Assembly: GCA_028683955.1 (NCBI GenBank)
Contig: JAQUGR010000002.1
Coordinates: forward strand, 248,001-312,000
Length of the DNA stretch: 64,000 nucleotides
Direction: 5' to 3'
Origin: Bacillota bacterium
GTDB lineage: Bacteria; Bacillota; TC1
Below are positions 1 to 64,000 of this stretch, one piece after another; the first letter of the stretch is position 1; the number at the start of each line of letters is the position of its first letter. The translations under genes and the position numbers were made by a program. Under the pieces are notes generated by a model. It was given only the letters and a program-made list of their open reading frames with translations, did no database searches and had not been told where the DNA came from.

Positions 1-122
1 CAAATATACAAGTATTGTTTTCTAATGGTCACATAGATTAAACTCTTAGACCGCCGTCAGTTGAGTAATTTCTTCATGGGCAATTAGGAAATTCCAAACA
101 CCTGTTTAACAGTGTAAGTTTT

Positions 123-152
123 AAAGCCTGGAGGTATTCCAGGTCTTTTTTT
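123..152 (+). terminator. Intrinsic terminator of an upstream gene
   Basis: Stem CCTGGA (127-132), loop GGTAT, stem TCCAGG (138-143), then a T-rich run. It ends a transcript that starts before the window. Bases 1-122 show no ORF or RNA family that I recognise; they may be the 3' end of an RNA or an untranslated tail. Confidence 0.75.
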
Positions 153-183
153 GTCTTTTATTGAGTTAATGATAAAAAGTATC

Positions 184-212
184 TTGTAAACTGGTTTTTA
201 AGATGCTATAAT
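184..212 (+). promoter_or_regulatory. Promoter of the LacI-type regulator
   Basis: TTGTAA (184-189), a 17-base spacer and TATAAT (207-212). The expected start of transcription, near 219, lies inside the operator at 214-231, so the regulator probably represses itself. Confidence 0.75.
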
Positions 213-213
213 C

Positions 214-231
214 TAGTTAACCGATTTACTA
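214..231. promoter_or_regulatory. Putative LacI-family operator O1
   Basis: Sequence TAGTTAACCGATTTACTA. Its reverse complement differs by one base from the operator at 1328-1345. It is a near palindrome with a central CG step, as is usual for LacI-family sites, and sits at the expected transcription start of the regulator gene. Confidence 0.75.
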
Positions 232-278
232 ATAAATTTTAAATATCTTTTATGAGAATATTTAAATAAGGGGGGCAT

Positions 279-1271
279 ATGACAACAATCAATGACGTAG
301 CAAAACTAGCAAAAGTAAGCAAAGCTGCCATATCAAGATACCTAAATGGAACCCTTAAACCAAAAGAAGAAACAATAAAAAGAATAGAAGCAGCAATAGC
401 CGAAACAAACTATACACCAAATAGAATAGCGGCATCAATAAGAACTAAGACTTCAAATACAATAGCCATAGTAATACCAGCCTCAAAAAACATCACCTTC
501 GCAGAAATGGCAGAAGCCATAAGCGAAGAAATAGCACAATATGGCTACTCTATGGTTACCTATATAACAAATGATTTATTAGAACAAGAAATACTGGCCT
601 CAGTTAAAATCAGAGAAAACAGACTAGGTGGGGCAATTTTTATAACAGAACCAAAAGGTAACAAAGACATGAGCCATATAGATCTTTTAGAAGAAAGCGG
701 TATAAAAACCTTACTAATAAATAGATTCTACGAACCAAGTAAATATAGTGATATATCAGTAGATAGTTACAATGGTATAAAAGAAGTAGTAACTTATCTA
801 ACAGATTTGAAATATAAAAAAATTGGGCTAATCCTTGGCTGGGAACGTCATGAACAGTCAGAAGTATTTAAAAGAGGCTATATAGACCAAATGAACAAAT
901 TAGGTTTAGAAGTAGATGAAAATTTAATTATGTATTGCAACTTTGATAAAGTAGAAACTAAAAATGTAGTTGAAGAACTAATTAAAAGAGGGGCGGATGC
1001 TCTTTTTACAGTATCAGACAGATCAGCGCTTCTAGCACTTGAAGTTTTAGAAGAAAAAAATATAGAAATACCAGAACAAATGGGTGTAGTAGGATATGGA
1101 AACACACAATTCTCCAAACTGGTTAAAATGACCTCCTTAGATGGTAATGGAGAATTAATTGGTAAAAGAGCAGCCCAGATGCTATTAAAAAAACTAAAAG
1201 GAGTAAAAGAAGAAAAATTTCAACTTTTAGATACTAGAATAGTTGTAAGGAACACTACTAGGAAAATTTAA
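279..1271 (+). CDS. LacI-family transcriptional regulator
   Basis: A DNA-binding regulator of 330 residues, the normal family length. Residues 1-50 form the LacI helix-turn-helix (TINDVAKLAKVSKAAISRYL) with hinge segment TPNRIAASIRT; the rest is the periplasmic-binding-protein-like effector domain (RGADALFTVSDRSAL, GVVGYGNTQFSKL). The start follows GGGGGG at 270-275. Three copies of one palindrome, one in its own promoter and two upstream of the next gene, suggest autoregulation plus control of the BMP lipoprotein. The effector is unknown; a ligand related to what the lipoprotein binds is an inference. Codon choice is unusually A- and C-rich compared with genes late in the window. Confidence 0.93.
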   Translation: MTTINDVAKLAKVSKAAISRYLNGTLKPKEETIKRIEAAIAETNYTPNRIAASIRTKTSNTIAIVIPASKNITFAEMAEAISEEIAQYGYSMVTYITNDLLEQEILASVKIRENRLGGAIFITEPKGNKDMSHIDLLEESGIKTLLINRFYEPSKYSDISVDSYNGIKEVVTYLTDLKYKKIGLILGWERHEQSEVFKRGYIDQMNKLGLEVDENLIMYCNFDKVETKNVVEELIKRGADALFTVSDRSALLALEVLEEKNIEIPEQMGVVGYGNTQFSKLVKMTSLDGNGELIGKRAAQMLLKKLKGVKEEKFQLLDTRIVVRNTTRKI

Positions 1272-1327
1272 TCATACTTTTAAAGAGTAATAATTAAATA
1301 ATTAGTAGGTTTATTTTTAAAACATTT

Positions 1328-1345
1328 TAGTAAATCGATTAACTA
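1328..1345. promoter_or_regulatory. Putative LacI-family operator O2
   Basis: Sequence TAGTAAATCGATTAACTA, nearly palindromic around the central CG. It is 211 bases before the BMP lipoprotein start and matches O1 (inverted) and O3. Confidence 0.75.
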
Positions 1346-1405
1346 AAATATCACATATCTTTTTAATTTATAATAAATCACGTAGAAAAGGTATTGTGCT
1401 TATAT

Positions 1406-1423
1406 TGGTAAATCGATTAACTA
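1406..1423. promoter_or_regulatory. Putative LacI-family operator O3
   Basis: Sequence TGGTAAATCGATTAACTA, 17 of 18 bases identical to O2 and 78 bases downstream of it. Paired sites in one control region suggest cooperative or looping repression of the lipoprotein gene. Confidence 0.75.
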
Positions 1424-1555
1424 AATAATCAATAAAAATTCAAATTTCGATATTTACTCCAATTTATAAGAAAAAGTAGGAGTTTATATAAATCCTATAG
1501 CAATATAGGGCTGGGCATTGATTAAACCAAAATATTCTAAAAAGGGAGGAAATTT

Positions 1556-2554
1556 ATGATGAAAAAAGGATTATTATTAGTTCTAGCAATTTTTGCTTCA
1601 ATCGCATTGGTTGGTTGTGGAAATACAGCAGAAAAGAATGACACGTTTAAAGTGGCCTTGGTAATTAATGGATCGAAAACTGATGGTGGGTGGAGTCAAA
1701 TTGCCTATGATGGATTATTAAAAATAGAAGATAAGCTTGATGCGGATATTGCAGTAAGTGAAAACACAAAAGCATCAGACTTTGAAAAAGTTTTTAGAAA
1801 CTATGCTAAAGAAGGAAATAACCTAGTAATTGGTCATGGTTTTGAATTTGGAGATGCTGCCTTAGCAGTAGCTGCCGAATACCCAGACGTAATGTTTGTA
1901 GTTACTAGTTCCACAGTTACTAATGGAACTAATGTTGGTTCAGTTAGTAACTTTAATCTACAAGCTGGATTTCTACAAGGTTCACTAGCTGCCTTGATGA
2001 CTAAGACAAATGTAGTTGCTTCAATTGGTGGAATGGAAATTCCAACAATTGCCAAAACTTTAGTAGGATATGAATTAGGTGCTAAATATATTAATCCTGA
2101 TATTAAAGTATTATCAGCAATTACTGGAAGTGGAGATGATGCCAACAAATCTAAAGAGCAAGCATTAACATTTATCAGCCAGGGAGCAGATGTACTGATG
2201 GCCAATGCAAATGCAGCTGGTAGAGGAGTTTACGTAGCAGCAGAAGAAAAAGGAGTCTATGCTATAGCTTCAATTTCTGGTGAATTTGATGTATATACAA
2301 AGGGCTTGATTGCAAGTACAAAAGTAGATATGTCAACTTCTATTTTCCAAGTTGCTGAAAAAGTTCAAAAAGGAACTTATAAAGCTGCAGCAGAAAACTA
2401 TGGAGTAAAAACAGGAATTGTTGATTTAGTTTATAGTCCAACATTAGAATCAACAATACCTCAAGAGGTTAAAGATAAAATAGAAGATATTAAAGCTAAG
2501 TTATCTTCTAATGAAATTGACGTTATCCAATTAGCTCCAGAAGAGTATAGATAA
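1556..2554 (+). CDS. BMP-family substrate-binding lipoprotein
   Basis: Extracytoplasmic solute receptor of 332 residues in the Bmp/Med family, whose known members bind purine nucleosides or related compounds. A lipoprotein signal peptide ends in the lipobox LVGC (18-21), so Cys21 should be lipid-modified. The fold signature GSKTDGGWSQIAYDGL follows; VIGHGFEFGDA and QGADVLMANANAAGRGV are typical of the family. The start follows GGGAGGA. There is no ABC ATPase or permease beside it, so it either works with a remote transporter or acts as a sensor. It shares the local fold and wording with the lipoprotein at 33458-34477, also an orphan. Two LacI-type operators lie upstream. Confidence 0.92.
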   Translation: MMKKGLLLVLAIFASIALVGCGNTAEKNDTFKVALVINGSKTDGGWSQIAYDGLLKIEDKLDADIAVSENTKASDFEKVFRNYAKEGNNLVIGHGFEFGDAALAVAAEYPDVMFVVTSSTVTNGTNVGSVSNFNLQAGFLQGSLAALMTKTNVVASIGGMEIPTIAKTLVGYELGAKYINPDIKVLSAITGSGDDANKSKEQALTFISQGADVLMANANAAGRGVYVAAEEKGVYAIASISGEFDVYTKGLIASTKVDMSTSIFQVAEKVQKGTYKAAAENYGVKTGIVDLVYSPTLESTIPQEVKDKIEDIKAKLSSNEIDVIQLAPEEYR

Positions 2555-2878
2555 AATCATCCAAAATTAATGGAATAAATACAATATTATTTAAATAATA
2601 AATAGTATAAAAGAATAAAAGGTTTAATATAATCGGTGTTTAGATCAAACAATTACAATATGAACATAAAATACGATTTAATGGGTGTGGGTTTCATCCC
2701 ACACCACATTAAAGAAATAAGTGTAAGTAAATTAAAAGTTAAAATCGCTGATTATTATGAATAATTAGCATATAATGAAATGAATATATAGAAAATTTCT
2801 TAAACAGGTATATCATCTCAATATTTAAACAATAAACATTGAGTTAATAAATATAAAAGTTGGAAAAGGAGCAAGGTA
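2555..2878. other. Intergenic region with a strong hairpin
   Basis: No gene seen in 324 bases. The only clear element is an inverted repeat at about 2677-2713: GGTGTGGG (2684-2691), loop TTTCAT, CCCACACC (2698-2705), extended by TTTAATG/CATTAAA with one bulged A. No T-run follows, so it is not a standard terminator. Confidence 0.6.
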
Positions 2879-3478
2879 ATGCTTAAAATACTAGGAATTT
2901 GTGGTAGTCCTAAAAAAGGAGCTACAGAATATTTTTTAAAAGAATCATTAAAGCCATTCGAAGATAGAGAAGATGTTCAAGTGGATTATATCTTCTTGAA
3001 AGGGAAGAAAATATCAGCATGTACAGGATGTGACTATTGCAGGAAAAATCAAAAATCTTGTATCATAAAAGATGATATGGAAGAACTGTTGAATCAATTT
3101 TTATCAGCAGATGCCTTTGTTATAGCATCACCTGTTTATGCTTATGGCGCAACACCTCAAATTCATGCTTTCTTTAGTAGGATGAGACCAATATTTCATT
3201 TAGCACCTACAACATTAAGAGATAAATTTGGAGTAGCTATGGCCGTTGGAGGAAGAAGAAACGGTGGTCAAGAAACAGTTGTAAGTAGTATTCATAATTT
3301 GATGATGTCTAGAGGCATAAATATCATAAGCAATGAATGTGGAGGTTATGCAGGAGCTTATCTTTGGTCCAAAGATCAAAAAGAAATTGGAGCAGCAGAA
3401 GATGAATACGCCTTAGATCAGGGCAAGCAATTAGTAAATAAGCTAGTTGAGATGATGTTAAGATTTAAAAAGGATTAA
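2879..3478 (+). CDS. NADPH-dependent FMN reductase / iron-sulfur flavoprotein family
   Basis: Flavodoxin-fold redox protein of 199 residues. It opens with the FMN phosphate-binding stretch GICGSPKKGATEYF, then CTGCDYC plus a fourth Cys six residues on, the compact cysteine pattern of iron-sulfur flavoproteins, and ASPVYAYGATPQ in the flavin-binding loop. It is probably cytoplasmic and supplies or uses reduced flavin. Its position directly before ubiD and ubiX suggests that it provides reduced FMN for UbiX, the prenyl-FMN synthase; that is inferred from context only. The start follows AAGGAG. Confidence 0.85.
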   Translation: MLKILGICGSPKKGATEYFLKESLKPFEDREDVQVDYIFLKGKKISACTGCDYCRKNQKSCIIKDDMEELLNQFLSADAFVIASPVYAYGATPQIHAFFSRMRPIFHLAPTTLRDKFGVAMAVGGRRNGGQETVVSSIHNLMMSRGINIISNECGGYAGAYLWSKDQKEIGAAEDEYALDQGKQLVNKLVEMMLRFKKD

Positions 3479-3528
3479 AATATTAATATATGATAAAATA
3501 TAAAAAGCAAAGGCTAAATGGAGGTATT

Positions 3529-4866
3529 ATGAATAAAATAACTGATTTAAGATCATATTTAAAAGTATTAGAAGAAAATAATGAATTAACATATGTAGAA
3601 AAGGAAGTAGACTGGAACCATGAACTTGCATCAGTAGTTGCAACCTTAGAAAAAACTGATGGACCAGCTCCTTATTTTAAAAATGTAAAAGGTAAGAACT
3701 TTCCAGTTTGTGGAGGATTGTTAGGATCTATGAATCGTATCGCCTTAGCACTTGGTTGTGAGAAAGATGAGATAACAGATTTTTTAGGCAAGTGTTTAGA
3801 AAAACCTATAAAACCAGTAGAAGTAAAAGAAGGACTTTGTCACGAAGTTGTAATAACTGGTGATGATATTGATTTAAGTTATGTTCCTATTCCAGTTCAT
3901 GCTCCAAAAGATGGTGGTCCATTTATTACAAGTGGAGTTATTGTAGGTAAAGAATTAAATGGTACAGTTCAGAATTTATCCTTTCAAAGAATGCAGGTTA
4001 AGGGAAAAGATAAGTTAAGTATAATGATTAACGAGTGGCGTGATCTTAAAGACTTTTACAATGAAGCAGAAAAAGAAGGAAAGGCTCTACCTATATCAAT
4101 AGTAATAGGAGCAGATCCTGTAATATATATTGGTGGAGGTCTTAAATATGATGGAGATGAGACTGAAATTGCAGGAGCTATTAGAGGTGAAGCTATAAAA
4201 GTAGTTAAATCTATAACTAATGACATTATGGTGCCAAGCACAGCAGAATTTGTTATTGAGGGTCTGATTATTCCAGATGTTAGAGAAAAAGAAGGTCCTT
4301 TAGGTGAGTTTACAGGGCACTATAGTGAACCTTGGAATAGTCCAATAATTAAAGTTACAGCAATAACTCATAGAAAAGATGCTATATATCAAGATATTAA
4401 TGGTGCATCATTTGAACATATTAATTTAGGTAATGTTTTACCAAGAGAACCATTATTGAAGAAGTTTACAACTTATGTAAGTAAGGGTGTAATAGATGTT
4501 CATATTCCTCCATATGGTTCTGGGTTCTTAGCATTAGTTAAAATCAAGAAAAAAAATCCTGGCGAGCCTAAGAATGTTGCCTTGGCAGCTATGATGACTT
4601 ATGTAAATATTAAGAATGTAATAGTTGTAGATGAGGATGTTGATATCTATAATCCAGCCGATATTATGTGGGCTTTATCTAATAGAGTTGTTCCTGAAAG
4701 GGATATATTCTATGTGCCTCATTCACAAGGTCATGAGTTAGATCTATCATCTGATGATAGAGGAGTTCAAACAAAGATGGCTACTGATGCAACATTAGAT
4801 GATGGAAGTAAAGGTTTTGAAAGAGTATCTTATCCAATGGTTAATTTAAAGGATTATGGTATATAA
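3529..4866 (+). CDS. ubiD: UbiD-family prenyl-FMN-dependent decarboxylase
   Basis: Reversible non-oxidative decarboxylase of 445 residues that uses prenylated FMN. The conserved block REKEGPLGEFTGHYSEP carries the acidic active-site residues, and the N-terminal half has IGADPVIYIGGG and the prFMN-binding region. The start at 3529 is preferred because GGAGG precedes it; a longer reading begins at 3490 without such a site. The partner gene ubiX follows after 15 bases. The substrate cannot be read from sequence: UbiD enzymes act on aromatic, heteroaromatic and alpha,beta-unsaturated acids. No ubiquinone pathway genes are nearby, so a catabolic or detoxifying role is more likely than quinone synthesis. 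Confidence 0.9.
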   Translation: MNKITDLRSYLKVLEENNELTYVEKEVDWNHELASVVATLEKTDGPAPYFKNVKGKNFPVCGGLLGSMNRIALALGCEKDEITDFLGKCLEKPIKPVEVKEGLCHEVVITGDDIDLSYVPIPVHAPKDGGPFITSGVIVGKELNGTVQNLSFQRMQVKGKDKLSIMINEWRDLKDFYNEAEKEGKALPISIVIGADPVIYIGGGLKYDGDETEIAGAIRGEAIKVVKSITNDIMVPSTAEFVIEGLIIPDVREKEGPLGEFTGHYSEPWNSPIIKVTAITHRKDAIYQDINGASFEHINLGNVLPREPLLKKFTTYVSKGVIDVHIPPYGSGFLALVKIKKKNPGEPKNVALAAMMTYVNIKNVIVVDEDVDIYNPADIMWALSNRVVPERDIFYVPHSQGHELDLSSDDRGVQTKMATDATLDDGSKGFERVSYPMVNLKDYGI

Positions 4867-4881
4867 AAAGGAGATTATTAA

Positions 4882-5478
4882 ATGGGTAAATATATTATAG
4901 GCATTACGGGCGCTAGTGGTTCAATTTATGGAATGCGACTTATTGAAGAGTGCCTAAAGGCTGGACATGAGGTTTTATTAACTATAACCAAGTCAGGGAA
5001 AATAGTTATGAAAGAAGAAGTAGACTTAGATTTAGACATGAGTCCAGATAAGGTAGAGGAAAAGTTGCTAAAATATTTTAAAGTATCTAGGGATGTTTTA
5101 AAGTATTATGACATAGATTATATAAGTGGTGCTATTGCTAGTGGTTCTTTTAGAACTGATGGTATGATAATTGCTCCTTGTTCAATGTCTACTGTTTCAG
5201 CAATTGCTCATGGTTCTTCAAATAATTTATTAGAAAGAGCCGCAGATGTTATCTTAAAGGAAGGCAGACCAATGCTACTTGTGCCAAGGGAAACTCCTTT
5301 AAGTGTTGTCCATCTGGAAAATCTTTTAAAGCTTGCTCGTATTGGGGTGAAGATAGTTCCACCTATGCCTAGTTTTTATACCCATCCTGAATCAATTGAT
5401 GATATTGTTAACAATACTATTGGCAGAATTTTAGACCAAATAAATATAGATCATAATTTATGTAAAAGATGGTCTTAA
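4882..5478 (+). CDS. ubiX: UbiX-family flavin prenyltransferase
   Basis: Makes the prenylated FMN cofactor of UbiD from FMN and a dimethylallyl phosphate. The 198-residue protein has the flavin-binding start GITGASGSIYGMRL, the middle block APCSMSTVSAIAHG with NLLERAADV, and the C-terminal LVPRETPLS motif that holds the prenyl phosphate. Length is normal for the family. It ends the unit, being followed by a strong terminator at 5509-5548, so FMN reductase, ubiD and ubiX form one cofactor-plus-enzyme operon. Confidence 0.93.
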   Translation: MGKYIIGITGASGSIYGMRLIEECLKAGHEVLLTITKSGKIVMKEEVDLDLDMSPDKVEEKLLKYFKVSRDVLKYYDIDYISGAIASGSFRTDGMIIAPCSMSTVSAIAHGSSNNLLERAADVILKEGRPMLLVPRETPLSVVHLENLLKLARIGVKIVPPMPSFYTHPESIDDIVNNTIGRILDQINIDHNLCKRWS

Positions 5479-5508
5479 TAATAGGGGAAATTTTCATTTT
5501 TCTTTCTT

Positions 5509-5548
5509 AGTACCATGCTCAACCATTAGGAGCATGGTACTTTAATTT
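5509..5548 (+). terminator. Terminator after ubiX
   Basis: A perfect 12-base stem, AGTACCATGCTC (5509-5520) with GAGCATGGTACT (5530-5541), 9-base loop, then TTTAATTTTG. Confidence 0.85.
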
Positions 5549-5685
5549 TGTACAATATATACTATGTATATAAAACATGATATAATTAATCGTAGGTTAA
5601 AATAATCTTTTAATAAAATGTAAAATATCAGTAAAAAGTGGTAGAATAAAAGCAAAAAGTGAGTTTAAGAGAGAAGTGATGAACT

Positions 5686-6567
5686 ATGAAAGAATCGATA
5701 CTTTATCAAAAACTAACAGAAGAAAGAAAAGTCCAATGTAACACCTGCAATCACAGATGCATAATTAAAGTTGGGGAAAAAGGATTATGCCAAGTTAGAA
5801 AAAATATATCTGGCATTTTATATGCTATTAATTATGAAAGAACGATTTCAATAGCCATAGATCCAATAGAAAAAAAACCACTTTATCATTTTATGCCAGG
5901 AACAAAAACCTACTCTCTGGCAACTATAGGCTGTAATCTAAAATGCCTATGGTGTCAAAACTGGCAAATATCACAACTTCAAAATAACAAACAATTCGAC
6001 GAAGATATTCCTGGAGAGATAATAAGTGCAAAGGAACATGTATTGTCAGCAATAGAACACAAATGTCCTTCAATATCCTATACCTATACTGAACCAACAA
6101 TCTTCCTAGAATATGCTTTAGATATAATGAAGCTTGCTAAAGAAAAAGGACTTAAGAACATTTGGGTCTCAAATGGATATATGACAACAGAGGCGTTAGA
6201 CTTGATAAATCCTTACTTAGATGCTATAAATGTTGACCTGAAAGCCTGGGATAATGATAAATCTATCAAGTATTGTGGAGCTAAGGTTCAACCGATTTTA
6301 GACAACATCAAATATTTGAAAAATAAAAAGATACATCAGGAAATAACTACATTAATAGTACCAGGGGTTAATGATGATATAGAACAACTTACCAATATAG
6401 CTAATTTTATAGCTGGGATTAGTAAAGAAATACCTTGGCATATTAATAGATTCTATCCTGCTTGGAAGATGATGGATACACCGATTACACCTGTTGAAAT
6501 AATGAAAAAAGCTGAAGAGATCGGAATAAAAGCAGGACTTAAAAATATCCATCTTGGTAATCTTTAA
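5686..6567 (+). CDS. AmmeMemoRadiSam system radical SAM enzyme
   Basis: Radical SAM protein of 293 residues. The cluster motif CNLKCLWC (Cys 83, 87, 90) binds the SAM-coordinating 4Fe-4S centre. An extra N-terminal set CNTCNHRC is typical of the family linked to AMMECR1 and related to pyruvate-formate-lyase activases; SYTYTEPTIFLEY is also characteristic. The partner Memo/AMMECR1 fusion follows after 11 bases. The substrate of this widespread trio is, to my knowledge, not established. Codon use is A/C-rich here and shifts towards T/G-rich by the end of the next gene. Confidence 0.9.
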   Translation: MKESILYQKLTEERKVQCNTCNHRCIIKVGEKGLCQVRKNISGILYAINYERTISIAIDPIEKKPLYHFMPGTKTYSLATIGCNLKCLWCQNWQISQLQNNKQFDEDIPGEIISAKEHVLSAIEHKCPSISYTYTEPTIFLEYALDIMKLAKEKGLKNIWVSNGYMTTEALDLINPYLDAINVDLKAWDNDKSIKYCGAKVQPILDNIKYLKNKKIHQEITTLIVPGVNDDIEQLTNIANFIAGISKEIPWHINRFYPAWKMMDTPITPVEIMKKAEEIGIKAGLKNIHLGNL

Positions 6568-6578
6568 GGAGTAAGAAA

Positions 6579-7925
6579 ATGCCTTTATTACAAGCTTTTG
6601 TAGTTCCTCATCCACCAATTATAATACCGGAGATTGGAAAAGGTGAGGAAAGAAAAATTCAAGATACTATAAACGCCTATAAAAAAATATCAAGAATTAT
6701 TAAAGAATTAAACCCTGATACTATAATTATCTCCACACCACATGGAAGCCTTTATTCAAAAGACTTTTACTTAGCTGGTGGTGAGTTAGGTATTGGTGGC
6801 TTTGCTAATTTTGGAGCTGAACATATATTATTCAAGGTAGATTATGACAGGAAGTTAACTAAAGCAATAGTAGAACAAGCCAAAATTGCAGATGTATCCA
6901 CCAAGGTAGGAGATAATAATTTTGATGTTATGGATCATGGGACTTTAGTGCCTTTATATTTCATTAATAAAGAATTCAAAGATTATAAATTAGTTAGAAT
7001 TGCTCTATCTGCTCAAACATCGGACAGTCATTATAAATTTGGTGAATGTATTAGAAAAGCTATAGATGAAAGTGATGAGAGAATAGTTTATATAGCCAGT
7101 GGAGACTTGTCTCATGTTTTGAAAAAAGATGGACCTTATGGTTTTAATAAAGAAGGTCCAATATTTGACAAGATAGTAACTGAGGCTTTAAGTAAAGGTG
7201 ACTGGCAGTCTTTACTTAATATTGATGAGAGTTTTTGTGGTATGGCTGCAGAATGTGGATTAAGGTCATTTTTAATAATGGCGGGGGTTTTAGGAAGTGA
7301 TAAAATAAAGGCTGAACTTTTATCTTATGAAGGTCCTTTTGGGGTAGGCTATGCTATTGCTTCTTTCACTCCTATATTTAGTGAGGATATAGTTATGGAA
7401 AATGATAATCTTAAAATGGACCCTTATGTAAAACTGGCTATGGATTCTTTAGAATACTTTATGAAGAATGGTGAATATATGTCAGTGCCAGAGGGGCTTC
7501 AAGAGGAGCTATATCAAAAAAAAGCTGGTGTTTTTGTTTCCTTGAAAATTGATGGGGAACTAAGAGGTTGTATAGGAACTATAAAAGGGGTTACAAATTC
7601 AATAGCCCAGGAGATTATTAGAAATGCAGTTAGTGCTGGAATTAATGATCCTAGATTCTATCCGGTTAGTCTTAAGGAATTAGAGGTATTGGATTATAGT
7701 GTTGATGTTCTTGGTTCTTCTTTTCCTGTAAATAATATTGATGAGTTAGATGCTAAAAGATTTGGGGTCATAGTTAGTAGTGGTGGTAGAAGAGGTTTGT
7801 TACTTCCAAATCTTGATGGTGTTAATACACCTAGGGAACAAATCGATATTGCTCTGCAAAAAGCTGGAATAGGACCTGAGGAAGATTACGAGCTTGATGC
7901 TTTTGAAGTAGTCAGGCATAAATAA
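6579..7925 (+). CDS. Memo-AMMECR1 fusion protein (AmmeMemoRadiSam B+A)
   Basis: A two-domain protein of 448 residues. Residues 1 to about 265 are the MEMO/LigB-like domain, related to class III extradiol dioxygenases (VVPHPPIIIPEIGKGEE, STPHGSLYSKDFY, ASGDLSHVLKKDGPYGF with candidate metal His residues). From about 280 to the end is the AMMECR1 domain with its hallmark LRGCIGT. In many genomes these are separate genes; the fusion supports a shared reaction with the radical SAM enzyme just upstream. The start follows AAGGAG. Confidence 0.92.
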   Translation: MPLLQAFVVPHPPIIIPEIGKGEERKIQDTINAYKKISRIIKELNPDTIIISTPHGSLYSKDFYLAGGELGIGGFANFGAEHILFKVDYDRKLTKAIVEQAKIADVSTKVGDNNFDVMDHGTLVPLYFINKEFKDYKLVRIALSAQTSDSHYKFGECIRKAIDESDERIVYIASGDLSHVLKKDGPYGFNKEGPIFDKIVTEALSKGDWQSLLNIDESFCGMAAECGLRSFLIMAGVLGSDKIKAELLSYEGPFGVGYAIASFTPIFSEDIVMENDNLKMDPYVKLAMDSLEYFMKNGEYMSVPEGLQEELYQKKAGVFVSLKIDGELRGCIGTIKGVTNSIAQEIIRNAVSAGINDPRFYPVSLKELEVLDYSVDVLGSSFPVNNIDELDAKRFGVIVSSGGRRGLLLPNLDGVNTPREQIDIALQKAGIGPEEDYELDAFEVVRHK

Positions 7926-7945
7926 TTATTAATATTGTTAAAAAA

Positions 7946-7975
7946 GGTAGAAGATATTTATCTTCTACCTTTTTC
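7946..7975. terminator. Bidirectional terminator
   Basis: Stem GGTAGAAGAT (7946-7955), loop ATTT, ATCTTCTACC (7960-7969), with an A-run before and T-run after. It can serve the Memo fusion gene on plus and the TM2 gene on minus. Confidence 0.85.
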
Positions 7976-8021
7976 TTATTATTTGATAATTAATTATTGA
8001 ATAGAATTTCAAACTGATTTC

Positions 8022-8438
8022 TTATTGTTTAGGTAGAATGCTATCTGTTAAAATCATGATGCCTTCAATAAGACCCCAGATTGCAGAAACCCATGACAGC
8101 AGAAAACAACTTAACAAAGTTATTAATAACTGAGCAATTGCTTTACCGGTATAACCATAAATGAAATTATGAACCCCAAATGCTCCAAATAATATACCCA
8201 TTACTCCAGCAAGTATTTTTTTATTCTGATCAACAATTGGTTCTTGTACTTGTTGAGTTTGTTGAACTTTTTGTGCCTGCTGAAGAGGTTCTTCAACTAC
8301 AGGCGTTTTAACTTCTTCAACAACATCCGCATAAGGTTCTGATTGTTGTGATTCTGGTGTGATTTTACCAATATTTTCTACTTCATCAACTACAGGATCA
8401 ACAACCCCGATAACATCTTTGTTATCTTTTTCTTCCAT
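8022..8438 (-). CDS. TM2-domain membrane protein
   Basis: A 138-residue protein. The first ~70 residues are acidic and Gln/Val/Pro-rich low complexity (EEPLQQAQKVQQTQQVQEP), presumably a flexible cytoplasmic tail. Residues ~70-135 form the TM2 domain: two hydrophobic helices with the conserved KKILAGVMGILFGAFGVHNFIYG start and a polar turn. TM2 proteins are common in bacteria, and the function is unknown. The gene stands alone, divergent from yjbQ, with a good AGGAGG site upstream. Confidence 0.85.
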   Translation of the reverse strand: MEEKDNKDVIGVVDPVVDEVENIGKITPESQQSEPYADVVEEVKTPVVEEPLQQAQKVQQTQQVQEPIVDQNKKILAGVMGILFGAFGVHNFIYGYTGKAIAQLLITLLSCFLLSWVSAIWGLIEGIMILTDSILPKQ

Positions 8439-8619
8439 TTTATAACCTCCTAATAAATCTAGATTATTCTTATATATCTTTAATTATATATAAGTAAGAG
8501 GATTTTGCAAATATACTAATAAAGCAGTTCCTTTTTAATAAAAAAAATACTAAAATTATAATAAAGACTATGAAAATTATGGATGTTATGATGAATTTGA
8601 ACTATATAGGAGATCTAAA

Positions 8620-9036
8620 ATGAAAACCTACAGAAAAGAACTATGGTACAATACCAAAACTAGAAGAGATTTTAAAAACATAACAAGTGATGTAGAGAAT
8701 TGCTTAAGAGAAAGTGGAATAACAGAGGGACTACTTCTTTGCAATGCTATGCATATAACCTCAAGTGTCTTTATAAACGACAATGAAACAGGATTATTAA
8801 ACGACTTCGAGAAATTTTTAGAAAAAATAGCACCGGAAAAACCCTATGAACAATACCAACACAACGGCTATGAGGACAACGGAGACGCTCACCTAAAAAG
8901 AACAATAATGGGAAGAGAAGTAGTAGTAGCAGTTACCAAAGGAAAACTGGACCTTGGCCCATGGGAACAAATATTTTATGGAGAATTTGATGGGAAAAGA
9001 AATAAAAGAGTACTTGTGAAAATTATAGGAGATTAA
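8620..9036 (+). CDS. YjbQ/UPF0047-family protein
   Basis: A 138-residue single-domain protein of the YjbQ family. Family members are annotated as secondary thiamine-phosphate synthases because some can replace ThiE; the main role is unsettled. The family's His-rich active region is visible as [14 protein letters not shown] and [11 protein letters not shown], followed by [13 protein letters not shown]. It heads a small cluster with the SRAP gene two bases downstream. Codon choice is strongly A/C-rich (line 8881-8940 has A27 G15 C9 T9), unlike genes late in the window. Confidence 0.9.
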
Positions 9037-9038
9037 AA

Positions 9039-9593
9039 ATGTGCGGAAGATATACCCTATTTACAGAAGAAGATAACCAACAAATAAAACAAATACTAGA
9101 ACATTTGAAAAACCACCCACAAAGACCCAATATGAAAACAGGGGAAATATTTCCTACTAACCTTGCACCAATAGTTATAAATAACAAGGAAAATCAATTT
9201 GACATATTAAAATGGGGCTTCGAATTCAACAGCTTAATAATAAATGCCAGGTCTGAAACTATATTTGAAAAAAGAACCTTTATGGAACCAATCAAAACAC
9301 AACGTTGTCTTATACCAGCAACAGGCTTTTATGAATGGGACAAATCTAAAAATAAATATCATTTCACCCTAAAAAAAGATGAACCCTTATTTATGGCTGG
9401 TATATATAGAAAGAACCATTTTGTTATAATAACCACTAAAGCCAACGAAAGTTTAGAAGCTATTCATGACAGGATGCCTGTTATTATTGAAGAAAAAAAC
9501 AAAGAAGATTGGCTCTTTGATAATGGAGCAACCCTAGCACTTCTTAATCAAAAACAACCACTTCTTAATGAGCAGTTGGTGATAAAGGAATAA
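9039..9593 (+). CDS. SRAP/YedK-family abasic-site protein
   Basis: SOS-response-associated peptidase family (HMCES/YedK), 184 residues. These proteins form a covalent link to abasic sites in single-stranded DNA through Cys2 and protect them. All expected features are present: MCGRYT with Cys2 after Met removal, NARSET, the Glu in ATGFYEWD, and the His in IHDRMPVII. It starts two bases after yjbQ ends, so the two are translationally linked. No LexA site was recognised upstream. Confidence 0.93.
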   Translation: MCGRYTLFTEEDNQQIKQILEHLKNHPQRPNMKTGEIFPTNLAPIVINNKENQFDILKWGFEFNSLIINARSETIFEKRTFMEPIKTQRCLIPATGFYEWDKSKNKYHFTLKKDEPLFMAGIYRKNHFVIITTKANESLEAIHDRMPVIIEEKNKEDWLFDNGATLALLNQKQPLLNEQLVIKE

Positions 9594-9663
9594 TGTAAAA
9601 TATCAAAATATATGTTATTATTACTGTATTATTTAAAAATTTTATTTAAAGGAAATTGAAATT

Positions 9664-10998
9664 TTGGATGAAAATAATAAACCAAAAAGAACAAAATCAC
9701 TAAAGAGATTCCTATTAACAATCGGAATAATAATATACCTTATAGCCTTGGCCGGAGGTCTGGTTTTTGTTTCCATAAAGTTCATTTTACCTGGATTTAA
9801 ACCAATAAGTGTAGAGACGGTAAAAGATTCTGTGGTGATGATTTATACTTATGATGAAAACAATCAACAACTTGGACAGGGATCAGGTTTTTGTTTTCAA
9901 GACAGTAATACGATTATAACAAATTTCCATGTGATAAACGGAGCTAAAAGAATCGAAATATTAACTGATGATGGTGAGAAATATGAGATATTTAATATTT
10001 TAATATTTGATAAACAAAATGATTTAGCCTTAATTGAAGGTGATTTTCAACTAGAACCAGTTGTGACAATTTCAGCTTATGGATTATCAGCTGATGATAA
10101 AATAACCACAATCAGCAGTCCTGCAGGAGCCTTTAATACAATTAGTGAGGGTAGGGTAAAGGAAATTTACCAAGATGCAACAGAAATAGAAGCATCAATA
10201 AAGCCAGGAAGTAGTGGAGGCGCTGTTTTAAATGAAAAAGGGCGAGTATTTGCTGTTATAGTTGCTACCCTAAAAGAGGGAGTTAATGTAAACTTAGCTA
10301 TCAATATAGATGTAGCTAATAGTTTATATACCAAATATGAAAACCAAAAATATGCAGTCATCGAAAATAACACAGAAGATATACAAAGTTTTCTACCTGA
10401 TATTTTTGATGATAAAGATGGAAATGAGCTAACTATTATCGACAATTGGACCAAAAATAAATTAAACGTATATCAGCCAGAATCACTTCTAACCTTTAAT
10501 AACCTAACAAGTAGCTATAGTATATTTACCAAAGTCATGATAGAAAAAAATGATGGTTTTTCTAAAATATATGCTGACTTAAGTATGGATAAGAAAATAT
10601 CAGTAGTAGATTATTATCAGTATTTTAAAGCCTTTGATCAATGGTGGTTTAGCGAAGATAATATTGAATTTGATGCAACAGAAAATCTTCGAAAAGAAAA
10701 GATTAAAGATTGGAGCAATGAACAATTGTTAATGGACCTTGGAGTTTTAGAAAGGTATCAACTTGCAATACTTGGAGCCATCACAGAGGATTTAATTTAT
10801 TATGATGATTTTAGGGAAGTGGTTAAAACACTACCTATAAGTGAAGATAGAAAACTAATACTTTTTCTTACCTTAGGAGGGTATAAGCAAAAAAACTTAA
10901 GCAATAAACAAACTACTTTAGTAAAGAATTTTATAAATAAATCACTTGAGGGTGATGAGAAAAAAATTAACGATGTGTTAAAAAGAATTGGCATTTAA
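9664..10998 (+). CDS. Membrane-anchored trypsin-like serine protease with unknown C-terminal domain
   Basis: A 444-residue protein starting at TTG behind AAAGGA. One membrane helix (about 14-37) anchors it with the protease outside. The S1C/HtrA-like catalytic triad is visible: His in TNFHVI, Asp in QNDLALIEG, Ser in KPGSSGGAVL. There is no PDZ domain. Residues ~230-444 are not recognised; they are helical-looking and acidic. A quality-control or signalling protease at the outer face of the membrane is likely. Confidence 0.85.
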   Translation: MDENNKPKRTKSLKRFLLTIGIIIYLIALAGGLVFVSIKFILPGFKPISVETVKDSVVMIYTYDENNQQLGQGSGFCFQDSNTIITNFHVINGAKRIEILTDDGEKYEIFNILIFDKQNDLALIEGDFQLEPVVTISAYGLSADDKITTISSPAGAFNTISEGRVKEIYQDATEIEASIKPGSSGGAVLNEKGRVFAVIVATLKEGVNVNLAINIDVANSLYTKYENQKYAVIENNTEDIQSFLPDIFDDKDGNELTIIDNWTKNKLNVYQPESLLTFNNLTSSYSIFTKVMIEKNDGFSKIYADLSMDKKISVVDYYQYFKAFDQWWFSEDNIEFDATENLRKEKIKDWSNEQLLMDLGVLERYQLAILGAITEDLIYYDDFREVVKTLPISEDRKLILFLTLGGYKQKNLSNKQTTLVKNFINKSLEGDEKKINDVLKRIGI

Positions 10999-11340
10999 GT
11001 ATTTATGGAAACTGAGCGATATATTTTGATAACTATTGGTGGTGTTTTGACCATAGTTTGGATGGTTAATATCAAAAACAATAAAGATATATGAAATAGT
11101 CGTAATATGAGTAGTAGAATAAGCATTAATAATCATAAGGTAAATTAATATTTAATTAATCTTTATACATATTGTATATAGTATTTGATTATGAACATTA
11201 CTTATGATAATATAAACTTGCGTGATGAGAATAGCAATTATATAAGTCTTATAGCTTATAAATCCTTTATCCATCATCTAGGATTATTTGCATCATCATA
11301 AAAATCAGATACTACTTAAATCCATATTATATTATTAGAA
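10999..11340. other. AT-rich intergenic region
   Basis: After the protease gene, 417 bases run to the next gene. They hold the weak small ORF at 11005-11094, promoter-like TTGATT-17-TAATAT near 11186-11214, and the terminators at 11341-11430. I recognise no RNA family; an unlisted small RNA ending at 11372 is possible. Confidence 0.35.
11005..11094 (+). CDS. Possible 29-residue hydrophobic peptide
   Basis: An ATG-started ORF 6 bases after the protease stop, reading METERYILITIGGVLTIVWM and then a short polar tail. It would give one membrane-spanning segment with a basic end. The ribosome binding site is weak, so this may be chance. Confidence 0.25.
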   Translation: METERYILITIGGVLTIVWMVNIKNNKDI

Positions 11341-11372
11341 AAAGAATCAGGTTTTTACCTGATTCTTTTTCT
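11341..11372. terminator. Bidirectional terminator in the 11 kb gap
   Basis: Stem AAAGAATCAGGT (11341-11352), loop TTTT, ACCTGATTCTTT (11357-11368), then a T-run on plus and an A-run before. Confidence 0.8.
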
Positions 11373-11402
11373 GTTATTGAATGATTTTAATTTAGTTTAT
11401 AA

Positions 11403-11430
11403 AAAGGACCTGGCTTTATGCCAGGTTCTT
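11403..11430 (-). terminator. Terminator overlapping the end of the arsenosugar operon
   Basis: Read on minus: ACCTGGC, loop ATAAA, GCCAGGT, then CCTTTTT. It overlaps the last codons and stop (11416-11418) of the glycosyltransferase gene. Confidence 0.8.
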
Positions 11431-12063
11431 TAACCATTTAAGTATATTTTTTTGTGTTTCTAATAAATCATTTCTGTTCTCAAGATATTTTACTAATAAA
11501 GGTAAATCCTCTGCTACATCAACATCTGATAAACTATCAATAAAACAGTATTTTATTTCTTCATTTTTAAAAGCTTTCGTTAATTCCTCGAGGGTATTGC
11601 TTTTGCTATATTCTATACTTTCTATTAGTTTGAGATTTGGTATATGGTTCCCGGCCAAAAGGTAGAAACCTCCATCAAGACTAGGACCAAATATTATTTT
11701 ATTAGTGTTATTTTTTAAAGTGCTGACTGCAGTATTTAAAATATCAGTGTTTATCTGAGGAATATCTGTTCCTATAAGCAAATAGGCATCACATTCATTT
11801 AGAATACATCTTGCTACCTTATACATGCTAGCGCCAAGACTTAACCCTCTAGTCCTAATTTCACATTTACCATAAGGTCTGGCCCAGTAAATAAAGACTT
11901 GGTCTTCTGATTTTTTGGAAAAATCGTTTATTACCTCTTTAACAGCTTTAATACTAAGTCCATAAAAGTCCTCGGCTAAATGTTGACCTATAGATTCAGC
12001 TAAACGAGTTTTGACTTTAGAGTAACCAATAGTTTTAGCAAAAATGCCAATACCTATTTTCAT
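11416..12063 (-). CDS. TIGR04282-family glycosyltransferase (arsenosugar cluster)
   Basis: A 215-residue GT-A-fold nucleotide-sugar transferase of the DUF2064/CofC-like group (IGIFAKTIGYSKVKTRL at the start, LLIGTDIPQI as the metal-binding Asp motif, FGPSLDGGFYLLA). The family is named for its repeated presence beside the radical SAM protein ArsS. It is the last gene of a minus-strand operon and overlaps the preceding transferase gene by four bases. Its sugar donor and acceptor are not known from sequence. Confidence 0.85.
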   Translation of the reverse strand: MKIGIGIFAKTIGYSKVKTRLAESIGQHLAEDFYGLSIKAVKEVINDFSKKSEDQVFIYWARPYGKCEIRTRGLSLGASMYKVARCILNECDAYLLIGTDIPQINTDILNTAVSTLKNNTNKIIFGPSLDGGFYLLAGNHIPNLKLIESIEYSKSNTLEELTKAFKNEEIKYCFIDSLSDVDVAEDLPLLVKYLENRNDLLETQKNILKWLKNLA

Positions 12064-12767
12064 TTCCTATAAGTTCCTTTTCTATAGTCACTAATTAATT
12101 TATACCACATTTTTTGATGATAAAGAGTAGTCTTTAGCCAGCCATTTTCTTGATATTTTCTAGGGCTGGTATATAAGTGTCTTCTAATTCTAGAAATCTT
12201 GATGTTATAATCCTTACAAGCTCTTACTAAATAATAGTCTTCACCAATTGGTGTTTTAAGGTTATAGCCTCCTATCTTAAGAAAAATTTCTTTAGATATA
12301 GTTAAGCCTTGATCACCAAATGGCGTTTTTAAAAATGTACAACGAAACCAGACTCCCATTTCAGTAAACTTGTAATAAAAAGGACTATTCTTATAGAATT
12401 TAAAATCAAAATAAAAAAGAGCTGTCTGCTCTTTTACTATTCTTTTCATTAGAAGGCTGAAAGTTGATTTAGCCATGTAGCAATCTCCATGAAGAAATAA
12501 AAAGTATTTTCCATTAGCTTCTTGTGCTCCAAGATTCATGGAGCTAGAACGTGTTCCTTGATGGGCTAAAATAGTGTATTTGAATTTATTCCTAAATCCA
12601 CCCAAGCTTTCATGATCATGAGCTACAATAATTACTTCGATTGCATTGTTGTTATCTAGAGAATCAAGAAATACCTTTAGCTGAGGAGATATACTTTCTC
12701 CAGGGCCTAAAGGTACAATGATGGATATTAATTTTTCATTTTGTTTGCTGATTTTAGTTTCTTCCAT
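12060..12767 (-). CDS. TIGR04283-family glycosyltransferase (arsenosugar cluster)
   Basis: Family 2 glycosyltransferase of 235 residues. Residues 13-40 give the nucleotide-binding start (ISIIVPLGPGE), GTRSSSMNLGAQEANGKYFL the mid block, FLHGDCYM the metal-binding motif, and FGDQGLTISKEIFLKIGGY the acceptor region. Its 5' end overlaps the previous gene by about 40 bases, which implies tight translational coupling or a slightly later start. Together with the TIGR04282 gene it forms the usual pair found beside ArsS. Confidence 0.85.
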   Translation of the reverse strand: MEETKISKQNEKLISIIVPLGPGESISPQLKVFLDSLDNNNAIEVIIVAHDHESLGGFRNKFKYTILAHQGTRSSSMNLGAQEANGKYFLFLHGDCYMAKSTFSLLMKRIVKEQTALFYFDFKFYKNSPFYYKFTEMGVWFRCTFLKTPFGDQGLTISKEIFLKIGGYNLKTPIGEDYYLVRACKDYNIKISRIRRHLYTSPRKYQENGWLKTTLYHQKMWYKLISDYRKGTYRK

Positions 12768-13267
12768 ATTGCTGAAATTCCTAACTTTAAATAATTTTTC
12801 TTAGGTACAGACTTATTTCCACCTTGTGGTAAGTATTGATAAAGATCATTTAGAAGTATACTTTCTAAAATCTCAGCGGTATCTTGAACATACTTGGCAC
12901 AAAGTAATATGTGGTCCTTAGATTTCCATTCTACATTACGCGTAAGTATTCTGCAACAGACAACCTTATTTCTTTCACGAAATTCATCATGAAGTTTCTT
13001 AGAAGAACGATGAACTATTTCTTCACTTTCAGATTTATTATTCCTACCCACTATTACACCTAAGACAATTACTCCAGAAGTAACTGAACCACAGGAACAA
13101 CCTGCTCCTCCAAGTCCAGAACCGAAACCACTAGCTATTTTTAAATGCTCTTCAGGAAAACCTAAATTATAGATAGTATTAAAACCTCTAAGTAGTGCCT
13201 CACTACAATAGTAGCCTTTATTATATAAATCTAATGTTAATTTAACTGCTGGTGATAATTCATTCAT
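12728..13267 (-). CDS. C_GCAxxG_C_C-family redox protein
   Basis: A 179-residue protein of the putative redox-active family named for its cysteine pattern. Seen here: GYYCSEALLRGF, then GGAGCSCGSVTSG, then CCRIL and LLCAKYV. These conserved cysteines could form a disulfide relay or bind metal. The family occurs in anaerobes beside arsenic or selenium-linked radical SAM genes, as here. The start overlaps the stop of arsS by one base. Confidence 0.8.
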   Translation of the reverse strand: MNELSPAVKLTLDLYNKGYYCSEALLRGFNTIYNLGFPEEHLKIASGFGSGLGGAGCSCGSVTSGVIVLGVIVGRNNKSESEEIVHRSSKKLHDEFRERNKVVCCRILTRNVEWKSKDHILLCAKYVQDTAEILESILLNDLYQYLPQGGNKSVPKKNYLKLGISAIWKKLKSANKMKN

Positions 13268-14205
13268 TATATCAATGCTCCATTACATGAACTCCCATAA
13301 CCTGCTGTGCAAGCAAAGCAATGGTCCTCAAATATTATATCTTCACTAATCTGGTCAAAAGAGTCGAGATTTTCTATATTAATCGGTTTTTTCGGAAGGT
13401 TAAGCATTTGATTAAAGTCACAATCATAAATATTCCCTTGATAATCAATTGAAATTAAACTTTTACACATTATGTTATTTCCTGCAGAAGGATTAAAACT
13501 ATTAACTAGAATTTTTTTATATTCTTCAAGTTGATTATTACTTTCTAATTCTTTTGCAAAGTTTCCTATAGGCATATTTGTTATTGTAAAAAGAGAATTA
13601 AAAATAATTCCATATTCTTTCATAAGCACTAACTTATAGTCTTTTTCTAAATCTTCTTGCTTACCAGGAAGTCCTAGTCCTTGTGGGTTATATACTAAGT
13701 TTAATAAATAATCCTCATTCCTGCCATAACCAAGGTCATTTAATATTTCAAGAGCCTTAATACTCTTTGTAAAGACACCATTCCCTCTTTGTTTATCTAC
13801 ATTTTCTTCTGTATAGCAAGGAAGTGAGGCAATGATCTCCACCATGTTTTCTTTTAAAAATTGAGGTGTTGTTCCTTGATCTTCCTCGAAAAATACTGTG
13901 AGATTGCTTCTAACAGCTATTTGTTTCTTCATTTTTTTTAATTTGGTTATAAGGTATCTGAAATTTTCATTTAGCTCCGGTGCTCCACCAGTTAGTTCAA
14001 CTCTTTGTATGTGTGCTGATTTCGAAATTAGAGTCAGAATTTTATCTAGGGTTTCTTTGTTCATTTGTTCAGTTCTTTCTGGTCCTGCTTCAACATGGCA
14101 ATGTTTGCAGGATTGATTACATTTTCTACCAATGTTTAATTGGATTGTATCAAGAGTATTTCTTTTTAAGCTTATTTCATTTTCTGTCATATATTTAAGA
14201 AACAT
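13267..14205 (-). CDS. arsS: ArsS-type radical SAM protein
   Basis: Radical SAM protein of 312 residues, assigned to the ArsS/TIGR04167 group, linked to building arsenosugar intermediates from SAM. The cluster motif is CNQSCKHCHVEAGPER near the N terminus, followed by VELTGGAPELNENFRYL. The C-terminal Cys-rich domain ends in HCFACTAGYGSSCNGALI. Some members of this family carry selenocysteine in that tail; here ordinary Cys codons are used although the genome appears to decode UGA. No ArsM arsenite methyltransferase is visible in the window, so the substrate source is unexplained. Confidence 0.85.
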   Translation of the reverse strand: MFLKYMTENEISLKRNTLDTIQLNIGRKCNQSCKHCHVEAGPERTEQMNKETLDKILTLISKSAHIQRVELTGGAPELNENFRYLITKLKKMKKQIAVRSNLTVFFEEDQGTTPQFLKENMVEIIASLPCYTEENVDKQRGNGVFTKSIKALEILNDLGYGRNEDYLLNLVYNPQGLGLPGKQEDLEKDYKLVLMKEYGIIFNSLFTITNMPIGNFAKELESNNQLEEYKKILVNSFNPSAGNNIMCKSLISIDYQGNIYDCDFNQMLNLPKKPINIENLDSFDQISEDIIFEDHCFACTAGYGSSCNGALI

Positions 14206-14903
14206 TATTTACTATCCTCCTTGAATTCTATACCATTTTTCTTAAATTTATCTTTAAGGATTAGTCCTAAGGTGAAAACTGCAAATAGAACTAGTAATCC
14301 ATTAATGAATAGTTTTGTTCCTCCTGTAATTGTTGATCCTACATAAGAATATACTAATGTTGCTGGTAGTTGACCAATGCCTGTGGCTATAAAGAATTTT
14401 CTAAATTTCATAGGTGTAAGTCCTGCTGCATAGCTGATTGGATCAAAAGGGACAAAAGGCAAGAAACGTGCAATTAAGATTGCATTTGTTCCATATTTAG
14501 TGAAGAAGCTATCAATCGATTTCAATACCTTATTGCCTGTAAATTTAATTACTATATCTCTGCCATATATTCTAGCAATAGCAAAGCATAAACCAGCACC
14601 TGCCATAGCGCTTGTCCATGAAAGGATAGCACCCCAAAACCAACCGAAGATAGCTGCATTGGCAAAAGTTATAATAAAGGCTGGTATGGGTGCAATTATT
14701 GATTGTAAAATCATCATTAAAAAGGATATAAGGACTGCCAGTGGGCCATAAGAAAGTATGTATTTCTGTACAGCTTCAACATTACCTGAACCTAAGAGTT
14801 CTAAAGCTTCTATAAGCCATTCTCTTGTATGGGGTATTATTAAGGCTATTATTAATAATCCTAAGGTTGTTGCGAATAGAATCAATTTAGTTTTCTTTGA
14901 CAT
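14205..14903 (-). CDS. TVP38/TMEM64-family membrane protein
   Basis: A polytopic membrane protein of 232 residues with the DedA-like SNARE-associated domain: SFLMMILQSIIAPIPAF, WGAILSWTSAMAGAGLCFAI and the conserved ARFLPFVPFDPISYAAGLT motif. Some relatives move lipids or small molecules across membranes. Its stop overlaps the arsS start, so it belongs to the same operon, and in other genomes this family also occurs next to arsS. A role in handling the arsenosugar or its lipid is an inference. Confidence 0.88.
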   Translation of the reverse strand: MSKKTKLILFATTLGLLIIALIIPHTREWLIEALELLGSGNVEAVQKYILSYGPLAVLISFLMMILQSIIAPIPAFIITFANAAIFGWFWGAILSWTSAMAGAGLCFAIARIYGRDIVIKFTGNKVLKSIDSFFTKYGTNAILIARFLPFVPFDPISYAAGLTPMKFRKFFIATGIGQLPATLVYSYVGSTITGGTKLFINGLLVLFAVFTLGLILKDKFKKNGIEFKEDSK

Positions 14904-14904
14904 T

Positions 14905-15846
14905 TTAAGTTTCCTTTATGAAAAAAGATTTAAAGTGTGATAGAGCATAGTCCAAACCTCCAAGAAAACTGAATATGGATACCATAATTGCAAAAATTAC
15001 AGAGATGGATATGGACTGGCTTATGTTATAGCCGTAAGCTTGTAGTAAATATATATAGGCACCTTCTCTAAGACCGTAGCCGTTAAGTCCTAGAGGTATC
15101 ATTGCTAAAACTGAGGTTGCAGTAGAAATATAGATTAAATCGATAAAGTTTGGAATCTGGAAATTTAGTCCAAGGAAAACTGCCCCGATAACCAATGCAA
15201 CTAGTATTTGAAAAACTGCTCCGAGTATTAGGTTTTTAACTATTATTGATGGTTGGTGTCTTAAGTTTTTTGCTGATTCTATAAATGCTTTAAGTTTTTC
15301 TTTTAGTTTGGAGGTTTTTTTGTTAATGAATCCTGGTATCCAACCTTTAAGTATGAGAGTTATCATAATGGTGACTAATATGAAAAGAATGGTAAACATA
15401 GAAAATGCCAATATATTAAAATGAGTTGCGAACAGGGATGAAAAAAAGCCTAATCCAGCTAGTGTAAGACTTGCAAATAGTCTATCTAGGACTACTGAGG
15501 AAGCACTGGTGCTTTTTCTGATGCCTTCTTTGTTAATTAAATATATTCGCATACCATCTCCACCTATGCTTGATGGTAGGAAGTTATTAAAAAAAAGTCC
15601 AATAGTAAATATTCTTGTTGTTTTTATGATTCTAGGTCGATTTTCTGGTAGGAGAACCTGCCATTTTAGACCACTGACTATTATGGATAATAAAATAAGG
15701 GTAAAAATTAAAATTATAGAAAATCCTCCTAGATTTTTTAAATAGCCGAGTATTTTTTCCAGGTCGGCAATGTATAAAAAGACTGCTACCAGGATGATGG
15801 AAAATAGCAATCTTAGGTATGTTGTTATTTGTTTTTTATTGATCAT
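14905..15846 (-). CDS. Lysylphosphatidylglycerol synthase TM-region (UPF0104) protein
   Basis: An integral membrane protein of 313 residues with about eight hydrophobic helices. It matches the flippase-like transmembrane region of MprF/AglD2-type proteins (SSIGGDGMRIYLINKEG, VVLDRLFASLTLAG, LGLNGYGLREGAYIYLLQ). The aminoacyl-transferase domain of MprF is absent. As the first gene of the minus operon it may move a lipid-linked product made by the two glycosyltransferases, which is inferred from context. Confidence 0.85.
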   Translation of the reverse strand: MINKKQITTYLRLLFSIILVAVFLYIADLEKILGYLKNLGGFSIILIFTLILLSIIVSGLKWQVLLPENRPRIIKTTRIFTIGLFFNNFLPSSIGGDGMRIYLINKEGIRKSTSASSVVLDRLFASLTLAGLGFFSSLFATHFNILAFSMFTILFILVTIMITLILKGWIPGFINKKTSKLKEKLKAFIESAKNLRHQPSIIVKNLILGAVFQILVALVIGAVFLGLNFQIPNFIDLIYISTATSVLAMIPLGLNGYGLREGAYIYLLQAYGYNISQSISISVIFAIMVSIFSFLGGLDYALSHFKSFFIKET

Positions 15847-16063
15847 TTTTAACTGGCTCCTTCTATATATAAAGTCCGTTTATTAATATATCATTTTTTA
15901 ATTTTATAAACAATTGGTATAAAAATTATTTATAATAGTATAAGTAGTATAAAGAGAAGAATAGTCATACTTATTATATTATCTTGTATTACCTTTACTA
16001 AGGTGTTAGATAGTGATATATTTCAAGAAGGTGAATTATTTTAATATTAAAGGAGAGATTTTT

Positions 16064-17089
16064 ATGGAAATGTTTAAACCCTTTGTTCTTAAGGATATGA
16101 CCTTGAAGAATAAAATTGTCTTGCCACCAATGGATACTTATTGTGCTGACAATGAGGGAAATGTAAACGATATTCACTTTAATCACTATGTGAGTAGAGC
16201 TATGGGCGGCGTTGGTTTAATTATCGTCGAAGCTACAGCTATTACACAGAATGGCAGAATTTCAGATAACTGTTTAGGTATCTGGAACGATTCTAAAATT
16301 CCTGGGTTAAAGAGAATTGCTGAAGGTTGTCAGAGGTATGGTTCTAAAGTAGCTATACAGATTAATCATGCAGGTAGAAAATGTACTGCTGCTGCAGATT
16401 ATACTCTTGCCCCTAGTGCAATTGCTTTTGATGAAACTTACAGAATACCAAGAGAAATTAGTAAGGATGAAATTAAAGTGGCCATTGGTCAATATGGACA
16501 GGCAGCAAGACGCGCTAGTCTGGCTGGTTTTGATGCCTTGGAGGTTCATGGAGCTCATGGATATTTAATTAGTGAGTTTTTATCACCTTTAACAAATAAG
16601 CGTACTGATGAGTATGGGGGAAGTTTGGAGAATCGTGCTCGTTTCTTGATTGAGGTATTAGAGGAGGTTTCTAAAAATTGGCCTTCTGATAAGCCTTTGT
16701 TGTTAAGAGTTTCTGCAACTGATCATCTGCCTGAGGGTATGAAGGTTGAGGATATGATTCAGATTATTAATATGGTTAAAGACAAGGTGGATCTTGTACA
16801 TGTAAGTACTGGTGGAGTTGCTTATGCTCCGATTAAGGTTTATCCTGGATATCAGGTTAAGTATGCGGAGATTATTAAGCGAGAATGTCAGGTTCCTACT
16901 ATAGCTGTTGGTTTAATAAGAACTGAGGAGCTTGTTAATGAGATTTTAGGTAATGATAGGGCTGATTTGGTTGCTATGGGTAGAGAGTTGTTCAGAAATC
17001 CATATTTTGTGGTTCAAACAGCTTGGAATCATGGGATTGAGTATGATTATCCTGATATTTATAAACCAGCTTTTCCAAGTAAGAGATAA
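16064..17089 (+). CDS. Old Yellow Enzyme-family NADH:flavin oxidoreductase
   Basis: An FMN-dependent ene-reductase type enzyme of 341 residues, close in layout to YqjM. Seen: FKPFVLKDMTLKNKIVLPPM at the start, QINHAGRKC, VHGAHGYLISEFLSPLTN with the substrate-binding His, NKRTDEYGGSLENRARF, and DLVAMGRELFRNPYF in the C-terminal FMN phosphate site. The start at 16064 follows AAAGGAGAG; an upstream in-frame ATG lacks such a site. It lacks the 4Fe-4S and FAD domains of 2,4-dienoyl-CoA reductases, so it is the short form. A terminator follows. Confidence 0.92.
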   Translation: MEMFKPFVLKDMTLKNKIVLPPMDTYCADNEGNVNDIHFNHYVSRAMGGVGLIIVEATAITQNGRISDNCLGIWNDSKIPGLKRIAEGCQRYGSKVAIQINHAGRKCTAAADYTLAPSAIAFDETYRIPREISKDEIKVAIGQYGQAARRASLAGFDALEVHGAHGYLISEFLSPLTNKRTDEYGGSLENRARFLIEVLEEVSKNWPSDKPLLLRVSATDHLPEGMKVEDMIQIINMVKDKVDLVHVSTGGVAYAPIKVYPGYQVKYAEIIKRECQVPTIAVGLIRTEELVNEILGNDRADLVAMGRELFRNPYFVVQTAWNHGIEYDYPDIYKPAFPSKR

Positions 17090-17102
17090 GATAAATTTTT
17101 TA

Positions 17103-17132
17103 AAGGAAGCATAAAAGTGCTTCCTTTTTTTA
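17103..17132 (+). terminator. Terminator after the Old Yellow Enzyme gene
   Basis: Stem AAGGAAGCA (17103-17111), loop TAAAAG, TGCTTCCTT (17118-17126), then a T-run. Confidence 0.85.
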
Positions 17133-17213
17133 TAGACATTAAAGTTTACTGTTCTTTTATTAGTTTTTCTAGGATATAATAGGCTTAATGAATCTTTGGT
17201 AAGGAGTATATAA

Positions 17214-17942
17214 ATGGGGAATTATAATGATAAGAAGATTTTAATTGTTGATGATGAGAAGGATATTGTAAAACTGCTTGAGACTGTTTTAATAAAAGAA
17301 GGTTTTACTAATATCTTTACAGCATATAATGGTGCTGATGCCTTGAAGATTATACAAAATAATAAGATCGATTTGTATTTATTGGATATTATGCTGCCGG
17401 ATATGAATGGTTTGGATATTTGCAGGGAGATTAGGAATGTGTCTATTACTCCGATTATTTTCCTATCTGCGAAGGGTGATGAGATTGACCGGGTTCTAGG
17501 TATAAGCCTAGGTGGTGACGATTATATTACTAAACCATTTAGCACCAGAGAGGTTATGTCTAGAATAAACTCTCAATTTAGAAGAGAAGAGATGATAAAA
17601 GCTGCTATGTCTAGTAATAATGAGAATGAGTTGTCATTTTTTGATATTGTTATTGATAAAAGGAGTGGTACTGTTAAAAAAGCAGGGAAGATTGTTAAGA
17701 TGACTGCCAAGGAGTTTAAGTTATTACTTTATTTGACAGAGAATCATGATATTTTAATGGACAAACAGCATTTGATGGATTATGTTTGGGGAGATAGTTA
17801 TGATGGTATGGATAATACACTTATGGTCCATGTTAGTCGTTTGAGGGAAAAACTTGAGGATAATCCTTCACAACCTAGAATGATTAAGACCTATAAGGGT
17901 TTGGGTTATAAGTTTGTTTTAGAAAATGAAGATGATATATAG
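17214..17942 (+). CDS. OmpR-family response regulator
   Basis: A 242-residue regulator. The receiver domain has the acidic pair in LIVDDEKD, the phospho-acceptor Asp58 in LLDIMLPDMNG, the Thr/Ser region IIFLSAKGDE and Lys in YITKPF. The C-terminal winged helix ends with DNTLMVHVSRLREKLEDNP and IKTYKGLGYKF, the usual OmpR/PhoB signature. The partner kinase follows after about 60 bases. The likely target is the adjacent secreted-protein/ABC transporter locus; this is inferred from position. Confidence 0.93.
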   Translation: MGNYNDKKILIVDDEKDIVKLLETVLIKEGFTNIFTAYNGADALKIIQNNKIDLYLLDIMLPDMNGLDICREIRNVSITPIIFLSAKGDEIDRVLGISLGGDDYITKPFSTREVMSRINSQFRREEMIKAAMSSNNENELSFFDIVIDKRSGTVKKAGKIVKMTAKEFKLLLYLTENHDILMDKQHLMDYVWGDSYDGMDNTLMVHVSRLREKLEDNPSQPRMIKTYKGLGYKFVLENEDDI

Positions 17943-18005
17943 GTAATTCTTATATCGGTTTATAAATATTTAATGTAAACTATAAATTTGTTTTGGAGAA
18001 TATGG

Positions 18006-19373
18006 ATGAAGAATAGAGTTACCACTAGGTTTTTGATATTTAGTATTTTTTCAACATTTTTAGTCATAATATTTTCAATATTGATAATATTATTTATGTT
18101 TTCAGGTAAGGATGCAGATTTAAGTAATCCGAGAACTATGACATTATTACTTCCAAATTATATAAGTCAAAGCGATAATGGATTTATATTAAATCAAACT
18201 GGAAAAGATTTTATAAATAAAAATAATGCTTGGTTGCAAATATTAGATAGTGAAGGTAAGGAAGTCTTTTCATATAATAAACCCGATTACATAATATCTA
18301 AATATAGTCCTTATGAGTTGATTGATTCATATTTGTATACAAGGAAGGGATTTACAAACTTCGTATCTAATTATGGAGATTACACAATATATACAGGATT
18401 TCCTTCTAACGAATATACTAAGATTATTATTGATAGTTCAGATAATAAAGGTGAAATTCTTTTTACATTTTTACTTATAATTTTATTAGTAGGAACTATT
18501 ATATACATATTTATGGGCAGAATATTTAGTAAAAAAATAACAGGACCAGTTGATAAACTAATTAACTCAATTGATAATTTAGACAGATTAAATAAAAAAG
18601 AATTGGAAATAAAAAATCCTGGTATGTTTGAAAATGTATTTGCTAATCTTAGAGCTTTACAGAACAGACTTGAATTGGCAAAACTAAAAGAACTTGAATT
18701 TGAAAAACAAAGAACAGAATGGATTGCTAATATATCCCATGATTTAAAAACACCACTATCTTCTATAGCTGGCTATAGTGAAATGATGGCTGATGAACAT
18801 TATGAGTTATCATCGGAGGAGATTGCAAAATATTCACAAATCATCCAAAAACAAACTAAAAATATTGAACATCTAATTAATGATTTGAGTTTAGAACTAA
18901 AGATAAAAAGCACAGAAGATGTTTTAAAAAAAGATAATGTAAGATTGAATATTTTCCTTAAAGATCTGGTGATTTCTATTTTAAATAATTATCAATATTC
19001 ACATAGGGATATTTCCTTCGAGGAAAATGGGGATGTTTTTTATGATATAGACAAGGAACTTTTTGGGAGGGCAATAACTAATTTAGTTACAAATGCCTTA
19101 AAACATTCAGGAAAACATGCCAAAGTTAGAGTGGTTATTGATAAGATATCAAGTGAACATGGTAGAATAAGTATTATAGATGATGGTAAGGGCATTTCGA
19201 AAAGAATGATGGATAAATTGTTTATCCGCTATTATCGAGGTGAAAGTACCGAAGAGGTAGAAGGAACTGGTCTTGGAATGTCAATTGCTAAGAATGTTAT
19301 AGAGGCTCATGGAGGGACCATAGAAGTCAAAAGTGAAGAAGGTAAAGGCACATCTATTACAATAGAATTATAA
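18006..19373 (+). CDS. Membrane sensor histidine kinase
   Basis: A 455-residue kinase. TM1 is near residues 8-30, an extracytoplasmic sensor of about 120 residues follows, and TM2 is near 155-177 with a HAMP linker. The phospho-acceptor is His245 in ANISHDLKTPLSS. ATP-binding boxes are NLVTNALKHSG (N), IIDDGKGIS (G1) and EGTGLGMSIAKNV (G2). The ATG at 18006 is preferred, since GGAGA lies 7 bases before it; a TTG 18 bases earlier is in frame but lacks a site. The sensor sequence gives no ligand hint. Confidence 0.92.
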   Translation: MKNRVTTRFLIFSIFSTFLVIIFSILIILFMFSGKDADLSNPRTMTLLLPNYISQSDNGFILNQTGKDFINKNNAWLQILDSEGKEVFSYNKPDYIISKYSPYELIDSYLYTRKGFTNFVSNYGDYTIYTGFPSNEYTKIIIDSSDNKGEILFTFLLIILLVGTIIYIFMGRIFSKKITGPVDKLINSIDNLDRLNKKELEIKNPGMFENVFANLRALQNRLELAKLKELEFEKQRTEWIANISHDLKTPLSSIAGYSEMMADEHYELSSEEIAKYSQIIQKQTKNIEHLINDLSLELKIKSTEDVLKKDNVRLNIFLKDLVISILNNYQYSHRDISFEENGDVFYDIDKELFGRAITNLVTNALKHSGKHAKVRVVIDKISSEHGRISIIDDGKGISKRMMDKLFIRYYRGESTEEVEGTGLGMSIAKNVIEAHGGTIEVKSEEGKGTSITIEL

Positions 19374-19391
19374 AAATTAATAATTATTTGC

Positions 19392-19428
19392 AAAATAGGA
19401 GATTATTTTATACTCTCCTATTTTATTT
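19392..19428 (+). terminator. Terminator after the histidine kinase
   Basis: Stem AAAATAGGAGA (19392-19402), 11-base loop, TCTCCTATTTT (19414-19424). It separates the two-component pair from the secreted-protein operon. Confidence 0.75.
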
Positions 19429-19516
19429 ATGGTTTAGTTAAGGTTCTCGTTATGTAGATTTAAAGTATGTATGCAATAATATGTATAAGAATAGACAAAA
19501 TTGGAGGGAACATACT

Positions 19517-19903
19517 ATGAAAAAAATTACTAAAATTCTATTAACAGCATTTGTATTTATTTTACTATCTGGGACTGCTGTAATGGCTGGAACTACATCG
19601 ACTTCCTATTTAACAGTAGTTGCTAAATTAAATGGTAATGGATACACTGGATACCAAACAAAAGCATATACAGGCAATAGTGGAGTTCTATATTCAGGGT
19701 CTGTTGGTGGCGGATATGTTATTGATGCCAGGATGGAAGGTTCATCGGATGCAGCTTGGATTAGAGATGTAAATGACAATCAAACAAGAACTTTACCTTC
19801 AAACAGTTATCAATATGCTGGTAACTCATATAGAGTACAATTCTCAAACGATTGGAATACTTTAGTTGATGTCTTAGTATCAGGTTCTTGGAAAAGCAAT
19901 TAG
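19517..19903 (+). CDS. Small secreted protein of unknown family
   Basis: A 128-residue product; I do not recognise the family. A Sec signal peptide is clear: MKKITK, a hydrophobic core, then AVMAG with likely cleavage after Ala. The mature ~105 residues are rich in Gly, Ser, Thr, Tyr and Asn, without cysteines, and look all-beta, ending VLVSGSWKSN. The start is set by GGAGGG at 19503. Three membrane-transport genes follow directly. The layout (secreted polypeptide, polytopic membrane proteins, ABC ATPase, nearby two-component system) resembles lactococcin-972-like bacteriocin loci, but the sequence does not match that family by eye. It could be a bacteriocin, a signal or a wall-associated protein. 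Confidence 0.8.
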   Translation: MKKITKILLTAFVFILLSGTAVMAGTTSTSYLTVVAKLNGNGYTGYQTKAYTGNSGVLYSGSVGGGYVIDARMEGSSDAAWIRDVNDNQTRTLPSNSYQYAGNSYRVQFSNDWNTLVDVLVSGSWKSN

Positions 19904-19939
19904 TCGGTATTAATTATATTATGGTTTAGGAGGCTCAGC

Positions 19940-20710
19940 ATGGTTAAAAGGCAATATTTGAATAATGTAAAACAACTATTAGTACCTTTTTTAATTGTTG
20001 TTATTTTGGGAACAATTCTATTATCCTATTCCAGTTATGCTATGGGAGTGAGTTCAGTAATAAATGCTCCAGTAGAGGCTTGGATTTATGGATGTGAGCC
20101 AGTAGACTTGTTCTTCCCTTTACTTGCTAGTTTACCATTTTCATGGGTTTTGTTTACAGAGCGGAAAAATGGTTTTCTTAACTATGTTGCTATAAGAACA
20201 AACAAGACCAAATACATAAGAAATAAGATGTTATCAGGAATGCTTTTATCATTTACTGCAATCTTTACAATGTATTTCTTAAGTTTGATATACGTTCTGT
20301 TTTTCACTCATTTCAAGATGGATCCAGGTGCAAGTAGATTAGTATCATATATGTTTGGTAACTATCAACTAAATAATCCATTGATATTTGGATTAGTCTG
20401 GGCATCCTGGAAGGGTGTTATATCAGCGTTAATATGCTTGTTTGGTCAAGTTTTTTCCTTATATAACAAAAATATTTTTGTTATATCAACTGCACCATTT
20501 ATTTATGTTTTTTTGGAAAATTTCATTACTGCAAGTTTGAGTATTCCGGAATTCAGTTTAACAACAAGTTTTGTTTTAAATAGACTGACTCCAGAGGTTA
20601 TACAATTGCAGAATTTATTTATAGGTTTCTTTACATTAATCTTGGTTATTTTTATAACAAATATATATTACAAATGGAGGAGTAGTAATGCTCTTGCTAA
20701 TCAGGAATGA
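19940..20710 (+). CDS. ABC-2-like membrane protein (permease 1)
   Basis: A polytopic protein of 256 residues with about six hydrophobic helices (19-40, 57-75, 100-125, 150-180, 185-210, 226-245). No conserved motif beyond ABC-2-like layout. GGAGG precedes the ATG. The end overlaps permease 2 by 23 bases, so they are translated together. With the 513-residue membrane protein and the ATPase it probably forms an exporter or immunity pump for, or responsive to, the preceding secreted protein. Confidence 0.75.
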   Translation: MVKRQYLNNVKQLLVPFLIVVILGTILLSYSSYAMGVSSVINAPVEAWIYGCEPVDLFFPLLASLPFSWVLFTERKNGFLNYVAIRTNKTKYIRNKMLSGMLLSFTAIFTMYFLSLIYVLFFTHFKMDPGASRLVSYMFGNYQLNNPLIFGLVWASWKGVISALICLFGQVFSLYNKNIFVISTAPFIYVFLENFITASLSIPEFSLTTSFVLNRLTPEVIQLQNLFIGFFTLILVIFITNIYYKWRSSNALANQE

Positions 20711-22229
20711 ATTGCATAGAATGCTCGCTACCAAATGGAATGCACTTATCCTTCTTGTGTTTTCCTATGCCTGTGGTACCGGGTTGTCTTTAGCAAAAGC
20801 TTACAAGATGACATCGCTTGAATTTGGTCTATACATTCTAGCTAATCATTACTACCTACTCTATTTCTTTTTGATAAGTTATTTAGCTTTAATTATTAGA
20901 GGGATAAAACAGTTACAACCACATGAACTTATAAGATATAAATATAAGAAAAACTTCATGTTGGTAAAGACTTTAACAATAATTGCCTATACTAGTATCT
21001 TGGTATTTGCTCAATGGTTGATAGCAATTATTGTAGGGGTAATAAATTTACCGACAAATAGTAAGTTCTCAGCAATTCCAATTAGTGGAATTGCTAGTGA
21101 TACGGCAAATTTTTTCTTTAAATTCAAGGAGGTGTTTTCATCACCTCTTTGGGCAACATTATCGATTTGTATTTACTTGATAATTGGTTTATCCACACTT
21201 GCGATGATTATTTGGGTAATATCCCTTAAATTTAGCAACAAGGTTGCTATCATTACAGTTATTGGCATAATAGTAAATGTTATGGTAGGTTTTAAAACTG
21301 AATTATCAGAATTTGCTTATCCCTTGTTTATAAACAAGTATTTAATTTTTCATCATACACAATTTCAACATGGCTGGTTTGCAGTTGGCTTGTTGTTATT
21401 GATACAAGCTTTAATTTTTGGTTTCATATTAATTAAAAGAAGACATCATAACAAGACAATATTACTGTTTGACAGATTTATAAATAATAAGGGTAACTAT
21501 TTGATCGTAATAGTCTTCTTATTAGGTTACTATATTTTAAGATTAGTTAGTTTTAAAGTTAGCGGAGAAGATTCATCATACTTTTATTTTCTCACAACAC
21601 TATATATGGGAATCCCTGAAAATAGTGTTAATTTAAAAGAATTATTGGCCTACATAATATATATGGGCGCACCAATATATTTATTAGCAAAATTCCAGGA
21701 GTTTACAAAAAGTTATCAAAGTGCTCCATGGATGATTAGACATAGAAATAAAAAAGAATGTAATTATGGTATATTTAGAGCAGGAGCAAAATTTATCATA
21801 ATATATTTCCTTATTGGTTTGGTTATTTCCTTATTAACAGCAACCTTTGTTACTGGAAAATCATCTGGTGATTTGTTACAGTTATTAGGAACTGATTCAA
21901 CAGAATTATTAATATTGCTATTGGTTAGTCAATTAGTTAGACTGATAGAATTATTTATGGTTTATGGGATTTTTAATTTATTTATGAGACTTACAGGTCA
22001 AAGTACCTTGTCATATATGGCATCAATGTTTGGATATATTATTCTTTTCTTTATGCCAGGTTTATCAAAATATTATCCTTTTGGAATTTCTTCAATTATT
22101 AGATTAGTCAGCCTATTTGGAAATGGACTGATGGTATTATTGGGAATTGTATCAATTTATGGCTTATTGGTTATTTTATTAAATATAATTAATGTGAATA
22201 TAGGAGGCAAGAAATCTTGGAAAAAGTAA
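20688..22229 (+). CDS. Large ABC-type membrane protein (permease 2)
   Basis: A 513-residue protein with roughly twelve hydrophobic helices in two halves, suggesting an internal duplication of a six-helix unit; the polar middle is near residues 250-270. No enzymatic motif seen. The ATG is preceded by GGAGGAG inside the end of permease 1. The ATPase gene overlaps its end. Two unequal permeases with one ATPase are common in peptide-resistance exporters. Confidence 0.75.
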   Translation: MLLLIRNELHRMLATKWNALILLVFSYACGTGLSLAKAYKMTSLEFGLYILANHYYLLYFFLISYLALIIRGIKQLQPHELIRYKYKKNFMLVKTLTIIAYTSILVFAQWLIAIIVGVINLPTNSKFSAIPISGIASDTANFFFKFKEVFSSPLWATLSICIYLIIGLSTLAMIIWVISLKFSNKVAIITVIGIIVNVMVGFKTELSEFAYPLFINKYLIFHHTQFQHGWFAVGLLLLIQALIFGFILIKRRHHNKTILLFDRFINNKGNYLIVIVFLLGYYILRLVSFKVSGEDSSYFYFLTTLYMGIPENSVNLKELLAYIIYMGAPIYLLAKFQEFTKSYQSAPWMIRHRNKKECNYGIFRAGAKFIIIYFLIGLVISLLTATFVTGKSSGDLLQLLGTDSTELLILLLVSQLVRLIELFMVYGIFNLFMRLTGQSTLSYMASMFGYIILFFMPGLSKYYPFGISSIIRLVSLFGNGLMVLLGIVSIYGLLVILLNIINVNIGGKKSWKK

Positions 22230-22888
22230 TGGAAATATTAAATCTTAGCAAAAGCTTTAAGGAAAAAAAGCTTTACTCTAATATTAACTTGTCTGTAAAT
22301 AAAGGTGATGCGATAGGTATAGTTGGCAGCAATGGAAGTGGTAAATCTGTTTTATTTAAAATTATGACAGGTTTAGAAATGGCTGATTCAGGAGATATTA
22401 TAATAAATAGACAGAAACTTGGAGCAGATTGCGATTTTCCTAGAGGAGTAGGAATAATGGTTGATTCTCCTGGATATATTGAATACTACTCTGGTTACAA
22501 GAATTTAGTGCTCTTGTCTGAGATACAAGGACTTATAACTTCTTCAGATATTATAGATATAATGAATCTGGTGGGATTAGATCCACATGATAAAAAACCT
22601 GTTAGAACATATTCTACAGGGATGAAACAAAAATTGGGTATAGCCCAGGCAATTATGGAAAATCAAAGTATAATTTTGTTGGATGAGCCCTTTAATGCAT
22701 TGGATTTTCAAACTAATCAAGAAATTGTGAAAGTTTTAAAAAGACTAAAGGCTGAAGGCAAAACTATTATTATGACCAGTCACCAACATGAGTATTTAGA
22801 GAAAATTTGCGATAAACTTTATGTAATAGAAAATTTTGAATTGGTTCCATTTACTGATGAAATCAAAGAAAAATATTTTAGGTTTTAG
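22217..22888 (+). CDS. ABC transporter ATP-binding protein
   Basis: A 223-residue ATPase. Walker A is GSNGSGKS, the signature region is YSTGMKQKLGIAQAI, and Walker B is SIILLDEPFNALD with a following switch His in TSHQHE. The start is TTG at 22217, nine bases after GGAGG, overlapping the permease end by 13 bases. The signature is STGMKQ rather than LSGGQ, which is usual for the short exporter/resistance group. A terminator follows, closing the operon. Confidence 0.9.
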   Translation: MEKVMEILNLSKSFKEKKLYSNINLSVNKGDAIGIVGSNGSGKSVLFKIMTGLEMADSGDIIINRQKLGADCDFPRGVGIMVDSPGYIEYYSGYKNLVLLSEIQGLITSSDIIDIMNLVGLDPHDKKPVRTYSTGMKQKLGIAQAIMENQSIILLDEPFNALDFQTNQEIVKVLKRLKAEGKTIIMTSHQHEYLEKICDKLYVIENFELVPFTDEIKEKYFRF

Positions 22889-22900
22889 ACACTAGGGGGG

Positions 22901-22932
22901 TAAAAGGAAGCCGTAAGGCTTCCTTTTACATT
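22901..22932 (+). terminator. Terminator after the peptide/ABC operon
   Basis: Stem TAAAAGGAAGCC (22901-22912), loop GTAA, GGCTTCCTTTTA (22917-22928). Confidence 0.85.
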
Positions 22933-22980
22933 TGCTTTTCTAATGTTATAATTAAAGTATATTTATTAGGTAGGTATTAT

Positions 22981-23535
22981 ATGAAAAATAAGAAATTAAT
23001 ATCCTTGCTGATTTCAGTTATAGTATTTGTTGTGCTTAGTTTTGAAATTGGTAATATTAAAGATATTCCTTTTGCTCTTTCCAATAATGTTACAGATAGT
23101 ATTGAAAGTAGTGTTGAAAGTAATAATGTAAGTAGTAAAGAAATTGTTACTTTAGTAAGACCTGTTGATGGGGATACTGCTAATTTTAATACGGTTAGTT
23201 ATGGTAATGTAAATGTGAGATTTAGTGGAATAAATACACCAGAAACAAAACATCCAACACTAGGTAAAGAATATTATGGTCCTGAATCTAGCGACTTTAC
23301 AAAAAAGAAGTTAATGGAAGCTAAAAAGATTGAAATCGAATGGGATCTTACTCAAGCTCCCAGCCATGATAGACCTATAGGTATAATTTTTATTGATGGT
23401 TTAAATTTGAATAATTTATTAGTTAAAGAAGGGTATGCTGATTTAAGATATCTTGAGGATGATATGCCTTATGCCAATGATTATAAAATTGCCTTAGAAT
23501 TTGCTCAAGAGAATAATCTTGGCAGGTGGAAATAG
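22981..23535 (+). CDS. Thermonuclease-family (SNase-like) secreted protein
   Basis: Staphylococcal-nuclease-like domain of 184 residues with an N-terminal signal or anchor (9-24). The core runs from VRPVDGDTANF through VRFSGINTPETKHPT to DRPIGIIFIDGLNLNNLLVKEGYADL. The calcium-binding Asp and catalytic Arg and Glu positions are present (VDGDT, VRFSGINTPE), and the second Arg lies in DRPIG. It acts outside the membrane on nucleic acids if active. The next gene starts 22 bases later. Confidence 0.85.
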   Translation: MKNKKLISLLISVIVFVVLSFEIGNIKDIPFALSNNVTDSIESSVESNNVSSKEIVTLVRPVDGDTANFNTVSYGNVNVRFSGINTPETKHPTLGKEYYGPESSDFTKKKLMEAKKIEIEWDLTQAPSHDRPIGIIFIDGLNLNNLLVKEGYADLRYLEDDMPYANDYKIALEFAQENNLGRWK

Positions 23536-23557
23536 TGATAATATTGGAGGTGTTAGT

Positions 23558-24073
23558 ATGGAAGTTTTAAAACAATTACCAAAAATCAACATTAAAGATA
23601 GTGAAACTGGATGTTGTCCAAGATTTCAACCTGAAATATATAATGAAAAAATTTTTGAATTAGAGGGTTTGGATATGGTAATAGCTAAAACTAGAAGTTT
23701 TCTCTATATGCCTCTTAATATGGGTTCAGTTATGACCAAAACCATGAAAGCCATAAAAGAAGCAGGAGCTTTAGTTGAAGATAATTACCTTATTCTTTCT
23801 AAGGATGTTTCTATGTGGAGGGCTGAACAGTATTTCTTAGTTAGTAAACCGGTAAAAGGGCTAGATAATATAAAGTTTTCTGGAAGTTTTATAACTAAAG
23901 TATTTGAAGGTGGTTATAATCAAATACCTAAATGGATTGAAGAAATGAAAAAGTATGTAAAAATCCACGGTTATCAAATGGATGATATTTATAGTTTTTA
24001 TACAACATGTCCTAAATGTGCCAAGGTATATGGTAAAAATTATGTTGTTTTATTTGCAGATGTGAAAATATAA
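23558..24073 (+). CDS. GyrI-like/'hydrolase'-labelled small protein of unknown function
   Basis: A 171-residue protein of a group common in Clostridia and often labelled simply hydrolase. It resembles the GyrI-like small-molecule-binding fold. Conserved features: ETGCCPRFQPE near the start, FLYMPLNMGSVMTKTMKAI in the middle, and TTCPKCAKVYGKNYVVLFA at the end. The double Cys and CPKC pair could bind metal. The start at 23558 has GGAGGTG before it; an upstream in-frame start at 23501 would overlap the nuclease gene and has no site. A flavodiiron gene follows. Confidence 0.7.
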   Translation: MEVLKQLPKINIKDSETGCCPRFQPEIYNEKIFELEGLDMVIAKTRSFLYMPLNMGSVMTKTMKAIKEAGALVEDNYLILSKDVSMWRAEQYFLVSKPVKGLDNIKFSGSFITKVFEGGYNQIPKWIEEMKKYVKIHGYQMDDIYSFYTTCPKCAKVYGKNYVVLFADVKI

Positions 24074-24094
24074 AATAAAAGGAGAGTGTTAGTT

Positions 24095-25273
24095 TTGATT
24101 AAGAAAATTACAGAAAGAGTTAGCTACATAGGAGTGCAAGATGAGGATTTAAGGAAGTTTGACATAATATTTGATACAATATATGGAACTACCTATAATT
24201 CATATTTAGTACAAGGGCGTGAAAAAACTGTAATAATCGATACAGTTAAAAATACCTTTACAGAGCAATATTTAAAAAATATAGAGGAATTAACAACTTA
24301 TGACAAGATAGACTATATTGTCATAAATCATGCAGAACCAGACCATAGTGGATCATTAGAAAAACTATTGGAAAAAGCAATAAATGCTAAAGTAGTATGT
24401 AGCCGACCTGCGTCTATGATGATTAGTGAAATTGTTAATAGACAATTGGACTTTATAACAGTAGGAACTGGAGATAGCTTAAGCTTAGGTGATGTTAGTC
24501 TGGAATTTATGAATACTCCATATCTACACTGGCCAGAGACAATGTTCACTTATTTAAGAGCAGAGAAAGTTCTATTCCCTTGTGATTTCTTTGGTAGTCA
24601 CTATGGTGGTGATACTGTAGACTATAGCATTAGTGATGATGCAATGTGGGAGAATAGAAGATTCTATTTTGATTCAATTATGAGCCCTTTCAAAAAGTTC
24701 GCTATTCAAGCAATGGATAAAATAGAAGATTGGGAAGTTGAGATAATTTGTCCGTCTCATGGGCCTGTGTTAAGAGAAGATTTTAAAAAGACCAAGGAAA
24801 TTTATAGACAATGGGCTAGTGAAGTAAAAAAAGAGAAAAAAATATTAGTAGGCTATTTAAGCTGTTATGGTTTTACAAAATCTATGGCAGTTGCAATTGC
24901 TAAAGGGATAACTGATTCTGGAATAAAAAGTAATCTGGTAGATTTATCCTCAGGTGATAGTGGTGACCTGGTAAAAATGATACATGAGTCTGATGCTATA
25001 GCAATTGGTTCAGCTACGGTAAATAGAGATGTGTTAGAACCATTTTCTACCTTATTTGCTGGTGTTTGTACCTATGTAGTCAGAGATAAAAATGCTGTAA
25101 CTTTTGGATCATATGGTTGGAGTGGAGAAGCTCCTAAACATATTGGAGAAAGATTAACTCAGCTAGGTTTTAATGTTATAGGCAGCTACAAGACAAAACT
25201 TAAACCTAATGAAGAGGCTTTAAAAGAATCCTATAATCTAGGAGTACAATTAGCCAAAAGTATTTTGGAGTAA
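24095..25273 (+). CDS. Flavodiiron protein (FprA/A-type flavoprotein)
   Basis: Cytoplasmic O2 and/or NO reductase of 392 residues. The N-terminal beta-lactamase-like domain has the diiron ligand motif NHAEPDHSGSL, then LHWPETMFTY, FPCDFFGSHYGG and ICPSHGP. From about residue 250 a flavodoxin domain (KILVGYLSCYGFTKSMAVAI) binds FMN. No rubredoxin domain is attached. TTG at 24095 is the likely start, eight bases after GGAGAG; a GTG nine bases upstream would sit within the binding site. It is typical of anaerobes that must scavenge oxygen. Confidence 0.93.
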   Translation: MIKKITERVSYIGVQDEDLRKFDIIFDTIYGTTYNSYLVQGREKTVIIDTVKNTFTEQYLKNIEELTTYDKIDYIVINHAEPDHSGSLEKLLEKAINAKVVCSRPASMMISEIVNRQLDFITVGTGDSLSLGDVSLEFMNTPYLHWPETMFTYLRAEKVLFPCDFFGSHYGGDTVDYSISDDAMWENRRFYFDSIMSPFKKFAIQAMDKIEDWEVEIICPSHGPVLREDFKKTKEIYRQWASEVKKEKKILVGYLSCYGFTKSMAVAIAKGITDSGIKSNLVDLSSGDSGDLVKMIHESDAIAIGSATVNRDVLEPFSTLFAGVCTYVVRDKNAVTFGSYGWSGEAPKHIGERLTQLGFNVIGSYKTKLKPNEEALKESYNLGVQLAKSILE

Positions 25274-25302
25274 TTAGATAGATAAAGATAGGGAGGTATA
25301 TA

Positions 25303-25557
25303 ATGGGTATATTTTCATGGATAATAATTGGAGGACTATCAGGTTGGATTGCTAGCAAGATAGCCGGTAAAAGTAGATCACTTGGTTTAGTAGGCAATGT
25401 AGTTATAGGTATAATTGGTGCACTGATTGGTGCTTTTATCTTAAATTTATTAACAGGAAATCCTGTTGATTTAACTTTTAGTTTTCAATCTCTGTTGGTA
25501 TCAATTTTTGGATCTGTTGTGCTATTGACGGTAATAAATCTTTTCAAAAGTAATTAG
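25303..25557 (+). CDS. GlsB/YeaQ/YmgE-family membrane protein
   Basis: An 84-residue protein of the transglycosylase-associated/stress-response membrane family with three hydrophobic helices. Signature: GIFSWIIIGGLSGWIASKIAG, then GNVVIGIIGALIGAF. The function is unknown, though expression in stress is common in the family. GGGAGG precedes the start; a terminator follows. Confidence 0.9.
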   Translation: MGIFSWIIIGGLSGWIASKIAGKSRSLGLVGNVVIGIIGALIGAFILNLLTGNPVDLTFSFQSLLVSIFGSVVLLTVINLFKSN

Positions 25558-25575
25558 TGAGATAGTCAAATTTTA

Positions 25576-25600
25576 AGGGGAGTTTTTAACTCCCTTTTTT
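25576..25600 (+). terminator. Terminator after the GlsB gene
   Basis: Stem GGGAGTT (25578-25584), loop TTT, AACTCCC (25588-25594), then six T. Confidence 0.8.
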
Positions 25601-25621
25601 CATTGTATTTTTAACCTTATA

Positions 25622-25650
25622 TTGACACCCGAAATCAAGTATAATATAAA
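25622..25650 (+). promoter_or_regulatory. Promoter of msrB
   Basis: TTGACA (25622-25627), 17-base spacer, TATAAA (25645-25650), about 50 bases before the msrB start. Confidence 0.6.
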
Positions 25651-25701
25651 TATGGTAAGTTTATTGATTAAATGATATTTAGGTCAAAAAGGAGGGTTAT
25701 T

Positions 25702-26163
25702 ATGAAAAAGAAACTAACACCAAAAGAAAAAAATCACTATAGAACATTAGAAACTAGGGAAATAATACCTGAGTTTATTTGTAATGCTAGAGGTAAAGAA
25801 GAATACGAGGATATTTTGACTGAAAGTGTATTTAAGGTAATGTTTAAAGATGGAACTGAACCAGCTTTTAGCCATCCTTTACATAATAATAAGGAAGAGG
25901 GCATATATTATTGTGCAGCTTGTGGGCAACCTCTTTTTGGTAGTGAAGCAAAATTTGATTCAGGCACTGGATGGCCAAGTTTTTTTGCTCCTTTAGCTCC
26001 TGAATGTGTCGATTTTGAGGAAGATTATTTCTTAATTATGCCAAGAACTGCAGTTATGTGTTCTTGTTGTAATGGTCACCTTGGACATGTTTTTGATGAT
26101 GGTCCAGCGCCAACCTTCTTTAGATTTTGTATGAACGGAACAGCACTTAACTTTAAAAAATAA
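25702..26163 (+). CDS. msrB: Peptide-methionine (R)-S-oxide reductase
   Basis: Repairs R-methionine sulfoxide in proteins; 153 residues. The zinc-binding pairs are CAACGQPLF and CSCCNGHLGHVF, GTGWPSF is the substrate loop, and the catalytic Cys is in FRFCMNGTALNF. It is a Cys, not a Sec, form: no in-frame UGA. The start at 25702 has AGGAGGG before it. The MFS transporter gene starts 18 bases after the stop. Confidence 0.95.
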   Translation: MKKKLTPKEKNHYRTLETREIIPEFICNARGKEEYEDILTESVFKVMFKDGTEPAFSHPLHNNKEEGIYYCAACGQPLFGSEAKFDSGTGWPSFFAPLAPECVDFEEDYFLIMPRTAVMCSCCNGHLGHVFDDGPAPTFFRFCMNGTALNFKK

Positions 26164-26181
26164 AACGACAGGATATAATTT

Positions 26182-27384
26182 ATGGAAAACTGGAAAAAGA
26201 AAGTCAGCCTTTTTATTATCAGCCAATTAACTTCCCAGTTTGGAACAGCTTTAGTGCAATATGCTATCTTTTGGTATATTACACTAAATACCAGGTCTGG
26301 ATTCATGTTAACTATTTCAATAATAGTTGGATTCCTGCCTACATTTTTGCTGTCACCATTTGCTGGTGTGTGGTCTGATAGATTTAGTAGAAAAAAATTA
26401 ATAATAATTTCAGATTTAAGTATAGCCTTTACAACCCTAATATTAGCCTTAGTATTTTTAAGCGGTTATAGGGAGTTTTGGTTACTTTTTTTAATATCAG
26501 GAATCAGGGCAATTGGTATAGCAATACAAACTCCTGCTACTAATGCTCTTTTACCACAAATAGTGCCAGAGGATAAAATTCTATCAGTTAATGGTTATAT
26601 GGGAAGTGCAACTTCTTTGATGAATTTATTTTCACCAATAGCAGCTGGATCTCTATTAACTTTTGCTGCTTTTGAAACTACATTATTTATAGATGTGGTT
26701 ACTGCGATAATTGGAGTTAGTATTCTATCCTTTATAAAAGTACCGATTTTACATGAGACTGGTTTAAAAAGAGCGAGTGGTTATTTTGATGATATTAAAG
26801 CAGGATTTAAATACATAAGAAAGAAAAAATATATTAGAAATCTTTTTCTTTATTTTGCCATTTTCTTCTTTTTTGTTACACCAGCTGCCTTTCTAACTCC
26901 TTTACAAGTGGTTCGAACCTATGGTTCTGAACTTTATCGGTTGACAGCCTTGGAGATTGCTTTCTTTTTAGGAATGACCCTTGGTGGTTTCGTGATTGGT
27001 AAATGGGGTGGTTGGAAAAATCTGGTTCATACTATGATTGTTGCTATTCTAACAGGGGGAATATTACATATGATATTAGGAACAAAGGTAAACTTCATCT
27101 TGTATTTATTTATCATGTTTATAATTGGAGTTTCTGTAATATTTTGTAATACTGCTACTACAGTCTTTTTACAAAAGAAGGTGGATGAAGAATATTATGG
27201 CAGAGTTTTTGGTGTTATGGGAATGTTGTCTAGTTCTATGTTCCCTCTTGGCATGTTAGTTTTTGGCCCTTTGGCTGACAAGATCTCTATTGAATTGATA
27301 TTAATTGTGACTGGTTTTATTGTTATTATTGAAGGTCTTGTTATGGTAAAAGATAAAGGATTTATAGAAGCAGGAAATACCTAG
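26182..27384 (+). CDS. MFS transporter (macrolide-efflux-like)
   Basis: A 400-residue major facilitator protein with about twelve helices. GVWSDRFSRKKLIIISD is the loop 2-3 motif, and FKYIRKKKYIRNLFLYFAIFF opens the second half, as in MefA/Bcr-type efflux proteins. The substrate is not known. It follows msrB by 18 bases and may share its promoter. Confidence 0.88.
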   Translation: MENWKKKVSLFIISQLTSQFGTALVQYAIFWYITLNTRSGFMLTISIIVGFLPTFLLSPFAGVWSDRFSRKKLIIISDLSIAFTTLILALVFLSGYREFWLLFLISGIRAIGIAIQTPATNALLPQIVPEDKILSVNGYMGSATSLMNLFSPIAAGSLLTFAAFETTLFIDVVTAIIGVSILSFIKVPILHETGLKRASGYFDDIKAGFKYIRKKKYIRNLFLYFAIFFFFVTPAAFLTPLQVVRTYGSELYRLTALEIAFFLGMTLGGFVIGKWGGWKNLVHTMIVAILTGGILHMILGTKVNFILYLFIMFIIGVSVIFCNTATTVFLQKKVDEEYYGRVFGVMGMLSSSMFPLGMLVFGPLADKISIELILIVTGFIVIIEGLVMVKDKGFIEAGNT

Positions 27385-27506
27385 GATAAAGAGAATTTAT
27401 GATTATTTATATAATATAAAATGTTAATTAAATATAGCTAAAATTCTTGTTTTACTCACTCTTATTTGCAATAATTGTTGATAGATTGAAAGAGAGGGGT
27501 AATTTT

Positions 27507-28580
27507 ATGGAAAAGAAAACTACGTTAGCTATTTTAGGTGGTCTTATTGGAGTTGGAGCAATAATATTAGCAATTTTTGGGAATCCTGCTAATATGTCTA
27601 TTTGTATTGCTTGTTTTATCAGGGATATTGCAGGAGGGTTAAAACTACAAACTGCAGCACCAGTACAGTACATCAGACCAGAAATACTTGGAATTATATT
27701 AGGTGCCACTATTACTGCACTAATTAGAAAAGATTTTAAGGCAACTGCAGGTTCATCACCAGCTGTTAGATTTATTTTAGGCTTTATAATGATGGTGGGG
27801 GCATTAATATTCTTAGGTTGTTCTTTTAGAATGATTATAAGAATGGGAGCAGGAGATCTTAATGCCTGGGTTGGTTTAATAGGATTTTTGGGAGGAGTTG
27901 CTACAGGAACATTCTTCTTAAAAAAAGGATATAGTTTAGGCAAAAGTCAGGAAACTAAAATTCAAAGTGGTTTTATTGTACCAATTGTTACTTTGATAAT
28001 TTTAGGATTATCACTTGCTACAACAATTTTCGCTGTTAGTAAAATGGGTCCTGGAAGTGTACATGCTCCAGTATTGATATCTCTAGCTGTTGGTCTTGGA
28101 ATTGGGGTTATTGGCCAATTAACAAGATTGTGTTCAACAGGAGCTTTTAGAAATGTAATGTTGGCTAAAGATTTCAACTTATTAATTGTCTTTGGTAGCT
28201 TCTTTGGTGTGTTTTTAATTTACAATATTGTTACTGGAAATTTTAATCCATCTTTTGTTGGTCAACCTATTGCTCATACTAATACTTTGTTTAATATTTT
28301 AGGTTTATATATATTTGGTTTTACAGGAATTTTGGCTGGTGGATGTCCTTTCCGTCAATTGATTCTAACAGGTCAAGGTTCTTCTGATGGAGCTATGACT
28401 CTTTTAGGTCTATTGTTAGGTGCTGCATTTGCTCATAATTTTGGATTGGCTGCAATAGTTTCAACACCTGATGTTGTTGGTGGACCTACTGATAAAGGTG
28501 TAATAGTTGTTGTCATTTCCATTATAGCTTTATTTGTTATTGCCATTACAAATAGAGAAAAAACTAAAGAGAAAAAATAA
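27507..28580 (+). CDS. yedE: YedE-family putative selenium transporter
   Basis: A 357-residue membrane protein with about ten helices, of the YedE/YeeE-like group placed with selenium genes. Conserved cysteine sites: MSICIACFIRD, QLTRLCSTGAFRNVML and GGCPFRQLILTGQG. The start at 27507 has AGAGGGG before it; an upstream in-frame TTG has none. The DUF3343 gene overlaps its stop. Given the selenocysteine-dependent selD in the window, selenium uptake or handling is the best reading. Transport is inferred from family context and not shown. Confidence 0.85.
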   Translation: MEKKTTLAILGGLIGVGAIILAIFGNPANMSICIACFIRDIAGGLKLQTAAPVQYIRPEILGIILGATITALIRKDFKATAGSSPAVRFILGFIMMVGALIFLGCSFRMIIRMGAGDLNAWVGLIGFLGGVATGTFFLKKGYSLGKSQETKIQSGFIVPIVTLIILGLSLATTIFAVSKMGPGSVHAPVLISLAVGLGIGVIGQLTRLCSTGAFRNVMLAKDFNLLIVFGSFFGVFLIYNIVTGNFNPSFVGQPIAHTNTLFNILGLYIFGFTGILAGGCPFRQLILTGQGSSDGAMTLLGLLLGAAFAHNFGLAAIVSTPDVVGGPTDKGVIVVVISIIALFVIAITNREKTKEKK

Positions 28581-28798
28581 TGAAAATACTTGTGACTTTT
28601 CATACGACTTTTAATGTTTTAACTTTGGAAAAATATGCAAAGTTAGAAAAAATAGAAGGAAGAATACTTCCTACACCAAGAAAATTTTCTGCTAGTTGTG
28701 GATTATCTTGGATGGGGCCTTATGAAACAGAATTAAAATTAAAGGAAATTATTGAAAAATATAATATTGAATTTGATAAAATCTATGAATTAGAATAG
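28580..28798 (+). CDS. DUF3343 putative Se/S carrier protein
   Basis: A 72-residue protein: VTFHTTFNVLTLEKY at the start, then ILPTPRKFSASCGLSW with the single conserved Cys, ending in an acidic tail. The family is widespread in selenium-using anaerobes and is thought to carry selenium or sulfur on that Cys. Its ATG overlaps the yedE stop, so the two are coupled. Confidence 0.85.
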   Translation: MKILVTFHTTFNVLTLEKYAKLEKIEGRILPTPRKFSASCGLSWMGPYETELKLKEIIEKYNIEFDKIYELE

Positions 28799-28856
28799 GG
28801 TTGTCGTATAATTGAGCTAGCAATAAATGTTGGCTCAATTTTATTTGGAGGTATAT

Positions 28857-29510
28857 ATGTGGTATAAAGGTTTAGTTGATGATTTAATTAGTCAGGGAGA
28901 TGAAAAGAAAGCTTTGGAGATGAGTAGTTATATGAGAAATCAGTTCCCCTTTCTTGGAGTTTCACGTCCTGAAAGAAAAAGAATGTATAAAAACTATTTT
29001 AAAGGATTAGGTGATAATTTAGACTGGGATTTTGTGGATTTTTGTTATAGTCAGGATGAGAGAGAATACCAGTATTTAGCTATAGATTATCTTAATGAAC
29101 AAAAACATCTTTTAAGCATTGGTGATATAAAAAAGATTCGATCCTTGATAACTATAAAATCTTGGTAGGATAGTGTTGATGGTTTTCCTAGAATTGTTGG
29201 ATATCTTATTTTAAGAGAGGTTGATGCTAAGTCTATTATGCTGGAGTGGAGTTTGGATGAGAATTTTTGGGTCAGAAGAGTAGCGATAATCAGCCAACTG
29301 CTTTTTAAGGAAAAGACTGATGTTGATTTATTAGAGAAGATTATAGTCAATAATCTTGGCAGTAAGGAATTCTTTATTAATAAGGCTATAGGTTGGATTC
29401 TTAGAGATTATAGTAAGACCAATAAAGAATGGGTTACCTCCTTCATAGATAAGTATAGGGTTAGTCTTGATAAGTTGAGTATTAGAGAAGGTTCAAAATA
29501 TTTAGATTAG
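28857..29510 (+). pseudogene. AlkD-type DNA alkylation repair gene broken by one amber codon
   Basis: The reading frame from ATG 28857 (after GGAGG) encodes the HEAT-like repeat DNA glycosylase AlkD family, which excises alkylated bases. It is stopped by TAG at 29166-29168, in the context IKSW-stop-DSVD. The family normally has WWD here, so TGG to TAG by one base change explains it. The same frame continues without further stop to 29510 and still looks like AlkD (EWSLDENFWVRRVAI, FFINKAIGWILRDYSKTN). Total length of about 217 codons fits the family. The absence of further damage suggests a recent mutation, a sequencing error, or readthrough. TAG is used as an ordinary stop elsewhere in the window. 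Confidence 0.82.
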
Positions 29511-29532
29511 TTTAGATTAGATAAAAAATGGA

Positions 29533-29564
29533 AAAAACAAGGAGATTAATCTCCTTGTTTTTAT
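29533..29564. terminator. Bidirectional terminator
   Basis: Stem AAAAACAAGGAGA (29533-29545), loop TTAA, TCTCCTTGTTTTT (29550-29562). It lies between the alkD-like gene and the minus-strand ABC genes. Confidence 0.88.
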
Positions 29565-29602
29565 TTATTATATTTAATTATGTTTATATGTTTGCTTATT
29601 TT

Positions 29603-31204
29603 TTAAATTGCATCTATCTTACTATATTTATCTAAATATGTTTTTTTGAAAAGGAAGAGGGTTATTAAATATAGTATTAGGGAAAATAGACCGACTACTG
29701 ATATAACAAAGATTGCATCCATATCCCCCATTAGATAGAAAATTAAATATGCTATGCCACCAAATACTACACGAGAGGCTAGTGATATCATAACGTTCAT
29801 ATTATTTTTAATGCAAGCGGTTGGATTTGACCAGTTAAGGTAAGGTCTTTCTATATTTATCATCAAATCTATTTTAGACATTAATATAGTTGCAAATATT
29901 ACGGTTAATATTACCACTATAAAATGTAAGGGAGCTACAGGTAAAATTATGTAAGCTGTAACAGCAAGAATAGCTTGACCTATACCATTAAGTAGGAGAG
30001 TTGTCATTTCTCTTGAGGCTATACTTTCTTCATGTCTGATTGGCATAACTCTAGTCTCCCAAAAATATTTACCTTCCCTGCTAATACTAGTGGCAGATAA
30101 ACTTCCTATAATACTTGGAGATAGTATAATACCTAGAAGTATATAATCTCTAAAAGGTAAAAGAGCTGGATTATTTAAAGTATTTATATCCATAATACCC
30201 ATTAAACTATATAGAACGAAAAGAATAACGGGAATGAACATAGTCATAATAGTATTAAGAAGAAAAGTAGGATTTGTAAAAATTATTCCCAAGTTTCTTT
30301 TTAAAAGTAGTAGTTTAATACCAGTTTTTTTATAGGTGATTTTTTGTGAATCACCACTACTTTCTTGTTGATTGAATTTTTTAAGTGCCTGATCATAAAT
30401 TTTACTAGCTAGAAGAAAGACCAGTACAATAGCACCTATTTGAATCAGACTATACCAAAGAATATCCAAATTACTAGATACTATACCCTTTGTTAGCCAT
30501 ATACTAGGTGGATAGCCTTTACCTATTAGGTTAAGTAAACCATCTTTTTGTGATAATATTTTTACAATAGCCTCAGGGTTACTTGCAGTTCGACTAAGTA
30601 GAACTTCTATACCTAAAATTACCCCAAGAAGTACTAAATTACCAAGAATTGTAAAGAACCCTCTATTTTTTTTACCTGCAATTAATGACATGAAAGGCAG
30701 AGTAATTAATGTTCCCAAAGCCATAGGTATTAAGGGTAAAGTTATCGTTGCTATTAGAAGGATAAGGAAACTTCTAATCTGAAAACCGGTATCATTTAGA
30801 TATAGTATTGATGTTGTCCCAAATAAGACCAGTCCAATAACCATTAGGTATGGATAGATACCAGCTAATTTAGAGATTACTATAGATCTTCCTTTTATTG
30901 GTAAAGTTGCTAGTAAGCTTAAATCTTTACTGTAAAAAAAAGAGGATACTATCAAGGGTACAGAACTTACTAACATTAATATAATTGCTGCAATATTAGT
31001 ATAGGTTAAAGCTAAATAACCTAAATTAATTTGAGCAAAGCTATTATAGATAAGTGCTATTATAGCAATTGCAGGTAAGGCCGCAAGAAGTGGTAATAAA
31101 GCTATTAGTTTACCAGTTACTTTACCCTTGGCATTCAATTGTTGTAAATATCTTCCTGCCGTATCTTTCATATTTATTCTAATTAGTTTTAATATTTTAT
31201 TCAT
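29603..31204 (-). CDS. ABC exporter permease (533 residues)
   Basis: A polytopic membrane protein with about fourteen hydrophobic segments, of the type paired with a single short ATPase. Motifs such as FFYSKDLSLLATLPIKGRSI (loop before the second helix group) and SREGKYFWETRVMPI are common to putative large ABC-2 permeases of Firmicutes. The ATPase gene upstream overlaps its start by 8 bases. The substrate is unknown. Confidence 0.82.
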   Translation of the reverse strand: MNKILKLIRINMKDTAGRYLQQLNAKGKVTGKLIALLPLLAALPAIAIIALIYNSFAQINLGYLALTYTNIAAIILMLVSSVPLIVSSFFYSKDLSLLATLPIKGRSIVISKLAGIYPYLMVIGLVLFGTTSILYLNDTGFQIRSFLILLIATITLPLIPMALGTLITLPFMSLIAGKKNRGFFTILGNLVLLGVILGIEVLLSRTASNPEAIVKILSQKDGLLNLIGKGYPPSIWLTKGIVSSNLDILWYSLIQIGAIVLVFLLASKIYDQALKKFNQQESSGDSQKITYKKTGIKLLLLKRNLGIIFTNPTFLLNTIMTMFIPVILFVLYSLMGIMDINTLNNPALLPFRDYILLGIILSPSIIGSLSATSISREGKYFWETRVMPIRHEESIASREMTTLLLNGIGQAILAVTAYIILPVAPLHFIVVILTVIFATILMSKIDLMINIERPYLNWSNPTACIKNNMNVMISLASRVVFGGIAYLIFYLMGDMDAIFVISVVGLFSLILYLITLFLFKKTYLDKYSKIDAI

Positions 31205-31916
31205 GGTCAGTCATCTCCAAGAAAGTATCTTCAAGACTTACATCTTTGTTTTTCTTAATATTTTCCAAAGTATCATAGGCAATTAATTTACCCTTGTCTA
31301 TAATTGCTATCTTGTGGCAAAGGTTTTCAACCACTTCTAATACATGTGAGGAGAAGAGAACACTCCCTCCATTTGCACAATGTTCTAACATTAAGTCTTT
31401 TAGTACTCTGGAAGAATGAGGATCTAGTCCAACATGTGGTTCATCAAGAATAAATAATGGGGCCTGTGGCAAGAGAGCTGCTGTTATAAGTAACTTTTGT
31501 TTCATACCATGAGAATAGGTATTAATTTTTTTACCTAAGGCTTCTTCAAGCTGAAATTTTGTGCTGAATTTTAAAATTCTCTTTTGTCTATCTTCTATAC
31601 TAATATCATAAATGTCTGCTATGAAGTTTAGATAGTCGATTCCAGAGATGCTTTCATATATCTCTGGATGATCTGGTACAAAAGTAAAACTTTTCTTTGC
31701 AGCTATCATTTCAGTTGCCAGGTTATGCCCGTCAATTTCTACAGAACCTTGGTCTGCTGTTATTATTCCAGTTATTATTTTTAGAGTTGTTGTTTTACCA
31801 GCTCCATTAGGTCCTATAAAACCAATTAATTCACCTTTTTTAATTTCTATATCCAGGTTATCAAGAGCTTTAGTTTTTTTGTCATAACTTTTAGTTAGTT
31901 GTGTAATTTTTAACAT
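31197..31916 (-). CDS. ABC transporter ATP-binding protein
   Basis: A 239-residue ATPase: Walker A GPNGAGKT, signature YSHGMKQKLLITAAL, Walker B PLFILDEPHVGLD and switch SSHVLEVVE. It is the first gene of a two-gene minus-strand unit with the large permease. The DrrA/CcmA-like group suggests export. An AGGTGG site lies upstream on minus. Confidence 0.9.
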   Translation of the reverse strand: MLKITQLTKSYDKKTKALDNLDIEIKKGELIGFIGPNGAGKTTTLKIITGIITADQGSVEIDGHNLATEMIAAKKSFTFVPDHPEIYESISGIDYLNFIADIYDISIEDRQKRILKFSTKFQLEEALGKKINTYSHGMKQKLLITAALLPQAPLFILDEPHVGLDPHSSRVLKDLMLEHCANGGSVLFSSHVLEVVENLCHKIAIIDKGKLIAYDTLENIKKNKDVSLEDTFLEMTDHE

Positions 31917-32078
31917 TTTCCACCTCGTTTTTTTTCTTAACTATATTTTAGCATATATATTTTATTTGTGTTTGTAAAAATCTTGTAAATTTGAAGTCCT
32001 TTAAGTTTTTTTATTGAAATTACTATATAATTACAATATATTCTAATTGAAAATAATAGAACTGAAGGGGTGTGTGTT

Positions 32079-32393
32079 ATGGATAAGAAAACAATTGGTG
32101 ATTTGGCGGACTATGTAAATGTAAATTTTCGCAATGAATCTATGGCGGTAAGCACAGGCTTAGACATAATATCTGCTGCTTTGGTAAATATTAGAGAAAA
32201 CATAGTTGTTCAACAAGAAGGCTTGAAAAAAATGAATTTTCATATTGAAGCGGGTGAGTTAGATGAATATTTATTCTTAATAGATGACTTGATGAACAAA
32301 TCAGAATTATATAGTAATATGTTTGATATTAGCACAGAAGAAGAAGACTTTGAATTTTTGGATGTACCAGTAGATTATGGTCCAGAACATTAA
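32079..32393 (+). CDS. Acidic 104-residue protein of unknown function
   Basis: Not recognised. The start ATG has AGGGGTG upstream. The sequence is helical and acidic: KKTIGDLADYVNVNFRNESM, then a central amphipathic stretch and the tail TEEEDFEFLDVPVDYGPEH. There is no signal peptide or membrane helix, so it is cytoplasmic. It stands alone between divergent ABC genes and a convergent regulator, with a 16-bp terminator just after it. Confidence 0.7.
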   Translation: MDKKTIGDLADYVNVNFRNESMAVSTGLDIISAALVNIRENIVVQQEGLKKMNFHIEAGELDEYLFLIDDLMNKSELYSNMFDISTEEEDFEFLDVPVDYGPEH

Positions 32394-32432
32394 AAGAAGG
32401 ACTCAAGATTTTTTATCTTGAGTCCTTCTTGA
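32394..32432. terminator. Long bidirectional terminator
   Basis: A perfect 16-base stem, AAGAAGGACTCAAGAT (32394-32409), loop TTTTT, ATCTTGAGTCCTTCTT (32415-32430). It serves the acidic protein gene and the GntR gene. Confidence 0.9.
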
Positions 32433-32445
32433 TTTAACTAAATAT

Positions 32446-33171
32446 TTAGTATCTTTTTCTAATTGTTTGGAAACTAAAGAAGTCTCCTCTCCAATAAACG
32501 TTGGCAAAAAGAACTGGTTTAAGTTTATTGGTGAAACCTATTTCTTCTACCATTAGCATTATGCCGTCATCTTCCAGGTACTTTTGTATTTCTGGTGGTG
32601 TTTGGCATGGTACTAATTTTGTCAGTTTAAAATCTATTCTTTCACCAGCAAATTTTTCTAATTGATCAAAAACTGGAAGTCTGAATATATTTTTATTATT
32701 TAGAGATTCCTTAAAGGAGGCAACTACAGTGAAGTCTTCACAATAGATTACTGGTAATCCATTGGCCTTTACTAATTTAACTACCTTGAATATTTTTTCA
32801 CCAACTTCGCATTCCAGTTTTTCTGCTAGAAATTCATCAGCTGCTATTTCTTTCATTTCTAAAACTTCAGCACTGTGCTGATATCTGGCTAGTTCTAGTA
32901 AATCCTTAAATTCATATTCTATATCCATTCTGAATTTAATATCAAAGACTCTTCTATTTATAATAGTGCCTTTTTTCTTAACTCTTACAACATAGCCTTC
33001 TTGTTCCATGGTTTTTAGAACATCCCTAATAACAGATCTGCTTACTTGAAGGATTTTTGCTAAATCTTCTTCTTTCGGTAATGTTTCACTGTTATCGAAA
33101 TATCCATCTCTTATTAGAGCGTATAAATCTCTTAATACCTTGCTTGATAATTTTGTTACAACTGGTCTCAT
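32446..33171 (-). CDS. GntR-family regulator with UTRA domain
   Basis: A 241-residue regulator. The N-terminal winged helix holds LPKEEDLAKILQVSRSVIRDVLKTMEQEGYV; from about residue 90 the UTRA effector domain follows (EVGEKIFKVVKLVKANGLPVIYCEDF). It is divergent from the BMP lipoprotein at 33458, so it probably controls that gene. A 12-base palindrome, GATTATATAATC, overlaps the lipoprotein -10 box and is a candidate operator. The ligand is unknown; a nucleoside-related compound would fit the neighbours. Confidence 0.92.
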   Translation of the reverse strand: MRPVVTKLSSKVLRDLYALIRDGYFDNSETLPKEEDLAKILQVSRSVIRDVLKTMEQEGYVVRVKKKGTIINRRVFDIKFRMDIEYEFKDLLELARYQHSAEVLEMKEIAADEFLAEKLECEVGEKIFKVVKLVKANGLPVIYCEDFTVVASFKESLNNKNIFRLPVFDQLEKFAGERIDFKLTKLVPCQTPPEIQKYLEDDGIMLMVEEIGFTNKLKPVLFANVYWRGDFFSFQTIRKRY

Positions 33172-33392
33172 AGTTTATCTCCATAATTCACCTAAAAATA
33201 TATGCTAATGATATCATAAAATAATATAAATATAAATACAGATAAATATAAAATCATACTTTATGAAATATATATTGCTTAATTTTGAGGCTAATTTGGC
33301 TATAATAAGTAATACTATTTTATAATGTATGACTTTTAGCGTTAACTGTAATGGGATTTGAGAAAAAATCACATTTAAATTTATAAACTAAC

Positions 33393-33422
33393 TTGTCTTT
33401 AGTTGTTCATGATTATATAATC
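33393..33422 (+). promoter_or_regulatory. Promoter with palindrome for the second BMP gene
   Basis: TTGTCT (33393-33398), 17-base spacer, TATAAT (33416-33421). The palindrome GATTATATAATC (33411-33422) covers the -10 box and may bind the divergent GntR regulator. Confidence 0.65.
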
Positions 33423-33457
33423 GTTATAGGTTAAAAAAACAATTGGGAGGTTGTAAA

Positions 33458-34477
33458 ATGAAAAAAATGAAAAAATTAGGTCTTGTTTTAGTTCTTTTAT
33501 TATTATCTTTAGTAGTAGTAGCATGTGACTCTGATACTTCAGATAATAAGTCAGACGATTTAAAAGTAGCTTTAGTAGTTACTGGATCAGTAGCTGATAA
33601 TGGCTGGTGTCAAATCGGTTATGAAGGCTTGAAAGAAATTGAAAAAACATATGGTGCTCAAGTTGCATATAACGAGAATACACCTGTTTCTCAGTATAAT
33701 CAAGTAATTAAAACTTATGCTAAAGATGGCTATAATGTAATCATCGCTCATGGTACTGAGTTTAAAGATGCTATCTTAGAAGTGGCTAAAGATTACCCAG
33801 ATACTCAGTTCTTTATTACAAGTTCTGATAGAACTGCAAAAATTGCCGAAGGTGACAACCTTTCTGGTATTTTAGCTGATGGTGTTGAGCAAGGATTCCT
33901 ACAAGGGGTTACTGCTGGATACATAGCTCAAAATCAAGGAAGCAAAACTGTTGGAGCTGTTGGTGGAATTGAAATAGCTGCTATTAAAACAACTATTGAA
34001 GGTTTCGAAACTGGTGTTCATTATGTTGACCCATCAATTAAAGTTTTATCAGGTTACACTGGTAGTTTTGATGATGTAAACAAACTTAAAGAACAATCAA
34101 TAACATTCATCCAACAAGGAGCTACTATCATAATGTCAACAGCTAATGCTGCTACAAAAGGTGGCTTTGAAGCTACTTTAGACAAAGGTGGAGTTTCAAT
34201 CGGTGCTAATGCTACTAGTTTAATGGATACTTATAAAAATAATCTTGCATTTTCAGCTAACGTAAGTATGGTTAAAGCTATGAGTACTGTTATTGGTAAA
34301 TTAGTTGATGGCGATTTTAAAAATGCTGACTTTGTAATGGGTATAAATGAGGGCGTTGTTACTATGGATATGAGTACAACTCAACCTGATATGTTAAAAG
34401 TTGCAGATAAAGTACAAGCTATATATGATGATATCATGTCTGGCAAAATCAATGTTACTGACGAATATAACAAATAG
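33458..34477 (+). CDS. BMP-family substrate-binding lipoprotein (second copy)
   Basis: A 339-residue lipoprotein. Signal peptide MKKMKKLGLVLVLLL, then lipobox VVAC (20-23). The mature part opens LKVALVVTGSVADNGWCQIG, the same fold start as the lipoprotein at 1556, and contains IAHGTEFKDA and QGATIIMSTANAATKGG. The start at 33458 follows GGGAGG. Again no ATPase or permease is adjacent. It is followed by a terminator and then a nucleoside-type deaminase, which supports a purine nucleoside or base as ligand, in line with known BMP proteins. Confidence 0.92.
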   Translation: MKKMKKLGLVLVLLLLSLVVVACDSDTSDNKSDDLKVALVVTGSVADNGWCQIGYEGLKEIEKTYGAQVAYNENTPVSQYNQVIKTYAKDGYNVIIAHGTEFKDAILEVAKDYPDTQFFITSSDRTAKIAEGDNLSGILADGVEQGFLQGVTAGYIAQNQGSKTVGAVGGIEIAAIKTTIEGFETGVHYVDPSIKVLSGYTGSFDDVNKLKEQSITFIQQGATIIMSTANAATKGGFEATLDKGGVSIGANATSLMDTYKNNLAFSANVSMVKAMSTVIGKLVDGDFKNADFVMGINEGVVTMDMSTTQPDMLKVADKVQAIYDDIMSGKINVTDEYNK

Positions 34478-34511
34478 TAATTATTGACTGTTTAAAATGA
34501 TTGTATAACAT

Positions 34512-34557
34512 AATGGACACAATACTTTTTAAATATGGTATTGTGTCCATTGGTTTT
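34512..34557 (+). terminator. Terminator after the second BMP gene
   Basis: A perfect 14-base stem, AATGGACACAATAC (34512-34525), 12-base loop, GTATTGTGTCCATT (34538-34551), then GGTTTTT. The next gene's binding site follows closely. Confidence 0.85.
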
Positions 34558-34575
34558 TAATGGGAGGGTGTAATT

Positions 34576-35052
34576 TTGGAAAGTGATGTATTTTATTTAA
34601 GAAAATGTAATGAAGTTAGTAAAGAATCAATCAAGCATGGTAATACTCCATTTGGGGCAATACTTGTTGGTGAAGATGGAACTATTCTTATGGAACAAGA
34701 AAATGTAGAGGTTACTTCTGGTGATTGTACTGGTCATGCGGAGACAACTTTGATGGCTCGTGCATCAAGAAAGTATAGTAAAGATTTTTTAAGCAAATGT
34801 ACTTTGTACTCTACTTTTGAACCTTGCGCAATGTGTGCAGGAGCAATTTATTGGGGTAACGTTGGTCGCCTGGTTTATGGTGCGCCTGAAACAACTCTTT
34901 TAGAACTAACTGGAGATAATCCTCAAAATCCTACTATGAGTCTTTCATGTAGAGATGTTTTTGCTGCAGGGCAAAAGAATATTGAGGTGGTTGGTCCATT
35001 TCCTGATTTAGAAGAAGAACTAATGGAAGTTCACAAAGGATATTGGAAATAA
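34576..35052 (+). CDS. Nucleoside/nucleobase deaminase (CDA fold)
   Basis: A zinc deaminase of 158 residues in the cytidine/guanine deaminase superfamily. Zinc and catalytic motif: GHAETTLMARA (His, Glu) and EPCAMCAGAIYW (two Cys). FGAILVGEDG is the substrate loop. It starts at TTG behind GGGAGGG. The C-terminal region (NPTMSLSCRDVFAAGQKNIEVVGPF) fits small guanine-deaminase-like or related purine/aminoheterocycle deaminases more than TadA; this is a family-level judgement. It may act on what the upstream lipoprotein brings in. Confidence 0.85.
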   Translation: MESDVFYLRKCNEVSKESIKHGNTPFGAILVGEDGTILMEQENVEVTSGDCTGHAETTLMARASRKYSKDFLSKCTLYSTFEPCAMCAGAIYWGNVGRLVYGAPETTLLELTGDNPQNPTMSLSCRDVFAAGQKNIEVVGPFPDLEEELMEVHKGYWK

Positions 35053-35070
35053 AATTAATTTTGAAAATTT

Positions 35071-35107
35071 AGCTAACACTCATTTAATTGAGGGTTAGCT
35101 TTTTTTG
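35071..35107 (+). terminator. Terminator after the deaminase gene
   Basis: Stem AGCTAACACTCA (35071-35082), loop TTTAAT, TGAGGGTTAGCT (35089-35100), one mismatch, then a T-run. Confidence 0.85.
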
Positions 35108-35186
35108 TTTTAGATGCTATTTATTTAATTGGTAAATGATAGTAGAATATAATGATATATAAAAAAAATAATTAAGGAGCACAAAA

Positions 35187-36272
35187 ATGAATCAAGAACA
35201 AAAATTATTTTTCCCAAGCCAATATATTCAAGGTTATAGTCTTATTGAGCGCTTGCCAGAGATAATGGGCAAATATGGAACGAACATGATGGTTATTGTA
35301 GCTGAAGTATTTGAAGAAAGAATAAAAGAAATCATGAAAGCTGAAAATAGTTGTGTTGTAGAAGTCTTCGGGGGAGAATGTACATTTAAAGAAGTTGATA
35401 GATTATATGGAATTGCTGAAACAAAAAAGGTGACAGTAATTGCAGGTATGGGTGGAGGGAAAACTCTTGATAGTGCAAAACTTGTTGCAGATAAATTAGG
35501 GGTTCCAGTTATTATTATTCCCACTATAGCTTCAACTGATGCACCTTGTACTGGCAATGCTGTTGTTTATGATGAAAATGGAGTAGTTGTAGATTTCATT
35601 AAGCAAAAAGAACATCCAAAAGCTGTAATAGTAGATACTGAGATCATCGTGAAAGCACCTGTAAGATTTTTAGTAGCTGGTATGGGTGATGCTTTATCAA
35701 CTGGCTATGAGGCTGATTCTGTTGCCTTAAGTGGTGCTAAAACTTATAATGGAGGTAAGTTGACCGAAACTGGTTTAGCTTTGGCTAGACTGGCTACGCA
35801 AATAGTGCTAAAATATGGAAGACAGGCAATGGTTGATTGTAGTAGGGGTGAGGTTACATGTGACTTGGAAAAGGTCATAGAGGCTAATATACTTCTTAGT
35901 GGAATAGGATTTGAATCAACAAATATTGCTACTGCTCATACTATTCATAATGCCTTGACTCAAATACCAAGAACAAAAAAATATCAACATGGAGAAAAAG
36001 TTGCTTTTGGGGTGCTGGTAGGTCTTCATTTAAATGATGCTAGTGAGGAAGAGTTGTATAAGGTTTATAGTTTTTGTAAAGATGTAGGTTTGCCAACCAC
36101 TCTTGATGAGGTAGGTCTTGATAATCCAACTCTTGAGGAATTGAAGATCATATCTGAGGATGCTTGTGGTGAGTATTCTTTCATTTTTAACGAGCCAGTG
36201 GAAATTAGTGTGAAGAAAGTATTAAAAGCTATTTTAGCTGCAGATAATATGGGTAGAAACTTTAAAATTTAA
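35187..36272 (+). CDS. gldA: Glycerol dehydrogenase (GldA family)
   Basis: NAD-dependent, metal-dependent polyol dehydrogenase, 361 residues, the usual length. NAD-binding: AGMGGGKTLDSAKLVAD and IPTIASTDAPC. Metal ligands: Asp in GMGDALSTGYEA, His in AHTIHNALT and His in YQHGEKVAFG. It oxidises glycerol to dihydroxyacetone or works in reverse on small carbonyls. It is a single-gene unit between two terminators; no dihydroxyacetone kinase is nearby. Confidence 0.93.
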   Translation: MNQEQKLFFPSQYIQGYSLIERLPEIMGKYGTNMMVIVAEVFEERIKEIMKAENSCVVEVFGGECTFKEVDRLYGIAETKKVTVIAGMGGGKTLDSAKLVADKLGVPVIIIPTIASTDAPCTGNAVVYDENGVVVDFIKQKEHPKAVIVDTEIIVKAPVRFLVAGMGDALSTGYEADSVALSGAKTYNGGKLTETGLALARLATQIVLKYGRQAMVDCSRGEVTCDLEKVIEANILLSGIGFESTNIATAHTIHNALTQIPRTKKYQHGEKVAFGVLVGLHLNDASEEELYKVYSFCKDVGLPTTLDEVGLDNPTLEELKIISEDACGEYSFIFNEPVEISVKKVLKAILAADNMGRNFKI

Positions 36273-36295
36273 TGAATATTTTATTTAAATAGAGA

Positions 36296-36328
36296 AGAGG
36301 ATGATAAGCGTATATCATCCTCTTTTTG
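36296..36328 (+). terminator. Terminator after gldA
   Basis: Stem AGAGGATGATA (36296-36306), loop AGCGTA, TATCATCCTCT (36313-36323), then five T. Confidence 0.85.
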
Positions 36329-36473
36329 ATACTTATCTCAAGAAAAGTCAAAATATTCTGATTAAAATGAGGATAACTATCAAATCAGGTAAAAAGTTTA
36401 CCTTATAGCCTGAATATATATTTTAGAGTATAATTGGAATATATATAAGAATGAGGAAGAATAGAGGTGCAAG

Positions 36474-37748
36474 ATGCTGACTAAACTTAAAATTTGGTTT
36501 TTTAACCAAGCAACATGGATTTATAATATAGAATATATGATAATCTCTATTTTTATTTTAATCGGTGTGATGCTGGTTGATTTAAATATTACTAGTATTG
36601 GTAAATACCTGCCTGATTTTATGTTTACTAGTGCCGGACTTGCTAAGATGATTTTAGCTCCACTTGCTGGTGCTTTATTAACAATTACTACTTTCACATT
36701 TTCAACAATTCTTGCAGTGATGATAAAATACTCAAGTAGTTATTCATCAAAGACTATAGAAAACTTCATTAAACAAAAAAGTACTATGAAGGTTCTAGGC
36801 ATATTTATTGGTGGGTTTGTATATAATATTTGTGCTTTAGTATTGATGGAAAATGTTGGTGATGGAGATGAGGTAATTGCAGGTTTTGTTGGAGTGGCTT
36901 ACGCAATTGTTTCTATTATATATTTTACAATATTTGTTCAAAATGTAATTGTCAGTATGCAAACACCTAATTTAATAGGTAGAATATATACAGAAACTAA
37001 ACAAGTAATTAAAAGAGAGATTGCTAGCAGGAAAAATGCTCCTGTTATAAAAAGGTCTGACAGGGATAAAATAGTTAATATCTTTTCAAAGAAAAATGGT
37101 TATCTTAGTACAATAGATTACAAAAAACTTAAAAAAATATTGAAAAGTGTAGCTACCTTATGTGTGATTGATTGTAAAATTGGTGACTATTTAAATAAAA
37201 GATCTCAAATAGCTCATATAGTTTTAAGAGAAGGTGCAGAGATTGATAATCTTCAGCAAAATATTAGTGAAGTCTTCATTATATTAGAGAATAAACTTTA
37301 TTTTTATGATTACAGACATGGTTTAACTAAACTTGTTGAAATAGCCCTTAGGGCTATAGCTCCTGTAGTTAATGATCCTAATACTGCTATATATGCTATT
37401 AGAAAAATCAGTATACTCCTTAGTTATTTGGCTAGATCAGAACATATTCATACATCTAAAGTTGAAGCTGATGATTTTGAAATTTTATATATAGAAAATA
37501 ATCTAACAGAAGATTTGTATTTTACCTTCCATCAGATTGTTCATTATTCTAAGGATGATGTTTCGGTTATGAGGGCTTTGTTAGAAGGGTTGCTTTTAAT
37601 TGAGCAAAGTTCAACTATTAAAAATAGGAAATTCGTTGATGAATATGCTAAAGAGATTTATACCAAATCCCTTCCTAGTCATAATAATAAAATGGATGTT
37701 GCTTATTTAGAAGATGTTTATAGAAAATTTATACATAATAAGGATTAA
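36474..37748 (+). CDS. DUF2254 membrane protein
   Basis: A 424-residue protein with four N-terminal hydrophobic helices (about 20-42, 58-82, 102-125, 135-160) and a long cytoplasmic C-terminal domain. The family signature AGALLTITTFTFSTILAVM and VPVVNDPN-like APVVNDPNTAIYAI are present. The function is unknown. The iron-sulfur membrane protein gene follows after 17 bases, so they may work together. Confidence 0.85.
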   Translation: MLTKLKIWFFNQATWIYNIEYMIISIFILIGVMLVDLNITSIGKYLPDFMFTSAGLAKMILAPLAGALLTITTFTFSTILAVMIKYSSSYSSKTIENFIKQKSTMKVLGIFIGGFVYNICALVLMENVGDGDEVIAGFVGVAYAIVSIIYFTIFVQNVIVSMQTPNLIGRIYTETKQVIKREIASRKNAPVIKRSDRDKIVNIFSKKNGYLSTIDYKKLKKILKSVATLCVIDCKIGDYLNKRSQIAHIVLREGAEIDNLQQNISEVFIILENKLYFYDYRHGLTKLVEIALRAIAPVVNDPNTAIYAIRKISILLSYLARSEHIHTSKVEADDFEILYIENNLTEDLYFTFHQIVHYSKDDVSVMRALLEGLLLIEQSSTIKNRKFVDEYAKEIYTKSLPSHNNKMDVAYLEDVYRKFIHNKD

Positions 37749-37765
37749 ATTAAGGAGTTATGATA

Positions 37766-38494
37766 ATGCGACAAAAAATTAGAAAAAGTATTGGTTATTT
37801 AGCTTTACTATTATTTCCTTTGTCTATGAATTATTTTTCTCCATATTTATCAGTTATGGCAGCTATGGAAGGAATAATTGCAGGTAGCGTTATTGTGTTT
37901 TTTTTAATGTTTCTATCAGGAATTGTATTTGGTAGATCATGGTGTGCTTTTGTTTGCCCTATGGCTGGCCTTAGTGAAATGACAAATAGTATTAATGGAA
38001 AAGTTGTTAATAGAAATAAATTATCAAAAGTCAGGTATGTAATATTTAGCATCTGGTTTAGTATTATCCTTATATTTTTCATATTAAATGGTAGCATAGT
38101 TGGAATAAGACCACTTTTCATGTCAGAAAATATCATTTCAATAGATATGCCGTTAAAGTATATTACTTACTATTTAGTTCTTGGTATCTTTATTCTAATT
38201 AATTTATTATTTGGCAAGAGAGTAGCCTGTCATAGTATATGTTGGATGTCACCTTTTTTAGAAGCAGGCTTTTGGCTTGGTTCTAAACTAAAAATAAAAC
38301 AATTGAGAATATTAAGTATTAGTGAAAACTGTATCAATTGCAAAAAATGCAATCAAGTTTGTCCAATGAGTATTGATGTTATGAAGTCTATAGAGAGGGG
38401 ATACATTAAAACTAAAGATTGTATCTTATGTGGAGAGTGTGTTGATGCTTGTCCTAAAGTAGTTTTAAGTTATGGGTTTAGACAAGAGGAATAA
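37766..38494 (+). CDS. NapH/YccM-like polytopic ferredoxin protein
   Basis: A 242-residue membrane protein with about five helices and two ferredoxin-type 4Fe-4S motifs at the C terminus: CINCKKCNQVCPMSIDV and CILCGECVDACPKVVL. Two further cysteine pairs sit near membrane edges (WCAFVCPMAG, CHSICWMSPF), as in NapH/CcoG-like electron carriers. ATG 37766 is preferred, eight bases after AAGGAG; an ATG six bases earlier is too close. It overlaps the convergent kinase gene by 17 bases. Confidence 0.88.
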   Translation: MRQKIRKSIGYLALLLFPLSMNYFSPYLSVMAAMEGIIAGSVIVFFLMFLSGIVFGRSWCAFVCPMAGLSEMTNSINGKVVNRNKLSKVRYVIFSIWFSIILIFFILNGSIVGIRPLFMSENIISIDMPLKYITYYLVLGIFILINLLFGKRVACHSICWMSPFLEAGFWLGSKLKIKQLRILSISENCINCKKCNQVCPMSIDVMKSIERGYIKTKDCILCGECVDACPKVVLSYGFRQEE

Positions 38495-39359
38495 TAATAT
38501 TAACTCCCTCTTCTATAAGAGAAAAATTAGCAGTATTTACTCTTTCAATTTCTCCGTCAACATTTAGCAGAAAACTATCATCGCAGTGGAGTGATACTTT
38601 ATTTGAAATGTAATTTTTAACTTCTTTTAAGGAGTCATGTTTACCTTTAATTAGAGTTGGAAATAATTTAATAATTCTTAGTGGTTTAGCCGCATCAATA
38701 TGATAAACTTCAAAATCTTTTGAAAAAATATCAGCTCTTGGTGCTATGTTCATGCCCCCACCATAATATCTGCCATTTGCCATTGCTACTAGTAGGGTGG
38801 AGTTATGGTATACTTGATCATTTAAGGTTAGTTTAGACTTAAAACTTCTATACTTAAATACTGTATAAAATATACCCAGTATATATGCTCCCTGTCCCCC
38901 GAGGAAAGGGAGTTTTTTAAAGCGTCTAGAGTTATGTACGATTTCAGCATCAATACCAGCTGAGGCTACATTAAGAAAATATCGGTCATTAACTTTACCT
39001 AGACTGCATTTTGTTTCTTTACCTTCTATAGTATTCTTTAGAATATCAATATTATTACTTGAATTTAAACTTCTGAAAAAATCATTTCCACTACCTGAAG
39101 GTATTACCCCCAAACTACTTCCACTACCAACTAGGCCGTTAAGTACTTCGTTTAATGTACCATCACCACCTATAGAGTAAACTCTCCAATTGCTGTTTCT
39201 TACATATTCTTTGGTTAATGTCGTAGCATGACCAGGTGATTGTGTAATTTCTATAGAGTAGGTGTCTCTTTTGTCTTTAAAGTAGTCTTGAATATCTTTT
39301 TTGTATTTTTCTGAGTGTCCTTTTCCTGCAACAGGGTTGATGATAAATAAATGTTTCAT
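38478..39359 (-). CDS. Diacylglycerol kinase family lipid kinase
   Basis: A 293-residue cytosolic kinase of the DagK/YegS family. Signature: IINPVAGKGHSEKYK at the start, SIGGDGTLNEVLNGLVGSG as the nucleotide loop, LGVIPSGSGNDFFRSL, and the C-terminal FLLNVDGE. It phosphorylates diacylglycerol or related lipids in membrane-lipid recycling. It lies downstream of a 54-residue protein gene on the same strand, nine bases apart. Confidence 0.92.
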   Translation of the reverse strand: MKHLFIINPVAGKGHSEKYKKDIQDYFKDKRDTYSIEITQSPGHATTLTKEYVRNSNWRVYSIGGDGTLNEVLNGLVGSGSSLGVIPSGSGNDFFRSLNSSNNIDILKNTIEGKETKCSLGKVNDRYFLNVASAGIDAEIVHNSRRFKKLPFLGGQGAYILGIFYTVFKYRSFKSKLTLNDQVYHNSTLLVAMANGRYYGGGMNIAPRADIFSKDFEVYHIDAAKPLRIIKLFPTLIKGKHDSLKEVKNYISNKVSLHCDDSFLLNVDGEIERVNTANFSLIEEGVNIIIPLV

Positions 39360-39368
39360 TTGACTCCT

Positions 39369-39533
39369 TTATAGTAGTTCTAATCTTAGTTTATCAATAT
39401 AGGCTGTTTGTACATGAATTATATCTATCAATGTTATACCCCCACCTTCATTTAAGGTTGCGAATCTCGCTACGGTTTCTTTTAATGAAGTGGTTCTTAC
39501 GTCTATTGTATTTATAAAATCATCTATTTCCAT
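39369..39533 (-). CDS. Uncharacterised 54-residue protein upstream of the lipid kinase
   Basis: A small ORF with a strong GGAGGTG site four bases before the ATG and a TATAAT box (minus strand, 39556-39561) close upstream. The product starts MEIDDFINTIDVRTTSLKET and ends YIDKLRLELL; it is acidic, helical, soluble, and has no cysteines. The spacing to the lipid kinase start (nine bases) indicates one transcript. I do not recognise it. Confidence 0.7.
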   Translation of the reverse strand: MEIDDFINTIDVRTTSLKETVARFATLNEGGGITLIDIIHVQTAYIDKLRLELL

Positions 39534-39684
39534 GATTCACCTCCAAGGTATGCATATTATAGCATAAAGTGTTTTATGAAGAAATAGTTTATATTGTAGT
39601 ACTTTTAGCTAAATTGGGTAAAATTTCAATTACTTTTTTCAAGGTTTTCACATGACTAACAAATAAGTAGGGTATTATATGTAT

Positions 39685-39769
39685 GTAAGCTAACCACTTA
39701 CTAATAATAATAATAATTTTTTTCATCCAAAACCTTCAAAAAGCACTTCTAAAGTAGAGGTGCTTTTTT
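39685..39769 (+). ncRNA. Putative small RNA, copy 1
   Basis: A -10 box TATTAT (39673-39678) precedes a start near G39685. 5' hairpin GTAAG/CTTAC with loop CTAACCA, five AAT repeats, T-run, single-stranded CATCCAAAACCTTCAAA, then terminator AGCACTTCT (39742-39750)/AGAGGTGCT and a T-run. No ORF with a binding site lies inside. Confidence 0.7.
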
Positions 39770-39856
39770 ATTGTTTCCACAATATATGTGTAAAATTTCA
39801 GTTGCTATATAGAAAGAGTACACACAGTTAACAAATAAGTAGGGTATTATATATAT

Positions 39857-39941
39857 GTAAGCTAACCACTTACCGATAATAATAATAATTTTTTTCAACC
39901 AAAACCTTCAAAGAGCATCTCTATAATAGAGGTGCTTTTTT
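39857..39941 (+). ncRNA. Putative small RNA, copy 2
   Basis: Same plan as copy 1, -10 box TATTAT (39845-39850). The terminator stem is AGCATCTCT (39914-39922)/AGAGGTGCT (39928-39936), so stem bases vary while pairing is kept. The single-stranded segment reads CAACCAAAACCTTCAAA. Confidence 0.7.
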
Positions 39942-40018
39942 GTTACAAACATAATAATTTAACAAATATTTAACAAGACTATCACACAGTTTTCAAACTA
40001 CTAAGTTATTATATATAT

Positions 40019-40105
40019 GTAAGCTAACCACTTACCGATAATAATAATAATAATTTTTTTCATCCAAAACCTTCAAAAAGCACTTCTGTAGCAGAGGTGC
40101 TTTTT
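40019..40105 (+). ncRNA. Putative small RNA, copy 3
   Basis: Same plan, with five AAT repeats after GAT and terminator loop GTAGC. The 5' hairpin and CCAAAACCTTC segment are identical to the other copies. Confidence 0.7.
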
Positions 40106-40212
40106 AGTTATAAAGGTAGTTGTTAATTGTTTCCACAATTTATGTGTAGAATTTCAAGTACTTATTCCAAATAAAACACACAGTTATCAAACTACTGAGT
40201 TATTATATACAT

Positions 40213-40295
40213 GTAAGCTAACCACTTACGATAATAATAATAATTTTTTTCATCCAAAACCTTCAAAGAGCATCTCTATAATAGAGGTGCTTTTT
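40213..40295 (+). ncRNA. Putative small RNA, copy 4
   Basis: Same plan, four AAT repeats, terminator as in copy 2. It ends about 15 bases before the -35 box of the Rrf2 gene. Confidence 0.7.
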
Positions 40296-40309
40296 AGTTT
40301 GGACTCTTC

Positions 40310-40338
40310 TTGAATTCATAGTTAACCCATAGTATAAT
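40310..40338 (+). promoter_or_regulatory. Promoter of the Rrf2 regulator
   Basis: TTGAAT (40310-40315), 17-base spacer, TATAAT (40333-40338). The inverted repeat TAACCC (40322-40327)/GGGTTA (40346-40351) brackets the -10 box and may be an autoregulatory site. Confidence 0.7.
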
Positions 40339-40365
40339 CATTACAGGGTTAGAGTGGAGGTAAAA

Positions 40366-40806
40366 ATGAAAGTATCAACAAAGGGCAGATATGCAATAAG
40401 GTTAATGATAGACATTGGGATTCAAAATAATGGTTATGTTAGATTAAAAGATGTTGCTAGAAGGCAAGAGATATCTATTAAGTACTTGGAGCAAATTGTA
40501 GGATCATTACAAAAGTCTGGCTTACTTTTAAGTTCTAGAGGAGCACATGGTGGTTATCGTTTATCAAAGGAGCCTAATGATTATACTATTGGGGAAATAC
40601 TAGGAGCTACAGAGGGTAGTATCGCTCCAGTAAATTGCCTAGATGATGATAAAAATAATTGTGCAAGGTTAAATATATGCTCCACAATAAAATTCTGGGA
40701 AGGTTTAAATGATGTTATAAATGAATATTTAAACAGTCATACCTTAGGTGAATTAATGGAAATTGAAAAAAACATAAAAGAAAAAAACATAGATTATAAC
40801 ATCTAG
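40366..40806 (+). CDS. Rrf2-family regulator (CymR/IscR-like)
   Basis: A 146-residue winged-helix repressor. MKVSTKGRYAIRLMIDIG is the family start; EISIKYLEQIVGSLQKSGLLLSSRGAHGGYRL is the recognition and wing part. Three cysteines in CLDDDKNNCARLNIC could ligate a cluster, as in IscR-like members. The following metY-cysK operon argues for a CymR-like role in cysteine control. The start has GGAGGT before it; a terminator follows at 40847. Confidence 0.9.
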   Translation: MKVSTKGRYAIRLMIDIGIQNNGYVRLKDVARRQEISIKYLEQIVGSLQKSGLLLSSRGAHGGYRLSKEPNDYTIGEILGATEGSIAPVNCLDDDKNNCARLNICSTIKFWEGLNDVINEYLNSHTLGELMEIEKNIKEKNIDYNI

Positions 40807-40846
40807 TAAATGGAGCAACAAATAGGATATATCTATATTATTTGAA

Positions 40847-40874
40847 GGCAGAAAGTATTTTCTGTCTTTTTTTA
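40847..40874 (+). terminator. Terminator after the Rrf2 gene
   Basis: Stem GGCAGAAA (40847-40854), loop GTAT, TTTCTGTC (40859-40866), then a seven-base T-run. Confidence 0.8.
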
Positions 40875-40882
40875 TTTATATA

Positions 40883-40911
40883 TTGACATTGGAGGTTAGG
40901 TTGCATATAAT
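40883..40911 (+). promoter_or_regulatory. Consensus promoter of the cysteine operon
   Basis: TTGACA (40883-40888), exactly 17 bases, TATAAT (40906-40911): a full consensus match. The start of transcription would be near 40918, about 41 bases before the leader peptide ATG. Confidence 0.88.
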
Positions 40912-40958
40912 TAAAACATACTAAACATATAGGAAATATATGCAATGGAGGTGTAAAC

Positions 40959-41051
40959 ATGAACAAGAGTATAAAAATATGTAGGAATAACAGACGAATG
41001 TGCTGTTGCAGCATGATTACAATTAATGAAATTTATATAAGAATAAAATGA
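40959..41051 (+). CDS. Cysteine leader peptide upstream of metY-cysK
   Basis: A 30-codon ORF with GGAGGTG six bases before its ATG. It begins MNKSIKICRNNRRM, then Cys-Cys-Cys (codons 15-17, TGC TGT TGC), then SMITINEIYIRIK. Cys8 makes four cysteines in 30 codons. The Cys codons lie in a small hairpin (TGCTG, loop TTG, CAGCA) that a stalled ribosome would open. The position between a consensus promoter and cysteine biosynthesis genes suggests attenuation that responds to Cys-tRNA. Cysteine-rich leader peptides of this kind are known before sulfur genes in mycobacteria; here it is inferred. No intrinsic terminator follows, so Rho-dependent or translational coupling control is more likely. Confidence 0.8.
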   Translation: MNKSIKICRNNRRMCCCSMITINEIYIRIK

Positions 41052-41070
41052 AATTAAAAAATAAATAAAT

Positions 41071-41092
41071 TAACTTATTAGAAGATAAGTTA
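41071..41092 (+). other. Inverted repeat between cysteine leader and metY
   Basis: TAACTTAT (41071-41078), spacer TAGAAG, ATAAGTTA (41085-41092): a perfect 8-base stem seven bases before the metY ribosome binding site AAGAGG. No T-run, so not a terminator. It may be an operator or part of the leader switch. Confidence 0.6.
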
Positions 41093-41112
41093 GATTTGAA
41101 AGAGGTAAAAAT

Positions 41113-42405
41113 ATGAATGATAAGAAATTAAAATTTGAGACATTACAATTACATTTAGGACAAGAGACAGCGGACAGTGCCACAGGATCAAGAACTGTAC
41201 CAATATATCAAACAACATCATATGTCTTTAAAGACTGTGATCAAGCAGCCAATAGATTTAATCTAAGTGAAGGTGGAAATATTTATACCAGATTAATGAA
41301 TCCAACTTCAGATGTCTTTGAACAAAGAATAGCAGGACTTGAAGGAGGGGTAGCAGCTCTAGCAGTTGCCTCAGGCTCAGCGGCTATTAGTTATGCAATC
41401 CAGAATATTGCTTTGGCAGGAGATCATATTGTGGCAGCCAAGACACTTTATGGTGGAACTTACAATCTATTTTCAAACACTCTTCCTGATTTTGGCATTA
41501 CCACAACTTTTGTAGATGCTGATAATCTAGGTGAAGTTGAAAGTGCTATAAAAGAAAATACTAAAGCAGTATTTATAGAAACCTTAGGTAATCCAAACTC
41601 TAGTATTGCTGATGTAGAAGCTATTGCAGAAATAGCTCATAAACATGGAATTCCATTGATTGTTGATAATACTTTTGCAACACCATATCTATTTAGACCA
41701 ATAGAACATGGAGCTGATGTTGTTGTTCATTCTGCAACTAAGTTCATTGGTGGTCATGGTACATCACTAGGTGGTGTAATTGTTGATGGTGGTACATTTA
41801 ATTGGGCAAGTAATGATAAATTTCCAGGATTAAGTAAGCCGAATCCTAGTTATCACGGTGTTATTTTTACTGACGCTGTAGGTCCAGCAGCCTATATAGT
41901 TAAAATTAGAGTAACTTTATTAAGAGATACTGGAGCTACTATAAGTCCATTCAACTCATTTCTGTTTTTACAGGGTTTGGAAACATTATCCCTTAGAGTT
42001 GAAAGACATGTTGAGAATGCTTTAAAAGTAGTAGAATATTTAAATAGTCATCCTTTGGTGGACAAGGTTAATCATCCAGTACTAGCTGATAATGAATACA
42101 ATAGCTTATATAAAAAGTATTTCCCTAAGGGTGCTGGCTCTATCTTTACTTTTGAAATTAAGGGTGGAGTGAGTGAGGCTAAAAAATTTATTGATAGTTT
42201 AGAGATTTTTTCTTTACTTGCCAATGTTGCAGATGCAAAATCTTTAGTGATACATCCTGCAACAACAACTCACTCACAATTAAGTGGTCAAGAGTTATTA
42301 AACTCAGGGATAAAGGAAAATACAATAAGATTATCTGTGGGAATTGAGCATATTGATGATATCATAGCAGATTTAGATAATGCTTTTAAAGCAATAGGAG
42401 AATAA
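41113..42405 (+). CDS. metY: O-acetylhomoserine sulfhydrylase (MetY family)
   Basis: A PLP enzyme of 430 residues in the Cys/Met metabolism family. It joins sulfide, methanethiol or cysteine with acetylated homoserine or serine. Signature: [32 protein letters not shown], and the PLP lysine in [13 protein letters not shown]. The start fits the family ([11 protein letters not shown]). cysK follows after four bases. Early codons are A/C-rich and later ones T/G-rich. Confidence 0.93.
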
Positions 42406-42409
42406 GAAA

Positions 42410-43336
42410 ATGAAAATTTATAAAAAAATAACAGATTTAATTGGAAGAACGCCTTTGTTGGAGTTATCAAGTTTCGGAGAAAGTCTTGGTTTAAATGCTA
42501 GACTTATTGGTAAAATAGAGTCTTTTAATCCAGGTGGTAGTGTTAAGGATAGAATTGCCATTGCCATGATAGAGGATGCTGAAGTTAAAGGGATTTTGAA
42601 GAAAGGTTCTGTTATCATAGAGCCAACAAGTGGTAATACAGGTATAGGTCTTTCAATGGTTGGTGTTGCTAAGGGCTATAGGGTTATTCTAACTATGCCG
42701 GAAACTATGAGTGTGGAAAGAAGGAGTCTGTTAAAAGCCTATGGTGCTGAATTGGTATTAACTGATGGAGCATTAGGGATGAAAGGTGCGATTGCCAAAG
42801 CCGAAGAGCTTGCCCAGTCTATTCCTTTTTCTTTTATACCGAGTCAGTTTGAAAACGAAGCAAATCCTAGAATTCATTTCAATACTACAGGTCCTGAAAT
42901 ATGGGAAGATACTGATGGTAAAGTAGATATTCTTGTTGCTGGTGTAGGAACTGGTGGTACTATTACTGGTGTTGGTAGTTTTTTGAAAAGTAAGAATCAG
43001 GAAATTGAGGTCATTGCGGTTGAGCCAATAGGTTCTCCTGTTTTAAGTGGTGGAGAGCCCGGTCCTCATAAGCTTCAAGGAATTGGTGCTGGTTTTGTAC
43101 CTGATACCTTGGATGTTAGGGTATATGACCAGATTTTCCAAGTAGATAATGAAGAAGCTTTTAAAACTGCTAAAGAATTGGCTGTAACAGAAGGTATACT
43201 TGTTGGTATATCAAGTGGTGCTGCTCTTTATGCAGGAGTTCAAATTGCTAAAAATCCTAAGAATAAGGGTAAAAACATAGTGGTTATTCTACCTGATGGT
43301 GGAGAAAGATACTTATCTACAGCACTGTTTAATTAA
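42410..43336 (+). CDS. cysK: Cysteine synthase A
   Basis: O-acetylserine sulfhydrylase of 308 residues. The PLP lysine is in GGSVKDRIA, the substrate loop is [17 protein letters not shown] holds the PLP phosphate, and GISSGAALY is the C-terminal loop. It makes cysteine from O-acetylserine and sulfide. Second gene of the operon headed by the Cys leader peptide; a terminator follows. Confidence 0.95.
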
Positions 43337-43347
43337 AGAAAAAATAC

Positions 43348-43379
43348 AAAAGGTAAGCTTTAAAGCTTACCTTTTTTTT
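43348..43379. terminator. Bidirectional terminator after cysK
   Basis: Palindromic stem AAAGGTAAGC with GCTTACCTTT (43349-43374) followed by a T-run; it also faces the end of the minus-strand flavodoxin gene. Confidence 0.88.
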
Positions 43380-43381
43380 CT

Positions 43382-43855
43382 TTATATTAATTTTTTACTA
43401 AATTCTTTTAGTTTTTCCATTGTTTCTTCTGGGTTTTTTAAGGGTGTCATTAGAGGTAGAGTTCCTGTTATTTTGCAATTTGGTAATTTATCACTAATTA
43501 TTTGGAAAGGTTTTGTACAATTGCTTCCTTCGTTAGTAGCTATTAATGCCACACTTTTGGTAATTTTGTTATCGTTTATGAAGGTGGATATAACTGGTGC
43601 AAAACGAGATGCCCAAATTGGTGAGGCGATTATTAATTGATCATAATCCTCTTGTTTGAAAGTATATGGTTTTAATTTTGGTAATTCGTTAGTAACAACT
43701 TGTTTGCCACCCCAAAAAAATTTACTAAAGCCTTTAGCTTTTATAGGTTTTTCTGGGATTAGTTCTAGAGTATCAGCTCCTATTATATTGGCTAATTCTA
43801 GTGTTGTAAATTTTGTATTACCTTCAAGACTATAGTAGACAATAAGTGTTTTCAT
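43382..43855 (-). CDS. Flavodoxin family protein
   Basis: A 157-residue FMN-binding electron carrier: KTLIVYYSLEGNTKFTTLEL is the phosphate loop; IIASPIWASRFAPVISTF is the ring-binding loop. The start is taken at the second ATG (43855) because GAAGGAG lies just before it; a longer frame starts 24 bases upstream. It is divergent from the nitronate monooxygenase-like gene. Confidence 0.88.
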   Translation of the reverse strand: MKTLIVYYSLEGNTKFTTLELANIIGADTLELIPEKPIKAKGFSKFFWGGKQVVTNELPKLKPYTFKQEDYDQLIIASPIWASRFAPVISTFINDNKITKSVALIATNEGSNCTKPFQIISDKLPNCKITGTLPLMTPLKNPEETMEKLKEFSKKLI

Positions 43856-43945
43856 TAAAATTACTCCTTCAATTGACATTACATACTTGTTTTAATACAA
43901 TTAGATTGTAACATTTTTCTATTAATAATTAAATGGAGGAAGAAA

Positions 43946-45022
43946 ATGAGCCTGAAAATAGGTAAATATGAAATAAAATACCCAATAGTTCAAGGTGGCA
44001 TGGGGGTAGGTGTTAGTTGGAGCAATCTAGCTGGTGCTGTATCTGCTGCAGGTGGACTTGGCACTATAAGTAGTGTTGGAACAGGTTATTATGATGATTG
44101 TCGTTATGCAAAAAAGCAAGTTGATGGAAAACCATTAGGTGTAGAAAATGCTCATTCTAGAGAAGCTTTAATAGAGATTTTCAAGAATGCCAGAAAGATT
44201 TGCGGAGATGCTCCTCTTGCTTGTAACATTTTACATGTTATTACAGATTATAAGAGAGTTGTTATGGATGCAATTGATGCCGGAGCCAATATTATCGTGA
44301 CTGGAGCTGGTTTACCAACTGATTTAGCAAAGATTGTTGCTGAAAAATGTAAGGATAAAGCTAAAGATGTTGCTATTATACCTATTGTATCAAGTGGCAA
44401 GGCATTAAAAGTTATATCAAGATTTTGGCAAAGGGCAGGTCGCCTGCCGGATGCAGTTATTGTTGAAGGACCTCTTAGCGGTGGTCATCAAGGAGCTAAA
44501 GAAGAAGAACTATTTAAACCTGAGCATAGTCTTGAACATATTCTTGCAGATGTTATTGCTGAAAGAGATAAATGGGGAACTATGCCAGTAATAGCAGCTG
44601 GTGGTATTTGGGATAAAGCTGATATGGATAGGATAATAGCACTAGGTGCTGATGCTGTTCAATTAGGTACTAAGTTTGCTCTTACCTATGAAGGTGATGC
44701 TAGCGACGAATTTAAACAGGTTCTACTTGATGCAAACGAAGAAGACGTAAAGATAGTTAAGTCTCCTGTAGGATATCCTGCAAGGGCCTTAAATACACCT
44801 TTAATCAATAATCTAGAACCTAGAAAAATAAAGTGTATTAGTAATTGTATTGTTCCATGTAATCATGGAGTAGGTGCAACTGAGGTTGGTTATTGTATAG
44901 CTGATAGTCTTGGTGATGCAGTTCGTGGAAAACTAGAAACTGGTTTATTTTTCTGTGGAGCTAATGTTTATAAAGCTAAGAAATTATTACATGTACAAGA
45001 AATTATTGATGAATTAAAATAG
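43946..45022 (+). CDS. Nitronate monooxygenase / FabK-like flavoprotein
   Basis: A TIM-barrel FMN protein of 358 residues: YPIVQGGMGVGVSWSNLAGAVSAAGG at the start, VEGPLSGGHQG and PVIAAGGIWDKADM, and GADAVQLGTKFALTYE binding FMN. Nitronate monooxygenases and enoyl-ACP reductases share these motifs; the C-terminal CISNCIVPCNHG cysteine set favours the nitronate group in anaerobes. The physiological substrate is unknown. GGAGG precedes the start. Confidence 0.85.
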   Translation: MSLKIGKYEIKYPIVQGGMGVGVSWSNLAGAVSAAGGLGTISSVGTGYYDDCRYAKKQVDGKPLGVENAHSREALIEIFKNARKICGDAPLACNILHVITDYKRVVMDAIDAGANIIVTGAGLPTDLAKIVAEKCKDKAKDVAIIPIVSSGKALKVISRFWQRAGRLPDAVIVEGPLSGGHQGAKEEELFKPEHSLEHILADVIAERDKWGTMPVIAAGGIWDKADMDRIIALGADAVQLGTKFALTYEGDASDEFKQVLLDANEEDVKIVKSPVGYPARALNTPLINNLEPRKIKCISNCIVPCNHGVGATEVGYCIADSLGDAVRGKLETGLFFCGANVYKAKKLLHVQEIIDELK

Positions 45023-45037
45023 ACTAATTAGATATTT

Positions 45038-45067
45038 AAAAGGAGTAGTGAAAACTACTCCTTTTTT
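45038..45067. terminator. Bidirectional terminator
   Basis: Stem AAAAGGAGTAGT (45038-45049), loop GAAA, ACTACTCCTTTT (45054-45065). It faces the minus ABC operon end. Confidence 0.88.
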
Positions 45068-45079
45068 GGTTAAAATATT

Positions 45080-45877
45080 TTATATTTCCAAATCCCTTTT
45101 GTTATAAAAGATGAAGGACAAGGAACAAAGAACAACAATTAATGAAAGTCCTATACCTACCTGAACCATATTCATACTAATGAAGCCAAGAAGCACCTTA
45201 GGATCAAAATATGAAAAAGGACTTAAATACTTAAACCAGGAGACACTGTCAAACATGTCAGCCAGTACACTCATGATAAAAGTTATTAAGAGAATTGCTG
45301 TAACTATGGACGGTGCCATTTTTGCTCTTTTTAAGACAGTGGATAAGAAAAAACCAATAAAGAAAAAAATCATTTCAACAATAAAAAAACCAACCATCAA
45401 TAAAAAGACATCATTTATATTAGATTGACCGTTTCCATGACTATCCACTATTAAGAAAGAAGAAACAAAAACCACAATATTAAAAAGCAAGATAATAAAT
45501 ATTGAAGCATACATTTTACTTAAAACCACCATATTTCTAGTAACAGGTTTAACCATCAAAAATTCAGAAGTTTTATCACTTTCTTCTGAAGAAAGAATTG
45601 TGGCCCCAAGCATACTACCATGAATGGCTCCAAGGAGCATTAAATAAATAAAAGTTGCTCCAAAAAAACCAATAGGTGTATTAATATCAAAATATCCAAG
45701 ACCTAACATACTTTGAAATGCTTTAGGCATATCATTCAACAATGAGGTTAAACTATCACCAGCTGCTGATGTTGCATCATATTTAACCATCGCTCCAGCT
45801 ACAAAGAGTATTAAAGCAAGCGACCAAATAATTAAAGACTTGCGATGTGATTTTAATTCTTTAAAAAATATATTCAT
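45080..45877 (-). CDS. ABC-2 type permease (second of pair)
   Basis: A 265-residue membrane protein with six hydrophobic helices. EESDKTSEFLMVKPVTRNMVVLSKM in the cytoplasmic loop is typical of ABC-2 permeases of the NatB/YhaP kind. It is related to the neighbouring permease (same length, same EE-KT-FLM-KP loop), so they arose by duplication and probably pair. Third gene of a minus-strand operon with ATPase and permease. Confidence 0.85.
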   Translation of the reverse strand: MNIFFKELKSHRKSLIIWSLALILFVAGAMVKYDATSAAGDSLTSLLNDMPKAFQSMLGLGYFDINTPIGFFGATFIYLMLLGAIHGSMLGATILSSEESDKTSEFLMVKPVTRNMVVLSKMYASIFIILLFNIVVFVSSFLIVDSHGNGQSNINDVFLLMVGFFIVEMIFFFIGFFLSTVLKRAKMAPSIVTAILLITFIMSVLADMFDSVSWFKYLSPFSYFDPKVLLGFISMNMVQVGIGLSLIVVLCSLSFIFYNKRDLEI

Positions 45878-45888
45878 TATACACCCCC

Positions 45889-46686
45889 CTAAACACTATC
45901 TATATCTTTGTTGACATAGATAATATAACTACCAACAAGACATACCAAGATTACTACAATACTAACAATCAAATAACTTAGCTCTAAACTGCTGTTTTTT
46001 TGTATGTATGAAGTATCAAAATATTTAAAAGGTGTCAGATATCTCATCTTATCACTACTTGAATTAACTGCAAAAGCTCCAATAGCAAAAAAACTAAATA
46101 CTACAGCCATAGTAATAGATATAGTTGATTTCACCCTTTTCAAGAAAACACCTACAAAAAAACCTATTGCCAAAAATACCATTTCCACTAAAAATACTGA
46201 TAAATGCAGTAATGTGAAAATCTTAAAACTAAAAGAATCCTTAACAATAATTATAGTTGAAATATATGAGACAAGATAAAATAATAAATTTGAAACTAAT
46301 ACTATTGATACACTAGCACCTAGTTTAGAAAGTAAAATCTTTCTTCTTGAAGCGGGTTTAGTCATCAGAAAATCTGCTGTTTTTTCTCTTTCCTCTTTAG
46401 AAAGAATAGAAACTCCCAAATTCATACCCTGAATTGAAGCTATAAGGGTAACATAAAAAAGAATAAAAGCATAAAAACCCATAATGGATAGAATGTTTTT
46501 CAAATCTATACCAAAAGCATTTTGAAATACTTGAGGAAATCCTTCTAATAGTTTTAAAAATGCAGAAGCATCTTTAGTAAAGGCTGGAAAGAAAGTTAAA
46601 TAAAAAGCAGCTAGAATAATCATTCCTAAAAGATAAAAAACACTACTTTTAAAATTAATCTTTAATTCTTGGATGTATATATTCAT
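45889..46686 (-). CDS. ABC-2 type permease (first of pair)
   Basis: A 265-residue, six-helix permease. KEEREKTADFLMTKPASRRKILLSKLG is the loop also seen in the partner. It sits one base after the ATPase stop region and twelve before the partner gene. The substrate is unknown. Confidence 0.85.
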   Translation of the reverse strand: MNIYIQELKINFKSSVFYLLGMIILAAFYLTFFPAFTKDASAFLKLLEGFPQVFQNAFGIDLKNILSIMGFYAFILFYVTLIASIQGMNLGVSILSKEEREKTADFLMTKPASRRKILLSKLGASVSIVLVSNLLFYLVSYISTIIIVKDSFSFKIFTLLHLSVFLVEMVFLAIGFFVGVFLKRVKSTISITMAVVFSFFAIGAFAVNSSSDKMRYLTPFKYFDTSYIQKNSSLELSYLIVSIVVILVCLVGSYIIYVNKDIDSV

Positions 46687-46687
46687 A

Positions 46688-47578
46688 TTACTCCTCCCTT
46701 ACATAATAGTGCATGAAAATATCCTCTAAATCTGGATCTTCAATCAATAAATCATGAATATTTAAATCTGATATTTTCTTGGATAGTAGATTGATATCTC
46801 CACTATATAGGAAACTTAATTTATCACCACTTAGTTTAAAGTCTTTTGTTCCATTGATATGGAAATAATCTTCATTTATTGGAGTGGTGCTTTCAATCAT
46901 TACTCTCTTATATGTTTTCTCTCTTAAGGTATTCATATCTTCAAGTTTAATTAATTTACCTTCCTTTACTATACCCACTCTAGTAGAGATTTTTTGTACT
47001 TCATTTAGAATATGGGATGAGAAAAGTACTGTTGCACCTTTTTTATTTTCCTCTGTTATCAGATCAAAAAACCTTTGTTGCATTAATGGATCAAGACCAC
47101 TAGTTGGTTCGTCAAGGATAATTAAACGAGGTTCATGCATAAGCCCCTGGATTATTCCCACTTTCTTCTTGTTACCAAGGGATAAATCCCTTATTTTCTT
47201 ATTAACATCCAATTCCATAATATCTATAAGCTCAGCCATACGTTTTTTACTATCCTTCTTATAGAAGCTGGCAGAATATTTTAGTAGTTCTTTAACCTTC
47301 ATATTGTCATAGTAAAATATTTCAGATGGAATATAGCCAACCTCTTCTGCAATCTTTGCCGGGTGTTTAGTTGTATCAAGTCCAAATATGGTACATTCTC
47401 CACTTGTTGGATGGATTAGATTTAATAGAGTTCTAAGGGTAGTGGACTTACCGGCACCATTTGGACCTATAAAACCAAATATCTCACCTTCCTTTATATT
47501 AAAAGATATATCGATAACACCACGAGCTTTTCCATAGTACTTTGTCAGATTTTTTATTTCTATAATATTACCTGCCAT
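46688..47578 (-). CDS. ABC transporter ATP-binding protein
   Basis: A 296-residue ATPase: Walker A GPNGAGKS, signature LSLGNKKKVGIIQGL, Walker B PRLIILDEPTSGLD, switch SSHILNEV. The ~80-residue C-terminal extension is common in the CcmA/NatA export group. ATG at 47578 is preferred, eight bases after GGAG; in-frame starts slightly upstream are too close to it. It is divergent from the aromatic amino acid leader. Confidence 0.9.
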   Translation of the reverse strand: MAGNIIEIKNLTKYYGKARGVIDISFNIKEGEIFGFIGPNGAGKSTTLRTLLNLIHPTSGECTIFGLDTTKHPAKIAEEVGYIPSEIFYYDNMKVKELLKYSASFYKKDSKKRMAELIDIMELDVNKKIRDLSLGNKKKVGIIQGLMHEPRLIILDEPTSGLDPLMQQRFFDLITEENKKGATVLFSSHILNEVQKISTRVGIVKEGKLIKLEDMNTLREKTYKRVMIESTTPINEDYFHINGTKDFKLSGDKLSFLYSGDINLLSKKISDLNIHDLLIEDPDLEDIFMHYYVREE

Positions 47579-47643
47579 TTTCATCACTCCTTCTAAGTTA
47601 TAACTATGATTATATACCTATATAAGCGACTTGTTAAGATTTA

Positions 47644-47672
47644 TTGACATTTATCTAAATATCTTTTATAAT
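47644..47672 (+). promoter_or_regulatory. Consensus promoter of the aromatic amino acid operon
   Basis: TTGACA (47644-47649), 17 bases, TATAAT (47667-47672), a full consensus match. Expected start near 47679, about 26 bases before the leader ATG. Confidence 0.88.
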
Positions 47673-47704
47673 TGTTTTAGATTAGGACAAAGGTTGGTTT
47701 AATT

Positions 47705-47797
47705 ATGGATAAATTAATTAAAATGACAACTGAATACTTTTATTACTTCTTTAGCTCAAACTTTTTTGGTTGGGCATTTTGTGTTGGAAGTGAATAA
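47705..47797 (+). CDS. Aromatic leader peptide (Phe/Tyr/Trp-rich) upstream of aroF
   Basis: A 30-codon ORF, MDKLIKMTTE then YFYYFF (codons 11-16), SSN, FFGWAF (20-25) and CVGSE. That is six Phe, three Tyr and one Trp. An intrinsic terminator follows 35 bases after its stop and directly precedes the aroF binding site. This is the layout of a pheL/trpL-type attenuator. Hairpin GCTCAA(A)C (47754-47761)/GTTGGGC (47769-47775) overlaps the leader, and ATATCG (47810-47815) is complementary to the terminator loop. The exact alternative fold is not solved here. AAAGG lies about 11 bases upstream of the ATG. Confidence 0.82.
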   Translation: MDKLIKMTTEYFYYFFSSNFFGWAFCVGSE

Positions 47798-47832
47798 AAG
47801 TAGAGTCTGATATCGTAATTAATTGTTAAAGC

Positions 47833-47871
47833 AATGAGAAGGCTCGATATAAGCCTTCTCATTTTTTATTT
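47833..47871 (+). terminator. Attenuator terminator before aroF
   Basis: A perfect 12-base stem, AATGAGAAGGCT (47833-47844), loop CGATATA, AGCCTTCTCATT (47852-47863), followed by TTTTATTTT and then immediately the AAGGAGGA site of aroF. It should end transcription unless the leader switches it off. Confidence 0.9.
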
Positions 47872-47885
47872 TAAGGAGGAACATA

Positions 47886-48902
47886 ATGATAATAGTATTT
47901 AAACCAGGAGCACCTGAAAAAGAATTAGAAAGTATGAAAAAAAACCTAGAAGGCAAAGGTATTACAGTTAGCGTAACAGTAGGTGAAGATCAAACAATAT
48001 TTGGACTGATTGGTGATACAAGATCACTTAATGCAGGACAAATAGAATTAAGCTCTGTTGTAGAAAAAGTAATGAAAATTCAAGAACCATACAAGAAAGC
48101 CAATAGAGCCTTCCATCCCGAAGACACAATCGTGGATGTTAGAGGACAAAAAATCGGTGGTGGACACTTTGGAATTATTGCTGGACCTTGTGCTATTGAA
48201 AGTGAGGATCAATTCCTAACAATAGCCAGAGCAGTTAAAAAATCTGGAGCCAACTTCCTAAGAGGTGGAGCTTTTAAACCTAGAACTTCTCCATACAGTT
48301 TCCAAGGTATGGGTAAAGAAGGTATAGACATTATGAAAATAGCCAGAGAAGAAACAGGGCTTCCAATTATTACAGAATTTATGGCACCTGCTCATGTGGA
48401 ACTATATGCAGAAGATGTTGACGTAATTCAAATCGGGGCAAGAAACATGCAAAACTTCGATCTTTTAAAAGAAGTTGGTAAAGTACAAACACCAGTTCTT
48501 TTAAAAAGAGGACTTTGTGCAACTTTTGAAGAGTTCCTAATGGCTGCTGAATACATTATGTCAGAAGGTAATGAAAATGTAATTCTTTGCGAAAGAGGAA
48601 TTAGAACTTTTGAAACATGGACTAGAAATACACTAGATATTAGTGCAGTTCCAGTTGTACATAGAAAAAGCCATTTACCAATAGTAATCGACCCAAGTCA
48701 TGCTGGTGGAATTTACTGGTTGGTAGAGCCACTTACTAAAGCTGCTGTAGCAATTGGTGCAGATGGTATAACTATCGAAGTGCACCATAGACCAGAAGAA
48801 GCAGTTAGTGATGGACAACAATCTCTAATTCCAGAATCATTTGATAAAATGATGAAAAAGGTACAATTATTAAGACAAGTAGTAACGGAGATGGAAAAAT
48901 AG
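47886..48902 (+). CDS. aroF: 3-deoxy-7-phosphoheptulonate synthase (DAHP synthase)
   Basis: First enzyme of the shikimate pathway: PEP plus erythrose 4-phosphate to DAHP. 338 residues of the type with an N-terminal ferredoxin-like regulatory domain (1-70), as in Thermotoga; that domain mediates feedback by Tyr/Phe. Catalytic barrel: [55 protein letters not shown] and DPSHAGG. It follows AAGGAGGA and heads the operon controlled by the leader. Confidence 0.95.
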
Positions 48903-49735
48903 TGGATAAAAAAATAGGTATAGTCGGACTAGGATTAATCGGAGCCTCAATAGCTTTAAGCTTAAGGGGCAAAGTCGGTGAAATCCTGGCAGTCGACAGG
49001 GACGAAGAAGTTCTATCCATAGCCATGGATAGAAAAATAATTGACAGAGGATCAACTAAACCTGAAGATATTTTAGGTGATGCTGATATAGTTATCTTCG
49101 CCCTTTACCCTAGTGATATTATCAACTATATTAAAGACAATAAAAGAATTTGGCATAAAGGTCAGATATTAATGGATGTAGCCGGACTTAAGGGTGAACT
49201 AGTAAAAAGTATTCAGGAAGAATTGCCAGAGGTAGAATTTATTGGAACTCATCCGATGGCAGGTCGTGAAGTGGTGGGAATTAAAGGCGCAAGAGAAGAA
49301 CTTTTCCTAGGTACTAATTTCATCATTACACCTACTGAGAAAAATAGTGATGCTGGGATTGAGCAGGTTAAGGAATTAGCTTTACTCTTAGGTGTTAAAA
49401 AGATTTTTGAAATGACACCAGAAGAACATGATGCCTTAATTGCCTACACTAGCCATATACCTCATCTTTTAGCGTTAGCCCTGGTTGGAGCCTATAGTGA
49501 AGGTAGTGAGAAGATTGTGGGTCGTAGTTTTCTTGATGCCACCAGGGTAGCAAATATTAATGAAAAACTATGGTCAGAACTTTTTCTGATGAATAAAGGG
49601 CCTTTATCTGATGAAATTGATAAAATAATTGTAGAATTATTAAATTTCAAGGAAAAACTTGGAAATAATGATAAGATAGGACTTGAAGAAAAGATGAAGG
49701 AAATTAAAGCCCTTAAGGAAAGGATAGACAAATGA
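48902..49735 (+). CDS. tyrA: Prephenate dehydrogenase
   Basis: NAD-dependent conversion of prephenate to 4-hydroxyphenylpyruvate for tyrosine. 277 residues: [17 protein letters not shown] is the nucleotide loop; [21 protein letters not shown] and [16 protein letters not shown] are catalytic. It starts at GTG overlapping the aroF stop by one base. No ACT domain is attached. Confidence 0.93.
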
Positions 49736-50811
49736 TTTTAGATGTAGCTTTAGGTGAAAAGAGTTATGATATAGTTATTGAAAAAGATTCCCTTAAAAAG
49801 GCCGGAAAGTTTATTCATCCTTTTTTAAGAGGTAATAAAGTTGTTTTGATTACAGACAGAAATGTTGATAAATATTATGGTAATTTAGTGCTTCATTCCT
49901 TGGTGAATGAAGGAATAGATGCTGTGAAAATGGTTATTGAACCAGGAGAGTCTTCAAAGAGTATAGATAAAGCAATGGAGATATATAAGTTTTTGTTAGA
50001 TAATGGTGTGGGTAGAAAAGATTTACTAGTTGCTCTAGGTGGGGGCGTTATTGGTGACCTGGTTGGTTATTGTGCTGCAACTTACTTGAGAGGAATAGAC
50101 TTTTTTCAAATACCTACAAGTCTACTTGCTCAAATAGATAGTAGTATAGGTGGAAAAGTAGCTATAGATCTTCCTTATGGGAAAAATCTTGTTGGTGCTT
50201 TTTATCAACCAAAGGGTGTTTTAATAGATGAAACTACCCTAACTACATTAGAAGAAAAATTCTTTATAGATGGTATGGCAGAAGCTATTAAGTATGGTGC
50301 TATATTTTCTGAAGAGTTCTTTTCCTATTTAGAGATTGAGGATTTTAGTTTAGCTAGTATAAAAAACGGTAAAAGTATGGAAAAAGTAATTTATGAATGT
50401 TGCAATTTTAAGCGTCAGGTTGTAGAAGAAGATGAATTTGAAAATGGCAGAAGAGCTTTACTAAACTTTGGCCATACTGCAGGTCATGGGATTGAAAAGG
50501 TTGAAGGTTTTGTGGGTCATAGTCATGGTGAGGCTGTGGGTATTGGCATGTGTCTTATAGCCAAGGCTGGAGAATCATTAGGTGTTACAAAAATTGGAAC
50601 TTATGAGAGATTAAAAAAATTAGTGGCTAAAACTGGTCTTCCAGTGCAGTTTCCTGTTAAAATAAAGGGAGAGGTTGTAAAAGCCATGGGTTATGACAAG
50701 AAAGCCCAGGGTGGTGGTATAAAACTAATTATGTTAAGTGAGATTGGAAAAAGTTTTATAATGGAAGAAAAGAAAGAAAATTTGAAGAATTTAGTAGATA
50801 GAGGGATATAG
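49732..50811 (+). CDS. aroB: 3-dehydroquinate synthase
   Basis: Second shikimate step; 359 residues. NAD site GGGVIGDLVGYCAATYLRG, QIPTSLLAQIDSSIGGKVAI, GMAEAIKYGAI and metal-binding NFGHTAGHGIE and HGEAVGIGM. ATG overlaps the tyrA stop (ATGA). About 40 bases separate it from aroA. Confidence 0.95.
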   Translation: MILDVALGEKSYDIVIEKDSLKKAGKFIHPFLRGNKVVLITDRNVDKYYGNLVLHSLVNEGIDAVKMVIEPGESSKSIDKAMEIYKFLLDNGVGRKDLLVALGGGVIGDLVGYCAATYLRGIDFFQIPTSLLAQIDSSIGGKVAIDLPYGKNLVGAFYQPKGVLIDETTLTTLEEKFFIDGMAEAIKYGAIFSEEFFSYLEIEDFSLASIKNGKSMEKVIYECCNFKRQVVEEDEFENGRRALLNFGHTAGHGIEKVEGFVGHSHGEAVGIGMCLIAKAGESLGVTKIGTYERLKKLVAKTGLPVQFPVKIKGEVVKAMGYDKKAQGGGIKLIMLSEIGKSFIMEEKKENLKNLVDRGI

Positions 50812-50854
50812 AGAGATTAAGATATAAAGAAGTATATGAAGGATTTTAATTATT

Positions 50855-52153
50855 ATGAATGATAAAATAACAATTTACCCAAATTACCTTGGTGGTGAAG
50901 TTAAAATTCCACCTTCTAAGAGTATGGCTCACAGGTATATTATCGGAGCTGCTTTAAGTGATCAAGAGGTTATTGTGAAAAATATTGAAGCATCAAAGGA
51001 TATTGAAGCTACCCTAGAGGTTATGTATAACCTGGGGGTGGAATTTTATAGAGTAGCTGCAGATGATGGCACCTTAACCTTAATAGTTGAGGGACATGGT
51101 TCGGATTTTAAATTAGTTAATAAATATTTTAGCTGTAATGAATCTGGTTCTACTCTAAGATTTTTAATACCATTGCTGCTTCTTTTTAATGAAGAAGTAG
51201 TTATTGATGGTCATGGAAAGCTTGGGGAGAGACCTCTTGATGTCTATTATGACATAATGAAAGAACAAGGTATTGCTTATAGTAATAATGAAGGCAGGTT
51301 GCCTTTAACCTTGGAGGGTAAGAGAAAAATTCTTCAACCAGGTCTTTTTAGGGTTAGAGGGGATATTAGTTCCCAGTTTATAACTGGGCTTCTTTATGCC
51401 TTACCTTTGTTAGATGGTGATAGTGTTATTGAAATGACCACAACTTTAGAGTCTAGACCATATATTGATCTGACTATTAAAGCTTTGGCTGATTTTGATA
51501 TTAAAATTGAAATAGAGGATTACAAGGTGTTTAGAATACCTGGTAATCAAAAATATAGCTCTGGAGTTTATGAAGTTGAAGGTGACTATTCACAATTGGC
51601 TTTTTTTGCTGTTGCTGGGGCGATTGGTAATAAGGAAATAAGATGTACTGGATTAGATAGACATTCACTTCAAGGTGATAAAGCCATTCTTGACATAATG
51701 AAGAGAATGGGGGCAGAGATTGATGAAATTGCTGGTGGTTTTGTTTTTAAGCCTAGTAAGACTAAAGGTTGTGAGATTGATATTAAAGAGTGTCCTGATT
51801 TGGTGCCTGCTCTTTGTGTGCTAGCAAGTCTATCTGAGGGTGAAACAAGAATTATAAATGGTGAAAGACTTAAAATAAAGGAATCAAATAGATTAGAATC
51901 AACTCCGAAAGAACTGATAAAACTAGGTGCTGATATAGTAATTGGAGAAGATAGTTTGACTATAAAAGGTGTAGAGGGTTTTAGTGGTGGTGAGGTTGAT
52001 AGTTGGAATGACCATAGAGTAGCTATGAGTTTAGGGGTGGCAAGTCAAAGAGCTGATGGTCCTTTGGTTTTGACTGGATCTGGTAGTGTGGCTAAATCTT
52101 ATCCCAGGTTTTGGTCTGATTTTGTAAAATTAGGAGGAAAGATTAGTGAATAG
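50855..52153 (+). CDS. aroA: 3-phosphoshikimate 1-carboxyvinyltransferase (EPSP synthase)
   Basis: Joins PEP to shikimate 3-phosphate; 432 residues. PPSKSMAHRYIIGAAL, NESGSTLRFLIPLLL, DISSQFITGLLYALPLL, LKIKESNRLEST and WNDHRVAMSLGVAS are all present. The GS-T-R/L binding loop appears as SGSTLRFL, as in class II-like Firmicute enzymes. Shikimate kinase, aroD and aroE are not in this window. Confidence 0.95.
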   Translation: MNDKITIYPNYLGGEVKIPPSKSMAHRYIIGAALSDQEVIVKNIEASKDIEATLEVMYNLGVEFYRVAADDGTLTLIVEGHGSDFKLVNKYFSCNESGSTLRFLIPLLLLFNEEVVIDGHGKLGERPLDVYYDIMKEQGIAYSNNEGRLPLTLEGKRKILQPGLFRVRGDISSQFITGLLYALPLLDGDSVIEMTTTLESRPYIDLTIKALADFDIKIEIEDYKVFRIPGNQKYSSGVYEVEGDYSQLAFFAVAGAIGNKEIRCTGLDRHSLQGDKAILDIMKRMGAEIDEIAGGFVFKPSKTKGCEIDIKECPDLVPALCVLASLSEGETRIINGERLKIKESNRLESTPKELIKLGADIVIGEDSLTIKGVEGFSGGEVDSWNDHRVAMSLGVASQRADGPLVLTGSGSVAKSYPRFWSDFVKLGGKISE

Positions 52154-53255
52154 TATCTATAATGGAAATATTACTTTAAGTATTTTTGGAGAATCACATG
52201 GTGAGGCTGTTGGTATAGTAATTGACGGACTACCTCCTGGTATGGAACTTGATATGGAGAGTATAAGAGAAGAAATGGATCGTAGAAAACCTGGAACTAG
52301 TAAACTTGCTACTCCAAGGCAAGAAGATGATCAGGTTCAACTTATTAGTGGCTTTTTTGAGGGCAGGACTACTGGTGCTCCTCTTTGTGGTATTATCTTT
52401 TCTAAAGATACTAAAAGCAAAGATTATAGTGAGTTAAAAGTTAAAATGAGACCAGGACATAGTGATTATTCTGGTGCTGTTCATTATAGAGGTTTTAATG
52501 ATTATAGAGGTGGAGGACATTTTTCAGGAAGACTTACAGCTCCACTAGTTTTTGCGGGAGCTGTTGCTAAGGAATATCTTAAAAATTATGGTGTGGAAAT
52601 TGGGGCTCATTTAAAACAGGTTCATAGTGTTGAGGATATAAGTTTTAATGATTTAGATAAACATATCAAAACAATTGTCTATCAGGAATTACTTCAATCT
52701 TTAAGAGGGATGAGAGTTCCTGTTTTAAGGGCAAGTGTTGGCGAAGAAATAGAGAAGGTTATAATTGATGCTAAATCAGAAGGTGATTCTGTTGGGGCTA
52801 TAATAGAATGTATGGCTGTAGGAGTAAAAGCTGGTCTTGGAAGTCCTTTCTTCAATAGTTTGGAGAGTAAGATTGCTAGTCTTGCTTTTAGTGTGCCTGG
52901 AGTTAAGGGTATTAGTTTTGGTGCAGGTTTTGGTTTTGCTGATATGAAGGGGTCTGAAGCTAATGATCCTTATTTTATAGAGGAGGGTGTAGTTAGTTTG
53001 AAGTCTAATAACAATGGAGGAATTATTGGTGGTATTTCAGTTGGAAGTCCAATAGTCTTTAGTGTGGTTATGAAACCTACTCCTTCAATTAGTAAGAAAC
53101 AAGAAACTATTAATATAGAGACTAATGAGAATACTGAGCTTGAAATAGTAGGCAGACATGATGCTTGTATAGCGATTAGAGGTATTCCTGTTATCGAGGG
53201 GATATTGGCTATTGCTTTGTTAGATGCTTATTTGGAGGATAAAAAATGGGATTAG
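52146..53255 (+). CDS. aroC: Chorismate synthase
   Basis: FMN-dependent last step to chorismate; 369 residues. FGESHGEAVGIVIDGLPPG is the start signature, MRPGHSDYSGAVHYRGFNDYRGGG the His/Arg block, and GRHDACIAIRGIPVIEG the C-terminal motif. Starts at GTG overlapping aroA by eight bases, with AGGAGG inside the aroA end. It needs reduced flavin. The gene overlaps pheA by ten bases. Confidence 0.95.
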   Translation: MNSIYNGNITLSIFGESHGEAVGIVIDGLPPGMELDMESIREEMDRRKPGTSKLATPRQEDDQVQLISGFFEGRTTGAPLCGIIFSKDTKSKDYSELKVKMRPGHSDYSGAVHYRGFNDYRGGGHFSGRLTAPLVFAGAVAKEYLKNYGVEIGAHLKQVHSVEDISFNDLDKHIKTIVYQELLQSLRGMRVPVLRASVGEEIEKVIIDAKSEGDSVGAIIECMAVGVKAGLGSPFFNSLESKIASLAFSVPGVKGISFGAGFGFADMKGSEANDPYFIEEGVVSLKSNNNGGIIGGISVGSPIVFSVVMKPTPSISKKQETINIETNENTELEIVGRHDACIAIRGIPVIEGILAIALLDAYLEDKKWD

Positions 53256-54382
53256 AGGACAAGCGTAAGAAAATAGACGAACTGGACAAGGAGATAGTAA
53301 GTTTATTGACTAAAAGACTTGAGGTTGCTACAGAAATAGGCTTCTATAAAAAAGAAAAGGGTATGAAAATTCTTGATAGAAGTAGAGAAGAAGAAGTTAT
53401 TAAAAAGAATCTGGGCAGAGTAAACAATGATACCTTTGCTCCATATGTGGAAACAATTTTAGAAAAACTGATGAGTGTAAGTAGAGATGCTCAAAGTGAT
53501 ATTGTAATAGAAAACAAGACGCCGATTTCTGCTATAATTAATATGCCGGTTATTACTAAAAGAGTAGTTAATCCTGTTGTTGCTTATGGTGGTATTAAAG
53601 GTTCTTATGGAGAGCAGGCTTTAATACAAAGTTTCGGTGAGGTTAAAGAGCTTAGTTTTAAAAACTTTAGTGAGGTTGTTGATGCTGTTATTAGTGGCGA
53701 GGCAGACTATGGTATTTTACCTATAGAAAATACTTCAACTGGGGGGATATTAGAGGTTGAAAGGTTACTGGAGAGGGATAATGTCTATATTGTTGGTGAA
53801 ACAGTAGTTCATGTGGCTCATTGTTTATTGGGTCTTGGTGAAATTGGTGATATTAAGACTGTTTATTCCCATGTTCAAGGTTTTGAACAATCCAGAGAGT
53901 TTTTAAGGGACTATAGTTTTGAGGAAGTTCCCTATTTTAATACTGCAATAAGTGCAGAATTTGTAGCTAAAAGTGGTGATAAGACTCTTGGGGCAATTGC
54001 TAGTAAAAGAGCCGGGGAAGTTTATGGCTTAAAGATCTTAAAGGAAGATATCAACTATAATTTGGAGAACTATACAAGATTTGTTATAATAAAAAATACT
54101 ATGGAGCTTGAAGAGGATTATGACAAGATTTCACTGCAAGTTGTGGTGGAAGACAGGGAAGGTTCTTTGTTAAGAGTTATAAAGAGTATAACTGAGCATA
54201 GATTAAATATGGTGAAGATAGCTTCGAGGCCAATTTTAGGCAAACCCTTCGAATATATTTTTAGCATTGATATAAATGGGAATATTAATGAAAAAAGAGT
54301 TAAAAAAACTTTGAAGGAAATCAGTGAAAATTCAGTACTTATGAATTTCAAAGGAAATTACAAAGAAGTGAAGGGGAAGTAA
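53246..54382 (+). CDS. pheA: Bifunctional chorismate mutase / prephenate dehydratase (P-protein)
   Basis: A 378-residue fusion. AroQ-type chorismate mutase, residues 1-85 (RKKIDELDKEIVSLLTKRLEVA). Prephenate dehydratase, ~110-285: YGGIKGSYGEQALIQSFG, PIENTSTGGILEVERLLE and the TR-F catalytic site in NYTRFVII. ACT regulatory domain at the end: QVVVEDREGSLLRVIKSITEHRLNM, and ASRPILGKPFEYIF for Phe feedback. Makes phenylpyruvate. Confidence 0.95.
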   Translation: MGLEDKRKKIDELDKEIVSLLTKRLEVATEIGFYKKEKGMKILDRSREEEVIKKNLGRVNNDTFAPYVETILEKLMSVSRDAQSDIVIENKTPISAIINMPVITKRVVNPVVAYGGIKGSYGEQALIQSFGEVKELSFKNFSEVVDAVISGEADYGILPIENTSTGGILEVERLLERDNVYIVGETVVHVAHCLLGLGEIGDIKTVYSHVQGFEQSREFLRDYSFEEVPYFNTAISAEFVAKSGDKTLGAIASKRAGEVYGLKILKEDINYNLENYTRFVIIKNTMELEEDYDKISLQVVVEDREGSLLRVIKSITEHRLNMVKIASRPILGKPFEYIFSIDINGNINEKRVKKTLKEISENSVLMNFKGNYKEVKGK

Positions 54383-54383
54383 T

Positions 54384-54995
54384 ATGGGCAGTGAAATTGA
54401 AATCAAGTTAAGTATCAAAAATGAGGATATTTTAACAGAGATCTTAGATGATGAGAGATTAAAAAAAGATTTTGGTCATTTTACTATAATATCAATGAAT
54501 GCAGATTACTATGATACAAGAGAACTTGATTTATTAAAACATAATCTTGTTATTAGAATTAGAAAAGAAAATGGAGAATATGTTTGTACTGTTAAAAAAA
54601 GAACCATGGAACTTGAAAGTGGCATATTAATTAGAGGTGAATGGAATAAGGAAATTCCTATTAAAGCTATTAAGCTAGAATATTTTCCTGAGATGAAGGA
54701 TGAAATGGCTGAGATTATAGGTGAGAAGGAACTTGTTGAGATTGTTGAAACAGATTTTATTAGAAGAACTTTAGATATAGAATATAAGGGTTCGTTGCTG
54801 GAGTTGGCTGTAGATTATGGTAAGATTATTGCCGGTAAATATGAAGAGCCTATTATGGAAGTGGAAATAGAATTAAAAAGAGGGACCGAAGAGGTTATTA
54901 TGCCTTTTATTGAGGATTATTTAAAGGACTTTGATTTAAAGGTGGAAACTGAAAGTAAATTTTCTAGAGGTGTAGCTTTATTTATGAAAAAATAG
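54384..54995 (+). CDS. CYTH-domain protein
   Basis: A 203-residue triphosphate-tunnel metalloenzyme-type protein. GSEIEIKLSIKNEDI has the ExExK start motif; YYDTRELDLLKHNLVIRIRKE and MEVEIELKRGTEEV follow. Members cleave inorganic triphosphate or thiamine triphosphate, or act as adenylate cyclase class IV. It starts one base after pheA ends. Link to aromatic synthesis is not obvious. Confidence 0.88.
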   Translation: MGSEIEIKLSIKNEDILTEILDDERLKKDFGHFTIISMNADYYDTRELDLLKHNLVIRIRKENGEYVCTVKKRTMELESGILIRGEWNKEIPIKAIKLEYFPEMKDEMAEIIGEKELVEIVETDFIRRTLDIEYKGSLLELAVDYGKIIAGKYEEPIMEVEIELKRGTEEVIMPFIEDYLKDFDLKVETESKFSRGVALFMKK

Positions 54996-55058
54996 AATTT
55001 TTTTGTAATGTATGCTATTATTAGGTTGTTGGATTTAGTGGAATTGGAGGTTTTTATT

Positions 55059-55955
55059 TTGATAAACTATAAACATTTATTAGCTTTTGTGACAGTTGTC
55101 AGGAAGAAAAGCTTTACTATAGCCGCTAAGGAGTTGTATATGACTCAACCTGCAATCAGTTGGCAAATTAAAAATCTTGAAAATGAAATTGATTTACAAT
55201 TGATTGAAAGAAAAGAAAGAGGCACTAAGCTTACTGAAGCTGGTAAGCAATTTTATGTTTATGCCGAAAAGATAATTAAAGCTCACGAACAGCTGATTGA
55301 AGAAATGAAGCAGTTGAAGTGTATGGAAAAGGGTAAATTAATAGTTGGGGCTAGTACGGTTCCAGGGGAATATATATTGCCGGCCTATATGAGTAGTTTT
55401 AAGGATGCTTATCCTTCTACTGATGTTGTTGTATCAACTCATTCTTCTGAGTGTATTGTTGATAATTTAATATCTGAGGATATTCATATTGGTGTTGTGG
55501 GCATGAAAATTGAAGATAGTAGAATTGAATGTAAGCCTTTTAAGAAGGACAAGGTTGTTTTGATTGTTAGAAATGGTCATCCTCTTTTGAAGTTAGATAA
55601 GGTTAATATTAAAGATGTTCTGCCATATCCGATTATTGTCAGGGAAAAGGGTTCTGGTTCTAGAAGGACTTTAGAGGATCAAATGGAAAGTAAGGGCTTG
55701 CGTCTTAAAAACTTTGCTTATTTTACTGAGTTAAGTGGAAATAGAGCTGCTATTACTGGGGTTAAAAATTCTACTGCAGTTGCTTTTGTATCATCCTTGG
55801 TAGCGGGGGATAGTATAGCGCTGGGTACTATTAAGGCTGTAGAGGTTGAAGATTTTGACCTGAGCAGAAATATTTATTTAATTCATAATAAATTAAAAAC
55901 TTTAAGTCCTCTAAGTGAGACTTTTATGAATTTCATGTTGAAACAAAAGGATTAA
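55059..55955 (+). CDS. LysR-family transcriptional regulator
   Basis: A 298-residue regulator with N-terminal helix-turn-helix SFTIAAKELYMTQPAISWQIKNLENEI and a type-2 periplasmic-binding effector domain (KLIVGASTVPGEYILPAYM). Start TTG at 55059 follows GGAGG; an ATG 51 bases upstream is in frame but without a site. It lies inside the long operon and is close to CysB/YeiE-like regulators in its signature ASTVPGEY. The target is unknown. Confidence 0.9.
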   Translation: MINYKHLLAFVTVVRKKSFTIAAKELYMTQPAISWQIKNLENEIDLQLIERKERGTKLTEAGKQFYVYAEKIIKAHEQLIEEMKQLKCMEKGKLIVGASTVPGEYILPAYMSSFKDAYPSTDVVVSTHSSECIVDNLISEDIHIGVVGMKIEDSRIECKPFKKDKVVLIVRNGHPLLKLDKVNIKDVLPYPIIVREKGSGSRRTLEDQMESKGLRLKNFAYFTELSGNRAAITGVKNSTAVAFVSSLVAGDSIALGTIKAVEVEDFDLSRNIYLIHNKLKTLSPLSETFMNFMLKQKD

Positions 55956-55956
55956 G

Positions 55957-56646
55957 ATGGAAATATTAAGAGATAAATTAAAAAATATTAGTGAAAAAAA
56001 TGGAGCTACTCTTTTTGGGGTAGCTAATCTTTTACCATATAAGGAATACATAAGGGAAGTTTATGGTAGTCAGTTATTACATTTAGATAAGGCTATCTCT
56101 ATTGGTATACCATATCCTAAGGATGTGGTTAATCAATTGTTGGATGGTCCTACTCATACTTATCTTTATTACTATAAGATTCTTAATGCAAAGTTGGATG
56201 ATATTGCTTTGCAGGTGGCTATAGAGTTGGAAAAAAATGGCTGGAGGAGTTTTCCTGTGCCTGCTTCACAGAGGGTTACTGATGATAGGCTGGCTGGGAT
56301 TTTTTCTCATAGGATGGCTGCTCATTTAAGTGGATTAGGCTGGATTGGGAAAAATAGTTCATTAGTTACTAAAGAATATGGGCCGAGGTTGAGGTTGGTT
56401 ACTATTTTGACTGATGCACCGATTGATTGTGATGAGCCTTTTCTTGGTGACTTGTGTGGTGATTGTAATAAGTGTGTTTTGGCATGTCCTTCAGGGGCTG
56501 TGGTTGGAAATCCTTTTAGGGAAGATGATCCTTTGGAGAAGAGGTTTATTGGGGAGTTATGTGATGTTCATTTAAGCAGAGTCAGGAATACTTTTGGTAA
56601 GAGAATCTGTGGTAAGTGTTTGGCTAGTTGTCCATTTGGTAAATAG
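55957..56646 (+). CDS. QueG-like double 4Fe-4S protein
   Basis: A 229-residue protein related to epoxyqueuosine reductase but lacking its C-terminal third. The ferredoxin domain has CGDCNKCVLACPSGA and CGKCLASCPFGK; upstream, SHRMAAHLSGLGWIGKNSSLV and GPRLRLVTILTD match the QueG core. The short form is widespread in anaerobes and of unknown function. It starts one base after the LysR stop. Confidence 0.85.
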   Translation: MEILRDKLKNISEKNGATLFGVANLLPYKEYIREVYGSQLLHLDKAISIGIPYPKDVVNQLLDGPTHTYLYYYKILNAKLDDIALQVAIELEKNGWRSFPVPASQRVTDDRLAGIFSHRMAAHLSGLGWIGKNSSLVTKEYGPRLRLVTILTDAPIDCDEPFLGDLCGDCNKCVLACPSGAVVGNPFREDDPLEKRFIGELCDVHLSRVRNTFGKRICGKCLASCPFGK

Positions 56647-56656
56647 GAGGTAGATT

Positions 56657-58012
56657 ATGGAATATGTTGTAAAAAATATTTGGTCTGAAATAGATAATGG
56701 TAAGATTATGGATTTTGCTGTGGGTTATAAAAAGTTTCTTGAGGTTGGAATAACTGAGAGGGTTATTGTTACTATGTTGGAAAAAGAGGCTAAGTCTAAG
56801 GGTTTTGTTGATATTACTGGTGTTGATGAGTTGAAGTTAGGACAGGGTTTCTATTTAAATCATCGTAATAAGAGTTTTTTTATGGGTGTTATTAATGAGG
56901 ACTTGAAGAATGGTCTTAGGTTACTTGGTTCTCATATTGATTCTCCAAGGCTTGATTTAAAGCAACAGCCTATTTATGAGTCTGAGGGTATGGCTCTTTT
57001 TAAGACGCACTATTATGGTGGTATTAAGAAGTATCAGTGGGTTACTATGCCTCTTGCCCTAGAGGGTGTTGTTTATAGGAAAGATGGTTCTAAGTTGGAG
57101 TTGTCTATTGGCAGGGGTAAGGATGATCCTGTTTTTACTATTACTGATTTACTTCCTCATTTGGCAGCTGAGCAGATGGATAAGAAGGCTGGTAAGGTAA
57201 TTGAGGGTGAAAAGCTTAATGTGCTTATTGGTAGTATTCCTCTTGTTGAGGGTGATAAGGATCCTAGTGTTAAAAAGGGTATTTTGGCTTATTTGAGTAA
57301 AGAGTATGATCTTGATGAAGAGGATTTTTTAAGAGCGGAGTTGGAGATTTTGCCGAATCTTCCGCCTAGGGATGTTGGGTTTGATAGGAGTATGATTGGT
57401 GGATATGGTCAGGATGATCGTATTTGTTCTTATGCTATTATGAAGGGTTTTTTTGATTGTGAAAATAAGGATAGTAATTTGCTTGCTTGTTTCTTTGATA
57501 AGGAGGAGATTGGCAGTAATGGTGATACTGGTGCCCAGTCTAGGGTGTTGGAGTATTTGTTGGAAATGTTGATTGCTAAGACTGGAATGTCTGCTAGTCC
57601 TCTTGGGGTGTTTTTTAAATCTCGAGGTTTGTCTGCTGATGTTAGTGCTGTTGATGATTCGAGTTTCGATGGGGTTTTTGATAAGTATAACAGGGGCAGG
57701 ATGGGTTATGGTCCTATTGTTAGTAAGTATTCTGGTAGTAGGGGTAAGTATGATGCTAATGATGCAAGTGCTGAGCTTTTGGCTTATGTGATGAATGTGC
57801 TTGATGAGAATAAGGTTATGTATCAGTTTGGTGAGCTTGGTAAGGTTGATTTAGGTGGTGGTGGTACTATTGCTTCTTATTTATCTCAGCTTGGTATGGA
57901 GGTTGTTGATTTGGGTACTGGTTTGTTGTCTATGCATTCTCCTTTTGAGGTGGCTTCTAAGGCTGATTTGTATATGACTTATATGGCCTATAGGGCGTTT
58001 TTGGAAAATTAA
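56657..58012 (+). CDS. M18 family aminopeptidase
   Basis: A 451-residue zinc aminopeptidase in the M18/DAP family. Metal ligands are in GSHIDSPRLDLKQQP, CFFDKEEIGSNGDTG and the C-terminal HSPFEVASKADLYMTYMAYRAF. It removes N-terminal, often acidic, residues from peptides in the cytosol. Base composition is very T/G-rich (line 57841-57900: T26 G17 A11 C6), and selD starts just downstream. Confidence 0.92.
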   Translation: MEYVVKNIWSEIDNGKIMDFAVGYKKFLEVGITERVIVTMLEKEAKSKGFVDITGVDELKLGQGFYLNHRNKSFFMGVINEDLKNGLRLLGSHIDSPRLDLKQQPIYESEGMALFKTHYYGGIKKYQWVTMPLALEGVVYRKDGSKLELSIGRGKDDPVFTITDLLPHLAAEQMDKKAGKVIEGEKLNVLIGSIPLVEGDKDPSVKKGILAYLSKEYDLDEEDFLRAELEILPNLPPRDVGFDRSMIGGYGQDDRICSYAIMKGFFDCENKDSNLLACFFDKEEIGSNGDTGAQSRVLEYLLEMLIAKTGMSASPLGVFFKSRGLSADVSAVDDSSFDGVFDKYNRGRMGYGPIVSKYSGSRGKYDANDASAELLAYVMNVLDENKVMYQFGELGKVDLGGGGTIASYLSQLGMEVVDLGTGLLSMHSPFEVASKADLYMTYMAYRAFLEN

Positions 58013-58022
58013 GGGGGTTTTT

Positions 58023-59063
58023 ATGGAGAATTTGCGTTTGACTCAAATGGTTAAGGCTGCTGGTTGAGCTGCTAAAATAGGGCCGGGGGTCTTAAGTGAG
58101 GTTTTGACTGGCTTGAATAGTTTTTATGATCCAGCTGTAATGGTGTCTGGGTCTACTTATGATGATGCTGGTATATATAAGGTTAATGATGAGTTGGCTC
58201 TTGTTCAGACTGTTGATTTTTTTACTCCTATGGTGGATGATCCGTATGATTTTGGTCGTATTGCTGTTGCTAATAGTTTGAGTGATGTTTATGCAATGGG
58301 TGGTGTGCCTAAGACTGCTATGAATGTTGTTTCTTTTCCTATAAGTTGTCTTGATGCGTCTGTGTTGAGGGATATTTTAAGGGGTGGAGCTGACAAGTTG
58401 GTGGAGGCTGGTGTGGCTCTTCTTGGGGGTCATACTGTTGAGGATCCTGAGCCTAAGTATGGGGTTTCTGTGACTGGTTTTGTGCATCCTGATAAGGTTT
58501 GGACTAATGGCGGGGCTAAGGTTGGTGATGTGTTGGTTTTGACTAAGAAGCTTGGTGTTGGTTTGGTTACTACTGCTTTTAAGGGTGATATGGATTTGGT
58601 AAGTAGTGAGGAATTGAGCGAGGTGACTGAGTCTATGGCTATGCTTAATAAGAAGGCGGCTGAGGTTGCTATGAAACTTGGCAGGGTTCATGGTTGTACG
58701 GATATTACTGGTTTTGGTCTGGTTGGTCATTTGATGGAGATGGTTGGTGATGATGCTGTAACTTTTGAGGTTGATAGTAGAAAGTTGCCGTTTTTTGATA
58801 GTGCTCTTTCTTTTGCTAAGGATGGTCTGATTCCGGCTGGTTCTTATAGGAATAGGGATTATGTTAAGGATAGGACTTTGTTTGTGGTGGATGAGTTTAT
58901 GGAACTGGCTGTTTTAACGCCTGAGACTTCTGGTGGTTTGGTGCTTGCGATGGAAAGTGATGCTGCTGATGAGTATATTAGGATGATGAGTGAAGAAGGA
59001 CTGCCTGCTTGGGTGGTTGGTAAGGTAACAGAGGCTGGGGATTCTAAGTTGATTGTATTTTAG
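58023..59063 (+). CDS. selD: Selenophosphate synthase with in-frame UGA (selenocysteine)
   Basis: Makes selenophosphate for selenocysteine and selenouridine synthesis; 346 residues. The true start is ATG 58023 behind GGGGG; TGA at 58065-58067 is codon 15, in the context VKAAGUAAKIGPG, exactly where SelD has its catalytic Cys or Sec. A stop-to-stop scan would instead start near 58104 and lose the active site. A SECIS-like hairpin follows: TAGGGCC (58078-58084), loop GGG, GGTCTTA (58088-58094), with its loop 20 bases after the UGA. ATP-binding DGDxx-type blocks follow: TVDFFTPMVDDPYDFG, AVANSLSDVYAMGG, LLGGHTVEDPE. Confidence 0.93.
58065..58094 (+). promoter_or_regulatory. Sec codon and bacterial SECIS-like element in selD
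   Basis: UGA (58065-58067) followed by a seven-pair stem (58078-58084 with 58088-58094) and a GGG loop, the size and distance expected for SelB-binding elements. Pairs include G-U wobble. Folding by eye only. Confidence 0.72.
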
Positions 59064-59072
59064 GAGTTGAGT

Positions 59073-59612
59073 ATGGATAGAAAACTAAGTGAGGGTAAAT
59101 ATCTGTTGAATAAGTATCCTAGGGTATTTTTTGAGTTTTTGATTTTTGCTTTTGTTGGTTTGCTGATTGAGACTGGTTATGTTTTTTTTCTGACTGGTAA
59201 GTGGACTGTTCGTGGTGCTCTTGGTTTTGGTCTTCCTATTATTCATATTTATGGTTTTGGGGCTTTGATTGTTGTTTATTGGCTGGGGAGGTATAGTAAG
59301 TTTCCTATTTTCTTTTTTGTTATTTCGTCTTTTTTGATGAGTATGGTGGAGCTGGCTGGTAGTTACATGGAGACTGTTTTTGGTGGTCCTAGGTCTTGGG
59401 ATTATTCTGATAAGCCTTTTAATTTTGAGGGTAGGATTTGTCTTAGTACGGCTCTTGGTTGGGGTACTTTGGCTTTTCTTTTCTTTTTTCTAATGTATCC
59501 TGAGATTGGTAAGTTCATTAAGATGATACCTAGGAAGGTATTAGTTTACGGATCATTGGTCCTTACTATTTACACCATTCTGGTAACAATAAATAAATAT
59601 ATAATTAATTAG
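59073..59612 (+). CDS. CmpB-type putative ABC permease family membrane protein
   Basis: A 179-residue membrane protein with five hydrophobic helices, of the family often labelled putative ABC transporter permease (ABC_trans_CmpB). FFEFLIFAFVGLLIETGYVF and GLPIIHIYGFGALIVVYWLG are typical, with SWDYSDKPFNFEGRICLSTALGWG near the end. ATG 59073 lies six bases after AGGAG. The function is unknown and no ATPase is near. Confidence 0.85.
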   Translation: MDRKLSEGKYLLNKYPRVFFEFLIFAFVGLLIETGYVFFLTGKWTVRGALGFGLPIIHIYGFGALIVVYWLGRYSKFPIFFFVISSFLMSMVELAGSYMETVFGGPRSWDYSDKPFNFEGRICLSTALGWGTLAFLFFFLMYPEIGKFIKMIPRKVLVYGSLVLTIYTILVTINKYIIN

Positions 59613-59734
59613 AAATTAATAAAAAAACACTCAATATAAAATGAAAAAATACCTATAAAATGCAATATATAAATAAATATATTCAAACATAACAAAATAA
59701 TACATACTTTGTTATAAATACATTAACTTCTCTA

Positions 59735-59776
59735 TTAGAGGAAAGAATTTGTTTTCTTTCCTCTAATTTTTTTTTG
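59735..59776 (+). terminator. Terminator touching the binding site of the Tad-like genes
   Basis: A 13-base stem, TTAGAGGAAAGAA (59735-59747), TTTCTT-type loop, TTCTTTCCTCTAA (59754-59766), then nine T running into GAGGTGG, the next gene's binding site. The 120 bases before it are AT-rich with no gene. Confidence 0.85.
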
Positions 59777-59787
59777 AGGTGGTTTTT

Positions 59788-61212
59788 TTGAGGTTATTGA
59801 AAAGTGAGCGGGGTTCTTTTACTATATTTATGGCTATCCTGATGCCGGTGGTTGTGTTGTTTCTTGGTGTTGTGGTGGATGTTGTTAGGGTTAAGTACTA
59901 TAAGTCTCTTGTTAATGAGGGGCTTTATTCTAGTGTGGATAGTGTTCTGGCTGATTATGATAAGGGTTTGTATGAGAGTTATGGTATTTTTGCTATTAGG
60001 GATAAGGAGTATGGTTTGGATTTTTCTTCTATGGTTAGGAATAATCTTAAGGAGAAGGATATCGAATTAGGTAATTTTTCATTATCTTTAATTAGTCCAT
60101 TATCTGATTCTAGGGTATTAAAGGCTCAAATATTGGAGGATATGAAGGTTCGTGGTTTGGTTAATCTTGGTAAGGATGTTTATGGGATTGTTTCTGCTAT
60201 GAAGGAGGTGGACAGTCTTGGTGGTGATTATGGGGAGTTTGGTGGGAGCAGGGAGGAGTCTATAACTAAGCTTCAGGATAAGGTTGCGTCTAATATGGAG
60301 GTTATTAAGGATTTGGAAGAAAGGCGTGCTGGTGGTGAGGCTGGGCTTGATGGGGTTATTGAGGGTTTGTATGGTGAGAATAAGTCTATGTTGGATATGT
60401 CTGAGGATTTATCTAATAATAACAATAACAACAGTGATAATAACAGTAACGATAACAAAAAAAACAACAATAATAATGAGTTTGGAGAGGATACTTGGGC
60501 TAATTTAACTAATTTGTTTGGTGATGATCTTAGTGAGATTGAGGGGGAGTTGAAGAATCCTGGGTTTGTTTTTTTTAGGGCTAAGTCTGTTGGTGGTGGT
60601 ATTAGGGAGAAGCTTGGGGTTGGGTTGGAGAATTTGAGGGATGATTTGTTGGTGGGGGAGTATGTGTTGGAGAGGTTTTCTAATTTATCAAGTGGGTCTG
60701 GTGAGGTGGAGCGGATTGTTGGTAATGGTTCTACTGTGGGTACTTTGTTTAATATGTTGTTGTTTAGGACTTTTCTTGATGGTGTGGGTTATTTTTGTTT
60801 GGATGCTAAAGCTCCTCCTGAGTTGGTGTCTCGTTTGGTTTATAGTGTGGTGATGGGTCTTGGTACTGGGGTTAGTGATATGGTGACTATGGTGGGGGTT
60901 AGTGAAGCCAGGGTGCCTGTGGTTAATATGGTTGGGGTTGTTAATCCTGTTGATTTTTTGAGGTTGTCTTATAGGGATCATTTGTTGTTGTTTAGTTTAT
61001 TGGCTGGTGAGGAGGTTATGTTAAGGGGGGTTTATGAGGGGGTTATGGGTTCATTTCCTTATTCGTATTTTTGTGGTGCCAGGGGTAGTTTAAGGGTTAA
61101 GGTTCCTTTGTTGTTTTTGAAGTTTTTGCCTGAGGGTTGTGGTTTGTTTGGTGGTGTTGTTAGGGGTGGTGATTTTGTTTTTGAGGAGAGTGTTTCGTTG
61201 TCTTTTAATTAG
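59788..61212 (+). CDS. DUF5702/TadG-like envelope protein
   Basis: A 474-residue protein with one N-terminal membrane helix preceded by KSERGSFTIFMAILMP, the TadE/TadG-like start used by Tad pilus pseudopilins. The rest should lie outside the membrane. It resembles DUF5702 proteins of Clostridial Tad loci. An Asn-rich stretch (about residues 210-230) splits it. TTG 59788 is preferred as start, with GAGGTGG before it. No CpaF motor ATPase or TadB/C is visible in the window. Base composition is extreme T/G. Confidence 0.65.
   Translation: MRLLKSERGSFTIFMAILMPVVVLFLGVVVDVVRVKYYKSLVNEGLYSSVDSVLADYDKGLYESYGIFAIRDKEYGLDFSSMVRNNLKEKDIELGNFSLSLISPLSDSRVLKAQILEDMKVRGLVNLGKDVYGIVSAMKEVDSLGGDYGEFGGSREESITKLQDKVASNMEVIKDLEERRAGGEAGLDGVIEGLYGENKSMLDMSEDLSNNNNNNSDNNSNDNKKNNNNNEFGEDTWANLTNLFGDDLSEIEGELKNPGFVFFRAKSVGGGIREKLGVGLENLRDDLLVGEYVLERFSNLSSGSGEVERIVGNGSTVGTLFNMLLFRTFLDGVGYFCLDAKAPPELVSRLVYSVVMGLGTGVSDMVTMVGVSEARVPVVNMVGVVNPVDFLRLSYRDHLLLFSLLAGEEVMLRGVYEGVMGSFPYSYFCGARGSLRVKVPLLFLKFLPEGCGLFGGVVRGGDFVFEESVSLSFN
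60415..60477 (+). repeat. Asn-coding low-complexity tract
   Basis: Twenty-one codons, mostly AAT/AAC with a few Ser, Asp and Lys, giving NNNNNNSDNNSNDNKKNNNNN. It is A/C-rich inside a gene that is otherwise T/G-rich. Slippage expansion or linker insertion is likely. Confidence 0.8.
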
Positions 61213-61621
61213 TGAGCGGGGTTCTTTGGTTATTGAGGGGGTTATTATATTTCCCATCTTTTTATTTTTGGTTTTTTCTTTTATGTCTATTATTACTTAT
61301 TTTTCTACTTCCTCTTATATTAGGCAGAGGGTTGATAGTTATGGTTGTTATGTTTGTTGTGTTGGGGATGCTGTTGGTTTAGGTGGAATGGATGATGGTG
61401 GTGTTAGTGTAGGTAAAGGTGAGCCTAGTATTATTGGTATGCTTTCTAATTCTTATCTGAAATCTTATCTTCTTGAGGGTGGTCTTTTGGAGGAGAAAAG
61501 GCTTAAGGTGATCTGTGATTTTGATGGTGGTTATTTGACGGTCAGGGTGGAGTATGGTTTGGATATGGTTCTTTTGGGTCGTGTTGTGGTGGTGGATTTT
61601 TATGAGAGGAGGTTGTGGTGA
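61190..61621 (+). CDS. TadE-like pseudopilin
   Basis: A ~143-residue protein starting near FRCLLISERGSLVIEGVIIFP, the same SERGS-type segment followed by a hydrophobic helix (EGVIIFPIFLFLVFSFMSII). The rest is extracytoplasmic and includes vicinal cysteines (CYVCCVGDAVG). The start codon is uncertain: GTG 61190 has GAGGAG only one base before it, and an upstream in-frame GTG at 61139 would lie deep in the previous gene. The overlap with the previous gene's end suggests coupling. Confidence 0.6.
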   Translation: MFRCLLISERGSLVIEGVIIFPIFLFLVFSFMSIITYFSTSSYIRQRVDSYGCYVCCVGDAVGLGGMDDGGVSVGKGEPSIIGMLSNSYLKSYLLEGGLLEEKRLKVICDFDGGYLTVRVEYGLDMVLLGRVVVVDFYERRLW

Positions 61622-62424
61622 TGGGTGAGGGGTTTTGTGTTGAGGGTTTTAGTTTGGTTTTTAGGGGTAGGGGTAGTTTGTCTAGTAGGGATGAGTTTTT
61701 GTTGAAGGGTAATGGTGTGGAGTTTTTTCTTCCTGTTTATTTTTATAGGGATAGTTTGGATTGGGTTTTTGTTTATGATTTGGAGGGTGGTTATTCTCTT
61801 GGGGAGAGGTTTGGTCGTAATGATGGTGACATTTCTATAAATGATTTCATTTCTATTTTGGAGAGGGTGGATTATGTTAGTGGGGAGTATTTTTTTGAGC
61901 TTGGTTCTTTTTATATAAGTCTGGAGTCTGTTGTTTATAGTATGAAGGATGGTGGTTGTGGTTTGGTTTATTGTCCTTTTTATGTTGGTGATTTTTGGGG
62001 TAGTATATTGTCGTTATTTGGTACTTTATTTAGTGGGGAATTATGGTTTGGTGAGTATTTGAATAGGTTGGAGGGTTTGGGTAATAATATTTCGATCAAG
62101 TCTTTTGTTTCTATGGTTGGTTGTTTTGGTGGGGGTAGGGTTGATGGAAAGGGTGGAAATGTTAATTGTATGGGTGTTGAGGGTATAGATTGTGATAGGG
62201 GTGTTGTTGGTGATGGTACCATAGGTTATGGTGGGTCTATGTTGTCTCGGATGTTTGGTGTTGGTCATGGTTCTAGTATCTCTAAGGATGATGGTGGTTC
62301 TTCTGTATTGGGTTTTGATTGGTGGGGTTTGGTGGTTTCTTTTGTTTGTGGTGGTGTTGGTAATGTTGGTTGTATTATTTTGTTGTTTTTGTTTGTGGGG
62401 TTTGTTATGGGTTTGTTGATTTGA
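61621..62424 (+). CDS. DUF6382-like protein with C-terminal membrane helix
   Basis: A 267-residue protein. ATG overlaps the previous stop (TGATG), with GAGGAGG eight bases before. Residues ~40-170 resemble the DUF6382 domain found in Tad loci (LDWVFVYDLEGGYSLGERFG, then EYFFELGSFYISLESVVYSM and CGLVYCPFY). The usual FHA domain is missing; instead a Gly-rich linker and a C-terminal hydrophobic helix follow (GCIILLFLFVGFVMGLLI). Composition is extreme: line 62341-62400 has T35 G21 A4 C0. Resemblance is by eye. Confidence 0.55.
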   Translation: MGEGFCVEGFSLVFRGRGSLSSRDEFLLKGNGVEFFLPVYFYRDSLDWVFVYDLEGGYSLGERFGRNDGDISINDFISILERVDYVSGEYFFELGSFYISLESVVYSMKDGGCGLVYCPFYVGDFWGSILSLFGTLFSGELWFGEYLNRLEGLGNNISIKSFVSMVGCFGGGRVDGKGGNVNCMGVEGIDCDRGVVGDGTIGYGGSMLSRMFGVGHGSSISKDDGGSSVLGFDWWGLVVSFVCGGVGNVGCIILLFLFVGFVMGLLI

Positions 62425-62469
62425 TTGACTTTAATTAGTGGGTTTGGTAAAATAACAGGGTAGATATTG

Positions 62470-62551
62470 GCCGAAGTGGCGGAATGGCAGACGCATACGA
62501 CTCAAAATCGTACGGGAAACCGTGGGGGTTCAAGTCCCCCCTTCGGCACCA
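62470..62551 (+). tRNA. tRNA-Leu (CAA)
   Basis: Acceptor stem GCCGAAG (62470-62476) with CTTCGGC (62541-62547), encoded CCA end, TTCAAGT T-loop. Anticodon stem TACGA/TCGTA with loop CTCAAAA gives anticodon CAA. The long variable arm (CGGGAAACCG) is typical of class II tRNA-Leu. Confidence 0.95.
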
Positions 62552-62556
62552 ATAGG

Positions 62557-62588
62557 GCATCTCAGAGTTTCTGAGGTGCTATTTTTTT
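62557..62588 (+). terminator. Terminator after tRNA-Leu
   Basis: Stem GCATCTCAG (62557-62565), loop AGTTT, CTGAGGTGC (62571-62579), then a T-run. Confidence 0.85.
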
Positions 62589-62650
62589 GTGCAAATGTAC
62601 CCTAAGTGACACCCTTTATTTGTATAAATTAACTGACTCGACTTTTTAGC

Positions 62651-62686
62651 TTCCCGTACGATGCGAAAACGTACGGGAGTTTTTAT
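62651..62686 (+). other. Terminator-like hairpin that copies part of tRNA-Leu
   Basis: Stem TCCCGTACG (62652-62660), loop ATGCGAAAA, CGTACGGGA (62670-62678), then GTTTTTATG. The segment TACGATGCGAAAACGTAC and its GGGA tail match the tRNA's TACGACTCAAAATCGTAC plus GGGA at 19 of 22 aligned positions. A decayed attachment-site duplicate is possible; ordinary terminator function also fits. Confidence 0.5.
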
Positions 62687-63087
62687 GTTTTATGTTAAAA
62701 AATTATTACTGTACAATAAAAGTCTAAGCTTATAATCAACTATCATTTTATACAATTAAATCATATAAAAGCATTCTAATTATGTTAGAATATATAGTAT
62801 ATAATTACTTTTATTTTACCAAAATATATGGATTGGTTAGACTTTTGTATATTCATAATGATAAAGTTGTATGTATACAAAATGAAAATTTTACTATACA
62901 AAACACTTACTTATCCAACAACTAACTTATCGAAAACAAGACATAAGAATGTTCACATATAAGTTCGGTGATTGACGCTAATACAACAACATAAAAAAAC
63001 TGATAAATTGGATTTTATTGTAATAAATACCATAGAAATTAAAAATTAGAAGTATTTTCATATCTTTAGATGATGAGGTGACGGATT
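62687..63087. other. Noncoding stretch before the edge gene
   Basis: About 400 bases without a gene. Repeated ATACAA-type motifs (near 62712, 62750, 62873, 62895; inverse at 62845) and a 10-base inverted repeat, AAAAGTCTAA (62718-62727) with TTAGACTTTT (62837-62846), are visible. They may be binding sites; no promoter pair is clear. Confidence 0.45.
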
Positions 63088-64000
63088 ATGACAGACCATG
63101 AAAATAAAATATATAGCGAAATAGCAAAAGCAAATGGGATCTTAGGTTCTGAGATTGCTGCTCATCTTGGACTTGAGAAAAGAATTGTTAATTCCATGCT
63201 GGCAAAAAGCACTTTATTAAAAGCACTTGTAAAACAAGAATCAAACTACAAATGGTATCTTTTATCAAAAAAAATACCTACTGCTGGACCTGATATTCCG
63301 AAGCCGGACAAAGATTTGCAAAATATCTGTAATTACTATTTGAATTGTCTGAGTCTAGAATCTAGCAGTTCTGTATCACAGTTTCTGACAAGCAAGTTTG
63401 CTCTGCAATATGCGCTCTTAGATGGTCTGAAAGTTGATGCTAATATTGATAAAGAAGCTATTTCCTTATTGAATAAAATAAATGGCAATAAAAACTCAAA
63501 GGCATATCTTGGTTATCCGGTTCGTATATATTCTATATTCGGTAAAGAGGGCACAGAATATAAGAAAATAGCTCCAATATTCCTTTTCCCTGTTGAATAT
63601 TCAGGAGGTCAAGTAAACATAAGCTGGATACCTTCAGTCAACATGGATGTGCTGAAAGCCTACAATGCTGAAAATAGTATTGATTCTCTTACTGTTGAAT
63701 TAGTGAATCTAGAAACCGAACTTGGAATGAATATACCAGATGCTGAAATAGAAAAAGAGGATTTGGTTCTTAGGTTAATAAAAATCCGTCAATGGGATTG
63801 GGCAGAATCAATTGATCCTTACAATATACCCAAGACAGAAGATTTAACTTCTTTTTCCAACGGAATATACAATCGCCCAATAATTATCGAAACAGAAAAG
63901 GAAAAGTTTACCCAAGGTCTTGAGGCAGAACTGATGGCACTTGCCAATATGCCAGAAGAAAACTACAAAGATACAGCCTTGTATTCCTGGATTAAAGATG
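63088..64000 (+). CDS. Partial protein with N-terminal winged helix; possible helicase/defence gene
   Basis: The frame is open from ATG 63088 (after GAGGTG) to the window end, 304 codons, so the gene is cut. Residues 1-55 look like a winged helix (IYSEIAKANGILGSEIAAHL, then LAKSTLLKALVKQ). Residues ~140-190 (YLGYPVRIYSIFGKEGTEYK, then IAPIFLFPVEY) resemble the pre-helicase region of large DNA2/AAA-type ATPases found in mobile elements and defence islands. No Walker motif is reached before the edge. Composition is balanced, unlike the T/G-rich genes before the tRNA. The function remains unassigned. Confidence 0.6.
   Translation, partial: MTDHENKIYSEIAKANGILGSEIAAHLGLEKRIVNSMLAKSTLLKALVKQESNYKWYLLSKKIPTAGPDIPKPDKDLQNICNYYLNCLSLESSSSVSQFLTSKFALQYALLDGLKVDANIDKEAISLLNKINGNKNSKAYLGYPVRIYSIFGKEGTEYKKIAPIFLFPVEYSGGQVNISWIPSVNMDVLKAYNAENSIDSLTVELVNLETELGMNIPDAEIEKEDLVLRLIKIRQWDWAESIDPYNIPKTEDLTSFSNGIYNRPIIIETEKEKFTQGLEAELMALANMPEENYKDTALYSWIKD

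Follow-up and report, generated by a model that had tools for sequence, protein, structure and literature searches.

A genus-restricted family of multicopy small RNAs in an uncultured Bacillota lineage, with a linker that mirrors a translation start

Background

The closest described systems are the csRNAs of streptococci (PMC3091779) and LhrC1-5 of Listeria (PMC4132741). The csRNAs are short multicopy RNAs with two stem-loops, and their promoters carry direct repeats for a two-component response regulator: the CiaR repeat NTTAAG-N5-TTTAAG lies ten bases before the -10 box (PMC3091779). They are recognised by an unpaired region, complementary to both the Shine-Dalgarno (SD) sequence and the AUG, between the two stem-loops. 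The LhrC RNAs are multicopy and CU-rich, and depend on the two-component system LisRK and on envelope stress. They block ribosome binding using three UCCC-containing sites located in loops and linker (PMC4132741).

Here we describe an array of four small RNA (sRNA) units in the window (the whole stretch of 64,000 nucleotides that was analysed). The family to which they belong is real, new, restricted to one genus and of a known working type. The reading that we favour, and consider fairly probable as a whole, is that each unit is a gene in its own right, with its own promoter and terminator, and encodes one of several near-identical trans-acting sRNAs of about 85 nucleotides, which would block translation start sites and be activated by PhoP. 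The array represents a previously undescribed family of multicopy sRNAs from an uncultured Bacillota lineage that has been little studied, and its putative start-codon block can be read straight from the sequence.

Results and discussion

Organization of the array

The four intact tandem units occupy positions 39645-40296 (+) of the window, ahead of an Rrf2 gene, where the first-pass annotation had placed them. The order in each unit (about 85 bases) is a -10 box TATTAT, a 5' hairpin GUAAG/CUUAC, an AAU-rich linker, a near-invariant U7-CAU-CCAAAACCUUC and a terminator. The -10 box, the hairpin (GTAAG/CTTAC), the AAT run and CCAAAACCTTC all match the earlier description.

sRNA unit 1: 39685..39770, plus strand; hairpin 39685-39701, U7-CAU-CCAAAACCUUC 39717-39737, terminator stem 39738-39768, -10 box 39673-39678
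sRNA unit 2: 39857..39942, plus strand; CCAAAACCUUC 39899-39909, -10 box 39845-39850; CAA (anti-UUG) replaces CAU
sRNA unit 3: 40019..40106, plus strand; one additional AAU, CCAAAACCUUC 40064-40074, -10 box 40007-40012
sRNA unit 4: 40213..40296, plus strand; CCAAAACCUUC 40254-40264, -10 box 40201-40206

Each unit is predicted to fold into the 5' hairpin and a strong terminator (z-scores of -4.25 to -4.44, about -4.3 overall; none of 200 shuffles was equally stable). The genome itself (1.59 Mb, 98% complete) contains exactly four copies, all in the array. The C-rich strand had been described as common to all units. This holds for three of them, but unit 2 has CAACC where the rest have CATCC. 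Similarly, CCAAAACCTTC is indeed conserved, but the copy alignment shows that the most conserved stretch is longer: AATAATAATAAT-TTTTTTT-CAT-CCAAAACCTTC.

Relatives and conservation

DNA and covariance-model searches covering up to 399 genomes identified 11 copies in four species of one genus: four here, three in G003, two in G004 and two in G001. With the same searches, no copies were found among 394 other relatives. All 11 are located immediately ahead of an Rrf2-family gene, behind which come a Cys-rich leader ORF and metY (with cysK next in the window). In a fifth species, G002, the same locus carries a single strongly diverged homologue (L034, about 1229-1327), which was missed by the covariance model. 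It has a hairpin AAAGGA/UCCUUU, then UUUUUUUCAUUUUGAUCCUC (T7CAT...CCTC) and a strong terminator. Together, the eleven close copies and this homologue provide a natural comparison of the linker positions important for blocking translation starts.

Alignment of the 11 copies shows variation in the hairpin loop, terminator letters, spacers and flanks, and next to none in the linker. Pairing-preserving changes on both sides occur in 7 of the 19 consensus pairs, all seven in the terminator, and none of 500 shuffles gave as many. Pairing is kept in 98.5% of the alignment cells, compared with 42-58% for shifted structures. The 5' hairpin is conserved, with no two-sided changes. The first-pass annotation had proposed that the terminator stems vary but stay paired, and that their structure is therefore under selection. 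The seven two-sided pairs bear this out once other species are added, but in the change originally cited (GCACTTCT / GCATCTCT against AGAGGTGC) only one side differs: C-G becomes U-G and the 3' arm stays the same, so that the window taken by itself provides weak evidence. The loop CTAACCA, also proposed as a pairing segment, is not likely to be the seed, as it varies between species and the linker does not.

The tandem placement upstream of a regulator gene might instead suggest cis-acting leaders, attenuators or a repeat element rather than trans-acting RNAs. We judge this extremely improbable. A promoter and a terminator are present in each unit, the Rrf2 gene has a promoter-like site of its own after the last terminator, and there are no copies elsewhere in the genomes. 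In addition, two units of G004 are split by an ORF of about 100 codons, which argues that the units are independent genes.

Comparison with known sRNA families

A covariance-model check against Rfam gave no family at its gathering score in the window, L018, L019, L020 or L034, in line with the earlier suggestion of a new multicopy family of the csRNA/LhrC working type. The units share with the csRNAs their multicopy nature, short length, two stem-loops and promoter direct repeats, as well as the unpaired anti-SD and anti-AUG region between the stem-loops. However, the csRNA model (RF02379) reaches 29 and 26.7 bits against a gathering score of 57, and the CiaR repeat TTTAAG-N5-TTTAAG is missing: the 11 promoters show a CACA-N7-TTAACA type, which resembles a pst box. 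Since both the model score and the promoter element fail, the units are not csRNAs. They also differ in forming a tandem array in a non-streptococcal genus and in the U7-CAU, which would stretch the start-codon block into the MKK codons.

The likeness to LhrC lies in the multicopy CU-rich RNAs, the probable dependence on a two-component system and the putative ribosome-binding block. In contrast to LhrC there is a single CCUUC + CAU linker. UCCC occurs in none of the 11 copies, so they are not LhrC, and the units give no Rfam match to that family. RefA9 (RF02844, Enterococcus sRNA A9) matches the linker and terminator weakly and below threshold (24-27.5 bits against a gathering score of 49), but its model also matches the opposite strand, and the similarity is that of a generic AU-rich stem-loop. 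The units thus appear to work like csRNA and LhrC and are members of neither family.

The linker as a mirror of a translation start

The reverse complement of the linker reads GAAGG-TTTTGG-ATG-AAA-AAA-A, that is, an ideal SD sequence, a six-base spacer, a start codon and two lysine codons. The near-invariant part therefore mirrors a ribosome-binding site and start codon, GAAGG-N6-ATGAAAAAAA, as expected from the previous proposal that the C-rich single strand is aimed at ribosome-binding sites. In about 346 kb of strand sequence the pattern T7CAT-N3-8-anti-SD has 11 occurrences, six of them in sRNA copies and the other five on the strand opposite a real gene start. In the G002 homologue the reverse complement is GAGG-ATCAAA-ATG-AAAAAAA: the spacer letters differ and both pairing blocks are retained. 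This retention is the strongest evidence for an action of the RNA on translation starts. Both the anti-start design and its survival in G002 support SD/start-codon blocking.

An alternative explanation of the same motif is that the gene lies on the minus strand and encodes a small hydrophobic peptide (MKKIIIIIGKWLAYI...), of the type I toxin kind, with the plus-strand RNA as cis-antisense antitoxin. SD-N6-ATG/TTG-AAA-AAA is indeed present on the minus strand of every copy, including that of G002, and the change from ATG to TTG in unit 2 retains a start codon. However, the minus-strand frames (with MKKIIII starts) range from 10 to 49 amino acids and differ between copies by single-base indels and early stops, so that the conserved hydrophobic peptide ORF opposite the RNA that characterizes such systems was not found in the copies. 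There is no conserved minus-strand promoter beyond the terminator, the conserved -10 box and upstream repeats belong to the plus strand only, and the one-sided U-G terminator pairs fit a plus-strand RNA. Because the frames are short and broken and the promoter elements are conserved only on the plus-strand side, a coding or toxin function is very improbable.

We also calculated duplex energies between the linker and 127 gene starts. The mean is -9.9 kcal/mol, compared with -5.1 for random 40-mers. Of 200 composition-matched shuffled linkers, nine bind the starts as well as the real one and 191 bind them less well. Taken alone this test is modest (about 1 in 22), given that purine-rich gene starts pair with any linker rich in pyrimidines.

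Proposed mechanism and candidate targets

In the mechanism that we propose, each unit would be transcribed from its own activator-type promoter into an RNA with a single-stranded linker and an intrinsic terminator, whose 5' hairpin may protect the RNA end. Target mRNAs would be bound in their start region by the linker, U7-CAU-N6-(A)CCUUC, of which ACCUUC would pair with the SD sequence and U7-CAU with the AUGAAAAAAA start, and ribosome binding would be blocked as a result. The several copies would ensure a high sRNA dose. A PhoP/PhoB-type regulator is the most likely activator, acting through direct repeats upstream of the -10 box, and the RNAs would then accumulate during phosphate starvation. 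Expression, PhoP activation and the translational block are all inferred from sequence.

No convincing full-length match of the linker to gene starts (at most 3 mismatches in 18) was found beyond the sRNA copies themselves, and the candidate target duplexes are of ordinary strength. The best local candidate is a gene six kilobases upstream of the array on the same strand, with a predicted two-part duplex over the SD sequence and AUGAAAAAAAU:

PnrA/Bmp-like lipoprotein gene (candidate target): 33458..34477, plus strand; start GGGAGGUUGUAAAAUGAAAAAAAUG; predicted duplex -17.9 kcal/mol, orthologues -19.2 (G004) and -15.3 (G001)

The genes of G004 and the window rank second and third by duplex energy among the 127 starts. 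Further candidate targets may be pstC (predicted duplexes of -15.5 and -15.3) and metF, whose GRRGGTTTTNNATG start is common to three species (-16.9, -12.4 and -12.3). The other GRRGGTTTTNNATG starts (a hypothetical protein MDDLLRLKL..., an L36-like ribosomal protein and a GlmU-like protein) were set aside; like metF, none stands out. Matches to the core GRRGG-TTT(N)GG in the genome itself were rejected since nearly all are within coding sequence. Among real starts, the strongest single duplex (-23.1) is that of L218, a 169-amino-acid small exported protein; it was also discarded, this protein having just one partial relative in the genus. In IMG/VR the 20-mer has a single match, located within a phage gene, which is attributed to chance.

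A broader and more tentative idea, which we think rather doubtful, is that of a phosphate-starvation array with a linker complementary in a generic way to SD-N6-AUGAAAAAAA. It would silence a whole class of mRNAs for exported proteins with MKK starts, including the PnrA-like purine-binding lipoprotein and pstC, the spacer drifting while the pairing blocks are kept.

Promoters and phosphate control

The sRNA promoters have a good -10 box, no good -35 box and direct repeats upstream.

Pho-box-like direct repeat TTAACA-N5-TTAACA of unit 3: 39959..39975, plus strand; distance to the -10 box as in pst promoters, no mismatches to the pst-type pattern
Proximal direct repeat of CACA-N7-TAACA type of unit 1: 39645..39662, plus strand; 28 bases before the -10 box, with equivalents at 39817-39834, 39979-39996 and 40173-40190

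Zero-mismatch matches to TTNACA-N4-TTTAACA-N31-TATWAT in five genomes are three pstS promoters, one site within a pst operon and unit 3; the pattern was set after seeing unit 3 and pstS, but the sites in the second pst operons were found by it. A pst-type box at pst spacing occurs in only 2 of the 11 copies (unit 3 and G003 copy 2), the other nine having pst-like repeats at a different distance from the -10 box than in pst promoters. Scored with a matrix built from pst sites only, the -28 repeats of eight of the 11 promoters are above all 861 background sites and the remaining three are in the top 0.7%, the copies being related and their scores not independent. The promoter of the G002 homologue scores poorly.

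The second pst operon includes genes for a PhoP/PhoB-like response regulator (below the curated PhoB cut-off), a PhoR/PnpS-like kinase and PhoU. A near-perfect or perfect Pho box also lies between pstS2 and pstC2 (G000:C15:229430-229483 and G003:C78:1314-1367), as if marking an internal promoter in this operon. Our literature search found no usable published account of a clostridial Pho box. A SigB reading of GTTAAC...GGGTAT was rejected on account of its spacing of 9 and because units 3 and 4 lack it.

The first-pass annotation had suggested sulfur or cysteine control from the neighbouring genes only. A related possibility is the same sRNA and translation block with a different regulator, either another OmpR-type response regulator or the adjacent Rrf2 protein (sulfur/Fe-S), instead of PhoP. 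Synteny with Rrf2, the Cys leader, metY and cysK is conserved in all species, most promoters carry TTTCAAG-N6-TTTCAAG and not TTTAACA repeats, and pst spacing is restricted to the two copies mentioned. However, the operator-like CATATAGGAA-TATATG element that precedes the Cys leader is missing from the sRNA promoters, which have instead repeats that resemble pst boxes by score. We regard this alternative as credible but unlikely. The pst-like repeats, and the pst box of unit 3 at pst distance, make PhoP control better supported than sulfur control, and the array is probably switched on by phosphate shortage via PhoP. If so, the csRNA and LhrC sRNAs, which are under two-component control, would have in it a counterpart controlled by phosphate.

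Neighbouring genes

The conserved neighbour of the array is the following gene:

Rrf2-family regulator (CymR/IscR-like): 40366..40806, plus strand; Cys-X7-Cys-X5-Cys; own promoter-like site at 40310-40338

Its cysteines are arranged like the cluster ligands of IscR, yet it lies among cysteine genes, and it scores under the curated cut-offs of both IscR and CymR. Before metY is a short ORF, MNKSIKICRNNRRMCCCSMITINEIYIRIK (40959-41051, +), with an NNRRM(C/S)C core conserved in all five species, which suggests control of metY-cysK through ribosome stalling on a leader peptide with cysteine codons. Between the promoter and this leader, at about 40911-40945 (+), the element CATA(G/C)TAAACATATAGGAA-TATATG is conserved in the species compared and is a possible operator of the Rrf2/CymR-like regulator. 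On the other side, a small conserved divergent ORF (MEIDDFINTIDVRTTSLNETV..., about 39385-39533, -) adjoins the array and also adjoins the G002 homologue.

Follow-up and report, generated by a model that had tools for sequence, protein, structure and literature searches.

A candidate regulatory leader peptide before metY-cysK and its family with a CGA-ATG core

Background

In Clostridia, the control of cysteine and methionine metabolism has been described mainly in terms of T-boxes, S-boxes and CymR-type repressors. In Clostridium perfringens, Cys T-boxes control cysK and cysteine transport genes through the charging of Cys-tRNA (PMC2940859); such a T-box is a structured tRNA-binding RNA with no translated peptide, unlike the locus presented here, a short ORF before metY-cysK in a 64,000-nucleotide stretch of Bacillota bacterium DNA (the window), which has no T-box match. 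In Mycobacterium, Propionibacterium acnes and Bifidobacterium, poly-Cys leader ORFs lacking a conserved terminator hairpin have been described for cys/cbs operons (PMC1262725), and the title of Canestrari 2020, cited in PMC13236596, presents the mycobacterial ones as leaderless. The window ORF resembles these actinobacterial leaders in being short, in carrying a Cys run near its stop, in preceding sulfur genes and in the lack of a conserved terminator hairpin; it differs in phylum, in having metY as its first gene and in that the invariant element of its family is CGA-ATG and not the Cys run. It also has a Shine-Dalgarno (SD) sequence and a predicted 5' UTR, in contrast to the mycobacterial leaders as that title characterizes them.

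The uORFC-8-2 motif lies before cysS in Rhodobacterales, contains tandem Cys codons and has been proposed to act by ribosome-mediated attenuation, always with a terminator stem (PMC8632094). A uORF with tandem Cys codons is thus shared with the window leader; the terminator stem, the alphaproteobacterial lineage and the gene (cysS) are not, and no CGA-AUG core has been described for the motif. In Salmonella, the speF leader ORF34 responds to arginine and ornithine, and its regulation is kept when rare Arg codons are swapped for frequent ones (PMC6386406). Common to both systems are rare Arg codons in a conserved leader whose peptide core is itself conserved and through which a downstream gene would be controlled; however, the rare Arg codons of ORF34 are replaceable, whereas CGA is invariant in nature in the present family. 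On sequence comparison, the family is set apart from known Cys leaders by this invariant CGA-AUG, by an alternation of UGA and UGY, by its genes and by its lineage.

CGA is a rare Arg codon and is poorly decoded. In Salmonella his-leader assays it was decoded more slowly than CGU or CGC, albeit by the same tRNA (PMC4046918), and in B. subtilis the translation of lacZ was not impeded by four CGA codons (PMC10454642). No description of an RM/CGA leader was found in the open-access literature searched, a scope that mostly leaves subscription journals outside.

The leader ORF of metY-cysK

The locus is preceded by an Rrf2-family regulator gene with its own intrinsic terminator, after which a promoter, a conserved box, the leader ORF and the two sulfur genes follow (Table 1), with a distance of 5 bp between metY and cysK. 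The sequence-only reading had claimed a consensus promoter, a strong ribosome binding site and a 30-codon ORF containing TGC TGT TGC directly upstream of cysteine and methionine sulfur genes, and this description was borne out. The peptide has four Cys codons, three of them consecutive, and a 5' UTR of ~40 nt is predicted for the ORF from the promoter position and the SD. The Cys triplet alone is weak evidence because TGYTGYTGY occurs 12 times in the window when both strands are counted; the case rests on comparison and conservation, by which the short ORF is judged to be a genuine, previously unlisted leader.

Table 1. Features of the metY-cysK locus, in positions of the window
Feature	Position	Strand	Evidence or remark
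Gene of an Rrf2-family regulator that may control the operon in a CymR-like way	40354..40806	+	PF02082 2.4e-34; NF047409 CymR 109.8 bits, cut-off 195
Intrinsic terminator of the upstream Rrf2-family regulator gene	40844..40869	+	
Sigma-70 promoter TTGACA-17-TATAAT	40883..40911	+	12/12 consensus bases; kept in genus
Conserved box CATACTAAACATATAGGAAATATATG, putatively operator-like	40917..40942	.	almost unchanged in the genus (five genomes)
SD GGAGGTG of the leader ORF	40947..40953	+	
Leader ORF, 30 aa, peptide MNKSIKICRNNRRMCCCSMITINEIYIRIK	40959..41051	+	ATG at 40959, stop at 41051
CGA-ATG (Arg-Met) core, invariant in family	40995..41000	+	family comparison
Cys codons TGC TGT TGC, immediately 3' of the CGA-ATG core	41001..41009	+	
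Small hairpin TAACTTAT/ATAAGTTA before the metY SD	41071..41092	+	read from sequence
SD of metY	41101..41105	+	predicted open whether or not a ribosome occupies the core
metY, O-acetylhomoserine/O-acetylserine (OAH/OAS) sulfhydrylase	41113..42405	+	TIGR01326 664 bits
cysK, cysteine synthase A	42410..43336	+	TIGR01139 453 bits

Neither the T-box model RF00230 nor a SAM riboswitch or any other Rfam RNA matched the window at the gathering threshold, or positions 40800-41150 up to an E-value of 1, and a T-box at this locus is excluded at Rfam thresholds; SAM riboswitch families were likewise not found in 20 relatives. The adjacent regulator does not pass the curated CymR cut-off; CymR-like control of the operon is possible, as the Rrf2-family gene lies directly upstream and belongs to the same Rrf2 superfamily. 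At other loci, a T-box leader is present ~2 kb upstream of metY in L040 (675-927; Rfam, just above gathering), and an apparent S-box (SAM-I), recognized by eye only, replaces the leader before metY of Clostridium beijerinckii (L008).

Conservation within the genus

The sequence-only reading had made its case depend on the ORF and its Cys codons being conserved in relatives, and this conservation was found in 5/5 genomes of the genus, where the promoter, the SD, the start codon, the Cys codons and a GNNRRM block are all kept (the window itself has R in place of G). Across the five genomes, start codon and core are a constant distance apart; the N-terminal codons and the tail of the leader drift. 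The box between the promoter and the SD, CATANTAAACATATAGGAA, is also kept in the five genomes and, lying right after the -10, it is possibly the operator of an Rrf2/CymR-like repressor. Visual inspection turned up look-alikes of the box ahead of metY in loci of other lineages (L013, L018, L031 and L048). Further CGAATGTGYTG sites in the genus lie in unrelated sequence, giving no second copy of the leader, and the stretch read at the one NlpA/MetQ gene of the window's genome does not contain the leader either.

The wider leader family

A short ORF containing Arg-Met is also frequent at this position in metY loci from other genomes. A search for metY in the order of G403, together with upstream fetches, gave 163 non-redundant upstream regions, and the hits from these were combined with genome-wide pattern hits into a family of 71 non-redundant leaders from Clostridia and a few other lineages; as the genomes are related, the family counts are not independent events. 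An SD-like start is present in 66/71 leaders. The 8-mer CGAATGTG was observed upstream of metY at 18 of 112 loci versus ~0.8 expected, where the 112 regions include a few same-genome duplicates. A first pattern, GGNMGNATGTGYTGYTG, gave mostly chance matches across the phylum. The leader peptides matched no NCBIfam model, and the family with the CGA-ATG core is likewise matched by no Rfam model.

From the comparison, the invariant part of these leaders is the in-frame CGA-ATG (Arg-Met) pair and not the Cys run. Since most of the 71 members were gathered via CGAATG, the claim of invariance is carried by two unbiased searches. Among in-frame Arg-Met pairs of short upstream ORFs, collected with no assumption about the Arg codon, 54/61 are CGA-ATG, and the remaining 7 are not recognisable family members. 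When any Arg codon (MGN) was allowed, 147 genomes yielded 27 sites, of which all 23 with CGA are leaders and all 4 without it lie inside other genes; the 23 leaders precede metY (14), NlpA-like lipoproteins (6), a unit of DUF2292 and an ABC transporter (2) and an NMT1-like binding protein (1), with Pfam applied to a subset. A separate search for AAYTTYMGNNNNGGNCGAATG in 391 genomes of the class returned 24 sites, 19 preceding metY (by BLAST), 2 preceding NlpA/MetQ lipoproteins and 3 due to chance. CGA is the rarest Arg codon of the downstream genes (22/776), and at the other Arg positions within the leaders all six codons are in use, with CGA at 14/125.

Further readings of the core were tried and rejected. 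Editing of the mRNA by TadA involves a UACG motif, and the base before CGA varies in the leaders. Pairing of CGAAUGUG with the downstream mRNA, as a cause of its invariance, had a mean z of -0.46 over the 71 leaders and was not significant in the window; such pairing is strong in a few loci (L210, L228, L249, L018, L031 and L231).

The family is found in front of metY, of metQ-type genes and of ABC transporter operons; the genes behind its members are metY with cysK, NlpA/MetQ lipoproteins with an ABC ATPase, DUF2292 with an ABC permease and ATPase, and the NMT1-like binding protein. Unlinked copies of cysK had no leader in the regions scanned. In L276 and L277, the leader lies before the gene of a small DUF2292 protein, which is followed by ABC permease and ATPase genes, and this ties DUF2292 to the same putative control.

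The codon after Arg-Met in the 71 leaders is TGA in 21, TGT in 21, TGC in 18 and another codon in 11, with TGG, TAA and TAG found in none. Cys outnumbers every other residue in the six positions that follow the core (92/251), and C-x-C occurs in 21/39 leaders having Cys directly after it. Because Cys codons are absent from 17/71 leaders, Cys-tRNA is ruled out as the general signal of the family; the Cys codons would be a selected feature of part of the family, the window included, and not its common denominator. The sequence-only reading had placed the sensor in the Cys run, where a ribosome short of Cys-tRNA would pause. Its conserved, Cys-codon-rich leader before sulfur genes stands, but as the conserved core the Cys run gives way to CGA-ATG; sensing of Cys-tRNA by the Cys codons of the window leader is plausible and would not be the whole story. 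Before the core, an NFR class of 39 members has free third codon positions and largely fixed first two positions from L-L-R-x-N-F-R-x-G to the core. Decoding of the TGA alternating with TGY as selenocysteine was rejected by inspection, as the codons after TGA are not conserved.

Proposed mechanism and alternative explanations

Sequence comparison establishes that these ORFs form a family with a defined reading frame, that their CGA does not vary, that they are enriched in Cys codons and that they are associated with sulfur amino acid genes. The window ORF likely serves the metY-cysK operon as a regulatory leader peptide, at which a ribosome stop would raise downstream expression, and the family probably lets ribosome pausing report a shortage of sulfur or cysteine. 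The ribosome would slow at CGA-AUG and, with Cys-tRNA scarce, would stop at the UGY codons after the core, the stopped ribosome then leading to higher expression of metY-cysK. More tentatively, and with doubts outweighing confidence, the leaders may represent a sulfur sensor of a new class, with the CGA-AUG pair, through its A:I wobble in the P or E site, pausing the ribosome beside UGY or UGA. On the same tentative footing, metY, metQ and transporter operons throughout Clostridia would have their sulfur status reported not by a long stretch of a single amino acid but by one codon context combined with a short nascent peptide. A leader-peptide layer this widespread, with a rare codon that does not vary, would amount to a separate sulfur sensor in Clostridia and would be an unusual natural case of selection fixing one synonymous codon; it would also offer a handle on the regulatory use of codon context (CGA, inosine wobble) in bacteria.

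The strongest rival is arrest by the nascent chain, which may serve at UGA as an alternative device in the members that stop after RM. In its general form, a leader of the LLRxNFRxGRM type would stall at Arg-Met followed by UGA or Cys on a sulfur metabolite (O-acetylserine, O-acetylhomoserine, methionine or SAM, for example), like TnaC or SpeFL, and the Cys codons would be secondary. In favour of such an arrest are the peptide-level constraint that the NFR class shows over the ~10 residues leading up to the core, the 21/71 leaders that end directly after RM, every one by TGA, and the 17 members without Cys. We nevertheless regard it as doubtful, as the window's genus has GNNRRM only and no LLRxNFR part, the C-x-C tails suggest selection for Cys codons and the fixed synonymous codon is left unexplained. 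Sensing of Met-tRNA, in which CGA in the P site would make an A-site AUG very sensitive to charged Met-tRNA so that the leader reports methionine shortage, would account for the AUG that follows CGA in every member and for targets that include metY and NlpA/MetQ-type methionine transporter genes; yet it is unlikely, since a lone AUG codon would be a weak sensor, Cys codons are strongly enriched, the operon contains cysK and the slowing from CGA to AUG has to be assumed for these bacteria.

The eight bases of CGAAUG(UG) are nearly invariant across many lineages, CGA is fixed beyond the amino acid and UG follows AUG in 60/71 leaders, all of which could instead mark a site on the RNA (or DNA) that a trans-acting protein or small RNA recognizes by its sequence, with the ORF frame as a side constraint. 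Such a site seems improbable given that it lies in the frame of an ORF with an SD and upstream codon periodicity, that UG is lost in the CCCRM type of leader and that a pairing partner in cis is generally missing. It is very improbable that control is by transcription only, with the adjacent Rrf2/CymR-like repressor acting at the box after the -10 and the ORF incidental: the operator-like box is conserved in the genus next to an Rrf2 gene and its exact pattern, CATACTAAACATATAGGAAATATATG, is found nowhere else in G000 and G001, but the core of the ORF is conserved in many genomes, mostly outside this genus.

Output of the leader

In the proposed mechanism of ribosome stopping at or after the CGA-AUG core, the output in relatives could be antitermination (CCCRM type) or freeing of the metY SD, and in the window it may be Rho-dependent termination or mRNA stability. 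As expected of a trp/his-type attenuator, the window has a frame-conserved leader ORF with putatively relevant codons, those for Cys; the intrinsic terminator that such an attenuator has before the first gene was found between leader and metY neither in the window nor in the genus. For the mutually exclusive antiterminator hairpin of such attenuators, single folds were inspected, and the core showed no pairing in the window. Release of the SD, as in translational attenuators of the erm type, was not seen in the window, where the metY SD is predicted to be unpaired at 0.91 when free and at 0.90 with the core blocked; in the genus also, the metY SD is predicted to be open in both states. The sole visible structure between the window leader and the metY SD is the small hairpin, whose bases differ within the genus. 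Hairpins like it, with other base pairs, occupy the same place in L001, L087 and L088 of the genus.

Among the relatives, blocking the core is predicted to free the SD (gain > 0.2) at 18/68 loci versus 4-10 with shuffled leaders, with clear cases in L040, L236 and L248. Three-arm attenuators were recognized by eye in relatives of the CCCRM-L type (L022, L207, L210, L215, L221 and L228), where the post-core codons GCTCCCGGG can pair with CCCGGGAGC or, alternatively, CCCGGGAGC can pair with CCCGGGC-TTTTT; U-run hairpins were scored in L207, L215, L221 and also L195. These attenuators upstream of metY are classical in form, with a leader of the CCCRMLCSRA type, and come from the order of G403 and from one Synergistes MAG, a distribution that may reflect horizontal spread.
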